The notes beneath the pieces were generated by a model. It saw only the letters and a program-made list of their open reading frames with translations, ran no database searches and had not been told where the DNA came from. The translations under genes and the position numbers were made by a program. A stretch of 64,000 bases of DNA from Blautia coccoides (GTDB lineage Bacteria > Bacillota > Clostridia > Lachnospirales > Lachnospiraceae), in NCBI RefSeq assembly GCF_034355335.1, contig NZ_CP136422.1, positions 1,367,001 through 1,431,000 of the forward strand. Direction: 5' to 3'. This document shows positions 1 through 64,000 of this stretch, in pieces. Positions within the stretch are counted from its first letter, which is position 1. The number at the start of each line of letters is the position of its first letter.

Positions 1-1680
1 TTCGCCAGTGCCCTGGAGATCGTGCCCAGAACCTTTAATCCTCGTCAGTGCTCTGACAATTTCAAGCTGACTGTTCGGTTTGAGGCATACAAGGACGAGA
101 AGATTTTCGGAATGGGACAGTATCAGCAGCCATACCTGGATGTGAAGGGCTGTATTATTGAGCTGGCGCATAGAAATTCCCAGGCCAGTGTTCCTTTTGC
201 CCTGTCAGACAGAGGATACGGAATTCTCTGGAACAATCCGGCCATCGGCCAGGTGACCTTTGGAAAAAATGTTACAGAGTGGATCGCTGAGTCTACAAAG
301 CAGATGGATTACTGGATAACAGCGGGTGATACCCCGGCTGAGATCGAGGAAGCCTATGCGGATGCCACAGGAAAGGTTCCAATGATGCCGGATTACGGTA
401 TGGGATTCTGGCAGTGTAAGCTGCGTTACCAGACCCAGGATGAGATTCTGGAGGTGGCCAGGGAATATAAGAGAAGAGGCCTTCCCATTGATGTGATCGT
501 TGTGGATTTCTTCCACTGGCCCCATCAGGGAGACTGGAAGTTTGATGAAGATTATTGGCCCGACCCGGCAGCAATGGTGCGGGAATTAAAAGAGATGGGA
601 ATCGAACTGATGGTATCCATCTGGCCCACAGTTGACGCGGAGAGCGAGAACTATGAGGAGATGACGGAGTTGGGCTATCTGACCCGGTCAGAATACGGAA
701 AGCGCATCGGACAGCTTGGAGACGCCTGCATTATAGACGTGACCAATCCGGAGGGAAGAAATTATGTCTGGGAAAAAATGAAGAAAAATTATTATGACCT
801 GGGTATTAAAATTTTCTGGCTGGATGAGGCGGAGCCTGAGTTTACCGGATATGAATACGAACATTACCGTTATTTCCTGGGTGCTGATATGGAAGTGGGT
901 AATTTATATCCCAAATATTACGCCCGCATGGCTTATGAGGGAATGGAAGCAGAGGGACAGGAGAATATCGTCAATCTTCTCCGCTGCGCATGGGCCGGCA
1001 GCCAGAAATACGGCGCGCTGGTATGGTCCGGAGATATTGACTCCTCCTTCCGCGCTCTGAGAAATCAGTTGGCAGCAGGCCTTAACATGGGAATTTCCGG
1101 TATTCCGTGGTGGACTACCGATATCGGCGGATTCCACGGAGGCAATATCCACGACGATGCGTTTAAGGAGTGTTTTGTCAGATGGTTTGCTTTCGGCGCA
1201 TTCTGCCCGGTCATGAGACTGCACGGGTTCCGTGAACCGTTTAAAGAGCCTCTGGGAACCACAGGAGGAGGAAAACATATAAGCGGCGCGGAGAACGAAG
1301 TATGGAGCTACGGGGAAGAAGTATACGAAATCTGCAAAAAGTATATGGAACTGCGTGAGAAGATGCGTCCTTATGTAAAGACACTGATGCAGGATGCCCA
1401 TGAAAAAGGGACACCGATCATGCGTCCTCTGTTCTATGATTTCCCGGAGGACAAAAAAGCCTGGGAAATTGAGGACCAGTACATGTTCGGAAGCAAGGTG
1501 CTTGTCTGCCCGGTACTGTATGAAGGCGTCAGGGAACGCAAGGTTTATCTGCCGGAAGGAAAATGGAAAAACATTAACGACAGCAGGATATATGAAGGCG
1601 GTGCTGAGTATGTGTGCGATGCTCCGTATGACAGCATTCCGGTATTTGTAAAAGCAGGGGAACTGGAAGACATTTTTTAA
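1..1680 (+). CDS. GH31 family alpha-xylosidase-type glycosidase, 5' truncated by window edge
   Basis: Retaining alpha-glycosidase of family GH31, probably releasing alpha-linked xylose or glucose from oligosaccharides in the cytoplasm (no signal can be judged because the N-terminus is missing). The frame is open from base 1, so the gene starts before the window; 559 residues are visible. The likely nucleophile lies in the WLDEAEPE motif (Asp about residue 275) and the acid/base in WSGDIDSSF (Asp about residue 345), followed by GISGIPWWTTDIGGF and the C-terminal beta-sandwich. The FWLDEAEP form differs from the KTDFGE form of the second GH31 at 2391, so the two enzymes probably have different substrates. 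It is followed by a DUF624 gene on the same strand. The family call is firm; the exact substrate is inference. Confidence 0.9.
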   Translation, partial: FASALEIVPRTFNPRQCSDNFKLTVRFEAYKDEKIFGMGQYQQPYLDVKGCIIELAHRNSQASVPFALSDRGYGILWNNPAIGQVTFGKNVTEWIAESTKQMDYWITAGDTPAEIEEAYADATGKVPMMPDYGMGFWQCKLRYQTQDEILEVAREYKRRGLPIDVIVVDFFHWPHQGDWKFDEDYWPDPAAMVRELKEMGIELMVSIWPTVDAESENYEEMTELGYLTRSEYGKRIGQLGDACIIDVTNPEGRNYVWEKMKKNYYDLGIKIFWLDEAEPEFTGYEYEHYRYFLGADMEVGNLYPKYYARMAYEGMEAEGQENIVNLLRCAWAGSQKYGALVWSGDIDSSFRALRNQLAAGLNMGISGIPWWTTDIGGFHGGNIHDDAFKECFVRWFAFGAFCPVMRLHGFREPFKEPLGTTGGGKHISGAENEVWSYGEEVYEICKKYMELREKMRPYVKTLMQDAHEKGTPIMRPLFYDFPEDKKAWEIEDQYMFGSKVLVCPVLYEGVRERKVYLPEGKWKNINDSRIYEGGAEYVCDAPYDSIPVFVKAGELEDIF

Positions 1681-1692
1681 TATGATCAGACA

Positions 1693-1720
1693 GCCGGGCG
1701 GTGCAGAGCATCCGCCTGGC
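1693..1720. repeat. intergenic hairpin
   Basis: Nine-base arms GCCGGGCGG and CCGCCTGGC (one G-T pair) around a 10-nt loop, between the GH31 and DUF624 genes. No T-tract follows, so it is more likely an mRNA-stabilising or processing hairpin than a strong terminator. Confidence 0.4.
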
Positions 1721-1755
1721 AAATGATATAAAAGGAAAGAAAGCAGGGATGACAT

Positions 1756-2394
1756 ATGGGCAATGGTACGATATTTGGTTATGACGGTAAATATGTAAAG
1801 GTGATTGATAAGATATTCAACACGATCGTGCTGAGTTTATTCTGGCTGATTGGATGCCTCCCCATCATAACGATCGGTGTATCTACAACTGCCATGTATT
1901 ATACCGCGGTAAAGGTGATCAAAAAGGAAGAGGGATACGTACTGGAACAGTTTCTGAAATCATACAGAAGAAATCTAAAAGACGGTATTCTCCTGGAAAT
2001 CCTTTTTGCGGTTGTTTTGTTTATCCTGCAGCTAAATATAGGGATTTTGGAAGCAAAGACTTCAGGATATATAGGACTGTTTTTTATCTGCCTTTACTAT
2101 GGAGTCAGCATCTATGCGGCAGGAATGCTCTGCTATGCTTTCCCTGCACTTTCCAGATTTGAAATGCCTATGGGATGGATTTTAAAGCTGTCCATGTTCA
2201 TGACAGGGCGTTATTTCCTGACAACGGCTGTGCTGCTGTTTATTTTAGTCTCCTCTGCCGCAATTGTGGCATGGATACCTTATACTATGATCGTTGTACC
2301 GGGAGCAGCGTCCCTGCTCTGCTCTGAATTCATGGAGCGGGTACTCAAAAAGCATGAACCCAAAATAGAAGAACTGGAGGAACCACAGCTATGA
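1756..2394 (+). CDS. DUF624 (YesL-like) membrane protein
   Basis: 212-residue integral membrane protein. The N-terminal stretch with Phe-Gly-Tyr-Asp-Gly-Lys and the early IGCLPIITIGVSTTAMYY segment are typical of the DUF624/YesL family, usually found beside carbohydrate ABC importers and glycosidases. About five hydrophobic segments are visible (near residues 20-45, 75-95, 100-125, 145-170 and 175-195) and the C-terminus is charged. The stop overlaps the start of the next GH31 gene (ATGA), showing translational coupling. The biochemical role of the family is not established; association with sugar uptake is inferred from context. Confidence 0.85.
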   Translation: MGNGTIFGYDGKYVKVIDKIFNTIVLSLFWLIGCLPIITIGVSTTAMYYTAVKVIKKEEGYVLEQFLKSYRRNLKDGILLEILFAVVLFILQLNIGILEAKTSGYIGLFFICLYYGVSIYAAGMLCYAFPALSRFEMPMGWILKLSMFMTGRYFLTTAVLLFILVSSAAIVAWIPYTMIVVPGAASLLCSEFMERVLKKHEPKIEELEEPQL

Positions 2395-4637
2395 AATTTA
2401 CCAATGGATATTGGATGTTAAGAGATGAAATGACCCCGGCCTACGCTGTAGAGTATGGGAGTCATATGGTTAAGGGAGATGAACTGACCGTTTATCTTCC
2501 GGGAAAACATATTGCCGGCAGAGGGGATGCCCTGAACATTCCCATGCTGACCATTACTCTGTCAACACCTTTGGAGGGAGTGATAAAGGTATCTGCTGTC
2601 CATCATGCAGGCGCACTTTATAAAGGGCCTTTCGCAGAGATCAAAAATGAGCATCCCCGCGCGGAGATCACCGAGACGGAGGAATGTCTGACTTTTGCAA
2701 GCGGAAGTCTGAGGGCTGTGATCGACAAGACACCGAATGCTTACAAGCTGGCCTTTTATGAGGGGGATAAATTCCTGACAGAGTCCAGTTTCCGTAACCT
2801 GGCACATATGCATAACAGGGAGACCGGGAAAAATTACATGGTGGAACAGCTTCTCATTGATGTGGATGAGTATGTATATGGCCTTGGCGAGCGGTTCACA
2901 CCTTTTGTGAAAAACGGGCAGACCGTGGAAATGTGGAATGAAGACGGCGGTACAGCCAGCGAAATTGCCTACAAAAACATTCCGTTTTATATTACCAACA
3001 AGGGATATGGAGTCCTGGTGGACAATGAGGGCGACGTGGCCTATGAGATCGCCAGTGAGAAAGTGGAGAGGATCCAGTTCTCAGTGGAAGGAGAGCGCCT
3101 GGATTATTATTTCATCAGCGGCAAAAGCCCCATGGGGACTGTGGAGAAATATACGGAGCTGACCGGAAAACCGGCACTGCCTCCTGCCTGGTCTTTCGGA
3201 CTCTGGCTTACCACGTCCTTTACCACAGATTATGATGAGAATACCACCTCAGGATTTATTCAGGGGATGGCAGACAGGGATATCCCCCTGCACGTATTCC
3301 ATTTTGACTGTTACTGGATGGAAGCTTTTGAGTGGTGCAATTTTAAATGGGATCCCAATGTGACCACAGATCCCAAATCCATGCTGCAGAGATATCACGA
3401 CAAGGGCCTGAATATCTGTGTATGGATCAATCCTTATATTGGTCAGAAGTCCTGTCTGTTTGAGGAAGGCAGGGAAAAGGGATATCTGCTGAAACGCACA
3501 GACGGAAGTGTATGGCAGACAGACTTATGGCAGCCCGGAATGGGTCTTGTGGACTTTACCAATCCGGATGCCTGTGCATGGTATCAGAGCAAACTGAAGA
3601 CACTGCTGGATATGGGTGTGGACTGCTTCAAGACAGACTTTGGCGAGAGGGTGCCTGTTAAGGATATCGTGTATTTTGATGGTTCAGATCCGGTTAAGAT
3701 GCACAATTATTATACCTACTTATACAATCAGACCGTATTCCAGCTTCTGGAGGAAGAAAGAGGAAAAGGGGAGGCTGTGCTCTTTGCCCGTTCTGCAACC
3801 GTAGGCGGCCAGAAGTTCCCGGCACACTGGGGCGGTGACTGCTCAGCAACCTATGTTTCCATGGCTGAGACCCTGCGGGGCGGATTGTCCCTTTCTCTTA
3901 GCGGTTTTGGTTTCTGGAGCCATGATATCAGCGGATTTGAACAGACAGCGCCTGCGGATATTTACAAACGCTGGTGTCAGTTCGGACTTTTAAGCTCACA
4001 CAGCCGTCTGCACGGTTCTTCTTCTTACCGTGTGCCGTGGCTTTTTGATGATGAGGCATGTGTGATCCTGAAAGAGTTTGTCAATCTGAAATGCCGTCTC
4101 ATGCCGTATCTGTACGGACAGGCTGTGCGCTCCCATGAATACGGCACACCGGTTCTGCGTCCCATGTTCCTGGATTTCCCGGAGGACAGGGCCTGCGATA
4201 CACTGGACCGTCAGTATATGTTCGGTTCTTCCCTGCTTGCGGCTCCTGTATTTAAGGAGTCAGGTGAAGTGGATTACTATCTGCCGAAGGGAACCTGGGT
4301 GAACCTGATCACAGGAGAGACAAGGGAAGGCGGAACCTGGTATAAGGAAACCCATGACTATCATTCCCTGCCGCTGATGGTAAAGGAAAACACCATTCTG
4401 CCTATGGGAAATAATGACCGGGAACCGGAATATGACTTTGCGGACGGCGTGACCCTTCTTCTGTCGGTGTTCGCGGATGGAAAAGAAGCAGATGTGGAAA
4501 TTCCGGACTGCAGGGGCAATGTAGTGATGAAAGCCCATGCGGTATGCCGGGATGGTGAGATATCTGTACATGTGGAAGGCGGAAACGGCAATTATACAGT
4601 AAAGAGCCTTGCCGGACAGATAGTTAAAATGATATAG
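2391..4637 (+). CDS. yicI: GH31 alpha-xylosidase, YicI type
   Basis: Cytoplasmic alpha-xylosidase of GH31 (748 residues), expected to cleave terminal alpha-xylosyl residues such as isoprimeverose. The catalytic nucleophile is in KTDFGER at Asp416, the same numbering as E. coli YicI, and the acid/base Asp is in HWGGDCSATY at about residue 483. The N-terminal beta-sandwich with YGLGERFTPFVKNGQ, the (beta/alpha)8 barrel and the C-terminal beta domains are all present, and there is no signal peptide. Its start overlaps the DUF624 stop by 4 bp, and a strong terminator follows. Together with the GH31 at position 1 it suggests xyloglucan-type oligosaccharide use. Family and subfamily are well supported; substrate is by analogy. 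Confidence 0.93.
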   Translation: MKFTNGYWMLRDEMTPAYAVEYGSHMVKGDELTVYLPGKHIAGRGDALNIPMLTITLSTPLEGVIKVSAVHHAGALYKGPFAEIKNEHPRAEITETEECLTFASGSLRAVIDKTPNAYKLAFYEGDKFLTESSFRNLAHMHNRETGKNYMVEQLLIDVDEYVYGLGERFTPFVKNGQTVEMWNEDGGTASEIAYKNIPFYITNKGYGVLVDNEGDVAYEIASEKVERIQFSVEGERLDYYFISGKSPMGTVEKYTELTGKPALPPAWSFGLWLTTSFTTDYDENTTSGFIQGMADRDIPLHVFHFDCYWMEAFEWCNFKWDPNVTTDPKSMLQRYHDKGLNICVWINPYIGQKSCLFEEGREKGYLLKRTDGSVWQTDLWQPGMGLVDFTNPDACAWYQSKLKTLLDMGVDCFKTDFGERVPVKDIVYFDGSDPVKMHNYYTYLYNQTVFQLLEEERGKGEAVLFARSATVGGQKFPAHWGGDCSATYVSMAETLRGGLSLSLSGFGFWSHDISGFEQTAPADIYKRWCQFGLLSSHSRLHGSSSYRVPWLFDDEACVILKEFVNLKCRLMPYLYGQAVRSHEYGTPVLRPMFLDFPEDRACDTLDRQYMFGSSLLAAPVFKESGEVDYYLPKGTWVNLITGETREGGTWYKETHDYHSLPLMVKENTILPMGNNDREPEYDFADGVTLLLSVFADGKEADVEIPDCRGNVVMKAHAVCRDGEISVHVEGGNGNYTVKSLAGQIVKMI

Positions 4638-4676
4638 AGCGAATAGTTAATATAATATAAGGCGATAAGAAGAAAA

Positions 4677-4726
4677 AGAGATGGCACAGAACCGGATGAT
4701 TCGGTTCCTATGTCATCTCTTTTTTG
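4677..4726 (+). terminator. Rho-independent terminator after yicI
   Basis: Long imperfect stem with arms AGAGATGGCACAGAACCG and CGGTTCCTATGTCATCTCT, followed directly by a T-run. It closes the GH31 transcript and also separates it from the convergent ybjQ-like gene. Confidence 0.85.
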
Positions 4727-4770
4727 TACCCTCCGAAATAAACAGAGAGTCGTTTGCTGTACAGCTTTGT

Positions 4771-5082
4771 TTAGATGAATTTTACTGCCGTTCCGTAGGC
4801 CATAACCTCGGCCGCGGCCTGGGCAACAGACGCGGAAGAGTAGCGCATACATACAATGGCATCTGCCCCCATAGCCTGTGCGTCCTCCACCATGCGTTTG
4901 GTAGCCAAGGCTCTGGCTCCATTCATCATTTCATTGTATGAAGACAGTTCGCCGCCCACCAGTGTTTTGAAGCCGTTCATAATGTCTTTGCCCATATGCA
5001 CGGTCTGGATCGTACTGCCTTTTACCAGACCCAGCATTTCAATATTCCTTCCGGCTATGTGATCTGTTGTGACGATCAGCAT
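4771..5082 (-). CDS. YbjQ family (UPF0145) protein
   Basis: About 103 residues matching the YbjQ/UPF0145 fold, a small protein that forms pentameric rings and is often labelled heavy-metal binding, without a proven function. Visible family features are the early TTDHIAGR segment, the central VGGELSSYNEMMNGAR and the late AMGADAIVCMRYSS. An ATG at 5088 lies only a few bases after the purine-rich AAAGGGGGG; the in-frame ATG at 5082 has a normal spacing and is preferred. It stands alone, convergent with yicI and upstream of an unrelated ABC operon. Confidence 0.88.
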   Translation of the reverse strand: MLIVTTDHIAGRNIEMLGLVKGSTIQTVHMGKDIMNGFKTLVGGELSSYNEMMNGARALATKRMVEDAQAMGADAIVCMRYSSASVAQAAAEVMAYGTAVKFI

Positions 5083-5130
5083 CAGCATTCCCCCCTTTGA
5101 TCATATGAGTATAAATAGTATACTGTTATT

Positions 5131-5961
5131 CTACTCCAGGTTCAGCTTTTTTGACAAGATATATCTGCTTCCGAGGAAGAAGAAAATGCCTGCCAGGAGA
5201 TACCATATTGTCTGGGCAATGTAAGAATAGTTTATGGCATTGTTGAGTTCACCTGCGGCACTTGTTACCATCAGTGTGGAGCCGACTCCCCCCGGAAGCG
5301 TGATGTCTGTGATAATAAGATCGATTATATTGCACACAATAACAATGCCAAAGAAGGACAATACAGAACCCATGACCTTATGGGTCTTAAACTGGCTGCC
5401 CAGACAGATGGCAAATATCAGCAGTCCGGTGGAGAAGCAGAAGAAATCAACAAAAAGGGACAGCAGGTATATCACATTATTTACTACATTTGAAAAACCG
5501 CTCAGGGAGCTGAGTGTATTCCACATCTCCCGGAACATGTGGGTGAAAGTAGGCCAGGTCTCCTTATTGATCAGCAGGATACCTATGGAAATCACAACAA
5601 AAATAATGTCAAGTATGGTCCAGATCCAGTATATAAACATTTTGGACAGCAAAAGCTGTGTGGGTGATACCGGAAGGGTGTGGGTCAGGTAGCCCTCATC
5701 TGAAAAGAAGCTTTTCTGTATATGCATGGCCAGATAGAGCATAGTCATGAGCAGAACTGCCATGATCCCAAAAACGTAAACGATCACATAAAACATAGTT
5801 GTGATACCCATGACGGTACTACCGGAATCAGAGACAAATCTTGAAAAATAAATCTGATATCCGATCCGTCCAATGAGTGCATAAATTAAAAGCGCGCCGT
5901 GTACAATAAATAGTAGCGTGGAAACAGACCTCCACTCATATTTGAATAGTTTCTTTAACAT
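5131..5961 (-). CDS. ABC transporter permease of the GntR-linked operon
   Basis: 276-residue membrane protein with about six transmembrane segments and a central FSDEGYLTHTLPVSPTQLLLSK motif of the kind seen in ABC-2-type exporter permeases. It is the last gene of the GntR-ATPase-permease operon: its start overlaps the end of the ATPase gene by 7 bp and has a GGGAGG ribosome binding site. Together with the ATPase it would form an export complex in the cytoplasmic membrane, similar in architecture to the B. subtilis Ytr-type systems that respond to cell-wall antibiotics. The substrate is unknown. Confidence 0.82.
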   Translation of the reverse strand: MLKKLFKYEWRSVSTLLFIVHGALLIYALIGRIGYQIYFSRFVSDSGSTVMGITTMFYVIVYVFGIMAVLLMTMLYLAMHIQKSFFSDEGYLTHTLPVSPTQLLLSKMFIYWIWTILDIIFVVISIGILLINKETWPTFTHMFREMWNTLSSLSGFSNVVNNVIYLLSLFVDFFCFSTGLLIFAICLGSQFKTHKVMGSVLSFFGIVIVCNIIDLIITDITLPGGVGSTLMVTSAAGELNNAINYSYIAQTIWYLLAGIFFFLGSRYILSKKLNLE

Positions 5962-6653
5962 TTGAACACCTCCCGGAACAGACTGTCTACGGAAACGCCT
6001 TTTGCCAGGCGGATATTGTCCACACTGTCCTGCATGCGGATATGACCGTTTTGGATAAAAATGACATCATCCAGAATGTTTTCCACATCGGAGATCAAAT
6101 GGGTGGAAATGAGGATGGTGGCATTCTCATCGTAATTGTTGATGATAGTGGAAAGGATATAATCTCTTGCAGCCGGGTCAACACCGGCAATCGGCTCATC
6201 CAGGCAGTACAGGCTTGCTCTGCGGCTCATGACCAGGATAAGCTGTACTTTTTCCTTGGTGCCCTTGGACATGGTGGACAAACGGTCATTGGGGTTGATA
6301 TTCAGCTTCTGCAGCATGTCATAGGCCCGTGATCTGTCGAAGTCCTCATAAAAGTCGCAGAAATAGGAAATCAAATCTGATACCTTCATCCAGCGGTTCA
6401 GATAGGTGCGTTCCGGCAGATAAGATACAACTTTTTTTGTCTCTACACCAGGCGCTTTGCCGTCGACAAAGATTTCTCCTTCGGTGGGTACCAGAAGGCC
6501 GTTCAGCAGTTTGATCAAGGTGGTCTTGCCGCTGCCGTTGGGGCCAAGCAGACCGATGATCTTACCGCGGCCCAGTGACAAGTCGATGTGGTCCAGCGCC
6601 AGTTTATTGCCGTACCTTTTGGTCAGGCCCCGGCAGTCCAGAATCGTACTCAT
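5955..6653 (-). CDS. ABC transporter ATP-binding protein (YtrB-like)
   Basis: 232-residue nucleotide-binding subunit. Walker A is GLLGPNGSGKTT near residue 36; a degenerate signature MSKGTKEKVQLI and Walker B SLYCLDEPIAGVD follow, then the switch histidine in STHL. The shortened LSGGQ-like signature (SKGTKEK) is typical of ATPases of YtrB-type exporters paired with GntR regulators. Overlaps both neighbours (ATGA with the regulator, 7 bp with the permease), so all three are co-translated. Function: powers the permease encoded downstream; substrate not deducible. Confidence 0.92.
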   Translation of the reverse strand: MSTILDCRGLTKRYGNKLALDHIDLSLGRGKIIGLLGPNGSGKTTLIKLLNGLLVPTEGEIFVDGKAPGVETKKVVSYLPERTYLNRWMKVSDLISYFCDFYEDFDRSRAYDMLQKLNINPNDRLSTMSKGTKEKVQLILVMSRRASLYCLDEPIAGVDPAARDYILSTIINNYDENATILISTHLISDVENILDDVIFIQNGHIRMQDSVDNIRLAKGVSVDSLFREVFKC

Positions 6654-7021
6654 TTTTTCTCCTCCTCGCTAACTTTTTTGATCAGCCCTATGATGTCTTC
6701 TTTTGACAGGCCTATTTTTTGCATTTTATCCAGGAACTCTTTGATCTGTTCAGATGCCAGTTCCGTTTTCAGGTTATCGATCATATTCAGGTCCTCCGTA
6801 ATGAATCTTCCGCTGGTTCTCTGGCTGTAGACCAGATTGGTCCGCTCCATCTCTGAAAGAGCTTTCTGCATTGTATTGGGATTGACGCCTGCTGTCTGTG
6901 CTAGATCCCGTACTGACGGCAGTTTGCTTCCCGGCGGATAGATACCAGCGATGATATCTGTTGTGATACGCTCAATCAGCTGCATATAGACAGGCCGATC
7001 GGGATTAAGTTTCCACGACAT
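6650..7021 (-). CDS. GntR family transcriptional regulator (YtrA subfamily)
   Basis: 123-residue one-domain GntR regulator. The winged helix is clear: PVYMQLIERITTDIIAG, LPSVRDLAQTAGVNPNTMQKAL and the wing with SGRFIT. The short helical C-terminal tail, without a large effector domain, defines the YtrA subfamily, which represses adjacent ABC exporters. The start at 7021 (ATG, MSWKLN) is preferred over a GTG at 7033 because AGGAGG ends 11 bases before it. It heads the three-gene operon, and a dyad and promoter directly upstream suggest autoregulation. Confidence 0.92.
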   Translation of the reverse strand: MSWKLNPDRPVYMQLIERITTDIIAGIYPPGSKLPSVRDLAQTAGVNPNTMQKALSEMERTNLVYSQRTSGRFITEDLNMIDNLKTELASEQIKEFLDKMQKIGLSKEDIIGLIKKVSEEEKK

Positions 7022-7045
7022 ATAATGTAACACCTCCTGTATTGC

Positions 7046-7065
7046 TGTACTAATTGCTTAATACA
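7046..7065. promoter_or_regulatory. candidate GntR/YtrA operator dyad
   Basis: Dyad TGTAYTAA-N4-TTARTACA (14 of 20 positions symmetric) just downstream of the -10 box of the operon promoter. TGTA/TACA half-sites at this spacing resemble operators of YtrA-type GntR proteins. Binding by the regulator at 6650-7021 is inferred. Confidence 0.5.
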
Positions 7066-7094
7066 ATAATACGCGTATTGGAGTACATTGTCAA
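7066..7094 (-). promoter_or_regulatory. sigma-A promoter of the GntR-ABC operon
   Basis: On the minus strand a perfect TTGACA (7094-7089), 17-bp spacer and TATTAT (7071-7066). A 12-bp perfect palindrome, AATACGCGTATT (7068-7079), overlaps the -10 and spacer and is a possible second operator. Confidence 0.75.
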
Positions 7095-7144
7095 TAGGTT
7101 TTAAAAAAAATACAAAAGAATTTGAAAAACCCTCTATTTAGGCA

Positions 7145-7172
7145 TTGCAATTCCCCAATTATATGTTACAAT
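7145..7172 (+). promoter_or_regulatory. probable promoter of the nitroreductase-like gene
   Basis: TTGCAA (7145-7150), 16-bp spacer, TACAAT (7167-7172), about 30 bp before the preferred start. Confidence 0.45.
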
Positions 7173-7202
7173 ATTGTTACGGAAAAATTAAAAGGTGAGA
7201 GT

Positions 7203-7967
7203 ATGAACTTATACGAAGCGATATTTTCAAGGAAATCAGTCCGAAATTATGAAATGGAACCGGTAAAGGCTGCCCTGCTTAACGAGATCAGAGAGTATTA
7301 CAGCCAGATTGAAGGGTTGAATCCCGGTATCCATACGGAGATTTCTATTATAGATAATACTAAGGGACAAAATAAAAGAATACATCTGCTGGGGGTAAGG
7401 GCGCCTTATTATATTGCCTTTTACTCTGAAGAGAAGGACCGCGCTATGATGAATGCCGGTTATATTATGGAGCAGCTTGCGCTCTTTATGTGTGCAAAAG
7501 GCCTGGGAACTTGTTTTTTGAGCGGTGTAAAGCCAAAGGCAGGGAATCCGCACAAGGGGAATCTGAAATTCGTGATCCTGATGGCTTTTGGATACAGCAG
7601 AGGCAGCCATACCAGAAAAGCAGTGGAGGCGAAGCGCATGGATCTGCAGGACCTTTGTGTGTACAAGGAAGTTCCGAGACAGTGGATGAAGCAGCTTCTT
7701 GATTCCGCGCGCCTGGCTCCTTCCAGTATGAACAGCCAGCCGTGGCGCTTTGTGGTCTATGATAACAGAATTCACGTGTTTGCCAAGAAGCATAATATGA
7801 ACCATCTGGGCAGATATGAGGAGTTTAATTTTGGTATCATGTTTTCTCACCTTATGATCGTGGCTGAAGAATTATGGCTGGATGTGGATTTGATCCGGCT
7901 CGAGGACATCACACATAAGAATTTCCCCAACAGCCAGTATATATTGAGTGCAATCTTAAGGACGTGA
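7203..7967 (+). CDS. nitroreductase-like flavoprotein
   Basis: 254-residue protein of the nitroreductase superfamily, close to the 'putative TM nitroreductase' type: an N-terminal MNLYEAIFSRKSVRNYE and a second domain with ARLAPSSMNSQPWRFVVY, the FMN-phosphate-contacting segment. In the usual family the SRRS motif and the SSxNxQPW motif come from one domain; here they are far apart, suggesting an internally duplicated, rearranged fold. Probably an FMN/NAD(P)H oxidoreductase with unknown substrate. The start at 7203 follows AGGTGAGAG; an upstream in-frame ATG at 7122 lacks a ribosome binding site and lies before the promoter. The stop codon sits inside the terminator stem. Confidence 0.85.
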   Translation: MNLYEAIFSRKSVRNYEMEPVKAALLNEIREYYSQIEGLNPGIHTEISIIDNTKGQNKRIHLLGVRAPYYIAFYSEEKDRAMMNAGYIMEQLALFMCAKGLGTCFLSGVKPKAGNPHKGNLKFVILMAFGYSRGSHTRKAVEAKRMDLQDLCVYKEVPRQWMKQLLDSARLAPSSMNSQPWRFVVYDNRIHVFAKKHNMNHLGRYEEFNFGIMFSHLMIVAEELWLDVDLIRLEDITHKNFPNSQYILSAILRT

Positions 7968-7988
7968 TCAAGAGTCACGTCCTTTTTC
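7958..7988 (+). terminator. terminator overlapping the gene end
   Basis: Stem AAGGACGTGA / TCACGTCCTT with a 7-nt loop and a T-rich tail. The left arm contains the last codons and the TGA of the nitroreductase-like gene. Confidence 0.85.
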
Positions 7989-8088
7989 TTTTCCCTGATC
8001 ACGGACAATTCTGCATACAGCGGCATATTGTGTTACGAGATGGTTCCTGCCTGCAGAGAACCTGTGTGGTATGAGAGGGAAGAGAGTT

Positions 8089-9168
8089 ATGGTATCTATA
8101 AGCTTGTGTATGATCGTGAAGGATGAAGAGGCTGTTTTAGGGCGTTGTTTGTCAGGAATGAAGGATTTGGTTGATGAGATCATCATTGTGGACACAGGGT
8201 CAGAGGACAGAACCAGGGAGATTGCCCGACAATATACCGATAGGATTTATTTTTTTGAATGGATAGATGATTTTTCGGCTGCCAGAAATTTTTCTTTTTT
8301 AAAGGCATCTATGGATTACTGCATGTGGATGGACGCGGATGATGTGATGTCTGAGAAGGACAGGGAGGCGTTTCTGGAACTGAAACGAGGGTTGACTCTC
8401 CATACAGACGTTGTGATGATGAGGTATCACACAGCATTTGATAAAAACGGAAATCCGACTTTCTGGTATTATAGGGAGCGCCTGATACGGAACGGATGTG
8501 GGTATGTATGGCAGGGCGCAGTGCACGAGGTGATAACGCCCAGCGGCAACATTGTATATTCAGAGGTAGCTGTATCCCATAAAAAGCTGGGGGCAGGTGA
8601 TCCGGATAGAAATCTTGCTATTTATAAAAAGATGCTGTCTGAAGGAAAAGTTCTGAATGCCCGTGAACTTTATTATTATGCCCGTGAGCTTTATTATCAT
8701 GAGACTTACGGGGAGGCGTCAAAAGCGCTGGAGAGTTTTCTGGAACGCCAGGATGCCTGGGTGGAAAATAAAATAGAGGCATGTCAGATCATGGCCAAAT
8801 GTTACGAGAAAATGGGAGAGGGTTCTGCGTCTCTGCAGGCGCTTTTCAGAAGTCTGGAATATGATGTGCCAAGAGCGGAAATCTGCTGTGAGATAGGAAG
8901 ATATTTCATGGAAAAGGAACAGTATGAGACGGCTGTTTTCTGGTATGAAAATGCGTTAAAATGCAAATTGGATCTGAAAAAAGGAGGTTTTGTCCTTCCT
9001 GACTGTTATCAATACATTCCCTCGCTGCAGCTCTGTGTATGCTGCGATAAATTGGGGAGATATTCAGAGGCAGAAGCGTATAACGAGATTGCGGGACAAT
9101 GCAAACCGGAATCCTCCGCTTATTTGTATAATAAGGAATATTTTTGCCGAAAAAAATTATTATCATAA
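8089..9168 (+). CDS. GT2 glycosyltransferase with TPR-like C-terminal half
   Basis: Cytoplasmic family-2 glycosyltransferase fused to helical repeats, about 359 residues. The GT-A domain starts at once (ISLCMIVKDEEAVLGRCL), with VDTGSEDRT and the metal-binding WMDADD motif near residue 85. From about residue 185, paired helices of TPR type follow (YYYARELYYHETYGEASKAL and FWYENALKCKLDL). This layout is shared by SunS-type and other protein O- or S-glycosyltransferases. The next gene, on the same strand, encodes a Thr-rich collagen-like protein, a plausible acceptor. The start at 8089 has GAGG about 8 bases upstream; an ATG at 8071 is weaker. Substrate and acceptor are inference. Confidence 0.85.
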   Translation: MVSISLCMIVKDEEAVLGRCLSGMKDLVDEIIIVDTGSEDRTREIARQYTDRIYFFEWIDDFSAARNFSFLKASMDYCMWMDADDVMSEKDREAFLELKRGLTLHTDVVMMRYHTAFDKNGNPTFWYYRERLIRNGCGYVWQGAVHEVITPSGNIVYSEVAVSHKKLGAGDPDRNLAIYKKMLSEGKVLNARELYYYARELYYHETYGEASKALESFLERQDAWVENKIEACQIMAKCYEKMGEGSASLQALFRSLEYDVPRAEICCEIGRYFMEKEQYETAVFWYENALKCKLDLKKGGFVLPDCYQYIPSLQLCVCCDKLGRYSEAEAYNEIAGQCKPESSAYLYNKEYFCRKKLLS

Positions 9169-9204
9169 TATTTTTAACATTCATTCGACAACAACATACA
9201 ATGA

Positions 9205-10763
<1,559 letters not shown>

Positions 10764-10792
10764 TTTATAGAAAACGGATCGATAAAATACAA

Positions 10793-10816
10793 CCAGGCGC
10801 TTATTTAAGCGCCTGG
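10793..10816. terminator. perfect hairpin between convergent genes
   Basis: Eleven-base perfect arms CCAGGCGCTTA / TAAGCGCCTGG with a 2-nt loop, between the collagen-like gene and the convergent amidohydrolase. The T-tract is poor in both directions, but the position suggests a shared terminator. Confidence 0.6.
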
Positions 10817-10845
10817 ATCTGTTTGCAGCTTGTCTATGAAAAAAT

Positions 10846-12186
10846 TCATAGGTCAGCCCGCTTTTTTTTCTGAGATTCAATGAACTCCTTTTGGGCCTGC
10901 TCTGCAATAGATGGAGTCAGGAAAATTTCACAGGCAGCCGCCGCAAGAATACCGGCAGCCGCCTGCATCCCTTTGTGGGCTAGAGAAGATTTGCCCTGCG
11001 CGGTGACGCTCCAGTGGTGGAGAGGAGAGCCGTTGGCATAACAGTTTACCATGAATGCGGAGGAGGGGATTCTCTGGCTGACATTTCCCGCATCTGTAGA
11101 TATGCTTGTTTTTCTGTAAAGAGAAAGATCAGGAGAGGCATCAATGGATTCCTGCGCATTTGGTAAATCACCATATGGGACAAAGCGTGCCGCATAGGCC
11201 TTTTCTTCTTTGGAATAAGAAAGAGGAGTAAAGCAGTTCAGATATTTCAGCACCAAACTGTCCAGCACCTGATTGGGGAGAAAACTTTCATAGATGCATT
11301 TTTCATCAATTTCCAGGGTGGTCTCAGTCATAAGGGCAGCGCCTCTCGCAATATTGTTTACTCGTTCTTTCAATTCTTCCGCCTGGTCAGTGCGGGGAGC
11401 GCGTATTGCGTAAAAAACTTCGGCTTCTGCCGGGATGATGTTTGGCGCGGTTCCTCCGGCATTTAGGTAGGCAAAGTGGATACGGGCTTCATCTATCATA
11501 TGTTCACGGAGATAGTTGACTCCTACGCTCATCAGTTCGCAGGCATCCAGAGCACTTCTTCCCATATGGGGCGACTGGGCAGCGTGAGCGCTTGTCCCGT
11601 GAAAACAGTAAGAGACACGGCAGTTGGCAAGGGAATTGTTAAAAATCCCTGTTTTGTAGTTAGGATGCCAGGAAAGGCAGATATCTGTTCCGCTAAAGAA
11701 ACCGGCATCTATCATAAGAGCCTTGCCCGCAGCGTTTTCCTCAGCCGGACAGCCATAATAAATGATGGTCCCTTTGAGTTGTTTCTTCTCCATATAGTCT
11801 TTTGCGGCCAGAGCAGCACCTAGTGCTCCTATACCCAATAGATTATGACCGCATCCGTGGCCGCATTTTTGGACATCTGTCTGGCATTTGGCGGGGGCGG
11901 AACTTGTGCTGTCAGCCGGCCAGAAAAGGCCGGGGAGAGCATCGTATTCACCCAGCAAACCGATGACGGGATGTCCGTTCCCATATTGAGCCTGAAAGGC
12001 AGTGGGCAGGGCTGCACAGGGAGTTGTGACCGTGAATCCATGGCTTTTCAGCACATCCATCTGTAGTTTGCTTGATTGAAATTCTGTAAAGCGTTCCTCA
12101 GCAAAATCCCAGATGCGGTCAGCAGCCCGGATAAGTTCAGTTCTGTGATTTTCTACAAGACATTTTATTTCTTTTATGTTCAGCAT
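10846..12186 (-). CDS. M20 family amidohydrolase, AbgB-like
   Basis: 446-residue metal-dependent amidohydrolase of the M20D family, resembling AbgB, the p-aminobenzoyl-glutamate hydrolase subunit B. Seen: GLLGEYDALPGL, the metal-binding CGHGCGHNLLG, the Glu-Glu of PAEENAAGKALM and the C-terminal SHH-like region GSPLHHWSV. A dimerisation domain with FHGTSAHAAQSPHMGRSAL lies mid-protein. The real start is the ATG at 12186 behind AGAGGGAT; the frame stays open further upstream but crosses the divergent promoter region. It hydrolyses an amide or peptide-like substrate in the cytoplasm. The nearby DcuC-type carriers may import it, but this is inference. Confidence 0.9.
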   Translation of the reverse strand: MLNIKEIKCLVENHRTELIRAADRIWDFAEERFTEFQSSKLQMDVLKSHGFTVTTPCAALPTAFQAQYGNGHPVIGLLGEYDALPGLFWPADSTSSAPAKCQTDVQKCGHGCGHNLLGIGALGAALAAKDYMEKKQLKGTIIYYGCPAEENAAGKALMIDAGFFSGTDICLSWHPNYKTGIFNNSLANCRVSYCFHGTSAHAAQSPHMGRSALDACELMSVGVNYLREHMIDEARIHFAYLNAGGTAPNIIPAEAEVFYAIRAPRTDQAEELKERVNNIARGAALMTETTLEIDEKCIYESFLPNQVLDSLVLKYLNCFTPLSYSKEEKAYAARFVPYGDLPNAQESIDASPDLSLYRKTSISTDAGNVSQRIPSSAFMVNCYANGSPLHHWSVTAQGKSSLAHKGMQAAAGILAAAACEIFLTPSIAEQAQKEFIESQKKKRADL

Positions 12187-12262
12187 GACTATCCCTCTTT
12201 TTCCGAAAGTAATTTCTTTTATTATAATATGTGAAAAAATTACGGTCAATCTAAAATATATC

Positions 12263-12291
12263 TTGACAAATAAAACGGTAACTGATATTGT
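12263..12291 (+). promoter_or_regulatory. promoter of the beta-lactamase-fold gene
   Basis: Perfect TTGACA (12263-12268), 17-bp spacer, TATTGT (12286-12291). Confidence 0.65.
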
Positions 12292-12323
12292 TACAGTATA
12301 AAATGTAATCAAAAATGTTACAG
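12278..12323. promoter_or_regulatory. GTAAC/GTTAC operator-like sites
   Basis: Inverted repeat GTAAC-N7-GTTAC (12278-12294) spans the -10 box, and TGTTACAG occurs twice (12289-12296 and 12316-12323). The arrangement looks like a repressor operator plus an extra half-site in the divergent region. No regulator is encoded adjacent, so the binder is unknown. Confidence 0.45.
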
Positions 12324-12374
12324 AAGGCAAAAGTAAGCAGCCATACTATGCCTGGCAGGCAGGGAAGGAGTATT

Positions 12375-13898
12375 ATGAATACAAAAGAACATGAAGTCAT
12401 GAAAATGAGAGGCAGTGCAGATGTATCATATCTTGGTCAGAGTGTGGATTCGATGATATGGGAATTTATGAAGGAAAAAGGAATACCCGGCCTTACCTTG
12501 GCGATCGTTCAGGCACCGTATATTCCAAGAGTTGTGGGTTATGGATTATCTGATCGGGGTGAGAGAAGGCTGGCCTCTGCCAATACCATGTGGCCGACCG
12601 GCCCTATTTCCCAGGCATTTGCTGCAGTGGCGGTTATGCAGTTGTTTGAGGACGGAAAATTGAGGTTGGAGGACAGGCTGGGCGATCACATCCCCGAAGT
12701 TCCGGAAGAATGGTACGGCATTGAAATCCTGCAGCTTCTCCGCCATGGATCAGGGATACCGGATTATCTGTATGAAGGCTTTGATATTTACAGAGAATGG
12801 GAATTCAGAGAAATCCTTGAACTGATAGATAAAGAGAAGCTTCATTTTGTTCCGGGAACAGATGTGGAATGGAGCGCGTCCAATTTTTTGATGCTGACAG
12901 AGATTGTAGAACGCATAAGCGGGGAATCGTATCATGATTTTGTAACCGAGAGACAGATCCAGTTTCTTGGACTTGGGAGAACCGGGTTTGCTGAGGATTT
13001 GAAAAAGCTCCAGTACGAGGAGGTATCTCTGACTGGGAATATCCATCAGCTTTTTAAAAATAACGGCAAATACATAGACCCTACAGAACCCGCGGTAAGC
13101 TATGACAGGGAGAACCGGAGAATAAAACCGGCAGTATCCTCTGCACTCAGAGGAGTCGGCGACATCTGGGCATCCGCCCAGGACATTTCCTTCTGGGACA
13201 TCGGACTGGCGGGCGGAGTGCTTATCCATGAAGCAAAAGACAGAAAACTTATCTATGCACCATGGAATCTGCCGGATGGAAGAGAAGTGCCGGGAGTGGC
13301 AGGATGGCAGTTTTATAAGCACAGAGGGTTGATGGACATCAAGGGGTCTGTTCCCGGTTATTCCTCTTTCCTTAGCAGGTTCACCCATTCAGATGAGCTG
13401 GTATGTGTCACACTGCTTGCAAATAAAGAGGGAATAGATTTTACTAATCTGGCAAGAAGGATCGCAGGCGCTTTTGGAGATCTGCTGTCTACCAATTACG
13501 ATGACAATAACTTGTATCTCTTTGAAGGGCAGTTTCCGGTGGAGGATATGGTCAGAAGGCTGGAAGATATTTTGAGAGAGAAGAAGATTCCGGTATTTGC
13601 CAAATTTGACCATGCAAAAAATGCAAAGGAGGCAGGCCTGACTCTGCGGCCCACAACGGTGGTTGTATTTGGAGCTCCAAAAGTAGGAACTGAGCTGATG
13701 CAGGAAGACCAGAGTATTTCCCTGGAGCTTCCGCTGAGGATTTCCATTTGGGAAGATGAAACGGGCAGTACGTGGCTGGCATTTCCCAGAATGGGGCGTT
13801 TGGCGGAAAGATACGGACTGGGACAACATCCCGTTACGGGAAAAATGCAGGCCCTTCTGGAAGAGCTTGTGAGAAAAGCCGGGAGTATATATTCCTAG
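12375..13898 (+). CDS. catalytically dead beta-lactamase-fold domain fused to DUF302
   Basis: 507 residues in two parts. Residues about 20-370 align with class C beta-lactamase-family serine hydrolases (GIPGLTLAIVQ, AVAVMQLFEDGKLRLEDRLGDHIPE, LRHGSGIPDYL, SVPGYSSFL). But the SxxK motif reads Pro77-Ile-Ser79-Gln80, the YxN motif reads Trp166-Ser-Ala168, and the C-terminal HxG region lacks the His. All three catalytic motifs are therefore lost while the fold is kept. Residues about 395-490 match DUF302 (FDHAKNAKEAGL, PTTVVVFGAPKVGTELMQ, LPLRISIWED). The start at 12375 follows AAGGAG. There is no signal peptide, so it is cytoplasmic, probably a ligand-binding or scaffold protein. Divergent from the AbgB-like hydrolase. 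Confidence 0.85.
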   Translation: MNTKEHEVMKMRGSADVSYLGQSVDSMIWEFMKEKGIPGLTLAIVQAPYIPRVVGYGLSDRGERRLASANTMWPTGPISQAFAAVAVMQLFEDGKLRLEDRLGDHIPEVPEEWYGIEILQLLRHGSGIPDYLYEGFDIYREWEFREILELIDKEKLHFVPGTDVEWSASNFLMLTEIVERISGESYHDFVTERQIQFLGLGRTGFAEDLKKLQYEEVSLTGNIHQLFKNNGKYIDPTEPAVSYDRENRRIKPAVSSALRGVGDIWASAQDISFWDIGLAGGVLIHEAKDRKLIYAPWNLPDGREVPGVAGWQFYKHRGLMDIKGSVPGYSSFLSRFTHSDELVCVTLLANKEGIDFTNLARRIAGAFGDLLSTNYDDNNLYLFEGQFPVEDMVRRLEDILREKKIPVFAKFDHAKNAKEAGLTLRPTTVVVFGAPKVGTELMQEDQSISLELPLRISIWEDETGSTWLAFPRMGRLAERYGLGQHPVTGKMQALLEELVRKAGSIYS

Positions 13899-13918
13899 AT
13901 AAAAACAGGACGAAAAAA

Positions 13919-13949
13919 GACGGACATCTTTTACAGATGTCCGTCCTTC
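13919..13949. terminator. bidirectional terminator between DUF302 fusion gene and tRNA-Gly
   Basis: Perfect 11-bp stem GACGGACATCT / AGATGTCCGTC with a 5-nt loop. On the minus strand the stem is followed by six Ts, making a good terminator for the tRNA; on the plus strand the tail is weaker. Confidence 0.8.
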
Positions 13950-13963
13950 TGATAAAATAAAAG

Positions 13964-14036
13964 AGCGCGAGACGGGACTCGAACCCGCGGCCTCGACCTT
14001 GGCAAGGTCGCGCTCCACCAACTGAGCCACTCGCGC
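13964..14036 (-). tRNA. tRNA-Gly (anticodon GCC)
   Basis: 73-nt cloverleaf on the minus strand. The acceptor pairs GCGCGAG with CTCGCGC, the discriminator is U, the anticodon stem CGACC/GGTCG closes the loop TTGCCAA (anticodon GCC), and the T arm has GGTTCGAGTCC. CCA is not encoded. It is a single tRNA with its own promoter and terminator. Confidence 0.96.
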
Positions 14037-14056
14037 ATGTCTTAACGACAAGACAT

Positions 14057-14085
14057 AATATACTATACCTTTCGCCAAATGTCAA
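14057..14085 (-). promoter_or_regulatory. tRNA-Gly promoter
   Basis: Minus-strand consensus TTGACA (14085-14080), 17-bp spacer, TATATT (14062-14057), about 20 bp before the mature 5' end. Confidence 0.85.
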
Positions 14086-14143
14086 CACATTTTTTGAAAA
14101 AAATTTAAAAAAATTCAAGGTTATTTTATTTATCAGTAGACAG

Positions 14144-14193
14144 GAAAAAGAGATACGGAAAACAATGTAGGTCCGTTCAGCCGTATCCTTTTT
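14144..14193 (-). terminator. terminator after the downstream DcuC-family gene
   Basis: On the minus strand, GGATACGG and CCGTATC arms about 30 bases apart are followed by CTCTTTTTCC, just after the stop codon of the carrier gene. Confidence 0.65.
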
Positions 14194-14195
14194 CA

Positions 14196-15563
14196 CTATC
14201 CAAAGAGTATAACACTTGCAAGAAAACTTGCAATGAAGCCTCCTATAGTGGGAATCAGACTTCTTTTAATAATGACAAGTATATTTGTATCTGTCTGTTG
14301 GGCCAAAAACAGATTCTGGCCTGATACCAGGCAGATACCTGCCCCGGAAGTAAGCGAGAACATGGCCGCCTGGGCTGCTCCCAGGGGATTGATACCTGTT
14401 CCCTGCACGATACCTCTGACTACTGGAAAGACCAGCGCCAGATTGCCGTTAAATGTTCCTGTTATAGATACCATGAGCAGCCCTGTGACACCCACAACAC
14501 CCAGAAGGACATAGCCGCTGGCAACTTTGGATACAGTATCAATGAAGAGGGACATTCCGCCGAGTGCAGTGAGAACGCCTGAAAATGTTGTACCGAAAAT
14601 TACGATGGGTCCTGAAGTGGTCATCACAACCCCCATACCTTCGTAAATTGCCTCAAAATTCTTCAGGCAGGAGGAAAGACTGCGTGTGCTTAGCATCTGA
14701 ACTGTAAAAGCAATACACCATGACAGTACACAGGCTCCGACAACACTGATAATTACAGTTCCGACCACTAATTCGCTGAAGATCACTACAAGTATAAGGG
14801 GAAGCAGGGGCAGTATTGCATAGTATACCGGAACACCGATATCTCTGACTGTTTTAATCTTCAGACTTTCCTTCTCTTCTTTATTCAGGCCTTCTTTCCG
14901 GTCAAAGTACCGGCTTGTAAGAATGAACAGTACCATAACCACCGCAACCATGATACCCCCCACAGGAAGCTGCACACGGATGAACCACATGGCCACGGAG
15001 ATATCCATATTCATCAGACTCAGGGCATTATAATAAGCCGAACGAACAGGGCTTATGGCGATAATGGTGTGGAGCAGGATAGCAGTGGCACAGGTGGGTT
15101 TAGAACAGCCCAGAGAGCGGAGCACAGGATAAATCGTGCCCAGCAGCAGCGTGATGGTGATCAGGGAGCCAGAAATTGCAATTCCCATCAAAACGCCAAT
15201 GGGGATCGTGAAGGCTGCAATCAGATATTTATACTTTAATTTTTGTACCGGTGCTGCAAGGAGCGCGGCAAACATATCCGTAGCCTTGATACGATTCATG
15301 TAATCCACGTAGGAGAGCATGGATATGGATGTGAGGATATACCCGCCCATAGAATTTTTCATGGAATTCCCAATGGATTCAAAGATATCTAAAAAGTGGC
15401 TGCCGCTTGTAGTATCACCGGCAGCGTATTCTTTCTGCAGCAGCAGAAGACCTATATATCCACATACTGTAGCAAACATCAGTACAGTAGTGATGTTGAT
15501 CTTTTTCATAATTCCATAGACGATCATGGCAAGCAGAAGCAATGTAAATACGATTTGAAACAC
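14196..15563 (-). CDS. DcuC-family anion carrier, copy 2
   Basis: 455-residue membrane carrier with about 12 hydrophobic segments, resembling the DcuC/C4-dicarboxylate anaerobic carrier group. Conserved blocks shared with the neighbouring paralogue are FTIPIGVLMGIAISG, TIYPVLRSLGCSKPTCATAILLHT, SITGTFNGNLALVFP and VSGQNLFLAQQTDTN. A GTG at 15572 lies too close to the AGGGGGG; the GTG at 15563 has correct spacing and makes the N-terminus align with the paralogue (FQIVFTLLLL against LQILFTLILL). Probably imports or exchanges an organic anion in the cytoplasmic membrane. The substrate is unknown; nearby UroD-like and amidohydrolase genes may use it. Confidence 0.85.
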   Translation of the reverse strand: MFQIVFTLLLLAMIVYGIMKKINITTVLMFATVCGYIGLLLLQKEYAAGDTTSGSHFLDIFESIGNSMKNSMGGYILTSISMLSYVDYMNRIKATDMFAALLAAPVQKLKYKYLIAAFTIPIGVLMGIAISGSLITITLLLGTIYPVLRSLGCSKPTCATAILLHTIIAISPVRSAYYNALSLMNMDISVAMWFIRVQLPVGGIMVAVVMVLFILTSRYFDRKEGLNKEEKESLKIKTVRDIGVPVYYAILPLLPLILVVIFSELVVGTVIISVVGACVLSWCIAFTVQMLSTRSLSSCLKNFEAIYEGMGVVMTTSGPIVIFGTTFSGVLTALGGMSLFIDTVSKVASGYVLLGVVGVTGLLMVSITGTFNGNLALVFPVVRGIVQGTGINPLGAAQAAMFSLTSGAGICLVSGQNLFLAQQTDTNILVIIKRSLIPTIGGFIASFLASVILFG

Positions 15564-15620
15564 TGCAGACACCCCCCTTGTATATGCACGTTTACACCGG
15601 AACTCTCTTTATGCCAATAT

Positions 15621-15660
15621 ACCCCAGCCGCCAGGGAGATATTTCCCTGCCGTCTGGGGA
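15621..15660. repeat. hairpin between tandem DcuC-type genes
   Basis: Nearly perfect inverted repeat (arms CCCCAGCCGCCAGGGA and TCCCTGCCGTCTGGGG) in the 128-bp space between the two carrier genes, extendable outwards through CCAA/TTGG. It has no T-tract on the minus strand, so a processing, stability or attenuation hairpin is more likely than a full terminator. Confidence 0.55.
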
Positions 15661-15691
15661 TAACTTGGTATTTCTTGATTGTGATTATATT

Positions 15692-17065
15692 TTAACCGAA
15701 TATCAGAACACTTACAAGGAATTGTGCAGCAGCACCGCAGATAATGGGAATAGCACCACGTTTTAGAATAACCAGGATGTCCGTATCTGTCTGCTGTGCC
15801 AGGAACAGATTCTGTCCGGATACCGGGCAGAGACCTCCGCCGGCTGTCAGGGTAAGCATAACACCCTGTGCTGCCCCCAGCGCTCCGATTCCCGTTGAGG
15901 CTACAATCTCTTTTACAATGGGAAAAACCAGTGCAAGATTGCCGTTAAAGGTACCGGTCAGTGCTACCATGACCAGTCCCGTAAGGCCAACCAGTGCCAG
16001 AAGAACTTCTCCGCTTGCGACACGGGAGACACTGTCGATCAGGATCGACATTCCTCCAACGGCAGAGATAACACCTGCAAAGGTGGTTCCAAACATCAGA
16101 ATAGGACCTGTGGTTGTCATTACAGTGCCCATCCCTTTGTAAATGGAATTAAACCTTTTGAGACTGTCCATGAGATTACGTGTAGCAATAAGGTTAACGA
16201 TAAAAGAAATGATCCAGGACAGGATACAGGCTGCAACAACACTGATGACTACAGATTTAACTACCAGTTCACTGAAGATAACTACTAATATCAAAGGCAG
16301 CAGAGGCAGGATCCCATAGATGACCGGGGCATCGATATCCCGAATCGTGGTAAGTTTCAAGGTCTCATCCCTGGCCTCTTCAGTCCGCCCTTCTTTTTTA
16401 TCAAAATATTTACTGGTAATAACAAATAAGATCATCATGACAATGACCATTACAGCTGCCACAGGAAGCTGGATCTGGACAAACCAAAGCGGAACGGATG
16501 CTTCCATTTCCATGAGACTCAATGCATTGTAATAGGCTGCCCTGGCAGGGCTGATCAGGACTACGGTATGCAGCAGAATGGCCGTAGCACATGTGGGTTT
16601 GGAGCATCCAAGCGCTCTTAATACCGGATAGATCGTTCCGAGCAGCAGGGTCATTGTAATAAAGGAACCGCCAGAAATTGCAATTCCCATGAGCACACCG
16701 ATTGGAATGGTAAAGGCGGCAACAAGGTATTTGGATTTCCATTTCTGCACTGGTGCAGCTAATATAGTGGCAAACATATCCGTAGCCTTCAGCTCTTTCA
16801 TGTAATCCATATAGGAAATCATAACCATAGCTGTCAGGATATTTCCGGTCATGGCTTTTACCATAGAACTGTTGATTATCTCAAAAATATCCAGAAAGCG
16901 GTTTCCGATGGATTCCTCTCCCGCCACACTGGTTCCCCCTGCAATAGTCAGACAGAGATATCCAATGATTGTCGCAAACAGCAAAACAGTTGCAATGTTG
17001 ATTTTTTTGACAATGCCATAAATTACAATTGCCAGAAGAATCAGTGTAAACAAGATCTGCAGCAT
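15692..17065 (-). CDS. DcuC-family anion carrier, copy 1
   Basis: 457-residue polytopic membrane protein, clearly a tandem duplicate of the gene at 14196: the whole length aligns, with the same GCSKPTCATAILLHT, TGTFNGNLALVFPI and SGQNLFLAQQTDTD blocks. Membrane segments begin at residue 2 and continue to the end, with one hydrophilic loop near residue 215 (KYFDKKEGRTEEARDE). The start is an ATG behind AAAGGAG. It is transcribed divergently from the UroD-like genes, sharing a 288-bp control region with an ATAG-N8-CTAT dyad. Expected to transport a carboxylate or other anion; substrate not deducible. Confidence 0.87.
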   Translation of the reverse strand: MLQILFTLILLAIVIYGIVKKINIATVLLFATIIGYLCLTIAGGTSVAGEESIGNRFLDIFEIINSSMVKAMTGNILTAMVMISYMDYMKELKATDMFATILAAPVQKWKSKYLVAAFTIPIGVLMGIAISGGSFITMTLLLGTIYPVLRALGCSKPTCATAILLHTVVLISPARAAYYNALSLMEMEASVPLWFVQIQLPVAAVMVIVMMILFVITSKYFDKKEGRTEEARDETLKLTTIRDIDAPVIYGILPLLPLILVVIFSELVVKSVVISVVAACILSWIISFIVNLIATRNLMDSLKRFNSIYKGMGTVMTTTGPILMFGTTFAGVISAVGGMSILIDSVSRVASGEVLLALVGLTGLVMVALTGTFNGNLALVFPIVKEIVASTGIGALGAAQGVMLTLTAGGGLCPVSGQNLFLAQQTDTDILVILKRGAIPIICGAAAQFLVSVLIFG

Positions 17066-17233
17066 AACCCCAACACTCCTTTCTTAATTTCACGGCTTCG
17101 TTTTTACAATTTCATCATAGCACACACATGGTTATTGCTTCAAATACATAAAATTCTATATTTTTTATTGTGTTTTGCCTATAATATTTTTTTGACTGCA
17201 AGTTTATGCTGCCGGTATCTCAGATTCAACATT

Positions 17234-17249
17234 ATAGGTAAAATACTAT
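17234..17249. promoter_or_regulatory. candidate LysR-type operator in the divergent region
   Basis: Dyad ATAG-N8-CTAT between the divergent carrier and UroD-like genes, resembling LysR-type boxes. A LysR gene closes the downstream cluster at 19488, but binding is inferred. The rest of 17066-17353 is AT-rich with no other clear structure. Confidence 0.4.
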
Positions 17250-17353
17250 GATTTTGATAAAAAATTATGTATTGGCGGCTATTTTTAGATTGAGTTATGA
17301 TAAAGACAGAGATGAAAACACAGCCTGTACAAAGTAAAAAGGAGGAAACGTCT

Positions 17354-18343
17354 ATGCTTACTTTGCGTGAGAATATGCTGCTGGTCTATCAGCACAAGAT
17401 ACCGGAATATTTGCCTTTACTGGGTGATATCCAGAGGATCCGAAGTGTAGAACCCGGTTTTAAGAATGTACTTTTCCATGGAAAAAGGGCAGGGAAGAAA
17501 GAAACGGACTGGTTTGGTCAGGACTGGGTCTATGAACCTATGGTGAATGCGTTTAATCCGGATGCATCCCACTATATTGTTGCGGATATTGCTGACTGGC
17601 GGGATTATGTGGAGATTCCTGATGTGGATTCAATAGACTGGAAAGCAAAATTTGATGAGGATGCTGTTGAAATTGACAAAAACAGGCTTCTGGAGATCAA
17701 AGATGCTACTGGTCTGTGGGAGCGGGCCTTTTCCATGGTTCCCATTGATGAACTTCTCTGCGGACTTTTGCTGGAGCCTGAGGCCTGCGAAGATTTGTTC
17801 CGAACAGTTGCTGACCACAAAATAAAACTTCATAACCAATACATCAAATATTATCATCCCGATGTGATCTGTATGCACGATGATTACGGGCACGGAAACG
17901 GACTGTTTATGTCCCCGGATACTTGGCGGGAGCTGATAAAACCACATCTGCAGCGGGTCATTGACAATATTACTTCCCAGGGAGTTTTATATGAACATCA
18001 TTGCTGCGGTTATATGGCTCCTCTTGCCCAGGAGATAGCAGATATGGGTGCCAGTTCCTGGAATATGGTCCATGTGGTCAATGACGTATGTGCCTGTAAA
18101 CAGAAGCTTGGACATAAGCTGGCTTTTGTGGGCGGTGTCTGTGACGGACAGCTGTTTGATATGGATTCCACCACAGAAGAACAGATGCGTTCCCATGTAA
18201 GGGAAATGTCCGATAAAATGCTTCCGGGGGTGGGAACCGTTATGGCTGTGGGCTGTATCTGCCATCCTGAGCGGAATCAGATATTCCAGGATGAGCTGCT
18301 TTCATACGGTCAGCAGTATTTTAAATACAGACGGCCTGAATAA
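17354..18343 (+). CDS. UroD superfamily methyltransferase-like protein, copy 1
   Basis: 329-residue protein of the uroporphyrinogen decarboxylase superfamily, in the branch that includes the MtaA/MtbA/CmuA methyltransferases rather than true HemE. A Zn-type site is visible: YEHHCCG near residue 216 (His-x-Cys) and a second Cys in GCICHPERN near residue 300. The DDYGHGNGLFMSPDTWRELIKPHLQRV stretch is characteristic of the group. The start at 17354 follows AAGGAGG with good spacing. It precedes a full-length paralogue in the same orientation and is divergent from DcuC-type carriers. Usually such proteins move methyl groups to a corrinoid protein, but none is encoded nearby. Substrate unknown. 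Confidence 0.87.
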   Translation: MLTLRENMLLVYQHKIPEYLPLLGDIQRIRSVEPGFKNVLFHGKRAGKKETDWFGQDWVYEPMVNAFNPDASHYIVADIADWRDYVEIPDVDSIDWKAKFDEDAVEIDKNRLLEIKDATGLWERAFSMVPIDELLCGLLLEPEACEDLFRTVADHKIKLHNQYIKYYHPDVICMHDDYGHGNGLFMSPDTWRELIKPHLQRVIDNITSQGVLYEHHCCGYMAPLAQEIADMGASSWNMVHVVNDVCACKQKLGHKLAFVGGVCDGQLFDMDSTTEEQMRSHVREMSDKMLPGVGTVMAVGCICHPERNQIFQDELLSYGQQYFKYRRPE

Positions 18344-18406
18344 GCAGGGAAAACCAATGCAGACAGTCTGAATAGGAGGGCGGTCTGCAGGAAAGGAGGA
18401 AATACC

Positions 18407-19405
18407 ATGGCTGTTACATTTAAGGAAAATATGCTGTTGGTCTACCATCACCAAGAGCCTGAATTCATGCCCTTGATGGAAGACGTGGATATCTGCAAGC
18501 CTATGGGCCTGGACTTTGTCAACGAAGTGCCTGACGGTGGTTTGACAGAATTGATCAATGAGGACTGGTTTGGACAAAAATGGCAGTTTGAACCGACAAT
18601 AAAGGCATCCAACCCTGCACCGGGCTGTCATCTTCTGGATGATATCACAAGGTGGGAGGATGTGTTAGAATTCCCGGATTTGAATCGATTGGATTGGAAC
18701 GCCCATGCTGCCGCCGACACTGCCGGCTGGAACCGTGAACAAAAACTCTGCAAAATTGTGGATCGGCTGGGGCTGTGGGAGCGTATGTTCAGCATTATGC
18801 CCTTTACAGATGCCCTCTGCGCTCTGCTGGAAAAACCGGATGCCTGTGAATCATTTTTCTCTGCAATGGCAGATCACAAAATCCGTCTTCATAACTGTTA
18901 TATCCGTTACTATAAACCTGATATCATTAATATGCATGATGACTATGGCTCCGGCAGCGGTATGTTTATGTCTCCGGAAATCTGGAGGAGTTTAATCAAG
19001 CCGCATCTTCAGCGTGTCATTGACAACATAACTTCCCAGGGAGTTATATATGAGCATCATTGCTGCGGCATTATGGCTCCCATAGCAGAAGAGATTGCAG
19101 ACATGGGGGCCAGTTCCTGGGCAACCGTCCATATTTCCAATGACCCTGCATCCTGCAAGACAAAGTTCGGTGGAAAACTGGCCATGATAGGAGGCGTATG
19201 TGATACACAGTTTATGGATCTGGAGAGCACAGGACCGGAACAGATCAGGGAGCATGTGCGAAAGACCGCTGACCAGATGTTTCATGGACCAGGAACAGTT
19301 ATTTCCTGCCAGTTTGCTGCTCATCCCAAGCGGAAGATGATTTGGGATGAGGAGATCCTCAGATACGGGCAGCAATATTTTAAATGTTCCCGTCCTGAAG
19401 TGTGA
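18407..19405 (+). CDS. UroD superfamily methyltransferase-like protein, copy 2
   Basis: 332-residue tandem paralogue of the preceding gene; the sequences align along their full length (FKENMLLVYHHQEPEF, LHNCYIRYYKPDIINMHDDYG, YEHHCCGIMAPIAEE). The His-x-Cys site is kept, but the Cys that precedes HPERN in copy 1 is Ala here (FAAHPKRK), with a nearby Cys shifted two residues further upstream, so metal or substrate handling may differ. The start at 18407 has AAAGGAGG upstream. The gene is co-directional and 63 bp after copy 1, so it is probably in one operon, followed by the LysR gene. Either paralogue could form a heteromer with the other; this is inference. Confidence 0.87.
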   Translation: MAVTFKENMLLVYHHQEPEFMPLMEDVDICKPMGLDFVNEVPDGGLTELINEDWFGQKWQFEPTIKASNPAPGCHLLDDITRWEDVLEFPDLNRLDWNAHAAADTAGWNREQKLCKIVDRLGLWERMFSIMPFTDALCALLEKPDACESFFSAMADHKIRLHNCYIRYYKPDIINMHDDYGSGSGMFMSPEIWRSLIKPHLQRVIDNITSQGVIYEHHCCGIMAPIAEEIADMGASSWATVHISNDPASCKTKFGGKLAMIGGVCDTQFMDLESTGPEQIREHVRKTADQMFHGPGTVISCQFAAHPKRKMIWDEEILRYGQQYFKCSRPEV

Positions 19406-19487
19406 AGAGGGAAAAGCGGAATTGGATAGACCAAATGTATTTCCTTTGCTATAATTAAGAAAAAAGAGAAATGCAGAGGGGAAATCT

Positions 19488-20405
19488 ATGAATAGCAGAC
19501 AGTTGCAGTATGTGGTCACCCTGGCAGAAGAAAAAAATTTTACCAAGGCAGCCAAACGCCTTATCATTGCTCAGCCATCTCTGAGCCAATATATCAGCAA
19601 ACTGGAAAATGAACTGGGACATACACTGTTTGACCGGACTACAACACCTCTTCGACTGACTGTGGCAGGAGAGCTGTATGTGGAAATGGCCCGCCGCATC
19701 CTGGATATGGAGGCGCAGACGGAAAAATGTTTTAATGATATGCAGAACAATCAGTATGGACGGCTGATCATTGGGGCAGCGCCTCACCGAAGCCGCTGTG
19801 TGCTGGCAGGCCGAATACCGCGGCTGCTTGAAAAGTATCCCAATTATTCCATTGTTCTACGGGAATATCCTTATTATCAGATGATGAAAAGCCTGGATAA
19901 CGGTGATATGGATCTGTGTATTGCCACAGCTCCCTTTGATGATGTGAAATATGTGGTTGAGGAAATCATGGAGGAAGAAATTCTGTTGGCGGTACCCAGA
20001 GAGCATCCTGTCAATCAGCATCTCACTATTTTAAGTGAGCCCGATGGCAATTCTCCCTACGCTGCTGTGGATATAGCAGAATTCCGGGATATGCTCTTTC
20101 TGACTGTAAATGAAGGAAATGGAATGTACGATATTACCTTTGACTTGTGCTGGGAGGCAGGCTTTCGTCCTCGGAAGACGATTGAATGCGGAAGCTTTGA
20201 TGTATGCAGAGATTTGGTGGAAGCGGGAGTGGGTGTTACCCTTTTATTGTCCAGTATTGCGGAGTATGGAGATAATCAGAGAGGACTGCAGTGTTACCGG
20301 CTGGTACAGGCTCCGCCGCCCCGGAAGATTGCGGCTATTTATCGTAAAAAGCATTATGTACCCAATGCGGTGCAGGATCTGATAGAAATCTTAAAGGAAA
20401 AATAG
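19488..20405 (+). CDS. LysR family transcriptional regulator
   Basis: 305-residue LysR-type regulator. The N-terminal winged helix is complete (MNSRQLQYVVTLAEEKNFTKAAKRL, QPSLSQYISKLENELGHTLFDR), followed by the two-lobed periplasmic-binding-like effector domain (LIIGAAPHRSRCVL, LLAVPREHPV and a late GVTLLLSSI). It lies 82 bp after the UroD-like pair on the same strand, so it is the natural regulator of the pair and perhaps of the divergent carriers. The effector is presumably the substrate of the cluster, which is unknown. A hairpin follows the stop. Confidence 0.93.
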   Translation: MNSRQLQYVVTLAEEKNFTKAAKRLIIAQPSLSQYISKLENELGHTLFDRTTTPLRLTVAGELYVEMARRILDMEAQTEKCFNDMQNNQYGRLIIGAAPHRSRCVLAGRIPRLLEKYPNYSIVLREYPYYQMMKSLDNGDMDLCIATAPFDDVKYVVEEIMEEEILLAVPREHPVNQHLTILSEPDGNSPYAAVDIAEFRDMLFLTVNEGNGMYDITFDLCWEAGFRPRKTIECGSFDVCRDLVEAGVGVTLLLSSIAEYGDNQRGLQCYRLVQAPPPRKIAAIYRKKHYVPNAVQDLIEILKEK

Positions 20406-20427
20406 TTCCTTTCCTTAAAAAAGGAGG

Positions 20428-20450
20428 GCCGGGCTTTTAAAAAGCCCGGC
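20428..20450 (+). terminator. hairpin after the LysR gene
   Basis: Perfect 10-bp stem GCCGGGCTTT / AAAGCCCGGC with a 3-nt loop just after the LysR stop. The downstream bases are A-rich rather than T-rich, so termination strength is uncertain. Confidence 0.55.
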
Positions 20451-20811
20451 GTATGAAAAAGAAAATTTTTATATAAAGGTGATTGCCTTTCTATGTATTT
20501 AATAATAAAGCACAAATGTGATGAAACTGTGGTGAAATATTAAAAGAATTGTGAATGGAATTTGAATGTTTTGTGAAAAGGGGATTTTTACGCGTACAGA
20601 ATGCTTTCCTGCCGTACAGCCCTTGATATTGTAGTGATATTTGCATCCTATTAACAGAAATTACAAGAAAAATTATGCAAAATAATTTTCCATTAAGCCC
20701 AATTTATGCTATAATAAACGAAAAGCTGGTCAGACGCTCACAGGCGCCTGGGGTTTCAGGAGAGGCCGGGCGGCGGGCAGAGAGCAGCACTGCATTAGGA
20801 GGTGCTTCATT
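20451..20811. other. 360-bp intergenic region with the darA promoter
   Basis: AT-rich, no coding frame with a credible start or ribosome binding site. It holds a plausible plus-strand promoter, TTTCCA (20687-20692), 17-bp spacer, TATAAT (20710-20715), giving darA a leader of about 90 nt. I see no riboswitch core. Confidence 0.5.
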
Positions 20812-21150
20812 ATGAAAATGATTTTTGCGATCGTGCACAAAGAGGATGAAGGATTCGTGGTAGAACGTCTGAATAAGGAACGCATCAGTGTGACAAAGCT
20901 TGCCAGTACAGGCGGATTTTTGAGAAAAGGAAATGCCACGCTGATGATAGGAACTGAGGATGACAAAGTAGAGATGGTGCTCCAGGTCATCAAGGAAGAG
21001 TGTTCCAGAAGAAAAGAGATGCTCATCAACCCCACCTATTCGGCCGGAACAAAAGGTCCGGTGCTGGGATATTCCGCACCGCCGGTCACCATTGATGTGG
21101 GCGGCGCCACAGTATTTATCGTGAATGTGGAACAATACTTGAAACTGTAA
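20812..21150 (+). CDS. darA: cyclic-di-AMP receptor DarA/PstA (PII-like)
   Basis: 112-residue PII-like protein of the DUF970/YaaQ family, known as the c-di-AMP receptor DarA (PstA). Seen: MKMIFAIVHKEDEGFVVERL, then the STGGFLRKGNATLMIGTED segment that forms part of the ligand pocket, and the C-terminal ATVFIVNVEQYLKL strand. It forms a cytoplasmic trimer in characterised homologues; downstream partners are not defined. The ribosome binding site is AGGAGG. It is followed at 15 bp by a DUF554 membrane protein and then a cupin, likely one transcript, which hints at but does not prove a functional link with membrane physiology. Confidence 0.93.
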   Translation: MKMIFAIVHKEDEGFVVERLNKERISVTKLASTGGFLRKGNATLMIGTEDDKVEMVLQVIKEECSRRKEMLINPTYSAGTKGPVLGYSAPPVTIDVGGATVFIVNVEQYLKL

Positions 21151-21165
21151 AGGCGGATACAAGAG

Positions 21166-21843
21166 ATGATAGGAACACTGGTAAACTGCGCTGCGATTTT
21201 GACCGGAAGCTTTATTGGCAGCAGACTGAAAAAGGGGATCAGGGAAGAACATCAGGAGATCATGATGCAGGCTATGGGCCTGGCAGCAACTGCACTGGGG
21301 ATCAACGCCATAGTCAAATACATGCCTCAGAGTAAGTACCCGGTTCTGTTTATTGTGAGTCTAGCTATTGGCGGGCTTCTGGGAGAAAAGATACATCTGG
21401 AGGACAGGTTTAAGAAGTTTGTCACCGGGTTTTCCAACGGGAACCTGGCTCAGGGCTTATCCACGGCGATCCTGCTGTTTTGTGTGGGTACCCTGTCTAT
21501 TCTGGGACCTATGGAGAGTGCCCTGAAGGGGGATCATACGTATCTGTTCACCAATGCCATGCTGGATTTTGTCACATCTTCTGTGCTGGCATCCACATTC
21601 GGATTCGGCATTGCACTTGCAGCCATTGTTTTATTTTTCTGGCAGGGATTTTTCTACTGCCTGGCACTGCTGCTGGCCGGGGTCATGAGTCCGGCGATCA
21701 TGGCAGAAATCTCTATTATCGGAGGTATCCTGATCTTCAGCTCAGGACTCAGCATTCTGGGAATCAAGAATTTCAGAACTATGAACATGCTTCCTGCATT
21801 TCTGGTTCCAGCAGTGTTCTTTATCATCAGATCATTCTTATAA
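21166..21843 (+). CDS. DUF554 membrane protein
   Basis: 225-residue integral membrane protein of the DUF554 (YdfK-like) family: MIGTLVNCAAILTGSFIGSRL at the start, LFCVGTLSILGPMESAL in the middle and six to seven hydrophobic segments ending in LPAFLVPAVFFIIRSFL. It begins 15 bp after darA and is probably co-transcribed. The family has no proven function; a transporter role is commonly proposed. Confidence 0.88.
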   Translation: MIGTLVNCAAILTGSFIGSRLKKGIREEHQEIMMQAMGLAATALGINAIVKYMPQSKYPVLFIVSLAIGGLLGEKIHLEDRFKKFVTGFSNGNLAQGLSTAILLFCVGTLSILGPMESALKGDHTYLFTNAMLDFVTSSVLASTFGFGIALAAIVLFFWQGFFYCLALLLAGVMSPAIMAEISIIGGILIFSSGLSILGIKNFRTMNMLPAFLVPAVFFIIRSFL

Positions 21844-21905
21844 GAAAGAGAGTCCCTGACTACCGGGGACAGATGGGATACGACAGAAGAAAGGGGATCG
21901 ACATC

Positions 21906-22256
21906 ATGGTCAGAAAGACAAATGTAGTGGTACAGCAGAAGGTACGAGGCGGAGAGGGCACCGTGGAATTCCACCATATCCTGAAGGAGGAAGAGCTTTA
22001 CGGACATGGCAAGCTATATGCTAAGGTGGTTATAAAGCCTCACAGCTCCATCGGTATGCATCAGCATGTGGGCAATACGGAGCCGTATTATGTGCTGAAG
22101 GGCACAGGGATTTTTGTGGACAATGACGGCAGCCGTACAGAAGTACATCCCGGCGATGTCTGTGTCATTGAACCGGGACAGAGTCACAGTATGGAGAATA
22201 ACACGGACGAGGATTTTGAGATGATGGCGCTGATCTATAACGAAGCGGCAAAATAA
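21906..22256 (+). CDS. single-domain cupin protein
   Basis: 116-residue cupin. Motif 1 is visible as HQHVGNTEPYYVLKGTG (metal-binding His, His and Glu) and motif 2 as HPGDVCVIEPGQSHSMEN, with the last metal His. A small sugar- or metal-binding barrel in the cytoplasm; many relatives are isomerases or sensors, so no reaction is assigned. The start at 21906 follows AAAGGGGAT. It is 62 bp downstream of DUF554 and closed by a terminator. Confidence 0.9.
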   Translation: MVRKTNVVVQQKVRGGEGTVEFHHILKEEELYGHGKLYAKVVIKPHSSIGMHQHVGNTEPYYVLKGTGIFVDNDGSRTEVHPGDVCVIEPGQSHSMENNTDEDFEMMALIYNEAAK

Positions 22257-22301
22257 CGAAACCGATTTTAAGAAGAGGAAAATCCTCTGATAAAATACGA
22301 C

Positions 22302-22341
22302 AAAAAGGACATTTTCGCAGGGCTGAAAATGTCCTTTTTTG
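22302..22341 (+). terminator. terminator after the cupin gene
   Basis: Stem AAAAAGGACATTTTC / GAAAATGTCCTTTTT with a loop of about 8 nt and a T-run. It separates the darA group from the ferredoxin gene. Confidence 0.9.
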
Positions 22342-22454
22342 TAAAATCCACTTGTGAAACATAATATATAATGTTAAAATTATCACATGAGCATATGCTT
22401 GTGTATGCTTCTGATGCATACGAAAATTTCAGGAAAATAGCGGAGGAATTCAAG

Positions 22455-22841
22455 ATGAAGAAACTGAAAGTGACAAAAGGCGCAAAGTGTATGGCATGTC
22501 TGGAATGTGTAAGAGCCTGTTCAACAAGCTTTTATAAGGAGTTTGACCCAGACAAATCCTGTATCCAGATCATTGACAAAAAGGGCGATGCAAAACCAAT
22601 GGTCTGTGTACAGTGCGGAAAATGCGCGGAGGCCTGTCCGGAGGGCGCGATCACACAGAATGCAAAAGGCGTTTACATGATCAGCAAGAAAAAATGTACC
22701 GGCTGCGGCAAATGTGTTGAGGCATGTCCTTTCCATGTAATGGTAAAGGCAGAGGACTCACCTACAAGCAGCAAATGTATCGCCTGCGGTATCTGTGCGA
22801 AAGCATGTCCAATGGATGTACTGGAAGTTGTAGAAGGCTAA
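22455..22841 (+). CDS. 4Fe-4S polyferredoxin-like protein
   Basis: 128-residue iron-sulfur protein with four CxxCxxCxxxC motifs: CMACLECVRAC (near residue 13), CVQCGKCAEACP (near 54), CTGCGKCVEACP (near 82) and CIACGICAKACP (near 110). The spacing resembles HycB/HydN-type electron-transfer subunits. It can bind up to four [4Fe-4S] clusters and carries electrons in the cytoplasm. The start at 22455 follows CGGAGG; an upstream in-frame ATG at 22371 lies within a probable promoter (TTGTGA at 22352, TAAAAT at 22375). No enzyme partner is encoded beside it. Confidence 0.9.
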   Translation: MKKLKVTKGAKCMACLECVRACSTSFYKEFDPDKSCIQIIDKKGDAKPMVCVQCGKCAEACPEGAITQNAKGVYMISKKKCTGCGKCVEACPFHVMVKAEDSPTSSKCIACGICAKACPMDVLEVVEG

Positions 22842-22952
22842 GTATATGTAACAGGGCTGCCGCAGGGAGTGTGCGGCGGCCTTTTGCGTATAAAAATAAT
22901 GGGAGATCTGCAGCAGGACCGGGTTCTGTTGCCTGAAAAGGGGGTTTTTATT

Positions 22953-23867
22953 ATGGTACACGGCACAGCGGTATTGAAATCAGAATACGATGGATTGGGG
23001 CTGTCTGTTTTGTGGGTAGTGCCCGGGGAGGGAAGCAGGGGTGTAGTACAGATATCCCACGGTATGAGTGAGAATAAGGAACGGTATCTGCCGTTTATGG
23101 AATATCTGGCAAAACGCGGATATATCTGTGTTATTCACGACCATCGGGGTCACGGAAAGAGTGTGCACAGCCAGAATGAACTGGGATATCTCTACGGAGG
23201 CAGTAATAAAGCCATGGTGGAGGATCTTCATCAGGTGACCTTATGGTCCAAGGAAATGTTTCCGGATCTGCCGGTGTATCTTCTGGGACACAGTATGGGT
23301 TCGCTGGTGGCCAGGAACTATCTGAAATATTTTGACAATGAACTGGAAAAGCTGATCCTCACCGGGCCGCCCTGCGAGAATCCGGCGGTGAATGTGGGAC
23401 TGCTCATTGCAAAAACGCAGAAAAAGCACAAAGGCGGCCTGTATCCCAGCAAGCTGCTGGAGGCCATGTCTTTTGGCTCCTTTGCCAGCCGATTTGCGGG
23501 GGAGAAGAGCCGGTTTGCCTGGATATGTTCCGATGAGGAAGTGGTGAAAGAGTATGAGCAGTCGCCTCTTTGCGGCTTTACCTTTACAGCAGACGGCTTT
23601 GAAGGACTTTTAATGCTGCTCAGGGAGACGTACAGTAAGGAAGGATGGAGGCTGCAGAATCCAGAACTGCCCATACTGTTCCTGGGAGGCGCGGATGACC
23701 CCTGTATCGGCAACGGAAGAAAGTTTGTGAAAGAGCTTCAGCACATGAGGCAGGTGGGCTACCGCCATGTGACAGGAAAGCTCTATCCGGGAATGCGCCA
23801 TGAAATATTGAACGAAAAAGATAAGTTGACAGTATATCAAAATATTTATCAATATCTAGAAAAATGA
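22953..23867 (+). CDS. alpha/beta hydrolase, monoacylglycerol-lipase type
   Basis: 304-residue alpha/beta hydrolase. The oxyanion segment is QISHGMSENKERY, the nucleophile elbow GHSMGS (Ser near 113), the acid Asp in GGADDPCIG and the His in GMRHEIL near the C-terminus, so the triad is complete. The lid region between them is basic. It resembles lysophospholipase/monoacylglycerol lipase (PldB-like) enzymes and lacks a signal peptide. The start at 22953 has AAGGGGG upstream. A GC-rich hairpin (about 22854-22885) separates it from the ferredoxin gene. Confidence 0.9.
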   Translation: MVHGTAVLKSEYDGLGLSVLWVVPGEGSRGVVQISHGMSENKERYLPFMEYLAKRGYICVIHDHRGHGKSVHSQNELGYLYGGSNKAMVEDLHQVTLWSKEMFPDLPVYLLGHSMGSLVARNYLKYFDNELEKLILTGPPCENPAVNVGLLIAKTQKKHKGGLYPSKLLEAMSFGSFASRFAGEKSRFAWICSDEEVVKEYEQSPLCGFTFTADGFEGLLMLLRETYSKEGWRLQNPELPILFLGGADDPCIGNGRKFVKELQHMRQVGYRHVTGKLYPGMRHEILNEKDKLTVYQNIYQYLEK

Positions 23868-23927
23868 GTAACAGTTCAGGCAGGCTCAACTGTTGCTAAA
23901 AATGAGACAATATCTTTAATATGCAGG

Positions 23928-23956
23928 TTGAAAAACAAAAAATATAATGTTATAGT
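23928..23956 (+). promoter_or_regulatory. promoter of the BMP nucleoside importer
   Basis: TTGAAA (23928-23933), 17-bp spacer, TATAGT (23951-23956), with a leader of about 50 nt. Confidence 0.65.
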
Positions 23957-24012
23957 TGATTTGTACTTGTAAATAGAAAAATAGTACAGGAATTATCAAA
24001 AGGAGGACGAGC

Positions 24013-25254
24013 ATGAAAAAGAAAATTTTAGGTATCGTGTTATCTCTCACAATGGTCGGTGCAATGCTGGCAGGCTGCGGACAGCAGCAGGGAGCTGAAG
24101 ACAAGAAAGAAGAGACCAAGACGGAAGATACGAAGACGGATGATACCGAAAAAGCAGACGATGCGGACAAGAAGGAAGAGCCTGCTGATGAAAGCAAGAC
24201 AGAGGGCAGCGGAAAGTTTGCACCGGTGGCAAAGGAAGACCTGAAGGTTGGTGTTATCCATATCACTGACCCGGCAGAAGGTTCCGGATACACTTATACA
24301 CATGACCAGGGAATCGTTGAGATGCAGAAGGAACTGGGACTGGAAGACAGCCAGATCATCCGCAAGAACAATATCCCGGATACAGACCCCACCAAAACAG
24401 AGCAGGCTATCAGAGAATGTATCGAGGACGGATGTCAGATCATTTTCGCAACTAGCTTTAACTACATGGACACCTGTGAGCAGCTTGCAGAGGAATTCCC
24501 GGATGTGATCTTCTCTCACGGCACAGGATATAAGTCAAATGATACAAACTTTAACAACTATTTCGGAAGGATTTACCAGGCCAGATATTTATCCGGTATT
24601 GTTGCAGGTATGAAGACAGAGAGCAACAAGATCGGTTATGTGGCTGCTATGGGTTCTGAGAACTCTGAGGTTACCGGCGGTATTGACGCGTTTGCCATCG
24701 GTGTTGCAGAGGTAAACCCGGATGCGGAGATCCATGTAAAAGTTACAAACAGCTGGTTCTCCCCCACAGAGGAGACAAATGCGGCAAAAGCTCTGATCGC
24801 AGAGGGCTGTGACGTGATCGGACAGCACTGTGACACACCAAACCCGCAGACAGAAGCAGAATCTGCAGGTGTATGGGGCGTTGGTTACAACTCTGATATG
24901 AGCAAGGACGCTCCGGCAGCAACTCTTACCTCTGTTATCTGGAACTGGGGTGTATATTATACACAGGCAGTTCAGAAGGTGATTGACGGAACATGGACAC
25001 CTGAGATCTACTTCGGCGGTATGGATGACGGTCTGGTGGACATCACTCCGGTCAACGAGGAACTGTGCGCACCCGGAACCAAAGAAAAAGTGGAAGAAGC
25101 CAGAAGAAAGATCATGGAAGATGGCTTCAACGTATTTGACGGTGTTCTGGAGACAAACGACGGAAAAGTTGTTGGAACAGAAGGCGGCACACTGGATGAT
25201 GCAACTATTACCGGAGGAATCAACTGGTATTACAAGAACGTGATCGTGGATTAA
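24013..25254 (+). CDS. BMP-family substrate-binding lipoprotein
   Basis: 413 residues. Signal peptide with lipobox LAGC (lipidated Cys22), then an acidic/Lys-rich linker (about 28-66), then the BMP (basic membrane protein) domain, beginning with VGVIHITDPAEGSGYTYTHDQGI. BMP proteins bind purine nucleosides or similar ligands and feed the ATPase and two permeases encoded next. The ribosome binding site is AGGAGG. A strong terminator follows, which would keep the binding protein in excess over the membrane complex. Ligand class is from the family; the exact nucleoside is unknown. Confidence 0.93.
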   Translation: MKKKILGIVLSLTMVGAMLAGCGQQQGAEDKKEETKTEDTKTDDTEKADDADKKEEPADESKTEGSGKFAPVAKEDLKVGVIHITDPAEGSGYTYTHDQGIVEMQKELGLEDSQIIRKNNIPDTDPTKTEQAIRECIEDGCQIIFATSFNYMDTCEQLAEEFPDVIFSHGTGYKSNDTNFNNYFGRIYQARYLSGIVAGMKTESNKIGYVAAMGSENSEVTGGIDAFAIGVAEVNPDAEIHVKVTNSWFSPTEETNAAKALIAEGCDVIGQHCDTPNPQTEAESAGVWGVGYNSDMSKDAPAATLTSVIWNWGVYYTQAVQKVIDGTWTPEIYFGGMDDGLVDITPVNEELCAPGTKEKVEEARRKIMEDGFNVFDGVLETNDGKVVGTEGGTLDDATITGGINWYYKNVIVD

Positions 25255-25319
25255 TAGTAACATAATTTTGCATCTAACTGCGCATATGCGGTCATTAAGT
25301 TTTGTTTAGAGAAAAAAAC

Positions 25320-25367
25320 AAAGAGGGAATACAAAATGTAAAAAATCGTTTTGTATTCCCTCTTTTC
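25320..25367 (+). terminator. terminator between lipoprotein and ATPase genes
   Basis: Perfect 17-bp stem AAAGAGGGAATACAAAA / TTTTGTATTCCCTCTTT with a T-rich end. It is internal to the importer locus, so the ATPase and permease genes depend on read-through or a second promoter. Confidence 0.85.
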
Positions 25368-25458
25368 TTATGTTACAATTACCCTGTATGTTTGTGTCTA
25401 AAATTGTAACGGATGGTGTATGCGTTACCAAAACAGAAAGAAACGAGAGGTGACACAG

Positions 25459-26991
25459 TTGGCTTTAGACAAGGTAGAAAATGCCATTGAGCTGAGAGGT
25501 ATCACGAAGACATTTGGCAGCGTTGTGGCGAACGACCATATTGACCTGGATGTCAGAAGAGGGGAAATCCTGGCGCTTCTGGGTGAGAACGGTTCCGGAA
25601 AAACCACATTGATGAATATGATCTCAGGCATTTATCACCCGGATGAGGGAAGTATCCATGTAAATGGCAGGGAAGTGGTGATCAATTCGCCCATGGATGC
25701 CAAAAGACTGGGAATCGGTATGATCCATCAGCATTTTAAACTGGTGGATGTGTTTTCAGCCATGGATAATGTGGTGATCGGTGCAGAGGGAAAGAGGATC
25801 AAACCAAAGGAGCTGAAGGAAAAGATACTGGAGCTGACCAAGAAGTTTGGTCTTGAGGTAGAACCTGAGAAAAAGATCTATAATATGTCCGTCAGTGAAA
25901 AGCAGACCGTGGAAATTTTGAAGGTGCTGTACAGAAATGCTGACATATTGATCCTGGATGAGCCTACAGCCGTGCTTACGCCCCAGGAGACCCAGAAGCT
26001 TTTTGCCATTCTGCGCAGAATGAAAGAGCAGGGAAGCGCTATTATCATTATCACCCACAAGCTGAACGAGGTAATGGAGATCAGTGACCGGGTGACGATC
26101 CTGAGAAAAGGCAGGAGTATTGATACGGTAAATACAGCAGAGACCAATGAAAAACAGCTTACTGAGCTGATGGTCGGCCGTCCGGTCACTCTGGAGATAG
26201 ACCGGCCAAAATGCGAGAATGTACACACCAGACTGAAGGTAGTGGACTTGTCTGTAAAAAAAGCAGACGGAACTACTGCCCTGAAAGATCTGTCTTTTGA
26301 GATAAAGGCAGGAGAGATCCTGGGTGTGGCAGGTATCGCGGGCAGCGGGCAGAAGGAGCTGTGCGAAGCTATTGCAGGACTTGTGCCTGTGGAGACCGGC
26401 GCTGTTCTGCACAATAAAGAGAATATAATCGGCAAGACCCCGAAGCAGATCAATAACCTGGGCATTAGTCTGGGCTTTGTGCCGGAGGACAGGCTGGGCA
26501 TGGGCCTTGTGGCTTCTATGGGCATGGTAGACAACATGCTGCTGAAATCCTATGACAAGGCAAAAGGTATTTTTGTGGACAGAAAGCCCGCTAAAAAACT
26601 GGCTGAAGAGCTGGTGGAACGGCTGGAGATCATGACGCCTAATGTGGAGACTCCTGTACGCCTGCTCTCAGGCGGTAATGTGCAGAAGGTTCTGCTGGGA
26701 AGAGAGATTGAGTCAGAGCCGTCTGTTCTGATCACGGCTTACCCGGTCAGGGGGCTGGATATCAATTCTTCTTACACCATTTACGATCTGCTCAATGAGC
26801 AGAAGAAAAAAGGTGTTGCCGTTATGTTTATCGGTGAAGATCTGGATGTGCTTCTGGAAATCTCTGACAGGATCATGGTGCTCTGCCATGGAGAGGTGAC
26901 AGGTATTGTGGATGCTTCTGTGACAACAAAGGAAGAACTGGGACTGATGATGACCGGATCTAAAAGGGAAGGGGTGAAGGCTGATGGATGA
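25459..26991 (+). CDS. nucleoside ABC importer ATPase (two NBDs)
   Basis: About 510 residues with two nucleotide-binding domains in one chain. NBD1: Walker A LLGENGSGKTT, Walker B ILILDEPTAVLTP, switch His in ITHKL. NBD2 (from about 250): degenerate Walker A GIAGSGQKE, signature LSGGNVQK and a Walker B in which the usual acidic residue is replaced (LITAYPVRGLD). This asymmetry is normal in the sugar/nucleoside subfamily (RbsA/YufO-like). The preferred start is the TTG at 25459 with GAGAGGTGA upstream; an ATG at 25420 has a poor ribosome binding site. Overlaps the first permease gene by 8 bp. Confidence 0.93.
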   Translation: MALDKVENAIELRGITKTFGSVVANDHIDLDVRRGEILALLGENGSGKTTLMNMISGIYHPDEGSIHVNGREVVINSPMDAKRLGIGMIHQHFKLVDVFSAMDNVVIGAEGKRIKPKELKEKILELTKKFGLEVEPEKKIYNMSVSEKQTVEILKVLYRNADILILDEPTAVLTPQETQKLFAILRRMKEQGSAIIIITHKLNEVMEISDRVTILRKGRSIDTVNTAETNEKQLTELMVGRPVTLEIDRPKCENVHTRLKVVDLSVKKADGTTALKDLSFEIKAGEILGVAGIAGSGQKELCEAIAGLVPVETGAVLHNKENIIGKTPKQINNLGISLGFVPEDRLGMGLVASMGMVDNMLLKSYDKAKGIFVDRKPAKKLAEELVERLEIMTPNVETPVRLLSGGNVQKVLLGREIESEPSVLITAYPVRGLDINSSYTIYDLLNEQKKKGVAVMFIGEDLDVLLEISDRIMVLCHGEVTGIVDASVTTKEELGLMMTGSKREGVKADG

Positions 26992-28072
26992 GACAAGAAA
27001 AAAAGAACCTCTGATTCGTATTGAGAAGAGAAAAGAGCGCCCCGCAAAGCAGGTGAGACTGCTGCGTCTGGCTTCTGTAGTGCTTGCCATTGTGGCCGGC
27101 GGCCTCTTTATCCTCTGTATCGGATATAATCCGTTTTCCGTGTATGCTACGATCGTGTCGGGCGCGTTCAGAAGCAGCATGGCGTTCCAGGCCACTATTA
27201 AGCTGATGGTGCCGCTGCTCATACCGGCACTGGGACTTACCCTTGCATTTAAGATGCGTTTCTGGAACATCGGAGCCGAGGGACAGATCATCATGGGCGC
27301 TGTGTTTGCCACATTTTTTGCCCTGTTCTGTTGGGATTTTCCCCATTGGCTTCTGATGATCTGTATGTTTCTGGCAGGTATGCTGGGTGGTGCGCTTTGG
27401 GGTATCATCCCCGCTTTCTTCAAAGCGAAATTCGGTACAAATGAGACGCTTTTTACACTGATGCTGAACTATATTGCGCTGTATCTCATCTCCTTTTTGA
27501 GGGATGGTCCGTGGCAGGACCCAAATTCCTCGGGATTTCCTAAGATTGCCCGTTTTGGAGAGAACGCGCAGCTTGACAAGATGTTCGGCGTGCATGTGGG
27601 ATGGCTGATCGGACTTGTTCTGGTAGTGATCGTGTATATCTATTTGAAATACACAAAACAGGGATATGAGATCAGCGTAGTAGGCGAGAGCCGTGCCACA
27701 GCCCAGTATGCAGGTATGAATTATAAGAAGATCGTACTGCGCACCATGGCATTTTCAGGTGCCATCTGCGGTATCGCTGGTATGGTGCAGGCCAGCGGTT
27801 CTGATCTGACGCTGACCACATCCGTGGCCGGCGGCGTGGGATTCACGGCTATTATCGTGGCATGGCTGGCACAGCTTAACCCTGTGGGTATCCTGGTGGT
27901 ATCTTTCCTGTTCAGTGTATTGGAAAAGGGAAGTACGGTCATGCAGTCCTCCTATGGGCTGTCCGCGTACTCCGCGGATGTGCTTCAGGGTATCATTCTG
28001 TTTTTTGTACTGGGATGTGAATTCTTTGTCAGATACCGTTTTGTAACCCGCAGGAAGGGAGGAAAGGCGTAA
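26984..28072 (+). CDS. nucleoside ABC importer permease 1 (YufP-like)
   Basis: 362-residue permease of the BPD_transp_2 class with about ten transmembrane segments after a basic N-terminal tail (residues 1-25). The motif GAEGQIIMGAVFATFFAL and the cytoplasmic GYEISVVGESRATAQYAGMN loop are typical of YufP/NupP-type subunits. It pairs with the permease encoded 1 bp downstream and the fused ATPase upstream to import nucleosides. Overlapping starts and stops on both sides show tight translational coupling. Confidence 0.92.
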   Translation: MDETRKKEPLIRIEKRKERPAKQVRLLRLASVVLAIVAGGLFILCIGYNPFSVYATIVSGAFRSSMAFQATIKLMVPLLIPALGLTLAFKMRFWNIGAEGQIIMGAVFATFFALFCWDFPHWLLMICMFLAGMLGGALWGIIPAFFKAKFGTNETLFTLMLNYIALYLISFLRDGPWQDPNSSGFPKIARFGENAQLDKMFGVHVGWLIGLVLVVIVYIYLKYTKQGYEISVVGESRATAQYAGMNYKKIVLRTMAFSGAICGIAGMVQASGSDLTLTTSVAGGVGFTAIIVAWLAQLNPVGILVVSFLFSVLEKGSTVMQSSYGLSAYSADVLQGIILFFVLGCEFFVRYRFVTRRKGGKA

Positions 28073-29028
28073 TGGATTTTTTTACTAACTTTTTTGTGGC
28101 GGCAGTTCTTGCCGGTACTCCGCTTTTGTTCGGGATCTTAGGTGAGATCATCAATGAGAAGTCAGGCCATCTGAATCTGGGTGTGGAAGGCATGATGTCC
28201 ATCGGCGCCTGTGCAGGGTTTATCATGGGATATAAGACAGACAATCTGCTGCTTGCTCTGATCGCAGCGTTTGCAGCAGGTATGCTGGGTGCCCTTATTT
28301 ATGCTGTGCTCACGGTTACTTTTATGGCGGACCAGAACGTTACGGGTCTGACACTTACCATTTTTGGGATAGGACTTAGCAACTTCTTCGGTGACTTTTT
28401 CAGGGAGAAGTCAGGGGAAACCTCTTTAAAGCTGCCAGCCGGCATTTTAAAAAGCCTCGGCAAAGTGGAGATCCCTGTGCTGTCCGATATTCCGGTACTG
28501 GGAAAACTCTTTTTTAACTATAACATTTTCGTCTATCTTGGGATCGTGGCGGCCATACTGTGCGGCATTTACCTGCACAGGACAAAGGCGGGCCTTAACA
28601 TCCGTGCGGTGGGGGAGAACCCGGCGGCTGCGGACGCGGCGGGGCTTCCTGTCACAAGACTGAAATATCTGAATCTGATGCTGGGCGGAGGAATCTGCGG
28701 TCTGGGCGGTGCATACTGTTCCATGATCATCTGTAACGGCGTATGGATCAGCAACTGTGTAAACGGCCTGGGATGGATCGCCGTGGCACTGGTCATCTTT
28801 GCCACCTGGAATCCCAACAAGGCTGTCTTTGCGGCTTTAGTATTCGGCGCGTTCAGTGTACTGAAGTATTATGTGCCCAAATCGGTCATCAGGATACCGG
28901 ATTCCATTTTCGATATGGTGCCGTTCTTTATGACGATACTTGTGCTGATCGTCACATCCATCCGTTCCTCAAAAGAGAATTCGCAGCCCCAGTCCTGCGG
29001 TGTGAATTACTTCCGTGAAGAGAGATAG
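28072..29028 (+). CDS. nucleoside ABC importer permease 2 (YufQ-like)
   Basis: 318-residue permease with about nine transmembrane segments, typical of YufQ/NupQ subunits: INEKSGHLNLGVEGMMSIGA near residue 25 and the coupling loop LNIRAVGENPAAADAAGLP near residue 180. It starts with the last base of the preceding stop codon (TAATG). The locus ends with a hairpin (29041-29078). Confidence 0.92.
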   Translation: MDFFTNFFVAAVLAGTPLLFGILGEIINEKSGHLNLGVEGMMSIGACAGFIMGYKTDNLLLALIAAFAAGMLGALIYAVLTVTFMADQNVTGLTLTIFGIGLSNFFGDFFREKSGETSLKLPAGILKSLGKVEIPVLSDIPVLGKLFFNYNIFVYLGIVAAILCGIYLHRTKAGLNIRAVGENPAAADAAGLPVTRLKYLNLMLGGGICGLGGAYCSMIICNGVWISNCVNGLGWIAVALVIFATWNPNKAVFAALVFGAFSVLKYYVPKSVIRIPDSIFDMVPFFMTILVLIVTSIRSSKENSQPQSCGVNYFREER

Positions 29029-29040
29029 CGGATATACGAA

Positions 29041-29078
29041 AGAAAAGCCAGATTCCCGGGCGGGAGCCTGGCTTTTCG
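29041..29078 (+). terminator. terminator after the nucleoside importer
   Basis: Stem AGAAAAGCCAG / CTGGCTTTTCG around an inner TTCCC/GGGAG pairing, 12 bp after the stop. The T-run is short. Confidence 0.7.
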
Positions 29079-29123
29079 TAAATGCAGACAATATAGAAAG
29101 ATCAGTGGATGGGAGGCAGGAAT

Positions 29124-30086
29124 ATGTCAACAAAATCAGAGCTGCTAAAGCTGCTGGAGAGCCACAGGGGGGAATACCTGTCCGGAGAGGAGCTGGCGTT
29201 AAGGCTTGGATATTCCAGAACAGCGGTGTGGAAAGCTATGAAGAGCCTCCGTCAGGAGGGATACCGGATCACGGCTGTGAATAACAGAGGCTATGCCCTT
29301 GAGACGGACAATGATATTTTGTCTGTGGAGGCAGTGAAAATGCATCTGGATAACAGGGATGTGTTCATGGAGGTGGAAAAGGAGATCAATTCCACCAACC
29401 AGTATCTGAAAAAAAGAGGGATCGAGGAGAATCTTCCCCACGGTTCTTTTGTGGCGGCAGAAGCCCAGACAGAGGGAAAAGGCAGGCGTGGGCGCAGTTT
29501 CTACTCACCGGCGGGCAGCGGCCTTTATCTAAGTGTGCTCCTGCGCCCAAAGAGGACTGCGCAGGAGAGTCTGACACTGACGGCAGCGGCGGCAGTGGCT
29601 GTCTGCCGTGCCGTGGAGGAGGTCTGCGGGGTATCTTTGGGGATTAAGTGGGTCAATGATCTGTATCTTGGAGAGAGGAAGGTCTGCGGGATCCTGACAG
29701 AGGCTGTCACGGACTTTGAGACCGGAGATATCGAACTTGTGGTGGTGGGAATCGGCCTGAACCTCAGGATACCGGAGGGCGGTTTTCCCAAGGAGCTTTC
29801 AGATGCTGCCGGAGCCATACTTGAGGATGGAGTATATGTGGACAGGAATCTGCTAACCGCGGATATTATCAATTATCTGCTTGAGGAGGCGGGAAAAGAG
29901 GGGATTCCAAAGGAGTATATCACAAGAAATATAGTGCCCGGAAGACGTGTGCAGGTAGCGTACGGGACACAGATAAGAAGTGTGGAGGCAAAGAAAATCC
30001 TGCCGGATGGCAGACTTCTGGTGAGAAATGAGGAGGGAGAGGAGGAAGTGCTTCCCTGCGGGGATGTCTCCCTGAATCTGCACTAG
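29124..30086 (+). CDS. birA: bifunctional biotin ligase / biotin repressor BirA
   Basis: 320 residues. An N-terminal HTH (residues about 1-60: LSGEELALRLGYSRTAVWKAM) is fused to the biotin-protein ligase domain with the adenylate-binding GKGRRGRSF (near 117) and KWVNDLYLGERKVCGILTE, then the C-terminal SH3-like domain. It activates biotin to biotinyl-5'-AMP, attaches it to carboxylase carrier proteins and can repress biotin genes. The start at 29124 follows GGGAGG; the upstream ATG at 29109 would put the ribosome binding site inside the gene. It stands alone between importer and VanZ genes. Confidence 0.95.
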   Translation: MSTKSELLKLLESHRGEYLSGEELALRLGYSRTAVWKAMKSLRQEGYRITAVNNRGYALETDNDILSVEAVKMHLDNRDVFMEVEKEINSTNQYLKKRGIEENLPHGSFVAAEAQTEGKGRRGRSFYSPAGSGLYLSVLLRPKRTAQESLTLTAAAAVAVCRAVEEVCGVSLGIKWVNDLYLGERKVCGILTEAVTDFETGDIELVVVGIGLNLRIPEGGFPKELSDAAGAILEDGVYVDRNLLTADIINYLLEEAGKEGIPKEYITRNIVPGRRVQVAYGTQIRSVEAKKILPDGRLLVRNEEGEEEVLPCGDVSLNLH

Positions 30087-30114
30087 AGTGTCGGGATGAA
30101 CTCTCAGGCGCGCT

Positions 30115-30633
30115 CTAGCTATTGGCGCGTCTGCGCCGGTTATTTCTTCTGCTTCTGCGAAGGGTATTCCAGCAGACAAACTGTACCAGCAGGATTCCGG
30201 CAAAGGCGCCGATGCTGTCTATCATCACATCCCTTTTTGAGGGGCCGCGGCCCGCTACAAAGGACTGATGGAATTCATCTGTGCAGGCAAAGCCCACACT
30301 GATCAGCCCTGCAAAGAGAATGAGCAAGATTCCGCGCAGTCCGTATACATACAGAGGGAAAGACACGCAGACGGCCAGCACGAAGTATTCACTCATGTGC
30401 GCCAGCTTCCTGACCGGGGTGTGGATCTTGTCTGTATAGTGGGCAATCTGTTCTTCACTCATGTTTTTGTCCAGTATTTTATCTGCGGTTACAATGATCT
30501 TATGGCTTATTTTATAGCTGAGATTGCCGGATTCGACTCCCGTCTGGCTGGAAAAAGAAAATATCAGATACATCACCAGGAGGGCCGGGAGAAAAGAAAA
30601 GGGCTTCAGCAGCAGTATAAAAAATTTCTTCAT
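30115..30633 (-). CDS. VanZ family membrane protein
   Basis: 172-residue VanZ-like protein with four hydrophobic segments. The family signature is visible as RKLAHMSEYFVLA (near residue 75) and TDEFHQSFVAGRGPSKRDVMIDSIGAFAG (near 118). The C-terminus is Arg-rich and cytoplasmic. VanZ confers teicoplanin resistance in its original context; chromosomal relatives have unknown roles in the envelope. Convergent with birA, 28 bp apart. Confidence 0.92.
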   Translation of the reverse strand: MKKFFILLLKPFSFLPALLVMYLIFSFSSQTGVESGNLSYKISHKIIVTADKILDKNMSEEQIAHYTDKIHTPVRKLAHMSEYFVLAVCVSFPLYVYGLRGILLILFAGLISVGFACTDEFHQSFVAGRGPSKRDVMIDSIGAFAGILLVQFVCWNTLRRSRRNNRRRRANS

Positions 30634-30796
30634 GTTTGGTTCCTCTTTTGATTCTGTGGATTATAGTTTACTTCCTGGTGACTATATCACGTTTTGGGAG
30701 CAGTGTAAAGAGGCTGCGTTTTTTGCAGTCTGTGTGCATGTTTTTGCTGCTATGAAGCCCAAAGGCTGAACAGTAACAAATTTGCGGAAAAACAGT

Positions 30797-30825
30797 TTGA
30801 CAAGGAAAAAGAACAGCCTTATACT
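30797..30825 (+). promoter_or_regulatory. promoter of the T-box leader
   Basis: Perfect TTGACA (30797-30802), 17-bp spacer, TATACT (30820-30825). Between the VanZ gene start (30633) and this promoter I see no other feature. Confidence 0.85.
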
Positions 30826-30839
30826 TATTATTAAAATAA

Positions 30840-31143
30840 AAAGAAAAAGGCAGAGAAAAGAAGAGTACATTCTGCAGACTGGCAAAGAGAGCTTCGGTTG
30901 GTGAGAGGAAGTGCAGCAGGCTGAGTGGAAGATGGTCTTGGAGCCGCGTACCGACTACAGAAGTATAGGCTACGATGGGAGCGCCCATTACAGCGCCGGA
31001 GTATAAGGGGATTCACGGAGTGGTTCGGATCTTCTGTACTTGCAAAGGTCTGCACCGTGAGATGCGGATGAATCAAGGTGGTACCGCGAAGCTTAATGCT
31101 CTCGTCCTGATTGTTATTACAATTATGGACGGGAGCTTTTTTT
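30840..31143 (+). promoter_or_regulatory. T-box riboswitch, probably tyrosine-specific
   Basis: About 300-nt leader with the conserved T-box core AAGGTGGTACCGCG (31076-31089), a GAAGAGTA S-turn near the start of stem I, and the TGGAAGATGGTCTTGGAGC region of stem I. A UAC triplet precedes AGAAGTATAGG, the normal position of the specifier (a second UAC lies just upstream), indicating tRNA-Tyr. The terminator stem (31098-31107 with 31127-31136) is followed by seven Ts. Uncharged tRNA-Tyr should favour the antiterminator and turn on the transporter. T-box identity is firm; the specifier is a reading by eye. Confidence 0.92.
31098..31143 (+). terminator. T-box-controlled terminator
   Basis: Stem GCTCTCGTCC / GGACGGGAGC, loop of 19 nt, then a T-run. 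Confidence 0.9.
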
Positions 31144-31184
31144 GACGCTTTGTTATCTTTTGATTGCCGGAAAAGGAGGAGATT

Positions 31185-32543
31185 ATGAGTAAACAGACAC
31201 AGGAAACAGGAGGGGCACCCAAATGGTCGGGGAGCTTCGGATTTATTATGGCAGCAGCAGGTTCTGCCGTGGGAATGGGAAACTTATGGCGGTTCCCAAT
31301 GCTTGTGGGGGAGAGCGGAGGCGGTGCCTTTGTTCTGGTATACCTCATCTGCATTTTTCTGGTGGGTATTCCGCTGATCATTGCGGAGATCAGTATCGGC
31401 CGCGCCGGAGGGAAGGACGCCTTCGGAAGCTATAAGGCCCTGAATTCCAAGTGGGGCGGCGTGGGTATACTTGCTGTTATCACAAGTTTTATCGGACTAT
31501 CCTATTACGCTGTTTTGGGCGGCTGGGTTCTGCGGTATATCTTTGTTTCCGTTACAGGACTGCCGAAGAGCAGTGAAGAGTTTTTTGTATCCTTTACCAG
31601 CAGCACAGGCAGCCAGATCATCTATTATCTGGTGTTTATGATCATAACTGTGGCAATTGTTGTGATGGGTATCCAGAAGGGAATTGAGAAATCCTGCAAG
31701 GTCATGATGCCCCTTCTCATCGTCTGTCTGATCGTCATTGTGATCCGTTCCTGTACCCTTCCGGGAGCAGGGGAAGGCATCAGATTTTTCCTGAAACCAG
31801 ACTTTTCAAAACTGACACCGGGAGTTTTTCTGTCAGCACTTGGACAGGTATTCTTCTCCCTGTCACTGGGCACAGGAGCCACTATTACATACGGAGCATA
31901 TCTGGGCAAAGATCAGAATATCCCCAAGAGTGCGGCAAGTATTGCGTTTTTTGATACCATAGTGGCTATGATAGCCGGATTTGCCATTCTTCCGGCAGTG
32001 TTTGCATTCGGATTTTCACCGGAGAGCGGCCCGAGCCTTATGTTCCAGACTCTTCCGGCAGTATTTGATGAGATGACAGGCGGAAAGATTTTCGGAGTTG
32101 TGTTCTTTGTGCTGGTACTGTTTGCGGCCATTTCCACAAGTATTGCGTTTTTGGAGGTAGTGGTTTCTTTTGCCGTGAATACATTCAAGGTAAGCCGTGC
32201 AAAGGCATCTGTTATCTCTGCTGCGCTGATCACCTGTCTGGGAATTCCCTGCGCGCTCAGCTTTGGAATCTGGAGTGATATTAAGATCGCAGGAAGGACC
32301 TTCTTTGATCTGGGAGATTATCTGGTGTCAAATGTATCTCTGCCCATCGGCGGAATCCTGGCCTGTATCTTTATCGGATGGGTGTGGAAGAGCAAAAATG
32401 CGGAGAAGGAAGTCACCAATGATGGCAGGATCAGCTTTAAACTGGTCAACGTGTGGTCAGTGCTGATCAAGTTTATACTGCCCATCGTGATCCTGATCAT
32501 TTTTATAACTTCCAATCCATGGATCATGAATCTGTTTAAATAA
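31185..32543 (+). CDS. NSS-family sodium:amino-acid symporter, probable tyrosine uptake
   Basis: 452-residue neurotransmitter:sodium symporter with about 11 membrane segments. The signature AAAGSAVGMGNLWRFPMLVGESGGGAF in helix 1 carries the sodium and substrate site, and GTGATITYGAYLG lies in helix 6. Bacterial 11-helix members include MhsT and TyrT. The T-box with a probable Tyr specifier directly upstream points to tyrosine as substrate. The start at 31185 follows AAAGGAGGAG; the upstream TTG at 31164 is not credible. Family is certain; substrate is inferred from the T-box. Confidence 0.93.
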   Translation: MSKQTQETGGAPKWSGSFGFIMAAAGSAVGMGNLWRFPMLVGESGGGAFVLVYLICIFLVGIPLIIAEISIGRAGGKDAFGSYKALNSKWGGVGILAVITSFIGLSYYAVLGGWVLRYIFVSVTGLPKSSEEFFVSFTSSTGSQIIYYLVFMIITVAIVVMGIQKGIEKSCKVMMPLLIVCLIVIVIRSCTLPGAGEGIRFFLKPDFSKLTPGVFLSALGQVFFSLSLGTGATITYGAYLGKDQNIPKSAASIAFFDTIVAMIAGFAILPAVFAFGFSPESGPSLMFQTLPAVFDEMTGGKIFGVVFFVLVLFAAISTSIAFLEVVVSFAVNTFKVSRAKASVISAALITCLGIPCALSFGIWSDIKIAGRTFFDLGDYLVSNVSLPIGGILACIFIGWVWKSKNAEKEVTNDGRISFKLVNVWSVLIKFILPIVILIIFITSNPWIMNLFK

Positions 32544-32652
32544 AAAAGGTCATCAGTCCGTTCTCATTCAGAGATCAGGCTGCGGCTTGGTTACTGAATA
32601 GGGAGTGGACAGCAGCATCCGTTCTTAGAGTGTAGTTGACGATTCAATGCTA

Positions 32653-32681
32653 TTGTCATTTTCAATGAATAATGATATTCT
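32653..32681 (+). promoter_or_regulatory. probable thyA promoter
   Basis: TTGTCA (32653-32658), 17-bp spacer, TATTCT (32676-32681), about 85 bp before thyA. Confidence 0.5.
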
Positions 32682-32765
32682 GTATAGGATAAAAGAGAAT
32701 AAGCAGAGCGGTAACTGTGACAGTACGAGACAGTTACAAAAATCATAGAAAAGTGAGGACAAGAC

Positions 32766-33617
32766 ATGAGTCTGGCAGATCATATTTTTATTGATATGTG
32801 CCGTGATATTCTGGAGAACGGCACAGACACAATGGGCGAGAAGGTTCGGCCGAAATGGGAGGATACAGGGGAGAGCGCTTACACGATCAAACGTTTTGGG
32901 GTTGTGAACCGCTATGACCTGAGAAAAGAGTTTCCTGCGCTGACACTGCGGAAGACGGCTCTCAAAAGCTGCATGGATGAGATCCTCTGGATATACCAGA
33001 AAAAATCAAACAACATTCACGATTTAAATTCCCATATCTGGGATGCCTGGGCTGATGAGGACGGGTCTATCGGGACCTGCTACGGCGACGTGGTGGGAAG
33101 GAAATTCATTTACAAAGGCCAGGAGACAGACCAGATGGATTATGTGCTGCAGCAGTTAAAGGAAAATCCCTACAGCCGCAGGATTATGACAAATCTGTAT
33201 CAGTTTGAATATCTGCACAGCGGCGCGCTGGACCCCTGCTGCTACAGCATGACTTACAATGTGACAAAGGACGCAGGGGAGGACCGGCTTATTTTAAACG
33301 GCGTTCTCAACCAGCGTTCCCAGGATATCCTGGCGGCAAATAACTGGAATGTGTGCCAGTATTCCATCCTGCTCATGATGGTGGCCCAGGTCAATGGCAT
33401 GATACCGGGAGAGCTGCTGCATGTGATCGCAGACGCCCATATCTATGACCGTCATGTACCGGCTGTTCAGGAGCTTATTTCCAGAACGCCGTATGCGGCG
33501 CCCAAGGTATCCCTGAATCCGGAGATAAAGGATTTTTATGATTTTACAACAAAAGATCTGATCGTGGAGGATTATCAGGCAGGACCGCAGATCAGGAATA
33601 TACCTATAGCAGTCTGA
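32766..33617 (+). CDS. thyA: thymidylate synthase ThyA
   Basis: 283 residues. Converts dUMP to dTMP using methylene-tetrahydrofolate. Seen: the phosphate-binding SRRIMTNLYQ, the catalytic Cys in LDPCCYSMTY (the residue after the Cys is Cys, where the classical motif has His), NQRSQDILAANNWNV with the folate/dUMP-contacting Arg and Asn, and the HIYDRHV nucleotide-contact motif. The ribosome binding site is GTGAGGA. It is followed at 27 bp by DHFR, the usual pairing that recycles the dihydrofolate it forms. Confidence 0.95.
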   Translation: MSLADHIFIDMCRDILENGTDTMGEKVRPKWEDTGESAYTIKRFGVVNRYDLRKEFPALTLRKTALKSCMDEILWIYQKKSNNIHDLNSHIWDAWADEDGSIGTCYGDVVGRKFIYKGQETDQMDYVLQQLKENPYSRRIMTNLYQFEYLHSGALDPCCYSMTYNVTKDAGEDRLILNGVLNQRSQDILAANNWNVCQYSILLMMVAQVNGMIPGELLHVIADAHIYDRHVPAVQELISRTPYAAPKVSLNPEIKDFYDFTTKDLIVEDYQAGPQIRNIPIAV

Positions 33618-33644
33618 GAATCTGTATGGCAAAGGAGAGACAGG

Positions 33645-34139
33645 ATGAATATAATCGTAGCTGTAGATAAGAACTGGGGAATCGGTAAGGATAACCGTTT
33701 GCTTGTGAGCATTCCGGCGGACATGAAATTTTTCCGCACGACCACTACAGGCAAGGTGGTAGTCATGGGTAGAAAGACACTGGAGAGCTTTCCCGGAGGA
33801 CAGCCTTTGAAAAACCGCATCAATATTGTGCTGACAAGGGATGTGAATTATAAGGTAAAGGATGCTGTGATCGTACACAGTGTGGAGGAACTTCTGGAAG
33901 AACTGAAAAAATATGACAGTGAAGAGGTTTATGTCATCGGAGGCGACAGCGTTTACAGCGCCATGCTGGATCACTGTGACACGGCCTATGTGACAAAGAT
34001 TGATTTTGCCTATGAGGCAGACACCTGGTTCCCCAATCTGGATGAGAGAGAGGACTGGTCACCGGCAGAGGCCAGTGAAGAGCAGACATACTTTGATCTG
34101 GAATATCAGTTTGTGAAATATAAAAAAAATTGTGTGTGA
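33645..34139 (+). CDS. folA: dihydrofolate reductase
   Basis: 164-residue DHFR: MNIIVAVDKNWGIGKDNRLLVSIPADMKFFR with the folate-contacting acidic residue, the NADPH-binding VVMGRKTLESFPGGQPLKNR and VYVIGGDSVYSAMLDHCD. Reduces dihydrofolate to tetrahydrofolate. It lies immediately after thyA (27 bp), one operon. The ribosome binding site is AAAGGAGAG. Confidence 0.95.
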   Translation: MNIIVAVDKNWGIGKDNRLLVSIPADMKFFRTTTTGKVVVMGRKTLESFPGGQPLKNRINIVLTRDVNYKVKDAVIVHSVEELLEELKKYDSEEVYVIGGDSVYSAMLDHCDTAYVTKIDFAYEADTWFPNLDEREDWSPAEASEEQTYFDLEYQFVKYKKNCV

Positions 34140-34142
34140 TAT

Positions 34143-34222
34143 CTGCAGCCCGGAATACCCGCAGCCCGGAAAAACTGCGGCCCGGCATAGCTGCGGTCCG
34201 GAAAACCTGCAGCCTGGAGCGG
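34143..34222. repeat. five tandem 16-bp repeats
   Basis: Five adjacent 16-bp units of consensus CTGCGGCCCGGAAAAC start at 34143, 34159, 34175, 34191 and 34207, with one to five changes each. They are noncoding and lie between DHFR and the convergent ilvE. Units are directly adjacent, so this is a microsatellite-like array and not a CRISPR. Confidence 0.85.
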
Positions 34223-34279
34223 GATATGCAGACCGTCGGAACAGATTATTAGATGTAAGGCAGCAGCAGACATAAGATA

Positions 34280-34314
34280 AGCCCCCGGAAGTATCCGCTT
34301 CCGGGGGCTGTTTT
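34280..34314. terminator. bidirectional terminator between DHFR and ilvE
   Basis: Perfect 12-bp stem AGCCCCCGGAAG / CTTCCGGGGGCT with a 6-nt loop and a TTTT tail on the plus strand. Confidence 0.85.
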
Positions 34315-34325
34315 ATGTAATTTAT

Positions 34326-35351
34326 TTATTCGATAACCTGGATCCATCCCTCAGGAGCTTCCAGTCTTCCCATCTGAATGCCTGTGAGTGTGTCATACAG
34401 TTTCTGGGTTACAGGACCCATCTGTTCCATGCCTGCCGGCAGCAGGATTTCTCTGCCGTGGTCTACGATCTTGCCCACAGGGGAGATGACTGCAGCCGTA
34501 CCGCAGAGTCCGCACTCGGCAAAATCCTTTACTTCATCCAGAAGAACCTCCCGCTCCTCAACTTTCAGTCCCAGATAATGTTCTGCCACATAGATCAGGG
34601 AACGTCTGGTAATGGACGGCAGAATGCTGTGGGATTTTGGTGTTACCACAGTGTTGTCTTTGGTGATAAACAGGAAGTTGGCGCCGCCTGTCTCTTCCAC
34701 CTTTGTTCTGGTGCCGGGATCCAGATACATATTTTCATCAAAACCCTGGCTGTGGGCATCCACAATGGCGTGAAGGCTCATGGCGTAATTCAGGCCCGCT
34801 TTGATATGGCCGGTTCCATTCGGGGCAGCGCGGTCAAAATCGCTGACACGGATCGTCAGAGGCTTTACACCGCCTTTGAAATACGGACCAACAGGGGTGG
34901 TGAATACACGGAACTGGTATTCATCGGCTGGTTTTACACCGATGACCGGGTTGCTTCCGAACATATAGGGGCGGATATACAGGGTAGCCCCTGAGCCATA
35001 TGGGGGAACATAAGCTGCATTTGCTTTAACAGTCTCGATCACAGCCTGTACGAAACGTTCCTTTGAGAAAACAGGCATTTCCAGACGGCGGGCAGAGTTT
35101 TCCATGCGCTCACCGTTTAAGTCGGGGCGGAAGGTGACGATGCGTCCGTCTTCCGTTGTGTAGGCCTTGAGTCCCTCAAAGACCGTCTGCGCGTACTGCA
35201 GGACACCTGCGCATTCATTGATAGTCACAGTGTCGTCTGTGATCATTGCACCTTCATCCCAGGCGCCGTCCTTATAATTTGAAACATAGCGGTAGTCGGT
35301 TTTTAAGTATGAAAAGCCGAGTTCAGACCAGTCAATGTTCTTCTTTTCCAT
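34326..35351 (-). CDS. ilvE: branched-chain amino-acid aminotransferase
   Basis: 341-residue fold-type IV PLP enzyme that interconverts Leu, Ile and Val with their 2-oxo acids. Seen: SNYKDGAWDEG, the SHILPSITRRSLI stretch (PLP-phosphate contacts) and the AECGLCGTAAVISPVG glycine turn of IlvE subgroup II; the PLP-binding Lys lies in GTGHIKAGLNYA. The ribosome binding site TGGAGGAA is good. Monocistronic with its own promoter. Confidence 0.95.
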   Translation of the reverse strand: MEKKNIDWSELGFSYLKTDYRYVSNYKDGAWDEGAMITDDTVTINECAGVLQYAQTVFEGLKAYTTEDGRIVTFRPDLNGERMENSARRLEMPVFSKERFVQAVIETVKANAAYVPPYGSGATLYIRPYMFGSNPVIGVKPADEYQFRVFTTPVGPYFKGGVKPLTIRVSDFDRAAPNGTGHIKAGLNYAMSLHAIVDAHSQGFDENMYLDPGTRTKVEETGGANFLFITKDNTVVTPKSHSILPSITRRSLIYVAEHYLGLKVEEREVLLDEVKDFAECGLCGTAAVISPVGKIVDHGREILLPAGMEQMGPVTQKLYDTLTGIQMGRLEAPEGWIQVIE

Positions 35352-35404
35352 AGTGGTTCCTCCATTCTGCCGATAGATACGGTATGTATTAATAATTTTT
35401 TATC

Positions 35405-35433
35405 ATTATAGAACTTTAACGTATGAATTGCAA
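35405..35433 (-). promoter_or_regulatory. ilvE promoter
   Basis: Minus strand TTGCAA (35433-35428), 17-bp spacer, TATAAT (35410-35405). Confidence 0.7.
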
Positions 35434-35444
35434 GAGATGCCGCA

Positions 35445-35473
35445 TTGCTTTTTTCTCTTATTTCATATATAAT
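35445..35473 (+). promoter_or_regulatory. promoter of the xpaC-telA operon
   Basis: TTGCTT (35445-35450), 17-bp spacer, TATAAT (35468-35473), divergent from the ilvE promoter. Confidence 0.65.
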
Positions 35474-35536
35474 CGTATTCAAACGGACATGTATATCAAA
35501 TAGCGAATCGTTTTATTCAAAACTGGAGAGATAAAA

Positions 35537-36877
35537 ATGGCAAATAATGATTGGAATAATCTGGGCAGGGATATCAAGGATATCGTACAGGATGCTCTGG
35601 ATACAGGAAATTTTAACCGGCTGAACCGGGATTTGGGCGCCACACTGGAGGACGCTCTGAGTAATGTGGCAAACAGCGTGAAAGACGCAGCCAAAAGCGG
35701 TATGGATCAGGCTAAGAACAGTATGAATCAGGGCCCCCGCTATAATGGTCAGGACGCCAACGGAAGGTCCTATGGAGGACCTGGCTCCCGCAGGACGTAC
35801 GCGGGCAGTTCCTCCTTTAATGACGGGAGCGGCTCTCCGGGCGGGTTTCAGACAAGGCCAAGATACCGCTATCCTGAGACAAAACGTGTGAAAGAGGCAA
35901 GGGAAAAGTTTGCCCTCTATATAAACACCAGTGGACCGAGAGCTATGGGTATTCTTTTTACCACCCTGGGTTTTGCCTTGTTCGCCATGTTCGGCGTTAC
36001 GCTGACTGTGCTGGGAATTTGCTCGCTGTTCATCGGCTCTGTGGCGGATAAGATGGGAATCTGTCTGTCCGTGTTCGGTCCGGCGATCGGCCTCAGCGGT
36101 ATTATGGGAATCTGCGGAAACAAGCTCAGAAAGAAAGTGAACCGTTTCCGTTCCTACATACACACCCTGAATGGCAGGACGTATGCGGAGATCTCAGAAC
36201 TGGCAAAGGGAGTCAGAAAGCCGGAGAAGTTTGTCCGCAGGGATTTAAAGCGGATGATCAAGAAATATATGTTTCTGGAGGGACACCTGGATGATACAGG
36301 AACCTGCCTGATCACCAGTGATGAATCTTACAAACAATATCTGGAGACAAAGAAACAGGCGGAAATACAGCAGAAGACAAAAGAACAGGAGATCCAAAAA
36401 GAAGAGGAAACAGCAGGCGAAGCAGATCTATCGAAAGAGACCCGCAAGGTGATAGAAGAGGGCAATGCCTACATTGAACAGATACGTAAAAGCAATGACG
36501 CCATTCCGGGAGTTGAGATTTCCAACAAGATGTATCACCTGGAGAATGTGATCCGACGGATCTTCAAGCGCGTGGAGCAGCATCCTGAGCTGATCGATGA
36601 CCTGCACAAATTCATGGACTATTATCTTCCCACCACAGTGAAGCTTTTGCAGGCATATGAGGAACTGGATAAGCAGGACGTGGAAGGCGACAATATCAAG
36701 ACGGCGAAAAAAGAAATTGAAAATACACTGGATACTATTAATCAGGCATTTGAGAATCTTCTGGACAGTTTTTTCAGGGATACGGCGTGGGATGTATCTA
36801 CAGATATATCAGTCCTGAAGACTATGCTGGCACAGGAAGGCCTTACAGGCGGCAAAGATTTTCAAAAGAAGGAGTAA
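35537..36877 (+). CDS. XpaC-like membrane protein (5-bromo-4-chloroindolyl phosphate hydrolysis family)
   Basis: 446 residues: a Gly/Ser/Arg-rich N-terminal region (about 60-120), two adjacent hydrophobic segments (about 138-195), a winged-helix-like stretch (RTYAEISELAKGVRKPEKFVRRDLKRMIKKY) and long helices with coiled-coil potential to the end, including LDTINQAFENLLDSFF. The C-terminal part matches the XpaC family. The name comes from an old screening phenotype and does not prove hydrolase activity. It precedes telA by 3 bp, the usual pair, probably acting together in an envelope or stress role. Confidence 0.85.
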   Translation: MANNDWNNLGRDIKDIVQDALDTGNFNRLNRDLGATLEDALSNVANSVKDAAKSGMDQAKNSMNQGPRYNGQDANGRSYGGPGSRRTYAGSSSFNDGSGSPGGFQTRPRYRYPETKRVKEAREKFALYINTSGPRAMGILFTTLGFALFAMFGVTLTVLGICSLFIGSVADKMGICLSVFGPAIGLSGIMGICGNKLRKKVNRFRSYIHTLNGRTYAEISELAKGVRKPEKFVRRDLKRMIKKYMFLEGHLDDTGTCLITSDESYKQYLETKKQAEIQQKTKEQEIQKEEETAGEADLSKETRKVIEEGNAYIEQIRKSNDAIPGVEISNKMYHLENVIRRIFKRVEQHPELIDDLHKFMDYYLPTTVKLLQAYEELDKQDVEGDNIKTAKKEIENTLDTINQAFENLLDSFFRDTAWDVSTDISVLKTMLAQEGLTGGKDFQKKE

Positions 36878-36880
36878 GAG

Positions 36881-38023
36881 ATGAGCGATGAATTCAAAGA
36901 TTTTACAGTAACCCCCACACTGACATTTGATGCGCCCCAGGAGGAGGCGCCGGTGGTGGAAATAAAAAAGGAGGAGCCGGTGGAACCGCAGCTTGACGAG
37001 AGCGTACTCTCCGATGCGGAGCGGAAAATGGTAGATGATTTTTCAAAGCAGATTGATATCCGCAACTCCGCGGCCATTCTGCAGTACGGTGCGGGAACTC
37101 AGAAAAAGATGGCGGATTTCTCCGAGGAGGCACTGGAAAAGGTAAAGACAAAGGACCTTGGCGAAGTGGGAGACCTTCTGGGCGATGTGGTCACACAGTT
37201 AAAAAGCTTTGATGCAGCCGAGGAAGAAAAAGGCCTGCGCGGTTTCTTCAAAAGAGGCTCCAACAGAATAGAAGCCATGAAGACAAAATATGCCAAGGCA
37301 GAAACCAATATAGGGAAGATCGTCCAGACCCTGGAGCAGCATCAGATCCAGCTTATGAAAGACGCGGCTACCATGGACAAGATGTATGCGCTGAACCTGA
37401 ATTATTTTAAAGAGCTTTCCATGTATATACTGGCAGGAAAGAAAAAACTTCAGGAAGTGAGAAGTACAGACCTGCCTCAGCTTATGGAGAAAGCCCAGAG
37501 AAGCGGCCTTCCGGAGGATGCCCAGGCGGCTAAGGATCTGGATTCCATGTGCCAGAGATTTGAGAAGAAGATCCATGACCTGGAGCTTACCCATATGATC
37601 TCCATTCAGACAGCACCCCAGATCCGTCTGGTACAGGGCAATGACACCCTGATGGCTGAGAAGATCCAGTCTACCCTTGTAAACACCATTCCTCTGTGGA
37701 AGAGCCAGATGGTTCTGGCATTGGGTGTGGCTCATTCCTCCGAAGCAGCAAGAGCGCAGAGACAGGTGACGGATATGACCAATGCGCTTCTTCAGAAAAA
37801 TGCGGAGACACTTAAGATGGCAACCATTGAAGCCGCAAAGGAATCTGAACGGGGCATTGTGGATATAGAGACGCTGAAGAAGACCAATGAATCCTTGATC
37901 AGCACATTTGATGAGATCATGAACATCCAGAAAGAGGGACATCAGAAGCGTATGGAAGCAGAAGTGGAGATGAACCGTCTGGAGGGCGAACTGAAAAATA
38001 AGCTTTTAGAGATTAACCGGTAA
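36881..38023 (+). CDS. telA: TelA family toxic-anion-resistance protein
   Basis: 380-residue soluble, mostly helical protein of the TelA/KlaA family. Seen: the DAERKMVDDFSKQIDI start of the domain, the central LNYFKELSMYILAGKKKLQE, QTAPQIRLVQGNDTLMAEKIQ and TIPLWKSQMVLALG. Homologues are linked to tellurite and cell-wall-antibiotic tolerance, with no defined reaction. The gene follows the xpaC-like gene by 3 bp and is closed by a hairpin terminator before ispG. Confidence 0.92.
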   Translation: MSDEFKDFTVTPTLTFDAPQEEAPVVEIKKEEPVEPQLDESVLSDAERKMVDDFSKQIDIRNSAAILQYGAGTQKKMADFSEEALEKVKTKDLGEVGDLLGDVVTQLKSFDAAEEEKGLRGFFKRGSNRIEAMKTKYAKAETNIGKIVQTLEQHQIQLMKDAATMDKMYALNLNYFKELSMYILAGKKKLQEVRSTDLPQLMEKAQRSGLPEDAQAAKDLDSMCQRFEKKIHDLELTHMISIQTAPQIRLVQGNDTLMAEKIQSTLVNTIPLWKSQMVLALGVAHSSEAARAQRQVTDMTNALLQKNAETLKMATIEAAKESERGIVDIETLKKTNESLISTFDEIMNIQKEGHQKRMEAEVEMNRLEGELKNKLLEINR

Positions 38024-38032
38024 ATGAAAACG

Positions 38033-38072
38033 GGCGTGTTTGGGTCGGAAAAAGCCTGAACACGCTTTTTAT
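38033..38072 (+). terminator. terminator after telA
   Basis: Arms GCGTGTTT / GAACACGC followed by TTTTT, between telA and ispG. The ispG ribosome binding site follows directly. Confidence 0.75.
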
Positions 38073-38087
38073 ACAGGAGGCAGTGAG

Positions 38088-39143
38088 ATGTATCGTGACC
38101 ATACCAAAGTGGTACAGATAGGAGACAAAAAAATAGGCGGGGGAAACCCGATCCTGATCCAGTCCATGACCAACACGAAAACAGAGGATGTAAAGGCCAC
38201 AGTGGCCCAGATCCATGCGCTGGAGGCAGCAGGGTGTGAGATCGTTCGCTGTACGGTTCCAAATATTGAGGCGGCAGAGGCGCTCAGGGAGATCAAAAAA
38301 CAGATTCATATTCCCCTGGTGGCGGATATTCATTTTGACTATAAAATGGCTGTGGCAGCCATGGAGAACGGGGCGGACAAGATCCGCATCAATCCTGGAA
38401 ACATCGGCGGACCCGAAAAAATAAAGGCTGTTGTGGACACTGCAAAGGAGAGGAATATTCCTATCCGTGTGGGAGTCAACTCAGGCTCCCTGGAAAAAGA
38501 GCTGGTGGAGAAGTATCACGGTGTGACTGCGGAGGGGCTTGTGGAGAGCGCTCTTGACAAGGTGAAGATGATTGAGGATTTTGATTATGACAATATGGTC
38601 ATCAGTATCAAGTCCTCCGATGTTCTCATGTGCGTCAAAGCCCATGAACTTCTGGCAGAAAAGACAGCCTATCCCCTTCACGTGGGGATCACGGAGGCTG
38701 GCACCCTGTATTCCGGCAATATCAAATCCGCTGTGGGCCTTGGCATTATCCTGTACCAGGGAATCGGTGATACCATCCGTGTATCCCTCACAGGAGACCC
38801 GGTGGAGGAGATCAAGTCGGCAAAGAGGATCTTAAAGACACTGGGTCTGCGCAGGGGAGGCATCGAGGTGGTGTCCTGTCCAACCTGCGGAAGAACGCAG
38901 ATAGACCTGATAGGACTTGCGAACCAGGTGGAAACCATGGTGCAGGAGTTCCCGCTGGATATCAAAGTGGCTGTCATGGGATGTGTGGTGAACGGCCCGG
39001 GAGAGGCAAAAGAAGCGGACATTGGTATCGCAGGCGGTAAGGGTGTGGGACTGCTGATCAAAAAAGGAGAAGTGATCAGAAAGGTTCCGGAGACGGAACT
39101 GCTGGGAGTTCTCAGGCAGGAACTGGAAAACTGGGAGAACTAG
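38088..39143 (+). CDS. ispG: IspG, 4-hydroxy-3-methylbut-2-enyl-diphosphate synthase
   Basis: 351-residue Fe-S enzyme of the MEP isoprenoid pathway, converting MEcPP to HMBPP. Seen: IGGGNPILIQSMTNTKTEDV at the start of the TIM barrel, DIHFDYKMA, INPGNIGG, and the cluster-binding VSCPTCGRTQ plus MGCVVNGPGEAKEADIG near the C-terminus, supplying the three Cys. The start at 38088 follows AGGAGG; an in-frame start further up lies inside the terminator. It is 22 bp before polC, a common Clostridia order. Confidence 0.96.
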   Translation: MYRDHTKVVQIGDKKIGGGNPILIQSMTNTKTEDVKATVAQIHALEAAGCEIVRCTVPNIEAAEALREIKKQIHIPLVADIHFDYKMAVAAMENGADKIRINPGNIGGPEKIKAVVDTAKERNIPIRVGVNSGSLEKELVEKYHGVTAEGLVESALDKVKMIEDFDYDNMVISIKSSDVLMCVKAHELLAEKTAYPLHVGITEAGTLYSGNIKSAVGLGIILYQGIGDTIRVSLTGDPVEEIKSAKRILKTLGLRRGGIEVVSCPTCGRTQIDLIGLANQVETMVQEFPLDIKVAVMGCVVNGPGEAKEADIGIAGGKGVGLLIKKGEVIRKVPETELLGVLRQELENWEN

Positions 39144-39165
39144 TGTTTTACAGAAAGGAAGCTTA

Positions 39166-42100
39166 ATGATGGAAAAGAATTTTCTGGATGTCTTCCCTGA
39201 TCTGGAGGCAGGGCGGGAACTCTCTGCCCTGTTGGAAGAGGTAGTGGTGACTAAAGTTGCCGTCAATCCGGAAAAAGACCATATCAGGATCTATATCCGG
39301 AGCAGACAGTGGATCCATAAAAAATATATCTATTCCCTGGAAGAGACCATACGAAACCAGTTTTTTCCCGGTGTGCCTATGTCGGTGAAGATCATTGAGA
39401 AGTTCACCCTGACCGGACAGTATACCCCAAAGCTGTTTTTTGACGCTTACCGGACATCCATGTCTATGGAGCTGAAAAACTACAGCATACTTGTGTACAA
39501 TATGTTCCGCACTGCCCAGATCTCCTTCCCGGAGGAACAGAAGATGGAGCTTAGAATGCAGTCCTCCGTGTTGGCAAAAAGCCGAGAGGAGGAACTTGTA
39601 TCCTATATCGAGAAGGTGTTCTGCGAGCGATGTCCTTTTTCTCTGATCGTGGAACCGGAATATGTGGAGGCCAGTGAGAGCAAAGTCCGCAAAAACAGTG
39701 AAATCCGCATTATGCAGGAGGCTGCCCATGTGATCGAGCAGTCTTCCTTCGGGCAGCAGCAGGAGGAACCGGACCAGTTTTTGGAGGAAGGTGCCGGTAC
39801 TGCTTCGGAAGCTTTGAAGGAAGAAGAAAAGAAAGACGCTTCTGCCGGTAAAGCGCCTGCAGAGGAGAAAAAAAGTCCAAAAGGCCAGAAGGAGGAAAAA
39901 GGAAAGGACGGAAAGGGCAGGAAAAGCTTTGGAAAGGGCGACCGCAGTTTCGGCGATTACAAGCGCAGCATCAAGCGTTCGGACAATCCTGATGTACTCT
40001 ACGGCAGGGACTTTGACGATGAGACGATCCCTCTGGAAAGTGTCCAGACAGAGATGGGTGAGGTCTGCATCCGCGGTCAGATCATGACCCTGGAGACCAG
40101 AGAAATCAGAAATGAGAAGACCATCATTATTTTTGCCGTCACGGATTTTACAGATTCCATCACAGTGAAAATGTTTGCAAGAAATGACCAGGTAGAGGAG
40201 ATCCTGGCAGGTGTGAAGGAGAAAGCTTTCCTGAAACTGAAAGGTGTGACCACCATTGACCGGTATGACAGTGAACTGACTATCGGAAGTGTGGTGGGGA
40301 TCAAGAAGATTGCCCCTTTTACCAGTTCCAGGGCAGATACCAGCCCAGAAAAAAGAGTAGAGCTTCACTGCCATACCAAGATGAGCGATATGGACGGCGT
40401 GTCAGATGCAAAGGCCATTATCAAGCGTGCTTATGAGTGGGGCCACAGGGCCATTGCCATCACAGACCACGGTGTAGTGCAGGCGTTTCCGGAGGCCAAC
40501 CACTGCTTTGACTCCTGGGGAGGCGTTGTACCGCCGGATGCGGATTTTAAAGTCATCTACGGTGTAGAGGCCTATCTGGTGGATGACATGAAGGGCATTG
40601 TGCAGAACAGCAAAGGTCAGTCCATGCGTGGAACCTTTGTGGTATTCGATATAGAGACCACAGGATTTTCGGCACTCAGGGATAAGATCATTGAGATTGG
40701 CGCGGTCCGGGTGGAGGACGGCAAGATTGTAGGGCGCTTTTCAGAATTTGTAAATCCCCGGATACCCATTCCGTTCAGGATTGAGAAGCTCACCAGTATC
40801 AACGACGGTATGGTGGCAGGTGCCGGCAGCATAGATGTGATCCTTCCCCGCTTCACCGAGTTCTGTAAAGGGGCTGTCATGGTTGCCCACAACGCGGAAT
40901 TTGATATGAGTTTTATCGAAAAGAACTGCAAGGATCTGGGAATTGAGACAGATTACACTTCTGTGGATACAGTGGGAATGGCACGTTTTCTGCTTCCGCA
41001 GCTAAACCGTTTTAAATTGGATACGGTTGCAAAAGCAGTGGGGGTATCCCTGGAGCACCACCACAGGGCTGTGGACGACGCGGAATGTACGGCCCAGATT
41101 TTCCAGAAGTTTATCACCATGTGTGAGGAGCGGGATATTCATACCCTGGATGAGCTTAACGAGAAGGGAGCGGTCTCTGTAAACGCAGTGCAGAAAATGC
41201 CCACCTACCATGCCATTATCCTGGCAAAAAATGACACGGGCAGAGTGAACCTTTATCATCTGGTGTCAGATTCCCATCTGATCTATTATCACAGGAGGCC
41301 CAGGATTCCCAAAAGCGTGTATCTGAAATACCAGGAAGGGCTTATGATAGGCTCCGCCTGCGAGGCCGGAGAGCTGTATCAGGCGGTCTTAAACGGAAGA
41401 CCTGAGCCGGAGATCGCCAGACTGGTGAACTTTTATGATTACCTGGAAATACAGCCCATCGGCAACAATGCCTTCATGCTCCGGGATGAGGACAGGACGG
41501 ATATCCAGAACGAGGATGACCTGCGGGAAGTCAACAGGAAGATCGTCAAGCTGGGGGAAATGTTCAATAAGCCTGTGGTGGCTACCTGTGACGTGCATTT
41601 TCTGGATCCGTCGGACGAAGTATACCGAAGGATCATTATGGCGGGAAAAGGTTTTGATGACGCGGATCTGCAGCCGCCGCTGTACCTGCATACCACGGAG
41701 GAGATGCTGGATGAATTCTCCTATCTGGGAAGTGAGAAGGCGGAGGAGGTTGTCATCACCAATCCAAATAAAATCGCGGACATGGTTGAGAAGATATCAC
41801 CCATCCACAAGGGAAAGTGTCCTCCGGTCATTGAAAACTCTGATGAAATGCTGAGGGAGATCTGTTACAGCAAAGCCCATGAAATATATGGGGAGGAGCT
41901 GCCGAAAGTGGTTGAGGAGCGTCTGGAGAGGGAACTGAACTCCATTATCTCAAACGGATATGCGGTTATGTACATGATTGCTCAGAAACTGGTGTGGAAG
42001 AGCAACAGTGACGGTTATCTGGTAGGGTCTCGTGGTTCCGTAGGCTCCTCCTTTGCAGCCACCATGTCAGGTATCACCGAGGTAAATCCTCTTAGCCCCC

Positions 42101-43713
42101 ACTATTATTGTCCCTCCTGTCACTACTGTGACTTTGATTCCGAGGAGGTACGGGCTTACTCCGGCAGGGCCGGCTGCGATATGCTGGATAAGAACTGCCC
42201 GGTGTGCGGAAAGCCGCTGACAAAAGAGGGCTTTGACATTCCCTTTGAAACGTTCCTGGGATTCAAGGGAGATAAAGAGCCTGATATTGACCTTAACTTC
42301 TCAGGCGATTACCAGGGAAAAGCCCACCGGTATGTGGAGGTTATTTTCGGGGCAGGGCAGACCTTCAAGGCGGGTACCATCGGTACACTTGCGGAGAAGA
42401 CGGCATTTGGTTATGTGAAGAATTACTTTGAAGAGCGGGGAAGCCGCAAGCGGTACTGTGAGATCAACAGGATCGTGCAGGGGTGCACAGGGGTCCGCAG
42501 AACCACAGGGCAGCACCCTGGTGGTATCATTGTTCTTCCTATTGGCTGGGACATTGAGGAATTTACACCCGTGCAGCATCCGGCCAATGATATGAACAGC
42601 GATATCATCACCACACATTTTGATTACCATTCCATTGATTCCAACCTGCTCAAGCTGGATATACTGGGACACGATGATCCCACAATGATCCGTATGCTGG
42701 AGGATCTGACCGGCATCAATGCCAGGGAGATCCCTCTGGACAGCAAAGAGGTTATGTCTCTTTTCAAAAATACGGATGCATTGGGAATCACACCGGATGA
42801 TATCAGAGGCTGTCCTTTGGGCTGTCTGGGTGTTCCGGAGTTCGGAACGGATTTTGCCATGCAGATGCTGATCGACGCCAACCCTACATCTTTTTCTGAT
42901 CTTGTGCGTATTTCAGGCCTGTCCCACGGCACAGACGTGTGGCTGGGAAATGCCCAGGATTTGATCAAATCAGGGACGGCGACCATCACAACCTGTATCT
43001 GTACCAGGGATGATATTATGATCTACCTGATCAACAAGGGACTGGAGCACGGGCAGGCGTTCACCATCATGGAGAGTGTGCGTAAAGGAAAGGGGCTGAA
43101 GCCGGACTGGATCGATGATATGAAGGCTCACGATGTGCCGGATTGGTATATTGAGTCCTGTAAAAAGATCAAGTACATGTTTCCAAAGGCCCATGCTGCG
43201 GCTTACGTTATGATGGGATGGAGAATTGCCTACTGTAAGATCTATTATCCGCTGGCATACTATGCGGCATTTTTCAGTATCCGAGCAACGGCCTTTTCCT
43301 ATGAGCTGATGTGCCAGGGAAAAGAGAAGCTGGAGTATTTTATGGATGACTATGAGAAACGCAAGGATACGCTGAGCAAGAAGGAGCAGGATACTTACAG
43401 GGATATGAAGATCGTGCAGGAGATGTACGCAAGAGGATTTGAGTTTGTGCCCATAGATCTTTATAAGGCCAATGCCCATACCTTTCAGATCATGGATGAT
43501 AAACTGATGCCGGCTCTTGACACCATAGAGGGCTTGGGAGACAGGGCCGCCGACGCCGTGGTGCTCGCTGCGGAAGAAGGGGAGTTCCTTTCAAAAGATG
43601 ATTTCCGGAACAGGACCAAGGTCAGCAAGACAGTTATCGACCTTATGGATGATCTGGGGCTGTTTGGTGATCTGCCGGATTCCAATCAGATGTCACTGTT
43701 TGACTTTCAGTAA
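39166..43713 (+). CDS. polC: DNA polymerase III alpha subunit, PolC type
   Basis: 1515-residue Gram-positive replicative polymerase. Domain order: N-terminal domain, a charged Lys/Glu-rich linker (about 200-265), an OB fold (GEVCIRGQIM, FTDSITVKMFA), a PHP domain split by the DEDDh exonuclease (VVFDIETTGFSALRDKI near 490), then the polymerase with the zinc-finger CPSCHYCDF...CPVCGKP and the catalytic Asp pair in PDIDLNFSGDYQ near residue 1045. The C-terminus is the typical QMSLFDFQ beta-clamp motif. Ribosome binding site AAAGGAAG; two ATGs in a row (39166 and 39169). Confidence 0.97.
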   Translation: MMEKNFLDVFPDLEAGRELSALLEEVVVTKVAVNPEKDHIRIYIRSRQWIHKKYIYSLEETIRNQFFPGVPMSVKIIEKFTLTGQYTPKLFFDAYRTSMSMELKNYSILVYNMFRTAQISFPEEQKMELRMQSSVLAKSREEELVSYIEKVFCERCPFSLIVEPEYVEASESKVRKNSEIRIMQEAAHVIEQSSFGQQQEEPDQFLEEGAGTASEALKEEEKKDASAGKAPAEEKKSPKGQKEEKGKDGKGRKSFGKGDRSFGDYKRSIKRSDNPDVLYGRDFDDETIPLESVQTEMGEVCIRGQIMTLETREIRNEKTIIIFAVTDFTDSITVKMFARNDQVEEILAGVKEKAFLKLKGVTTIDRYDSELTIGSVVGIKKIAPFTSSRADTSPEKRVELHCHTKMSDMDGVSDAKAIIKRAYEWGHRAIAITDHGVVQAFPEANHCFDSWGGVVPPDADFKVIYGVEAYLVDDMKGIVQNSKGQSMRGTFVVFDIETTGFSALRDKIIEIGAVRVEDGKIVGRFSEFVNPRIPIPFRIEKLTSINDGMVAGAGSIDVILPRFTEFCKGAVMVAHNAEFDMSFIEKNCKDLGIETDYTSVDTVGMARFLLPQLNRFKLDTVAKAVGVSLEHHHRAVDDAECTAQIFQKFITMCEERDIHTLDELNEKGAVSVNAVQKMPTYHAIILAKNDTGRVNLYHLVSDSHLIYYHRRPRIPKSVYLKYQEGLMIGSACEAGELYQAVLNGRPEPEIARLVNFYDYLEIQPIGNNAFMLRDEDRTDIQNEDDLREVNRKIVKLGEMFNKPVVATCDVHFLDPSDEVYRRIIMAGKGFDDADLQPPLYLHTTEEMLDEFSYLGSEKAEEVVITNPNKIADMVEKISPIHKGKCPPVIENSDEMLREICYSKAHEIYGEELPKVVEERLERELNSIISNGYAVMYMIAQKLVWKSNSDGYLVGSRGSVGSSFAATMSGITEVNPLSPHYYCPSCHYCDFDSEEVRAYSGRAGCDMLDKNCPVCGKPLTKEGFDIPFETFLGFKGDKEPDIDLNFSGDYQGKAHRYVEVIFGAGQTFKAGTIGTLAEKTAFGYVKNYFEERGSRKRYCEINRIVQGCTGVRRTTGQHPGGIIVLPIGWDIEEFTPVQHPANDMNSDIITTHFDYHSIDSNLLKLDILGHDDPTMIRMLEDLTGINAREIPLDSKEVMSLFKNTDALGITPDDIRGCPLGCLGVPEFGTDFAMQMLIDANPTSFSDLVRISGLSHGTDVWLGNAQDLIKSGTATITTCICTRDDIMIYLINKGLEHGQAFTIMESVRKGKGLKPDWIDDMKAHDVPDWYIESCKKIKYMFPKAHAAAYVMMGWRIAYCKIYYPLAYYAAFFSIRATAFSYELMCQGKEKLEYFMDDYEKRKDTLSKKEQDTYRDMKIVQEMYARGFEFVPIDLYKANAHTFQIMDDKLMPALDTIEGLGDRAADAVVLAAEEGEFLSKDDFRNRTKVSKTVIDLMDDLGLFGDLPDSNQMSLFDFQ

Positions 43714-43737
43714 GAATAGGACAGGGAGGGATATGCC

Positions 43738-43965
43738 GTGAAGAAAAAAATAGCACCTGTTATTATAGCAATCGTCGTGAGTCTGCTGATCACATTGTGG
43801 GCGGTGTCCGGTTTGCTGGGGACTGCGAATCTGGATGGATTTGCGCCCATGGGGTTATTTTTCGTACTGGCAGGGATCGGAGCCATAGGCGTGCTGATCG
43901 CAGTGCTTGTCATCCGATTAAAGGAGATCGATCAGGAAGATGAGGATGACCTAAAAAAATATTAG
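43738..43965 (+). CDS. small two-helix membrane protein
   Basis: 75 residues with a GTG start behind GGGAGG. Two hydrophobic segments (about 5-28 and 38-60) are followed by an acidic tail, IDQEDEDDLKKY. No family recognised. It lies 24 bp after polC on the same strand and ends at a terminator, so it is probably transcribed with the ispG-polC unit. Confidence 0.75.
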   Translation: MKKKIAPVIIAIVVSLLITLWAVSGLLGTANLDGFAPMGLFFVLAGIGAIGVLIAVLVIRLKEIDQEDEDDLKKY

Positions 43966-43972
43966 AGTTTCC

Positions 43973-44020
43973 ATATCACCGCAGCGCTGTTTTTAAACAG
44001 TGGCTGCGGTGATATATTTC
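43973..44020 (+). terminator. terminator after polC and the small membrane gene
   Basis: Stem ATATCACCGCAG / CTGCGGTGATAT with an inner CGCTGTT/AACAGTG pairing, then ATTTCTT. Confidence 0.85.
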
Positions 44021-44049
44021 TTGAACACACAGGCGAAAAGTAATATAAT
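44021..44049 (+). promoter_or_regulatory. folate operon promoter
   Basis: TTGAAC (44021-44026), 17-bp spacer, TATAAT (44044-44049), about 50 bp before folC. I see no tetrahydrofolate riboswitch in this leader. Confidence 0.75.
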
Positions 44050-44101
44050 GGGAACGATATAGAGACGGACAAAAAAGAGGGCCGCCTCGGATAGGAGATA
44101 C

Positions 44102-45400
44102 ATGAATTACAAAGAAGCAAGAGTATATTTGGATGAAGTGTCCAAATACGGAAGTGTACTTGGTCTGGATAACATGAGAGAGCTGCTCATGCGGCTTGGA
44201 AATCCCCAGGATGATCTGAAGTTTATCCATATTTCCGGTACCAATGGAAAGGGGTCAGCACTCTCATATATGTCTACAATCCTTTCCGGAGCGGGCCTGC
44301 GGACAGGCCGGTACATCTCTCCCACCCTCTATGCCTACCGGGAACGGATCCAGGTGGACGGGGAAATGATAGACAGGGAATCTCTGGCTGCCCTGGTGAC
44401 CATCGTCAAAGAGGCAGTGGATGCCATGGAGGCAGAGAATAAGGGAAATCCAACGGTATTTGAAGTGGAGACTGCCCTGTCCTTTTTGTATTTTAAAGAA
44501 AAGAAATGTGACATCGTAGTGCTGGAGACAGGACTGGGAGGTACTCTGGATGCCACCAATGTGGTGAATACCACTGTGATAGAGATGATTTCCTCCATTG
44601 GCATGGACCACATGGAGTTTTTAGGTGGAACACTTCAGGAGATCGCGGAGAATAAAGCGGGGATCATCAAGCCGCACACATGGGTGGTGAGTGCGGAACA
44701 GGACCCGAAAGCGGCCGCAGTGATCCAGCGGGTGTGCCGTGAAAAAGACTGCAGACTGGCAGTTGTGGACCCGGCTGCCTTTCGGGATGTGCAGTATGGA
44801 TATGAGAGACAGACCTTTACATATAAGAACTGGGAGAATGTGGAGATCACGCTGGCGGGAACCTATCAGGTGACCAATGCGGCTTTGGCGCTGGAGGCTG
44901 TGGAGGCTTTGCGGAAGCTGGGATATGATTTGTCAGAGGAACAGGTGAGAAAGGGCATGAAGGAAGCTTTCTGGAGAGGGCGTTTTTCTGTGATCCACAA
45001 AAACCCGGTGGTTGTCATAGACGGTGCCCATAATCCGGCTGCGGCCAAGGTGCTGAAGGATTCACTGGAGACTTATTTTAAAGGGAGAGACCTGCATTTT
45101 ATCTTCGGTGTGTTCGCGGACAAGGACTATGAGAGTGTGATCCGGATGACAGCGCCTCTGGCAAAGCATATTATCACCATACAGACACCGGGCAATCCCA
45201 GGGCACTTCCGGCAGAGAAGCTAAGGGATGCGGTCAGAAGCGTCAATCCCAGTGTGGAGGCAGCGGGCAGCATACGGGAAGCGGTGGAAAAAAGTATGGA
45301 AAATGTACAGAAAGATGATGTGATCGTAGCGTTTGGCTCCCTGTCCTTTTTAGGGGAGCTTGACCGGGAAGTACAGGCCATGGAGGGAGAAAAAACATGA
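44102..45400 (+). CDS. folC: folylpolyglutamate/dihydrofolate synthase FolC
   Basis: 432-residue Mur-ligase-like enzyme that joins glutamate to dihydropteroate and/or extends polyglutamate tails of folates. Seen: the P-loop [14 protein letters not shown] near residue 42, [28 protein letters not shown] and the C-terminal [15 protein letters not shown]. First gene of the folate operon; its stop overlaps the folE start (ATGA). Confidence 0.95.
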
Positions 45401-45951
45401 ACCAGGATAAGATAAAAGAGGGAGTACGCTTGATTCTGGAAGGGATCGGGGAGGATGTAGACAGAGAAGGACTTTTGGAGACACCGGACAGGATTGCCCG
45501 CATGTATGAGGAACTGGCAGGTGGATATACGGACGATGCCGGTGTGCACCTGAAAAAACGTTTCCATGTGGACAACAATGATATGGTGATGGAAAAGGAT
45601 ATTCATTTCTATTCATTCTGTGAACACCATATGCTTCCCTTCTATGGGAACGCGGCCATTGCCTATATTCCCAACGGGGAAGTGGTGGGTCTGAGCAAGA
45701 TTGCCAGGACAGTGGAGGTGTTTGCCAAGAGATTCCAGCTTCAGGAGCGGCTGACAGCCCAGATCGCGGATGCTTTTATGGAGGAGCTGAAGCCAAAGGG
45801 TGTGATGGTGCTGGTGCAGGCAGAGCATATGTGCATGACCATGCGGGGAATTAAAAAACCGGGAACAAAAACGGTATCTGTGGTGACAAGAGGTGTCTTT
45901 GATGACAATGAAAGCCTGCAGAATTCCTTTTACCGAATGTTGGACTGCTGA
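45397..45951 (+). CDS. folE: GTP cyclohydrolase I
   Basis: 184-residue type I enzyme, converting GTP to 7,8-dihydroneopterin triphosphate, the first step of folate synthesis. Seen: [13 protein letters not shown], the zinc site [12 protein letters not shown] near residue 72, [23 protein letters not shown] and the second zinc Cys in [10 protein letters not shown]. The 4-bp overlap with folC couples translation. Confidence 0.96.
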
Positions 45952-46009
45952 TAAAAAGAATAAGTTTAGACAGTATTATTACGATATATGGGCAAAAGAG
46001 GACCGGAAA

Positions 46010-46513
46010 TTGAAAGATAAGAGCAGGGATATGACAAGGGTAAACAGGATATGGAATCATTCTGTTTACCAAAGTGGTTTACATAATATAGAAGAGCTGG
46101 AGCGGGAACGTATTTTCTGCGGTCACGGGGTCCGGCATCTGTTGGATACAGCAAGACTTGCGTATATTGAGAATCTGGAGATGGGTCTGGGTATTTCAAA
46201 AGACATGATCTACGCGGCAGCCCTTCTGCACGATATAGGCAGAGGCCTGCAGTACACAGAGGGCATTCCCCACCATGAGGGCGGAGTGACGATCGCAGGC
46301 CCCATACTTAGGGAGTGCGGGTTTTCAGATGCGGAGACAGAGGAGATCCTGGATGCCATCAAAGGACACCGGGATGCCTCCGTGAAAGCTGCCAGAGATC
46401 TGGCGGGAATCCTCTACCGGGCGGACAAGGGTTCCAGGTGCTGCTTTTCCTGCCCTGCAGAGGCAGAGTGCAAATGGAGTGCGGAAAAGAAAAACATGTA
46501 TTTGACAGTGTGA
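46010..46513 (+). CDS. HD-domain hydrolase embedded in the folate operon
   Basis: About 167 residues. HD motif: RHLLDTARLAY and ALLHDIGRGLQY (metal-binding His and His-Asp), with further His in GIPHHEGG and a C-terminal Cys cluster CCFSCPAEAEC that may bind metal. The start is uncertain: a TTG at 46010 has AGAGGA 7 bases upstream; an ATG at 46031 has a poor ribosome binding site. It sits between folE and folP and could remove phosphate from dihydroneopterin triphosphate, the step for which many bacteria lack an assigned enzyme; this is inference from position only. Confidence 0.85.
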   Translation: MKDKSRDMTRVNRIWNHSVYQSGLHNIEELERERIFCGHGVRHLLDTARLAYIENLEMGLGISKDMIYAAALLHDIGRGLQYTEGIPHHEGGVTIAGPILRECGFSDAETEEILDAIKGHRDASVKAARDLAGILYRADKGSRCCFSCPAEAECKWSAEKKNMYLTV

Positions 46514-46655
46514 GCGTATTGAAGAAACAGAAGATATAGACTGCGCCGGAGTGCGTTTGGGAAGGGGTTCCTGCAAGCTGCGGGTTACAGTATGCAGAGA
46601 GCAGTTTTAAACGCTTTCCGGCAGTAAAAATACAGGAAAAAGGAGACAACAGGAA

Positions 46656-47474
46656 ATGAAAATCGGAAACAGGATATTTGACACAGAACATGACTGCTAT
46701 ATTATGGGTATCTTAAATGTGACCCCGGACTCCTTTTCAGACGGCGGAAAGTGGAACGACATGGAGAGGGCAAGACAGCATGCTGCGGATATGATTGCCG
46801 AGGGGGCAGCCATTGTTGACGTGGGAGGGGAGTCAACCCGCCCGGGTCATCAGCAGATCACTGTGCAGGAGGAGATTGACCGGGTTGTGCCTGTCATTGA
46901 GATGCTGAAGCAGGATTTTGACATTCCCGTATCCATAGACAGCTACAAAAGCCAGGTAGTGGAGGCAGCCTTAAAAGCAGGGGCAGATATGGTAAATGAC
47001 ATATGGGGCTTTAAGTATGACAAAAAGGTCGCGGAACTTACCGCCCGTTATCAGGTTCCCTGTTGTCTGATGCACAACAGAGAGAAGGCAGAGTACACGG
47101 ATTTTATGAAGGATATGTGTATGGACCTGAGAGAATGCGCAGAGATCGCAAGAGAAGCAGGTGTGGCAGAGGATAAGATCATCCTGGATCCGGGTGTGGG
47201 ATTCGGAAAAAATTATGAGCACAATCTGACAGCCATAAATCATCTGGAAATGCTGAAGGAGATAGGATATCCTGTTCTTCTGGCAACCTCCCGAAAATCC
47301 GTGATCGGCAATACTCTGGATCTGCCCGCAGATCAGAGGGTGGAGGGCACCCTTGTGACCACTGTCATGGGTGTGGAAAAAGGAGCGGCCTTTGTGAGAG
47401 TCCACGATATAAAAGAAAACCTGCGCGCCATTCGCATGACTCAGGCGATCCTGCGGGAAAGAAAGGGAATGTAG
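46656..47474 (+). CDS. folP: dihydropteroate synthase
   Basis: 272-residue TIM-barrel enzyme condensing 6-hydroxymethyl-7,8-dihydropterin diphosphate with p-aminobenzoate; the target of sulfonamides. Seen: MGILNVTPDSFSDGGKW, VDVGGESTRPGHQQI, DSYKSQVVEAALKAGADMVNDIWG, DPGVGFGK and ATSRKSVIG. Start at 46656 behind AAAGGAG. The 142-bp stretch before it has no gene and no clear hairpin. Confidence 0.96.
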   Translation: MKIGNRIFDTEHDCYIMGILNVTPDSFSDGGKWNDMERARQHAADMIAEGAAIVDVGGESTRPGHQQITVQEEIDRVVPVIEMLKQDFDIPVSIDSYKSQVVEAALKAGADMVNDIWGFKYDKKVAELTARYQVPCCLMHNREKAEYTDFMKDMCMDLRECAEIAREAGVAEDKIILDPGVGFGKNYEHNLTAINHLEMLKEIGYPVLLATSRKSVIGNTLDLPADQRVEGTLVTTVMGVEKGAAFVRVHDIKENLRAIRMTQAILRERKGM

Positions 47475-47477
47475 CAT

Positions 47478-48308
47478 ATGAATCTGGAAAAATTTGATAA
47501 GATAACCATAGAGGATTTAGAGATATTTGCAAATCACGGTGTATTTCCCGAGGAAAATAAGCTGGGACAGAAGTTCATGGTCTCAGCCATATTATACACA
47601 GATACTGTGCGGGCAGGCAGAACAGACGAGCTGGAGGCATCCATTGATTACGGCGCTGTGAGTCATTTCATCACATCTTATATGCAGAAGCATACCTTCA
47701 AGCTTTTGGAGGCTGCTGCGGAGCATCTGGCAGAGGAGATGCTCAGAAGCATTGCCCATCTGGAGGCTGTTACCCTGGAAATAAAGAAACCATGGGCACC
47801 TGTGGGACTTCCCCTGAAAACCGTGTCCGTGAAGATAACAAGGGGTTGGCATACCGCCTATATTGCCCTTGGCTCCAATCTGGGGGATAAGAAGGCATAC
47901 CTGGATATGGCTGTGGAAGAACTGGACAAGACCGTTGGATGCAAGGTACTGAAAGTTTCAGATTACCTGGTGACGGAACCCTACGGCGGAGTGGAACAGG
48001 ATGATTTCCTGAATGCCTGTCTCAGCATGCGCACTCTGTACAACCCGTTTGAGCTTTTGGAGCGGATGCATGAGATTGAGCAGGCCGCCAAAAGAGAGCG
48101 CCTGGTACACTGGGGACCGCGGACTTTGGACTTGGATCTGCTGCTGTTTGACGATGAGATCATTGATACGGAAGAATTGATCGTGCCGCATGTGGAAATG
48201 CATCTGCGGGATTTTGTGCTGGTTCCGCTGGCGGAGATCGCGGGGTGGAAGAGACATCCGATTTTGGGGAAGACGGTGAGGAAGTTGGCTGCGGAATTGA
48301 ATGGATGA
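47478..48308 (+). CDS. bifunctional dihydroneopterin aldolase / HPPK (FolB-FolK fusion)
   Basis: 276-residue fusion. Residues 1-118 are FolB (IEDLEIFANHGVFPEENKLGQKF, DYGAVSHFI, EIKKPWAPVGLP), which cleaves dihydroneopterin to hydroxymethyl-dihydropterin. Residues about 122-276 are FolK (AYIALGSNLGDKKAYL, VTEPYGGVEQDDFLNAC and WGPRTLDLDLLLFDDEII), which adds pyrophosphate. Three bases after folP, so one operon. With folC, folE and folP this gives the whole branch except the phosphatase step. Confidence 0.95.
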   Translation: MNLEKFDKITIEDLEIFANHGVFPEENKLGQKFMVSAILYTDTVRAGRTDELEASIDYGAVSHFITSYMQKHTFKLLEAAAEHLAEEMLRSIAHLEAVTLEIKKPWAPVGLPLKTVSVKITRGWHTAYIALGSNLGDKKAYLDMAVEELDKTVGCKVLKVSDYLVTEPYGGVEQDDFLNACLSMRTLYNPFELLERMHEIEQAAKRERLVHWGPRTLDLDLLLFDDEIIDTEELIVPHVEMHLRDFVLVPLAEIAGWKRHPILGKTVRKLAAELNG

Positions 48309-48325
48309 TGGGGAATAAGGCGGAC

Positions 48326-48528
48326 GGAAGGAGATGGGAGAGGGCCGGGGGAGGAAGATGCCTGTGAACGAAGCGTTCCGCTGCCACGGAGCTAACCTGC
48401 TCCCATCTGCTAAATTCATCGGCACTGGCCTCTTCATTAAGCAGCTGGGGCAGGTGGATCTCCGCGGCGCTCCACTGAGACATCGTTCCCATGCATCTTC
48501 CTCCCCCGGCCCTCCCCCATCTCCTTCC
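48326..48528. repeat. 203-bp palindromic element A
   Basis: Arms 48326-48371 and 48483-48528 are inverted copies with 43 of 46 positions matching. The inner 110 bp folds again (CCACGGAG with CTCCGCGG, CTGCTAAA with TTAAGCAG), so the whole forms one very long nested hairpin. No target-site duplication, no credible reading frame, no similarity in sequence to element B. It lies between the convergent folBK and aminotransferase genes. Confidence 0.85.
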
Positions 48529-48676
48529 TGTTTGTCACTATGCCACAGTATTACGCATTATTCCGCAGGTTTAGGAAATAAAAAAAAAGAAATATTATTT
48601 TTTGTTTTTTATATTCTCTTTTATTATTGCTGGCTGAGTAGCCGGTTTTTTTATCTTCCGGTTGAGAAGAACAGGG

Positions 48677-48852
48677 ATGTTGGGGTGGGGTGGTGGGCTC
48701 TGTTGGCAGACATTGCGGTAGAGAGCCTGAAAATCCAGCCCTTACGGAGACTTAGGCGCGAAGTCTTTACTGAGCGTCTTAGTCGAAGTTAGGGCTTAGT
48801 TGAAGGGGAATGAAGCTGGCTGCCAACAGAGCCCACCACCCCACCCCAACAT
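48677..48852. repeat. 176-bp palindromic element B
   Basis: Arms 48677-48709 and 48820-48852 are a perfect 33-bp inverted repeat rich in GGGGTGGGG/CCCCACCCC. The inner 110 bp folds further (AGCCCTTAC with GTTAGGGCT, GACTTAGGCG with CGTCTTAGTC), a nested hairpin of the same build as element A but different sequence. Noncoding. The 148 bp between A and B and the 41 bp after B hold nothing I can name. Confidence 0.87.
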
Positions 48853-48893
48853 ACCGTCCCTTTTTCCAACACATCTCCCCCCGATGAAATGTT

Positions 48894-49988
48894 TTAAAGC
48901 AATTCCTTAAAAGCCTTCATCAGTTCATCATTTTTCTCCGGACTCATTACGCAGAACCGTACATAGGAAGAATCCAGGAACGGAAATGTGGAACAGTCAC
49001 GTATCATAAGCCCTCTTCTTATACAGCAGTCGAACAGCATATCTGATGTTACATCCTCTTTCAGTATTTTCATAAGAATAAAGTTTGTGCAGGAGGGATA
49101 GACCTTTACGGTATCCCAGGAAGAAAGAAGGCTGAGAAGGCGCTCGCGCTCTGTGGTGATGAGGGTGCGGGTTTTTTCAATGTATTCTTTGTCGGAGAAC
49201 ATGATGCAGCCGGCAATCTCGGCCAGGCTGTTGATGGTCCAGGGATTCTTTTTGGTGTTGATGTATTTCAGTAAATCCGGGTTGCCGGTGACAGCATAGC
49301 CCAGTCTCAGGCCGGGAGCTGCGAAAAATTTGGAAATTCCCCGGAGCACGATCAGGTTGTTGTAGTTGTTGGTGAGTGGGATGGAAGAGATTTTCCTGTC
49401 ATCAGGGGCGAATTCCGCATAGGTTTCGTCCACCATGACTGCGATACCGAACTGCAGGGCAGCGTCCAGGATCTTCCGCATGTCTTTTCTGGAGATGGCG
49501 GAGGCTGTGGGATTGTTGGGATTGCAGAGCACCAGCAGGTCCAGGCCGTCTTTCATCTGGGCACACAGATCATTTACATCCATCTGGAAGTTGTTTTCCT
49601 CTTTAAGCGGATAATAGAGCGTGTGGCCTCCTTCCAGGGCAATCTCCCTTTCATATTCTGAGTAGGTAGGCCCCAGGATCAGCGCTTTTTCCGGATGGGT
49701 AGTCTGGATGAACAGAGAAATAAGTTCTGTGGAGCCGTTTCCCACTATGATGTTCTCGAACTGGGCACCGGTGTAGGCGCAGATGCTCTTTCGCAGTTTT
49801 GTGTAGTCCCGGTCCGGGTAGGTGGAGATGGCATCTACATGGCTTGCCAGTGTTTCCCTTAAAAGGGGAGAGATGCCGAGAGGGTTTACATTTGCGGAGA
49901 AACTGGTGATATCCTCCTTTTTGATCCCGTATATTTCTTCGATTTTTTCCAGGTCACTGCCGTGGAAATGATCTTTATGTTTCAGCAT
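48894..49988 (-). CDS. class I/II PLP aminotransferase, HisC/CobD-like
   Basis: 364-residue fold-type I PLP enzyme. Seen: SANVNPLGISPLLRE near the N-terminus, a signature shared with CobD and HisC; GNGSTELISLF; LCNPNNPTASAIS; the PLP Lys in RGISKFFAAPGLRLGYAV near residue 227. The ASN-rich N-terminus and NPLG favour the threonine-phosphate decarboxylase-like branch, but histidinol-phosphate aminotransferase is equally possible; no other cobalamin or histidine gene lies nearby. The start at 49988 follows GGAGG; the open frame further upstream is not needed. Monocistronic. Confidence 0.87.
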   Translation of the reverse strand: MLKHKDHFHGSDLEKIEEIYGIKKEDITSFSANVNPLGISPLLRETLASHVDAISTYPDRDYTKLRKSICAYTGAQFENIIVGNGSTELISLFIQTTHPEKALILGPTYSEYEREIALEGGHTLYYPLKEENNFQMDVNDLCAQMKDGLDLLVLCNPNNPTASAISRKDMRKILDAALQFGIAVMVDETYAEFAPDDRKISSIPLTNNYNNLIVLRGISKFFAAPGLRLGYAVTGNPDLLKYINTKKNPWTINSLAEIAGCIMFSDKEYIEKTRTLITTERERLLSLLSSWDTVKVYPSCTNFILMKILKEDVTSDMLFDCCIRRGLMIRDCSTFPFLDSSYVRFCVMSPEKNDELMKAFKELL

Positions 49989-50049
49989 ATGAATGCCTCC
50001 GTTCCTTTTATTTTTCGTATTTATGGAGTTATTGGAGGGGCGGCAGAGG

Positions 50050-50078
50050 TTGCACCCCATGCGTTTGTAGTGTATAAT
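50050..50078 (+). promoter_or_regulatory. candidate promoter of the DUF5717 cassette
   Basis: TTGCAC (50050-50055), 17-bp spacer, TATAAT (50073-50078), about 195 bp before the first gene. The leader between them shows no clear riboswitch. Confidence 0.45.
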
Positions 50079-50272
50079 TGTACTATTCAGGATTTATACC
50101 TGAAAATATATACTTACCCACATTATAGCGGGATATAATAAATAGTTCAACATAATAAACGAGGATTTCCCACTTCTGCTTATGGGGATAGTGGGATAGA
50201 TCATCAAAAACAAGTTAAGAATCGGAGATTCTCCGGCCCTTTGCAGGCAGGGAGATAACGGGGTAAAATACA

Positions 50273-53200
50273 TTGAAGAGAAGAATAGAACAACTGATAA
50301 ATGGAAGATTTGAATACGAGGTTCCAAGCCTTTTGCTGTCCATGGAAGAGATCAGGGAGCGCACAAAGGCAGGGGAAAATATCAGGGGAAAGCTGATAAT
50401 AGCAGCAGAGAACGGGAGTCGCATAAAAGGGATCGCCTATTCTTCCCATCGCCGTTTTCTTCTGGGAAAAGAGCGTTTTACCGGGGAGAAGATAGAGATT
50501 CCGTACGGAGCTGATGTAAAAGGCCTGAATCCCGGGGATTCCTTTGAGGGAGAAGTGGTGCTGAGTACCAGCATCGGTGAGCACAGGATCCCCTTTCATA
50601 TACAGGTAGAGCCCTGCCGCATCAAGACGTCAGCCGGCTCCATCAGGGACTTGGATGCCTTTGCAGAGCTGGCGAAAAAGGATTTTAAAGAGGCGTACCA
50701 CCTGTTTTTGGACGATTCCTTTCCGGAACTTCTGAAAGAGGAACAGGAGGTTCTGCCTTACTATTATGCCATGGCCAAGAACCCTGTGACCTGGCAGCAT
50801 CTGGAGGAATTCCTCATCGGTACAGGCAAAAAAGAGCCTGTGAAACTTCATCTGGAGCAGGAAAAGCTGGAGATTTATGAGGTGCAAAGCTCTCTTATGG
50901 ACAGCGTCCGTGTGCGCAGAAGCGGATGGGGATATCTGAAGGCCAGTGTGAGTGTGGAAGGCGATTTTCTGGAAGTGGAGAAAAAGTCCATCCGGGACGA
51001 GGATTTTATCGGCAGCGTTTATGAGCTGGAGTATATTATTCGCAGAGAGAACCTGGGCCGGGGCAGGAATTACGGCAGGATCTGTATCAAAACCGTTTAC
51101 CAGACCCTTGTATACGAGGTCATGGCTTCCAAGAGCGGCAAGATCCAGGTCAATGTCACGGCTTATGAGAAGAAAAAGAAACTGGAGCTTTTAAGGGATT
51201 ATCTGGATCACAGCCTGGAAAAATTGTCAAAAAGCCAGTGGGAGAGTAAGACCTTAGAACTTCTCATCGAGCTTCGGGAGACCGGGCATTACACCACAGA
51301 ACACCAGTTATTTGAAGTGTGGTTCTACCATGAATGCGGGGAGGACGGCAAAGCAAGAGAAGCCTTTGATAAGCTGAAGGACAACAGCCGGATCCAGGCT
51401 GAGGAGGAGTTAGAAGGGGTTTATCTCTATCTGGAGGACATATTGGGCTGCAGCCAGGATATCCGGGAGAAGATGGTAGTGCGTCTCCATCAGCTTTACC
51501 AGCGCAGGGAGGACAGCTTCCTTCTGCTGTATCTCCTGCTGAAGACGGACTCCGAACAGGTGCGGACCCAGTCCAAGAAGATCTATCTGCTGGAGGAGCA
51601 GTACAGAACCGGCTGCAGAAGCCCGTTTCTCTATCTGGAAGCGTGCCGCATTGCAGCAGGGGACGGGGCACTGCTGCGCAGGATCAGCCCCTTTACCATC
51701 CAGGTGCTGCTCTTTGCCATGCGGCATGACATTATGACAGAGGAGATGGCTTTTAGAGCTACAGACCTGGCCGGACAGATGAAGGACTTCAGCCGGAAGG
51801 TATACGAGATCCTGGAATATATCTATGAGAAATTTCCATCTACAGCCGTGGTGCGCTCCATCTGTATGCTGATCATGAAGGGAGATCCCAGGAAGAAGGA
51901 ATACTTCCGCTGGTATGAGCTGGCAGTGGAAAAAGAGCTGAAGATCACAAGGCTGTATGAGTATTATATTGAGACCATGAGCCGCAATTACCAGAAGATG
52001 CTTCCGCGCATGATCCGCATGTATTTCAGCTATAACAATACCTTGAGTGACGCGAAAAAAGCCTTTGTGTACAGCAATGTGATACGCAATAAGGAAGTGG
52101 ACAAGACCACTTATCTAAGCTATAAAAGCAGTATGGAACAGTTTGCCTGCGAGAAGCTCAAAGAGGGCAGGATGAATGAGGATTTCGCTGTTGTGTATCA
52201 GGAATTCTGTTTGAATTCCCATGATCCCGCAGTGAAGAGAGCTCTTGCTAAGGTGCTTTTCACCCACAGACTTTACTGTGATGATCCCAAGATACGCCGG
52301 GTGATCGTCCGTCATGCGGCCTTCCGGGAAGAACAGACGTATACCTGTACGGACAAAGTGGCCTATGTGTCCATTTACACGCCGGACGCCAGGATCGTCT
52401 TTGAGGACGACAGGCAGAGACGTTATATCCAGACCATAGATTACAATATCCAGCCTCTTCTGGAGAGAAAAGAACTGGCAAGACAGCTTTTGGCTGAAGG
52501 GATCAGGACCCCCGGACTTCTGCTCTACACCTGCGGTGAGCTGAACCACGAGAATCCCATAACAAGAGAGAACATTTCCTGCATCCAGGATGTTTCCGGG
52601 GAGGAATGCTTCTCTGAGGATTACAGGCAGAGAGTGCGCAGACGTCTGCTTCTCTACTACGAGGAGCATATGGACAACGACAATCTGAAGGATTATCTGA
52701 GAGAGATGGATTTTCACAGCTTTGCAAAGGTCAACAAGAGCCTGCTCATCACCATTTTGATCAAACAGGGGATGTATGTGGGAGCTTATGATCTGTTGTG
52801 TGAATACGGGTATGAGGAGATAGACCCGAGAGACCTGCTTAGGCTGTGCAGCCGTATGATACTCAATCTGGAGTTTGAATACGAGGAGGAGCTGCTTTTA
52901 CTGGCTCACCATATATTCAGGGAGAATACCTATGATGAGGTGGTCCTTGAATATCTGACCAAGTATTTTGAAGGACCTGTAGACGAGATGATCCGGGTAT
53001 GGGAGCGCTCCATGGGATTTTCCATAGAGGCGTATGAGCTGGAGGAAGACATTCTGACATACAGTATGTTTACCAGGATCTATCATCCAAAAGACGCTGC
53101 AGTCCTGAAAGATTACGTAAAATTAAGCGGCAAGGAACAGGTGATACTGGCATATTTAAGCTTTGCGTCTTTCCAGTATTTTGTGGGGGGAAAAGAGGCG

Positions 53201-53815
53201 GAGGAGTTTATTTTCCGCTCATTGGAGCATGTGAGGAAAAAAGGATGGGAGTACGATATTGTATGTGACCTGGCCCTTCTCAAATACTATGCGGAGGATA
53301 ATAAATGGGAAGAAAGCAGGGTGGAGACAGCCCGTTCCATTCTGACCATATGTGCCAGGACAGGGCTTAAATTCGCCTTCTTCCAGGAGCTTCCCAGAAC
53401 TCTTTTGCAGAGAATGCAGCTTGAAGACAAGGTGTTTGCCCAGTGTCAGGCCAGTCCCAGGGCGGATGTGACCATTTACTACCGCATGCTACAGGCAGAC
53501 AGGGAGCCGGGAGAGTTCAAAAAAGAACCTCTGAAAAATCTGTATCAGGGTATTTATAATAAAGAATTTATCCTGTTTTACGGTGAGGTTCTGGAGTATT
53601 ACTTTACTGTCTCAGCGGGCGGGGAAGTTAAAGAGACCGGAAAGAACAAGCTCACTGTTCCGGAGGCAAAGCTGGAGGGGACTACCAAGTACCAGATGAT
53701 CAACCGTATGCTGGCGGCGAAACAGCAGGGGAGAGAGCAGGAGCTTATGGAACTGCTTGGACAGTACAGGCAGCAGGAAGCGTGGGTTTCCTCTCTCTTT
53801 GAACTGATAGAATAA
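50273..53815 (+). CDS. DUF5717 family giant helical-repeat protein
   Basis: 1180 residues, TTG start with GGGG about 9 bases upstream; the family N-terminus (RRIEQLINGRFEYEVPSLLL) supports this start. Residues about 25-290 are beta-rich with two Ig-like segments (GKLIIAAENGSRIKGIAYSS; IYEVQSSLMDSVRVRRSGWGY). From about 300 to the end it is an alpha-solenoid of TPR-like helices rich in Tyr, Leu, Glu and Arg, with no membrane segment. No enzyme motif seen. It looks like a large cytoplasmic scaffold. It is 16 bp before the DUF5716 gene; both, with a small TPR gene, form one operon. Confidence 0.85.
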   Translation: MKRRIEQLINGRFEYEVPSLLLSMEEIRERTKAGENIRGKLIIAAENGSRIKGIAYSSHRRFLLGKERFTGEKIEIPYGADVKGLNPGDSFEGEVVLSTSIGEHRIPFHIQVEPCRIKTSAGSIRDLDAFAELAKKDFKEAYHLFLDDSFPELLKEEQEVLPYYYAMAKNPVTWQHLEEFLIGTGKKEPVKLHLEQEKLEIYEVQSSLMDSVRVRRSGWGYLKASVSVEGDFLEVEKKSIRDEDFIGSVYELEYIIRRENLGRGRNYGRICIKTVYQTLVYEVMASKSGKIQVNVTAYEKKKKLELLRDYLDHSLEKLSKSQWESKTLELLIELRETGHYTTEHQLFEVWFYHECGEDGKAREAFDKLKDNSRIQAEEELEGVYLYLEDILGCSQDIREKMVVRLHQLYQRREDSFLLLYLLLKTDSEQVRTQSKKIYLLEEQYRTGCRSPFLYLEACRIAAGDGALLRRISPFTIQVLLFAMRHDIMTEEMAFRATDLAGQMKDFSRKVYEILEYIYEKFPSTAVVRSICMLIMKGDPRKKEYFRWYELAVEKELKITRLYEYYIETMSRNYQKMLPRMIRMYFSYNNTLSDAKKAFVYSNVIRNKEVDKTTYLSYKSSMEQFACEKLKEGRMNEDFAVVYQEFCLNSHDPAVKRALAKVLFTHRLYCDDPKIRRVIVRHAAFREEQTYTCTDKVAYVSIYTPDARIVFEDDRQRRYIQTIDYNIQPLLERKELARQLLAEGIRTPGLLLYTCGELNHENPITRENISCIQDVSGEECFSEDYRQRVRRRLLLYYEEHMDNDNLKDYLREMDFHSFAKVNKSLLITILIKQGMYVGAYDLLCEYGYEEIDPRDLLRLCSRMILNLEFEYEEELLLLAHHIFRENTYDEVVLEYLTKYFEGPVDEMIRVWERSMGFSIEAYELEEDILTYSMFTRIYHPKDAAVLKDYVKLSGKEQVILAYLSFASFQYFVGGKEAEEFIFRSLEHVRKKGWEYDIVCDLALLKYYAEDNKWEESRVETARSILTICARTGLKFAFFQELPRTLLQRMQLEDKVFAQCQASPRADVTIYYRMLQADREPGEFKKEPLKNLYQGIYNKEFILFYGEVLEYYFTVSAGGEVKETGKNKLTVPEAKLEGTTKYQMINRMLAAKQQGREQELMELLGQYRQQEAWVSSLFELIE

Positions 53816-53831
53816 GGAGGCAGACTAGGGC

Positions 53832-55079
53832 ATGAATGAGACAAGAAATATTATTGCAGGCCTGGAACTGGGAAAGGAATTTTCCCAGATCTGCTATTAT
53901 GACAGAAAAGAAAAAGAGCCTGTCTCCATTTCCGTGAAGACAGGCAGCAATCAGTATACATTTTCAACCAGGCTTTCCAAAAGGCCCAGAACAGAGGTGT
54001 GGCACTTCGGTATGGAGGCGGATTATTTTTCCATGCATGAGGGGGAAATCCCGGTGGACAACCTGCTGGAAATCTGGGCACAGGGAGAACCGGTGGAGAT
54101 AGACGGGGGCTGGTACAGACCCGAGGAATTGCTGGAAATCTATCTAAAGGGCTGCCTGTCCGTTCTGGGTGTAGCAGAGCCGGCAAGACAGATCAAAACG
54201 CTGATGATAACCGTTCCGGACCTGAACCGGGTGCTGGTGCGCAAGCTTCAGAGAGTGTGCAGCCGTCTGAAATTCACCTCCGGACAGGTGCTTCTGCAGG
54301 ATTATGAGGAGAGCTTTTACTATTATGTGATGAGCAAGAGACTGGACAACTGGAACCGGATGACAGGACTTTTCACATTTGAAAAGGGAAAGGTTTCTTT
54401 CTCCCGCATGGTGGTTGACAGCCAGAAAAAACCCATGCTGGTCACAGTGGAGCACGGTAAGACCATAACCCTTCCCGAAGACCCGGACCAGAAAGATGTG
54501 GATTTTTATCAGCTTATAGCGGATTCCTGCGGCAATGATACATATGCGGGAATATATCTGGTAGGTAACGGCTTTTCAAAGGAGTGGGCAGTGAGAAGCG
54601 TGCCCCTTCTGTGCAAGAACCAGCGCCATGTATATTATGGAAATAATATGTATGTGAAGGGCGCCTGCTACGCGGCAAGAGAGCGGACAGAGGAGAAGCT
54701 TCTGGGCACATATCTGTATGTGGGAAATGCTCTGGTGCAGAACCATGTGAGCATGGAAATGCTGGTCCAGGGGGCAAAAAAGAATTATACAGTTGCTGAA
54801 GCGGGAAGAAACTGGTATGAGACAGAGCATGAGTTTGAACTGCTTCTGGACGGCAGAGAGGATCTGGAATTCATGGTGAAGCCTATGGAGGGCGGGGAAG
54901 TCAGACATTACTGCATGAAGCTGCCGGGACTTCCGAAAAGGCCTGACAGGACTACAAGACTCAGGGTACATGTCATGTATGAATCTGCGGACACCTGCAT
55001 TATTCTGGTGCAGGATCTGGGATTCGGGGAGATGTTCCCCTCAAGCGGCCTGATGTGGACCGAGAGAGCAGCGTGGTAG
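53832..55079 (+). CDS. DUF5716 family Hsp70-like ATPase-fold protein
   Basis: 415 residues. The order of elements resembles the Hsp70/actin nucleotide-binding fold: IIAGLELGKEFSQICYY (phosphate 1-like), IKTLMITVPDLNRVLVRKL, LLQDYEESFYYYV, then GLFTFEKGKVSFSRM at the phosphate-2 position (the DLGGGT Asp and Gly are not conserved), YAGIYLVGNGFSKEW (adenosine-like) and YVKGACYAARE. A beta-rich C-terminal part follows (about 310-400). It may bind nucleotide weakly or not at all. The fold assignment is my inference from motif order; the DUF call rests on memory of the family. Middle gene of a three-gene operon. Confidence 0.78.
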   Translation: MNETRNIIAGLELGKEFSQICYYDRKEKEPVSISVKTGSNQYTFSTRLSKRPRTEVWHFGMEADYFSMHEGEIPVDNLLEIWAQGEPVEIDGGWYRPEELLEIYLKGCLSVLGVAEPARQIKTLMITVPDLNRVLVRKLQRVCSRLKFTSGQVLLQDYEESFYYYVMSKRLDNWNRMTGLFTFEKGKVSFSRMVVDSQKKPMLVTVEHGKTITLPEDPDQKDVDFYQLIADSCGNDTYAGIYLVGNGFSKEWAVRSVPLLCKNQRHVYYGNNMYVKGACYAARERTEEKLLGTYLYVGNALVQNHVSMEMLVQGAKKNYTVAEAGRNWYETEHEFELLLDGREDLEFMVKPMEGGEVRHYCMKLPGLPKRPDRTTRLRVHVMYESADTCIILVQDLGFGEMFPSSGLMWTERAAW

Positions 55080-55089
55080 GAGGAAAGAG

Positions 55090-55869
55090 ATGAGCGGATA
55101 CATATTATGTCAGATAAAGCGGGCTTCCCTTCCGTTTTATATTGAGAACATCAGCACGAATATCTACAGCATAGAAGAATTATGTTATTATCTCTACCAC
55201 AACATTTATCTGCTGGACGAGACGATCATCAATGAGCATCTCTGCGACTGGATAAAGAACGAGCTGGGACTTTTAAAGCTCTACCAGAAGCTGTACCGGA
55301 TCCTGGAGGAGGAGCGGGGGGCAGGGGATTTTATCCTGGCTGTATTCAGGGAGATCAATTACCTGACCCATGAGCAGTTTAAAAAGCTGAATGAGGAACT
55401 TGTTGTTTTGGAACAGCTTCCCGATGTGGCGCGCAAGAAGAAAAAAGGTGACTATCTGGTTGACAACAGAATGTTCGTAAATGCCATACGAATTTACGAG
55501 GACGCACTCCGAAGTGTGGATACCGGAGGCCTGGGTGGACAGTATGAGGGAGAGATTTATCACAATATGGGCTGTGCCTATCTGCATCTTTTCCAGATGG
55601 ATGAGGCCAAGTCCTGTTTTGAAAAGGCATATGAAAAGCTTCACACCAAACGGATCCTGAAGCATTATCTGTGTGCCTGCAGGATGATCATGGAAGAGGC
55701 CCAGTGGCAGGGAGAATGTGCCAGAATGGGTGCGGATCTTGAGACCTGCAGGGAGATCCGGAAAGAGATGGAATCCCAAAAAGCTGCCGATTCCCAGGAG
55801 AAGCAGGAGGATATAGGGGCTGTTTTGGAAAAATACACAAAAGAATACCACAGAAGCACCGGATTTTAG
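55090..55869 (+). CDS. TPR-containing small protein of the DUF5717/DUF5716 operon
   Basis: 259 residues. N-terminal half helical (IEELCYYLYHNIYLLDETII), then a TPR-like pair near residues 130-200 (MFVNAIRIYEDALRS, YHNMGCAYLHLFQMDEAKSCFEKA). No signal or membrane segment. It begins 10 bp after DUF5716. TPR proteins are classical partners of Hsp70-type proteins, fitting the possible Hsp70-like neighbour. Function unknown. Confidence 0.82.
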   Translation: MSGYILCQIKRASLPFYIENISTNIYSIEELCYYLYHNIYLLDETIINEHLCDWIKNELGLLKLYQKLYRILEEERGAGDFILAVFREINYLTHEQFKKLNEELVVLEQLPDVARKKKKGDYLVDNRMFVNAIRIYEDALRSVDTGGLGGQYEGEIYHNMGCAYLHLFQMDEAKSCFEKAYEKLHTKRILKHYLCACRMIMEEAQWQGECARMGADLETCREIRKEMESQKAADSQEKQEDIGAVLEKYTKEYHRSTGF

Positions 55870-55871
55870 GC

Positions 55872-55900
55872 TTGTGTTTTGAAAACCGATGTTATATAAT
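55872..55900 (+). promoter_or_regulatory. candidate purC promoter
   Basis: TTGTGT (55872-55877), 17-bp spacer, TATAAT (55895-55900); the -35 is weak. The leader holds a long imperfect hairpin (55922-55977). Confidence 0.5.
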
Positions 55901-55921
55901 TCCTTGTGTATCGTAACGTTT

Positions 55922-55977
55922 CTCCAAGGAGTGTTTGTAAACTGCTTTCGGCAAGCTGTGTACACTCTGGTGGGAGA
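55922..55977 (+). other. leader hairpin before purC
   Basis: Arms CTCCAAGGAGTGT and ACACTCTGGTGGGAG pair imperfectly around about 28 nt, 36 bp upstream of the purC start. No T-run follows. It could act in mRNA stability or translation; it lacks a recognisable purine or PRPP riboswitch core. Confidence 0.4.
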
Positions 55978-56012
55978 AATTAATATTATGGAAAAAGGAC
56001 AGGTGTACGAAG

Positions 56013-56723
56013 GTGAAGAAGTTAGAACAGCTTTATGAAGGAAAAGCAAAGAAAGTATTTGCAACAGACGTAGACGGCGTTGTGATCGTAGATTACAAAG
56101 ATGATGCCACAGCATTCAACGGCGAGAAAAAAGGCACGATCGTAGGCAAAGGCGCTATCAACAACCGCATGACCAACTATGTTTTCCAGCAGCTGGAAAA
56201 GGAAGGCGTACCGACTCACTTCGTAGAAGAACTGAGCGACCGTGAGACAGCCGTAAAAAAAGTGAGCATCGTTCCTTTAGAGGTTATTGTTCGTAACGTG
56301 GCTGCAGGAAGCTTCTCCAAGAGAATGGGAGTGGAAGAGGGCAAACAGCTTCTCTGCCCGATCTTAGAGTTCAGCTACAAAGATGATGACCTGGGCGACC
56401 CCTTCATCAATGACGACTATGCACTGGCATTAGGACTGGCTACACAGGAAGAAATCGACACCATTAAAAATTATACAAGAAAGATCAACGAATTCCTGAT
56501 CAAATATTTCCTGAATGCAGGAATGAAGCTGATCGATTTCAAAATTGAATTCGGTAAATTAGCAGACGGAACTATCATCCTGGCGGACGAGATTTCACCG
56601 GATACCTGCCGTCTGTGGGATGTGGAAACAAACGAGAAGCTGGACAAAGACCGTTTCAGAAGAGACATGGGCAATGTAGAAGAGGCATACAACGAAGTAT
56701 TCAAACGTCTGGGCCTGGCTTGA
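56013..56723 (+). CDS. purC: phosphoribosylaminoimidazole-succinocarboxamide synthase PurC
   Basis: 236-residue SAICAR synthetase, the ATP-dependent step joining aspartate to CAIR in purine synthesis. Seen: [14 protein letters not shown] (nucleotide loop), [39 protein letters not shown] and [14 protein letters not shown]. The start is GTG at 56013; a nearby ATG at 55988 is out of frame. A terminator separates it from purB. Confidence 0.96.
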
Positions 56724-56730
56724 TCAGTGG

Positions 56731-56785
56731 GGTGCCCGGGACACCTTCCGGCTCGGAAGGCGCCTCGTGCGCCCTTTTTATTTTA
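56731..56785 (+). terminator. terminator between purC and purB
   Basis: Two adjacent hairpins: CCTTCC-GGCT-CGGAAGG and GGCGC-CTCGT-GCGCC, the second followed by CTTTTT. Confidence 0.8.
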
Positions 56786-56814
56786 TCAGATAAACAGAAA
56801 AAAGGAGAATTTAA

Positions 56815-58248
56815 ATGAGTACAGATAGATATCAAAGCCCATTATCCGAGCGTTACGCCAGCAAAGAAATGCAGTACATTTTCTCACCGGACATGAAGTT
56901 CCGCACATGGAGAAGACTGTGGATCGCACTGGCAGAGACAGAGAAAGAGCTGGGATTAAATATTACCCAGGAACAGATCGACGAGTTGAAAGCCCATGTG
57001 GATGACATCAACTACGACGTGGCAAAAGAGAGAGAAAAACAGGTACGCCATGACGTTATGTCACATGTATACGCATACGGCGTTCAGTGTCCAAAAGCAA
57101 AAGGGATCATCCATCTGGGAGCAACCTCCTGCTATGTAGGCGACAACACAGATATTATTGTGATGACAGAAGCTCTGAAGCTGGTCAAGAAGAAACTGAT
57201 CAATGTCATCGCAGAGCTTGCAAAGTTTGCGGACGAGCACAAAGCCCTTCCGACTCTGGCATTTACGCATTTCCAGCCGGCACAGCCCACCACAGTAGGT
57301 AAGAGAGCGACCCTGTGGATGCAGGAATTTATGCTTGATCTGGAAGATCTGGATTACGTTATCAGCACTATGAAGCTGTTGGGATCCAAGGGAACCACAG
57401 GTACACAGGCCAGTTTCCTGGAGCTGTTTGACGGGGACCAGGAGACCATTGACAAGATCGATCCCATGATCGCAGAGAAGATGGGATTTAAGGAGTGTTA
57501 TCCTGTATCCGGACAGACTTATTCCAGAAAAGTGGACACCAGAGTGCTGAATGTACTGGCAGGTATCGCGGCCAGTGCTCACAAGTTCTCCAATGACATC
57601 AGACTTCTGCAGCACTTAAAAGAAGTGGAAGAGCCATTCGAGAAGAGCCAGATCGGTTCCTCAGCCATGGCTTATAAGAGAAACCCCATGAGAAGTGAGC
57701 GTATTGCATCCCTGTCACGTTTTGTTATGGTGGATGCTTTGAATCCGGCTGTCACTTCCGCTACCCAGTGGTTTGAGAGAACTTTGGATGACTCGGCAAA
57801 CAAACGTCTCTCCGTTCCGGAAGGCTTCCTGGCCATTGACGGTATCCTGGATCTGTGCCTGAACGTGGTGGACGGCCTTGTGGTATATCAAAAAGTTATT
57901 GAAAAACGTCTGAGAAGTGAGCTTCCGTTCATGGCAACAGAGAATATCATGATGGATGCTGTAAAAGCAGGCGGAGACCGCCAGGAGCTTCACGAGAGAA
58001 TCCGCGAGCTTTCCATGGAAGCGGGCAAAAATGTAAAAGTGGAAGGAAAAGAGAACAACCTTCTGGAGTTGATCGCCGCTGATCCTGCATTCAATATGAG
58101 CCTGGAAGACCTGCAGAAGACCATGGAGCCGTCCCGCTATACAGGACGTGCCCAGGTACAGGTGGAGGCGTTCCTGAAAAATGTTGTGCAGCCGGTACTG
58201 GACGACAACAAAGAAATCCTGGGAATGACTGCAGAGATCAACGTATAA
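56815..58248 (+). CDS. purB: adenylosuccinate lyase
   Basis: 477-residue member of the fumarase/aspartase superfamily, cleaving SAICAR and adenylosuccinate to release fumarate. Seen: the active-site HLGATSCYVGDNTD and THFQPAQPTTVGKRA, and the signature IGSSAMAYKRNPMRSERI with the catalytic Ser region. The ribosome binding site is AAAGGAG. PurB acts twice in purine synthesis, right after PurC, matching gene order. Confidence 0.96.
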   Translation: MSTDRYQSPLSERYASKEMQYIFSPDMKFRTWRRLWIALAETEKELGLNITQEQIDELKAHVDDINYDVAKEREKQVRHDVMSHVYAYGVQCPKAKGIIHLGATSCYVGDNTDIIVMTEALKLVKKKLINVIAELAKFADEHKALPTLAFTHFQPAQPTTVGKRATLWMQEFMLDLEDLDYVISTMKLLGSKGTTGTQASFLELFDGDQETIDKIDPMIAEKMGFKECYPVSGQTYSRKVDTRVLNVLAGIAASAHKFSNDIRLLQHLKEVEEPFEKSQIGSSAMAYKRNPMRSERIASLSRFVMVDALNPAVTSATQWFERTLDDSANKRLSVPEGFLAIDGILDLCLNVVDGLVVYQKVIEKRLRSELPFMATENIMMDAVKAGGDRQELHERIRELSMEAGKNVKVEGKENNLLELIAADPAFNMSLEDLQKTMEPSRYTGRAQVQVEAFLKNVVQPVLDDNKEILGMTAEINV

Positions 58249-58282
58249 CAATACAAAGAAAAAACAATTCGGAGGTTTTTAC

Positions 58283-59572
58283 ATGAAGGAGCAAAAGCGG
58301 GGGAATCCTATAGCACTTTTGCCCATTGGGGTGTTCCTGATCATTTTTATCGGAGCAGGTATTCTGTTCCATGACTTTTATACTATGCCCGCGATCGTGG
58401 GATTTTTGATCGCGCTTACGGTGGCATTTTTCCAGAACCGAAAAGTGAAATTCCAGGAAAAGGTGGCAATCATCTCCAAGGGGATCGGTGAGGAGAATAT
58501 TGTCACCATGTGCCTGATCTTTTTGGCAGCAGGAGCCTTTTCCGGGTCCATAAAAGCGGCGGGCGGTGTGGAGAGCACAGTCAATCTGGGACTTTCCATC
58601 ATGCCGTCATCCATTGCTGTGGTAGGGCTTTTTATCATTGGCTGTTTTATCTCCATTTCTATGGGAACCAGTGTGGGTACCATCACAGCCATGGCGCCTA
58701 TCGGCGTGGGGATCGCGGAGAAGACAGGTATCCCTCTTCCCATCTGCATGGGAGCTATTGTGTGCGGTGCCATGTTTGGTGACAACCTGTCCATGATATC
58801 AGATACCACAATTGCGGCTGTGAGGACACAGGGTTGTGAGATGAAGGACAAATTCAGGGAGAACTTTTTTATCGTTCTGCCTGCAGCGGTGATTACCGCT
58901 GTGATCTTCTTCATTATCGCCAGGGGAAATGCCGGGATCATTGACGACGATCTGAGTTTCCAGATCATCAAAGTAATTCCGTACCTGGTCGTTCTGATCG
59001 GCGCGCTCATCGGCATTAATGTGTTCATTGTGCTGATAACAGGTACTGTGCTGTCCCTTATTGTGGGAGTTGGCACAGGCGCGTTTGCAGTCAGCGAAAT
59101 GTTCCAGAAGATGGGGGACGGCATCACCGGAATGTATGATATCACGGTGATATCTATTATCGTGGCGGCGATCGTGGCTTTAGTGAAGGAGCACGGTGGT
59201 ATTGAGTATATCCTGAACATGATCAAGAAAAGGATCAACGGCGAGCGGGGCGGGGAGTTTGGTATCTCCATTCTGGCTCTGCTGGTGGACTGCTGTACAG
59301 CCAATAATACGGTGGCGATTGTTATGGCAGGTCCCATCGCAAAGGAGATCAGTGAGGAGTTCAAGGTGAGTCCAAAAAGGAGCGCATCCCTTCTGGACAT
59401 CTTTGCATCCGTAGGCCAGGGAATGATCCCTTACGGCGCCCAGCTTCTGGCTGCTGCCAGTTTGTCCGGTCTGACGCCTATTGCGATCATGCCGTATCTG
59501 TTTTATCCTATTTTGATGGGGGTATCCGCAATCGGATTTATCCTTTTCCGCAGGAGAGAATTGGCGGGATAA
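58283..59572 (+). CDS. NhaC-family Na+/H+ antiporter
   Basis: 429-residue membrane protein with about 11-12 segments. NhaC-family features: SISMGTSVGTITAMAPIGVGIAEKTGIPLP, GAMFGDNLSMISDTTIAAVRTQGCEM and the late TANNTVAIVMAGPIAKEI. It exchanges Na+ for H+ (some relatives exchange malate/lactate or other solutes). It starts 34 bp after purB with GGAGG, and is followed by a strong terminator. Confidence 0.9.
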   Translation: MKEQKRGNPIALLPIGVFLIIFIGAGILFHDFYTMPAIVGFLIALTVAFFQNRKVKFQEKVAIISKGIGEENIVTMCLIFLAAGAFSGSIKAAGGVESTVNLGLSIMPSSIAVVGLFIIGCFISISMGTSVGTITAMAPIGVGIAEKTGIPLPICMGAIVCGAMFGDNLSMISDTTIAAVRTQGCEMKDKFRENFFIVLPAAVITAVIFFIIARGNAGIIDDDLSFQIIKVIPYLVVLIGALIGINVFIVLITGTVLSLIVGVGTGAFAVSEMFQKMGDGITGMYDITVISIIVAAIVALVKEHGGIEYILNMIKKRINGERGGEFGISILALLVDCCTANNTVAIVMAGPIAKEISEEFKVSPKRSASLLDIFASVGQGMIPYGAQLLAAASLSGLTPIAIMPYLFYPILMGVSAIGFILFRRRELAG

Positions 59573-59598
59573 AGAGTGAACTGTTAGGAAATGTTTGT

Positions 59599-59637
59599 GA
59601 GACAGCTATATTCTTTGGAATATGGCTGTCTTTTTCT
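59599..59637 (+). terminator. terminator after the NhaC gene
   Basis: Stem AGACAGCTATATTC / GAATATGGCTGTCT with a 4-nt loop and a T-rich tail. Confidence 0.9.
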
Positions 59638-59688
59638 TTCTGTTGGTATATGATATAGATACTATGGGGAATCAAACGGGAGGTTTTT

Positions 59689-60570
59689 ATGTTCATACAA
59701 AAGAAAGAATATTTGAAACAGGAATATCAGACGTTCCGGGATTACAGTATGTATGTGGAGCGGGTCACAGTGAACCAGGATTTTATGGAGCATACCCATG
59801 AATTTGATGAGATCGTGATCGTGGTGTCAGGTTCAGGAGAGCATCTTGTGGAACAGCAGGTGTACCGCCTTGGAAGAGGCGATGTATTTGTCATCAAGGG
59901 AGACGTGAAGCATGGGTTTAGAAATAATAAGGATCTGAAAATAATAAATATTATGTATGATCCCCGGCTGCTCTTCGGTGAGAATGAAGAACTACGTTTT
60001 ATAGAGGGCTTTGACTATATGTTTCTTATCCAGCCGGAATGGCTGCCCCATCTGGCATACCCCTATCGTGTTACCATGGAGGATGAAACAGTAAAGGTGG
60101 TGGAACAGTTGGCGGATTTTCTGATAGAACAGCTCAGGGATGCCAGAGGTCAGTATTATGTGGCAGTAAAATATGGGGTTAAGACACTTATCTCCTACAT
60201 TGCCAATAATTACAGGACAGAACAGCATCTGTCGGACAGAATGAAGATACTGGCCAGCGCCATTCATTATATCCGTTCTAATCTCAATACGTCCATTAAA
60301 GTTGCGGATATAGCCAAAAGTGTTACAATTTCCCCAAGACAGCTAGAGCATGTATTTTCGGAGGAGTGCGGCATGTCTCCCATCGAATATCTGACAGAGC
60401 TTCGTTTGAAGCATGCCAGAACGATTTTGATGAACACCCAGCGGCCCATCCGCATTGTGGCGGAGGAGTCAGGCTTTGAGGACCCCTCTTATTTTGCCAG
60501 GGTTTACAAAAAGAGATTTCATCTTTCACCCAGTCAGACAAGAAGGCAAAATGGGGAGATGTCGGAATAG
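59689..60570 (+). CDS. AraC family regulator with cupin sensor domain
   Basis: 293 residues. The N-terminal cupin (HTHEFDEIVIVVSGSGEHL, GRGDVFVIKGDVKHGFRNN) senses a sugar-like ligand, and the C-terminal AraC HTH pair covers about residues 185-285 (ADIAKSVTISPRQLEHVFSEECGMSPIEYLTELR, then FEDPSYFARVYKKRFHLSPSQTR). It precedes a solute-binding lipoprotein and a UroD-like gene on the same strand and is the likely local activator. The RBS is GGGAGG. Confidence 0.93.
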   Translation: MFIQKKEYLKQEYQTFRDYSMYVERVTVNQDFMEHTHEFDEIVIVVSGSGEHLVEQQVYRLGRGDVFVIKGDVKHGFRNNKDLKIINIMYDPRLLFGENEELRFIEGFDYMFLIQPEWLPHLAYPYRVTMEDETVKVVEQLADFLIEQLRDARGQYYVAVKYGVKTLISYIANNYRTEQHLSDRMKILASAIHYIRSNLNTSIKVADIAKSVTISPRQLEHVFSEECGMSPIEYLTELRLKHARTILMNTQRPIRIVAEESGFEDPSYFARVYKKRFHLSPSQTRRQNGEMSE

Positions 60571-60667
60571 TCCTAATTATTGTCGTCTTCCTATCTTGTA
60601 GAGTGTCGCCGTGAATGTAATAATATACTTATAAATTCAGGGCAAAACTACAAGGAGGAAGAAAAAA

Positions 60668-61999
60668 ATGAAAAGGCGTTTTAGTATAACGGCAGGCTTG
60701 GCGGTATTATCCGCTGTATTTGCCTTGTCGGGGTGTGGGGGAAACAGCGGGGGTGCAGATAATGACACTTCCGGCCAAGACGAAGAGGGCAGCAAAGAAA
60801 TCCTGTTCTGGAATACAGGTACAGGAGAGACAGACAAACTCATTTATGAGACAGCAGTAAAAAAATTTAATGAAAGTACAAAAAGCGGATATCACATCAC
60901 GTCCGTTGCATCTGAGCCGGATGTGTACAAGGAAAAGATAGTGATAGCCATGAGTTCCGGGGAATGTCCGGATCTCTATGCCAACTGGTCGGGCGGACCC
61001 ATGAATGAATACATAGAAGCAGGGTACGGGCAGCCCATAGACGAACTTTTTGACAAAAGCCAGATCAAAGATAAGATGCAGGAGGCAGCTATCGCGCAGG
61101 GACAGTACAAAGGGAAGATGTATTCCATCGGCGTATTGAACGACTCTATAGCCGGTATCTTTTATAATAAGGAAATGTTTCAGGAATATGGACTGGAGGT
61201 TCCCAAAACAGTAGCAGAGCTTGAGCAAGTCAGTGATACTTTGGCAGCAAACGGAAAAATCCCATTTGCCCTGGCAAATGAAGCAAAATGGACGGGATCG
61301 ATGTTCTTTATGTCCCTGGCCGCCCGGGAGGGAGGGCTGGAACCCTTTGATAAAGCTGTGGCAGGGGAGGGCAGTTTTGAAGATGAGAGCTTTCTTTATG
61401 CCGGCCGGAAGATTCAGGAATGGGTGGAAAAGAACTATTTTCCGGAAGGTGTCAACAGCCTGAGTGAAGGGGACGGACAGGGAAGGCAGCTATTATATCA
61501 GGAAAAAGCTGCCATGATACTCATGGGCTCCTGGTATACCAGTACCATGCAGTCTGAGAGCGGGGAATTTTATGAAAAAGTAGGATGGTTTCCATTCCCT
61601 GCCATCGAGGGAAAAGAGGAGAACGGTGATATTGTCATAGGAACGATTGGAGACCAGTTTTTTACTTTTAACTGTACCGGGGAAAAACAGCAGGCGGCAT
61701 TCCAATTTATAGAGACATTTTTTGACGATGATATGGTGGAGCTGATGGTGGAACAGGGAAAAATCCCTCCGGTAAAAGGTGTGGAGGATATGATAAAAGA
61801 CCCTGTCTGTCTGCAGATTCTGGATGCAGTGAACCGTGCGCCGGCTACACAGCTTTGGTATGACCAATATCTTCCGCCGGAAGTAGGACAGGTGCATCTC
61901 GATACCTGTCAGGATCTATTCGGCTTAACGACCACGCCCGAGGACGCAGCAGCAAAATTCCAGGATGCTATGGAAAAATATAACGCAGAGAGAAAATGA
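60668..61999 (+). CDS. extracellular solute-binding lipoprotein (family 1, sugar type)
   Basis: 443 residues. Signal peptide with lipobox LSGC (lipidated Cys23), Gly/Asp-rich linker, then a family-1 solute-binding fold: EILFWNTGTGETDKLIYETA, a mid-protein YSIGVLNDSIAGIFYNKEMF and a C-terminal domain ending in QDAMEKYNAERK. Typical of carbohydrate ABC importers, but no permease or ATPase gene follows here. It must use membrane partners encoded elsewhere or act as a sensor component. The RBS is AAGGAGG. The next gene starts 11 bp downstream. Confidence 0.92.
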   Translation: MKRRFSITAGLAVLSAVFALSGCGGNSGGADNDTSGQDEEGSKEILFWNTGTGETDKLIYETAVKKFNESTKSGYHITSVASEPDVYKEKIVIAMSSGECPDLYANWSGGPMNEYIEAGYGQPIDELFDKSQIKDKMQEAAIAQGQYKGKMYSIGVLNDSIAGIFYNKEMFQEYGLEVPKTVAELEQVSDTLAANGKIPFALANEAKWTGSMFFMSLAAREGGLEPFDKAVAGEGSFEDESFLYAGRKIQEWVEKNYFPEGVNSLSEGDGQGRQLLYQEKAAMILMGSWYTSTMQSESGEFYEKVGWFPFPAIEGKEENGDIVIGTIGDQFFTFNCTGEKQQAAFQFIETFFDDDMVELMVEQGKIPPVKGVEDMIKDPVCLQILDAVNRAPATQLWYDQYLPPEVGQVHLDTCQDLFGLTTTPEDAAAKFQDAMEKYNAERK

Positions 62000-62010
62000 G
62001 GTACGTGTAA

Positions 62011-63087
62011 ATGAGAGTGGATTTTGATAGGATAAAAGAGCGTATGACAGCTCTCTGGAACCATGAAATATTGGACAGGTGCTGTGTCAGCGTAATATAT
62101 GAGGAGCCGGAAAAGAGACAGGCCATAGATGCTTTCCCGGTGGGCAGTGAAGACAGGATGAGGTACTGGACAGACCCGGAGATAGTGCTTCAAAGAAATC
62201 TCAGTCATATGGACAATACTTATTATGCGGGAGATGCTTTCCCTCTGGTATCCCTGAATCTGGGACCTGCCGGCCATGCGGGGTTTGTAAAAAATATGAA
62301 ATGGAGCTATGAACCCAGTACCATATGGTTCACGCCATTTATGCAGGACGAACTGAATCCGGAGAGGATCATTTTCGATGAAAACAGTTTCCTTTTTCAG
62401 AAGACACTGGAGCATGCCAGATATTTCCGGGATGAGTGCAGGGGAGAATATCTTATCTCCATGCCGGATCTGGCGGGCAATATGGATGTTCTGGCTGCCC
62501 TGAGAGGCTCACAGGAACTGTTGGTGGATTTTCTTGCAGAAGATGAAGCGGTCATCCGGGAATGCCTGGACAGGATACAGCGCATGTGGGAGGCCGGATT
62601 GGAAGAGACATACAAAATTGTGGAAGACTGTAACCATGGAGGCAGTACAATAGGATGGCTGCGCACCTGGGCACCCGGGTTACACGGACAGATACAGTGT
62701 GATATTTCCGTAATGTTTTCCAATGATATCTATGAAAAATACGCGAGAAGAGAGTTGGAGAAGCAGAGCGGATTTCTTGAATATCCTCTTTATCATTTCG
62801 ACGGAATGGAGCAGATCCGGCATTTGGATACATTGCTGTCTGTTGAGAAGCTGCGTATGATCCAGTGGACCAGTGTGGTGGGACAGCCCTCGCCGCTGCA
62901 GTTTATAGACCAGCTCAAAAAAATCCAGGAAAAGGGAAAAGGCCTTCTTCTGCTTTTAAAACCGGAAGAGATAGAGCCTGCCATGGAACAGCTTTCCTCC
63001 AAAGGCCTTTTTATTCTGGCGGAGGCTAAGAGCAGGGAGGAAGCAGACAGGATTGTAAAGATAGTAGAAAAAAATACCAGAGAATAA
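62011..63087 (+). CDS. UroD superfamily protein linked to a solute-binding protein
   Basis: 358-residue member of the uroporphyrinogen decarboxylase superfamily, of a branch remote from HemE and from the pair at 17354-19405. Seen: LWNHEILDRCCVSVIYEEPEK near the N-terminus, STIGWLRTWAPGLHGQIQCDI, and YHFDGMEQIRHLD, where the His-x-Cys metal motif of methyltransferases is His-x-Asp. The C-terminal part ends with LLLLKPEEIEPAMEQL. Cotranscribed with the lipoprotein (11 bp gap), under the AraC regulator. Such proteins recur in sugar-utilisation loci; no reaction is known to me. Confidence 0.82.
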   Translation: MRVDFDRIKERMTALWNHEILDRCCVSVIYEEPEKRQAIDAFPVGSEDRMRYWTDPEIVLQRNLSHMDNTYYAGDAFPLVSLNLGPAGHAGFVKNMKWSYEPSTIWFTPFMQDELNPERIIFDENSFLFQKTLEHARYFRDECRGEYLISMPDLAGNMDVLAALRGSQELLVDFLAEDEAVIRECLDRIQRMWEAGLEETYKIVEDCNHGGSTIGWLRTWAPGLHGQIQCDISVMFSNDIYEKYARRELEKQSGFLEYPLYHFDGMEQIRHLDTLLSVEKLRMIQWTSVVGQPSPLQFIDQLKKIQEKGKGLLLLLKPEEIEPAMEQLSSKGLFILAEAKSREEADRIVKIVEKNTRE

Positions 63088-63103
63088 GAAATGTTGAGAA
63101 GGC

Positions 63104-63147
63104 AGCACCTGCGGCTCGGTAATATCCGGGCTGACAGGTGCTTTTTT
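63104..63147 (+). terminator. terminator after the UroD-like gene
   Basis: Arms AGCACCTG / CAGGTGCT with a loop of about 23 nt and a TTTTTT tail. Confidence 0.85.
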
Positions 63148-63192
63148 GTCTTGCAGAGAGAACCTGTGAAGCCCTGTGCCAGGTTTTTTAAC

Positions 63193-63222
63193 TTGCATGT
63201 GGCGGTGAGGACTATTTATAAT
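63193..63222 (+). promoter_or_regulatory. candidate sigma-A promoter before the ECF gene
   Basis: TTGCAT (63193-63198), 18-bp spacer, TATAAT (63217-63222). Confidence 0.5.
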
Positions 63223-63283
63223 ATCTGTGTAACTGCTCAGTACCCTCACAGTTACTGGAAAAAATTTATGTGAAATTATAAGA

Positions 63284-63311
63284 GAACCTTTTTATCACCT
63301 GGGGTATCTAA
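63284..63311 (+). promoter_or_regulatory. candidate ECF-type autoregulatory promoter
   Basis: GAACC followed by a T-run (63284-63288 and on), then TATCTAA (63305-63311), with 17 bp between AAC and TATC. This resembles the AACC/CGTCTAA promoters read by SigM/SigV/SigW-like factors, and lies upstream of such a gene. Confidence 0.5.
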
Positions 63312-63422
63312 TTAATAACAATAGAGATAAGGCAAAAACAGAATCTATTGTGTACAAAAAACGGAGCTCACGTTTTTACAGCCGGCAGGATGACCCTGCC
63401 CGGTGTACGAAAAGGAGGAACC

Positions 63423-63905
63423 ATGCAGCAGCAGGAGTTTATACAAGCCGTCAGAGACGCGGAGACTACCATGTACCACGTGGCAATGTCCATTCTCAGA
63501 AATGAAGCGGACAGTGCAGATGCAGTGCAGGAAGCGCTTTTAAAGGCTTTTGAAAAATTAGATACCCTGAATGAAGAAAAATATTTCAGAACATGGCTGA
63601 CCCGTATTCTGATCCATGAGTGTTATCAGATCCAGCGCAAAAAGAAACGTCTGGTTCCTTACGAGGAGTATGTGGAGAGGGAGCCGGGGAAAGAGGATAA
63701 GCTATATACAGATCTCTATGACGCCATAGACGATCTGCCGGAAGACCTGCGTGTAGCGGTGACATTATTCTATATAGAAGGATTTTCTATTGCAGAGATT
63801 GCAAAGATGCTGGGCAGCAGGGAAAATACAGTGAAAACACGGCTTTACAGGGGAAGAAACCAGCTTAGGAAGATTCTTGGTGATAAGGAGGAAGCATTAT
63901 GTTAG
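63423..63905 (+). CDS. ECF RNA polymerase sigma factor (SigV/SigM-like)
   Basis: 160-residue two-domain ECF sigma factor. Region 2: YHVAMSILRNEADSADAVQEALLKAFEKLDTL, with FRTWLTRILIHECYQIQRKKKR for -10 recognition; region 4: DLPEDLRVAVTLFYIEGFSIAEIAKMLGSRENTVKTRLYRGRNQLRKIL, recognising the -35. It follows a short linker between the two. The start at 63423 is behind AAAAGGAGGA. The stop overlaps the start of the next gene by 7 bp, as in sigma/anti-sigma pairs. The target stress, probably envelope, is inference. Confidence 0.94.
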   Translation: MQQQEFIQAVRDAETTMYHVAMSILRNEADSADAVQEALLKAFEKLDTLNEEKYFRTWLTRILIHECYQIQRKKKRLVPYEEYVEREPGKEDKLYTDLYDAIDDLPEDLRVAVTLFYIEGFSIAEIAKMLGSRENTVKTRLYRGRNQLRKILGDKEEALC

Positions 63906-64000
63906 AGCAGGGAAAATGGGGACAGGGAGCACCAAAGCCTTCAGAGGAATTTCATAACAGATTTGAGGAGAGTTTGAAACTGATAGAGAAAAAGGCAGAG
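63899..64000 (+). CDS. probable anti-sigma factor, 3' cut by window edge
   Basis: Starts with ATG at 63899, overlapping the sigma gene by 7 bp, with AAGGAGGAAG upstream. Only 34 residues are visible: MLEQGKWG, then a hydrophilic helix-like stretch EEFHNRFEESLKL. The translational coupling and position suggest the anti-sigma partner, a membrane protein in most relatives, but the fragment is too short to show a membrane segment or domain. Confidence 0.6.
   Translation, partial: MLEQGKWGQGAPKPSEEFHNRFEESLKLIEKKAE

Follow-up and report, generated by a model that had tools for sequence, protein, structure and literature searches.

A compact three-gene cassette in Blautia coccoides raises the question of what two protein families of unassigned function, DUF5717 and DUF5716, do in the company of a TPR protein. 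The window analysed here is the whole stretch of 64,000 nucleotides that carries the cassette, and a sequence-only reading of it had proposed a divergent Hsp70-like chaperone working with a TPR partner. The reading favoured here, with a probability of roughly 0.7, is that a once larger, dedicated Hsp70 machine has been pared down to these three genes. The features are as follows.

50273..53815, + strand: DUF5717 protein gene; open reading frame, 1180 aa, TTG start; Pfam PF18984 at residues 1–868, PF18983 at 871–1176
50327..50614, + strand: Ig-like / PapD-ASH-type beta-sandwich, DUF5717 residues 19–114; fold match only
50840..51142, + strand: second beta-sandwich, DUF5717 residues 190–290; AlphaFold model
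51155..53410, + strand: helical repeats, DUF5717 residues 295–1046, in stretches 295–660 and 732–1046 around a small beta insert (664–728)
53815..53820, + strand: AGGAGG, ribosome-binding site for DUF5716; overlaps the DUF5717 stop codon; read directly
53832..55079, + strand: DUF5716 protein gene; open reading frame, 415 aa; degenerate Hsp70 with a pseudo-ATPase domain and a beta substrate-binding-like domain, without lid
53832..54701, + strand: Hsp70 nucleotide-binding-domain fold, DUF5716 residues 1–290; without subdomain IIB, phosphate motifs altered
54729..55076, + strand: SBD-beta-like domain, DUF5716 residues 300–415; family signature LPxRPxxTTRL...DLGFGExxPSSG
55078..55083, + strand: AGGAGG, ribosome-binding site for the TPR gene; overlaps the DUF5716 stop codon; read directly
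55090..55869, + strand: TPR protein gene; open reading frame, 259 aa; TPR match at residues 155–182

The gaps between the genes are 16 bp (DUF5717/DUF5716) and 10 bp (DUF5716/TPR), and the ORF coordinates agree with the spacing first reported. The window proteins are members of the two Pfam families, whose description assigns no function, with scores above the curated cut-offs for DUF5717_N (9.6e-265), DUF5717 (6.5e-100) and DUF5716_C (5.2e-101); the TPR protein matches TPR_8 (1.3e-6). NCBIfam yields no match for the DUF5717 or DUF5716 protein and only far-below-cutoff matches for the TPR protein. A scan for CIRCE-like heat-shock sites covered the window and loci L086–L186; it finds none in the window and two elsewhere, one in L115 with 1 mismatch and one in L154 with 3 mismatches. 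Promoter and terminator scans both stay near the mean of shuffled sequence (12 vs 7.8, sd 3.4, and 5 vs 5.6, respectively).

The AlphaFold model of the DUF5717 protein (pLDDT 87.7, pTM 0.60) contains beta-sandwiches at residues about 20–112 and 192–285 together with the long helical repeats, and the Ig-like segments and helical solenoid proposed earlier for this protein are thereby recovered. Whole-model structure searches return matches solely of the repeat type or the Ig type, and the family alignment comprises 64 of the 70 fetched homologues plus the window protein. A ciliary or pilus kinship, considered for the ASH/PapD-like matches, was rejected because this likeness is to a single widespread domain fold.

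DUF5716 almost certainly descends from Hsp70. Structure comparison places an actin-like nucleotide-binding domain ahead of an SBD-beta, the Hsp70 domain order, and in a Foldseek search with the DUF5716 model 48 of the 50 listed rows are titled Hsp70, DnaK, BiP, Hsp110, RAC or Ssb, with a best E-value among the matches listed of 2.7e-18; the remaining two are unnamed chains in ciliary central-pair structures. The Hsp70-like order of elements read from the 415 residues is thus confirmed by fold and profile, and the actin/Hsp70 fold is present. Pfam HSP70 (PF00012) does not match the window protein at E up to 1. A DUF5716 family profile reaches DnaK in the PDB at 4.4e-8, and the structure alignment of the family comprises 103 of the 239 distinct listed proteins plus the window protein. 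Bridging sequences are provided by B, the orthologue in sister families, which carries DUF5716_C (1.5e-26) and HSP70 (1.4e-17) on one protein; the two domains co-occur in 115 of 120 listed relatives of B, and the profile–profile comparison of DUF5716 with B gives an E-value of 4.2e-59 across 416 columns.

Within Lachnospiraceae the three genes are kept together as a set. DUF5716 and DUF5717 each occur in 78 of the 80 genomes of the family sample, the same 78, with one DUF5716 match per genome and recurring neighbours; both are missing from G022 and G075. Neighbourhoods were taken from every one of the 77 other matching family genomes, three more genomes of the phylum sample, one further Lachnospiraceae genome (G417) and 19 of the 50 DUF5716-matching sister genomes. 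Of 81 trio loci, 78 have DUF5717 and DUF5716 on one strand, with a gap of at most 50 bp in 71. A TPR gene occurs in 80 of the loci: it stands as a separate gene in 76 (69 with a gap of at most 50 bp) and is part of a DUF5716 fusion in four, so that in relatives the genes are found together and not apart. In G030, DUF5717 is on another contig, and in G069 no TPR gene is seen downstream. In the phylum sample, DUF5716 occurs in four of 249 genomes, all Lachnospiraceae and including the window genome, and in the class sample DUF5717 occurs in 10 of 246, nine of them Lachnospiraceae; the tenth match (G562), weak and below cutoff, is taken as chance. The order sample of 146 genomes contains DUF5716 in 67 and DUF5717 in 70, with 66 common to both; G373 has DUF5716 without DUF5717, weakly and below cut-off, and G366, G386, G441 and G450 have DUF5717 without DUF5716.

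In sister families, the corresponding genes belong to a longer operon in the order DUF5717, Hsp70 A, GrpE-domain protein, B, Hsp70 C, Hsp70-VWA D and TPR; in some cases a two-TM coiled-coil protein comes next. DUF5716 is closest to paralogue B, and in some loci the trio and the long operon have flanking genes in common, which upholds the suspected link to an Hsp70 machine. The GrpE domain of the operon gene c0 was detected in four loci (3e-13, 2.6e-11, 2.2e-9 and 5.4e-12), and its protein has 564–645 aa, or 279 aa in L166. The c0 profile matches strongly in 52 of the 146 order genomes, none of them Lachnospiraceae, and in 51 of the 53 sister genomes with DUF5717, G338 being one that has DUF5717 but lacks a c0 match. 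A genome labelled as another family, G451, carries the Lachnospiraceae-like form without the operon GrpE, and contamination (5%) may be the cause. At Lachnospiraceae loci, A, C, D and the operon GrpE are gone, and no full-length c0 match is found in the 80 Lachnospiraceae genomes searched. The GrpE profile matches 15 of these 80, all partially: 14 are ORFs of 200–263 aa matched over the last 70–90 positions only (canonical-GrpE-like), and the other is matched over positions 240–476 in a 253-aa ORF. Besides DUF5716, the window genome encodes DnaK and an HscC-like protein as its two Hsp70s, and in the tree these fall together, outside each of A, B, C and D; a Hsp70 search of the other 79 Lachnospiraceae genomes gives several matches in most, among the matches listed, and these may include A, C or D.

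Such a parts list resembles the second theme of the GAP1-N2 neighbourhoods, described by Kaur et al. 2020 (PMC7159879) as HSP70, GrpE, a second, reduced HSP70 and a beta-sandwich–TPR (FNIII–TPR) fusion, and the PADLOC candidate PDC-M61B matches sister paralogues C (8.7e-11) and D (4.4e-7) of L175. However, a conflict or defence module akin to those chaperone-based systems is very unlikely here: the trio stands once, with recurring neighbours, in nearly every family genome, none of the three window proteins matches a known or candidate defence protein in PADLOC, and no GTPase or GAP1 gene is detected among ten window neighbours, the L175 proteins A, B, C, D, TPR and c0, or the L174 DUF5717.

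The catalytic apparatus was audited at eight positions (T11, T12, K70, E147, G171–173 and T174 in Blautia DnaK numbering) in a 77-row alignment. It contains 23 DUF5716 rows chosen for spread, all 19 B rows, the first 12 of 17 A proteins (the L174 and L175 rows being identical and counted twice), the first 12 of 19 C proteins, and nine D proteins longer than 600 aa kept from the first 10 of 16, the short L166 piece being omitted. All eight positions are kept in A, C and D, 0–3 in B, and 0–1 in DUF5716, where a stray residue appears in single rows, such as K70 in one and T11 in one; the window protein keeps one. The GGGT loop, the TTN loop and the second adenosine-motif glycine are lost in DUF5716. 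The first adenosine-motif glycine persists in 23 of 23 rows, the first acidic position holds D in 16 rows and E in five (E in the window protein), and the phosphate-2 aspartate is retained in 12 (T in the window protein). The phosphate-2 to adenosine motif spacing is 59–74 residues in DUF5716 vs 133–181 in all other rows; across the 23 rows subdomain IIB, the GrpE/NEF-contacting lobe, is absent. The protein also stops after SBD-beta, leaving residues 539–625 of Blautia DnaK, the alpha-helical lid, without counterpart.

Judged by these residues, DUF5716 very probably does not hydrolyse ATP; nucleotide binding could persist despite their loss. The chaperone idea therefore survives in part. The Hsp70 fold and ancestry hold and a TPR partner is present, and sister operons contain three Hsp70s with intact sites, but an ATP-driven chaperone in the window is unsupported because ATPase residues, IIB and lid are missing; with the operon-type GrpE also not found in the 80 genomes searched, this proposal is very improbable. 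DUF5716 might instead bind ATP or another nucleotide without hydrolysis, as a Hsp110/Ssz1-like co-chaperone or exchange factor for the DnaK of the cell. This is unlikely given the lost GGGT and TTN loops and second glycine, the missing IIB, which according to PMC10825016 is the subdomain that NEFs rotate and that closes the cleft, and a Pfam scan of the three trio proteins that found no J-domain.

In the tree, DUF5716 forms one clade (99/98), joined by B of L166 (99/96), a transitional locus with a long operon whose B is already closest to DUF5716. In sister families, B still has IIB, the two acidic residues and, for the most part, the GG motif, but no lid. Because B is already degenerate, catalysis was lost before the Lachnospiraceae form arose. 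The tree is midpoint-rooted with long branches and without a firm root, and direction was assigned by parsimony; together with the degeneracy of B itself, this leaves some room for an ancestral trio from which sister operons grew by recruiting Hsp70s and GrpE. However, B retains these features among intact paralogues, the GrpE of the long operon spans many families of the order sample, and L166 is intermediate, so that this direction is quite unlikely, and reduction of the trio from the longer operon appears highly likely.

In B of the sister families most catalytic residues are already gone, those of A, C and D being intact, and DUF5716 has lost IIB too, the lid missing as in B; under the reduced-remnant reading, Lachnospiraceae would have let go of the live Hsp70s and held on to the dead one. 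The DUF5716–TPR fusions in four of the 81 loci, which require at least two changes on the tree, and a fifth in locus L062 argue that those two proteins act together. In the eukaryotic-style arrangement, a TPR protein binds the C-terminal EEVD tail of Hsp70; the window DUF5716 protein ends in ...TERAAW, and a partnership of that kind is not borne out. The three proteins probably form a physical complex, presumably cytoplasmic, in which the pseudo-ATPase domain, cycling no ATP, would be the body on which the TPR protein and the DUF5717 scaffold dock, and the beta-domain would bind client or partner peptide with low affinity, like Ssz1. An ATP-independent scaffold or holdase is a tentative assignment for this complex. 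Equally tentative is a Lachnospiraceae core Hsp70 complex without nucleotide, built around a dead Hsp70 hub, in which live ATPases, GrpE and the GrpE-gripping lobe are lost and scaffold and TPR protein kept. Protein assembly at the inner membrane face is a doubtful guess, prompted by the two-TM protein that many relatives, unlike the window genome, have in the cassette.

Compared with DnaK/Hsp70 (PF00012), DUF5716 shares the actin-like domain followed by a beta substrate-binding domain, with homology established by profiles and bridging orthologues, but differs in having no canonical ATPase residues, IIB, lid or PF00012 match at E 1. Ssz1 of the ribosome-associated complex, a non-canonical lidless Hsp70, offers an analogy for low-affinity peptide binding; however, the trio has TPR and DUF5717 partners in place of a J-protein, and DUF5716 also lacks IIB. 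The GAP1-N2 systems likewise combine HSP70 and GrpE, a likeness of the sister operons only and not of the window. The differences here are near-universality in one family, four Hsp70 paralogues with VWA and a large GrpE-domain protein, with only a degenerate Hsp70 retained at Lachnospiraceae loci. Neither an Hsp70 link of DUF5716 or DUF5717 nor the longer operon was met in the literature searched, and two DUFs, found in 78 of the 80 genomes sampled from a dominant family of gut bacteria, now become one testable protein complex. Live and dead Hsp70s beside their own GrpE in sister families, and the dead one alone at the Lachnospiraceae locus, provide a natural contrast in which one may ask what purpose a Hsp70 fold can serve once ATP is out of play, and whether loss of a nucleotide exchange factor goes with loss of the lobe that it grips.

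The window covers G000:C1:1367001-1431000, and its three genes lie head to tail with intergenic distances of 16 and 10 bp:

50273-53815, DUF5717 gene, encoding the scaffold protein (1180 aa)
53832-55079, DUF5716 gene, encoding the degenerate Hsp70 (415 aa)
55090-55869, TPR gene, encoding the TPR protein (259 aa)

The motif AGGAGG precedes both the DUF5716 and the TPR gene, and its overlap with the preceding stop codon makes translational coupling of each to the gene before it likely. Pfam assigns DUF5717 (both halves), DUF5716_C and TPR to the three proteins, for which NCBIfam gave nothing usable. The DUF5716 protein shares 98% identity with a cluster annotated as DUF5716 family protein [Blautia], and its best named locus is that of Blautia parvula (97%). 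The sequence-only reading recognized this three-gene cassette correctly; its proposal of an Hsp70-like machine holds for the ancestry of DUF5716, but not for an ATP-driven machine in the window, where the catalytic residues, subdomain IIB and the lid end are missing. What the window encodes is, most likely, a derivative of an Hsp70 system, reduced in its parts and independent of ATP. Upstream of the trio, at 44102-48308, folate-type genes encode a Mur-ligase-type protein, GTP cyclohydrolase I and a fused FolB-HPPK.

Of the 146 genomes in an order sample, 67 carry DUF5716; 50 of these belong to families other than Lachnospiraceae, and the matches often lie two side by side. Twenty regions of this sample were examined, 19 from non-Lachnospiraceae (sister) families, and 16 of these 19 show the order DUF5717 - A - c0 - B - C - D - TPR, where A and C are Hsp70 paralogues, c0 carries a GrpE domain, B is the paralogue closest to DUF5716 and D is an Hsp70-VWA protein.

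Sizes of the longer-operon products (aa)
DUF5717: about 390 + 900, or a single ORF of 1006-1326
A: 554-571
c0: 564-645 (279 in L166)
B: 472-542
C: 539-572
D: 690-725
TPR: 382-393

Small extra ORFs are interspersed in a few of these operons, and DUF5717 is cut by the stretch edge in several. Loci L177 and L182 contain c0, B and C alone within the stretch, and L169 contains A to D with inserted genes and no DUF5717 or TPR in view. A named member is found in Defluviitalea phaphyphila (protein P0250; L167). In sister locus L175, Pfam HSP70 matches A (5.1e-76), C (7.4e-63) and D (4.5e-96), D also matches VWA (1.9e-10), and the TPR protein possesses five repeats. The GrpE domain of c0 is C-terminal in L175 (3e-13), L178 (2.6e-11), L181 (2.2e-9) and L166 (5.4e-12). 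The D proteins of 12 sister loci show 73-90% identity to the L175 copy, whereas B is far more divergent (25-69% over eight locus-derived rows), suggesting very unequal constraint within one operon. In the transitional locus L166 (genome G329), D and TPR are each split over two ORFs, through decay or assembly error.

Eight catalytic positions (T11, T12, K70, E147, G171, G172, G173 and T174; Blautia DnaK numbering) were compared in a 77-row alignment including the own-genome DnaK. All eight are present in every A (n=12), C (n=12) and D (n=9) row. The B rows of sister families (n=19) keep 0-3, with both aspartates (19/19 and 18/19) and the GG motif (19/19 and 16/19) mostly in place. Each DUF5716 row (n=23) keeps 0 or 1, the window protein 1; the first aspartate is D in 16/23 and E in 5/23, including the window protein, and the phosphate-2 aspartate is kept in 12/23. 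In the adenosine motif, the first glycine is present in 23/23 DUF5716 rows and the second in 0/23. Phosphate-2 and the adenosine motif are separated by 59-74 residues in DUF5716 rows, in contrast to 133-181 in the DnaK, HscC-like and A to D rows. Three stretches of DnaK have no equivalent in the window protein: residues 192-223, 233-281 and, at the lid end, 539-625. In E. coli DnaK, GrpE contacts subdomain IIB at residues 255-272 and the 276-302 hairpin (PMC10825016). Allowing for the numbering offset between the E. coli and Blautia proteins, this region lies at about 229-276 in Blautia DnaK; it is therefore the GrpE-gripped lobe that DUF5716 has lost. Judged by its sequence, the window DUF5716 is not a working ATPase, and an ATP-independent derivative is the preferred reading.

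In the 77-row tree (midpoint root, long branches), A, C and D each form one clade. DUF5716 also forms one clade (99/98), joined to B of L166 (99/96), and the remaining B rows form two groups adjoining it. The Hsp70 search of the window's own genome (6.1 Mb) yielded DnaK, an HscC-like Hsp70 and, at 366 aa, an ORF resembling MreB by eye; the first two cluster together, outside each of A, B, C and D. The HscC-like Hsp70 (564 aa; 1264-2958 of own-genome locus L187, near G000:C1:3050377) has its audited ATPase positions intact and lies 17 bp behind an ORF that is TPR-rich by eye (L187:2-1246), forming a separate Hsp70-TPR pair. Strong c0 matches occur in 52/146 order genomes, none of them Lachnospiraceae. 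Of the 53 DUF5717-bearing sister genomes, all but G338 and G451 have such a match (51 genomes); the remaining one is in G373. Among 80 Lachnospiraceae genomes, the c0 profile gave no full-length match, only 14 short C-terminal matches to ORFs of canonical GrpE size and one partial match. In the simplest history, the Lachnospiraceae ancestor would have lost A, c0, C and D at the trio locus and kept an already degenerate B, with IIB lost afterwards.

These 80 Lachnospiraceae genomes sample each genus once, apart from the window's genus, which contributes two. DUF5716 is present in 78 and DUF5717 in the identical 78; G022 and G075 contain neither. The 81 trio loci derive from 77 of these genomes, three more and the window. 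DUF5717 lies upstream of DUF5716 on the same strand in 78/81, with a gap of 50 bp or less in 71 of these 78. Of the three loci without an adjoining DUF5717, L093 and L164 reach contig ends, and L114 (genome G030) is a genuine separation and the one clear gene-order exception, with DUF5716 and TPR together and DUF5717 on another contig. A TPR gene follows DUF5716 in 80/81 loci, separately in 76 and fused in four (L104, L117, L133 and L137; single ORFs of 684-723 aa), a distribution requiring at least two changes on the tree; L148 has no TPR gene within the 3 kb examined. Among 80 named loci, 70 have all three genes, nine DUF5716 and TPR, and one DUF5716 and DUF5717, some contigs ending there; L062 (Lachnospiraceae UBA1066) contains an additional fusion of 692 aa. 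The DUF5717 gene of L130 (genome G050) is divided between two ORFs, of 327 and 834 aa, and the genome search gave one internal TAG.

Around the trio, the neighbours differ between Lachnospiraceae loci and are drawn from a recurring set, with labels (CobC, rarA, valS) that we assigned from their sequences. Upstream, 27 loci have a CobC-like aminotransferase gene, divergent in 26 of them, whose window copy has a Pfam aminotransferase match; a rarA-like gene occurs in 16, in 14 of them on the same strand two or three genes ahead of DUF5716; and a valS-like gene is downstream in 26. Sister loci share neighbours with many Lachnospiraceae: the aminotransferase gene is divergent upstream in six, and the valS-like gene is downstream in L166, L172, L176 and L181, two loci having the aminotransferase too. 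In 11 loci (e.g., L122, L134 and L138), a further TPR protein of about 456 aa, zinc-ribbon-like by eye (cluster c11), is encoded at least two genes past the trio's TPR gene, often after valS. After the TPR gene, 32/81 Lachnospiraceae loci encode a 379-504-aa protein (e.g., L097:9592-10791) with a pair of hydrophobic stretches (scanned in nine members) flanked by arms that appear coiled-coil-like by eye. Two members scanned matched no Pfam family above cut-off. The profile of this protein matches the same four valS-bearing sister loci (E 1e-68 to 5e-42), and the genome search gave strong matches in 30/80 Lachnospiraceae genomes; the window's own genome has none.

The gene fusions and the coupling suggest that the TPR protein and DUF5716 are binding partners, and DUF5717, as a constant neighbour jointly absent from two genomes, would be their third partner. 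With no lid, and probably no hydrolysis, any peptide binding by the beta-domain is expected to be weak and fast. A similar state is described for Ssz1, which has no lid, binds ATP without hydrolysing it and is argued to bind peptides weakly and fast (PMC7083937). As a guess, the trio complex could be an assembly platform near the membrane. The strongest rival explanation, which we consider less likely, is that DUF5716 still binds nucleotide and serves DnaK as a co-chaperone.

In the literature searched, with subscription papers mostly outside its scope, DUF5717 is not mentioned, DUF5716 appears in a single paper, unrelated by title, and no account of the longer operon or of a catalytically dead bacterial Hsp70 was found. 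PADLOC matched none of the three window proteins; L175 paralogues C and D match its candidate PDC-M61B (8.7e-11 and 4.4e-7), which may reflect their Hsp70 domain. Of the published systems found, the closest in its parts is the theme of GAP1-N2 neighbourhoods that combines HSP70 and GrpE (PMC7159879). However, the scanned proteins of the trio, of ten window neighbours and of the longer operon gave no match to a GTPase or GAP1, and, set against those neighbourhoods, the trio is near-universal within Lachnospiraceae.
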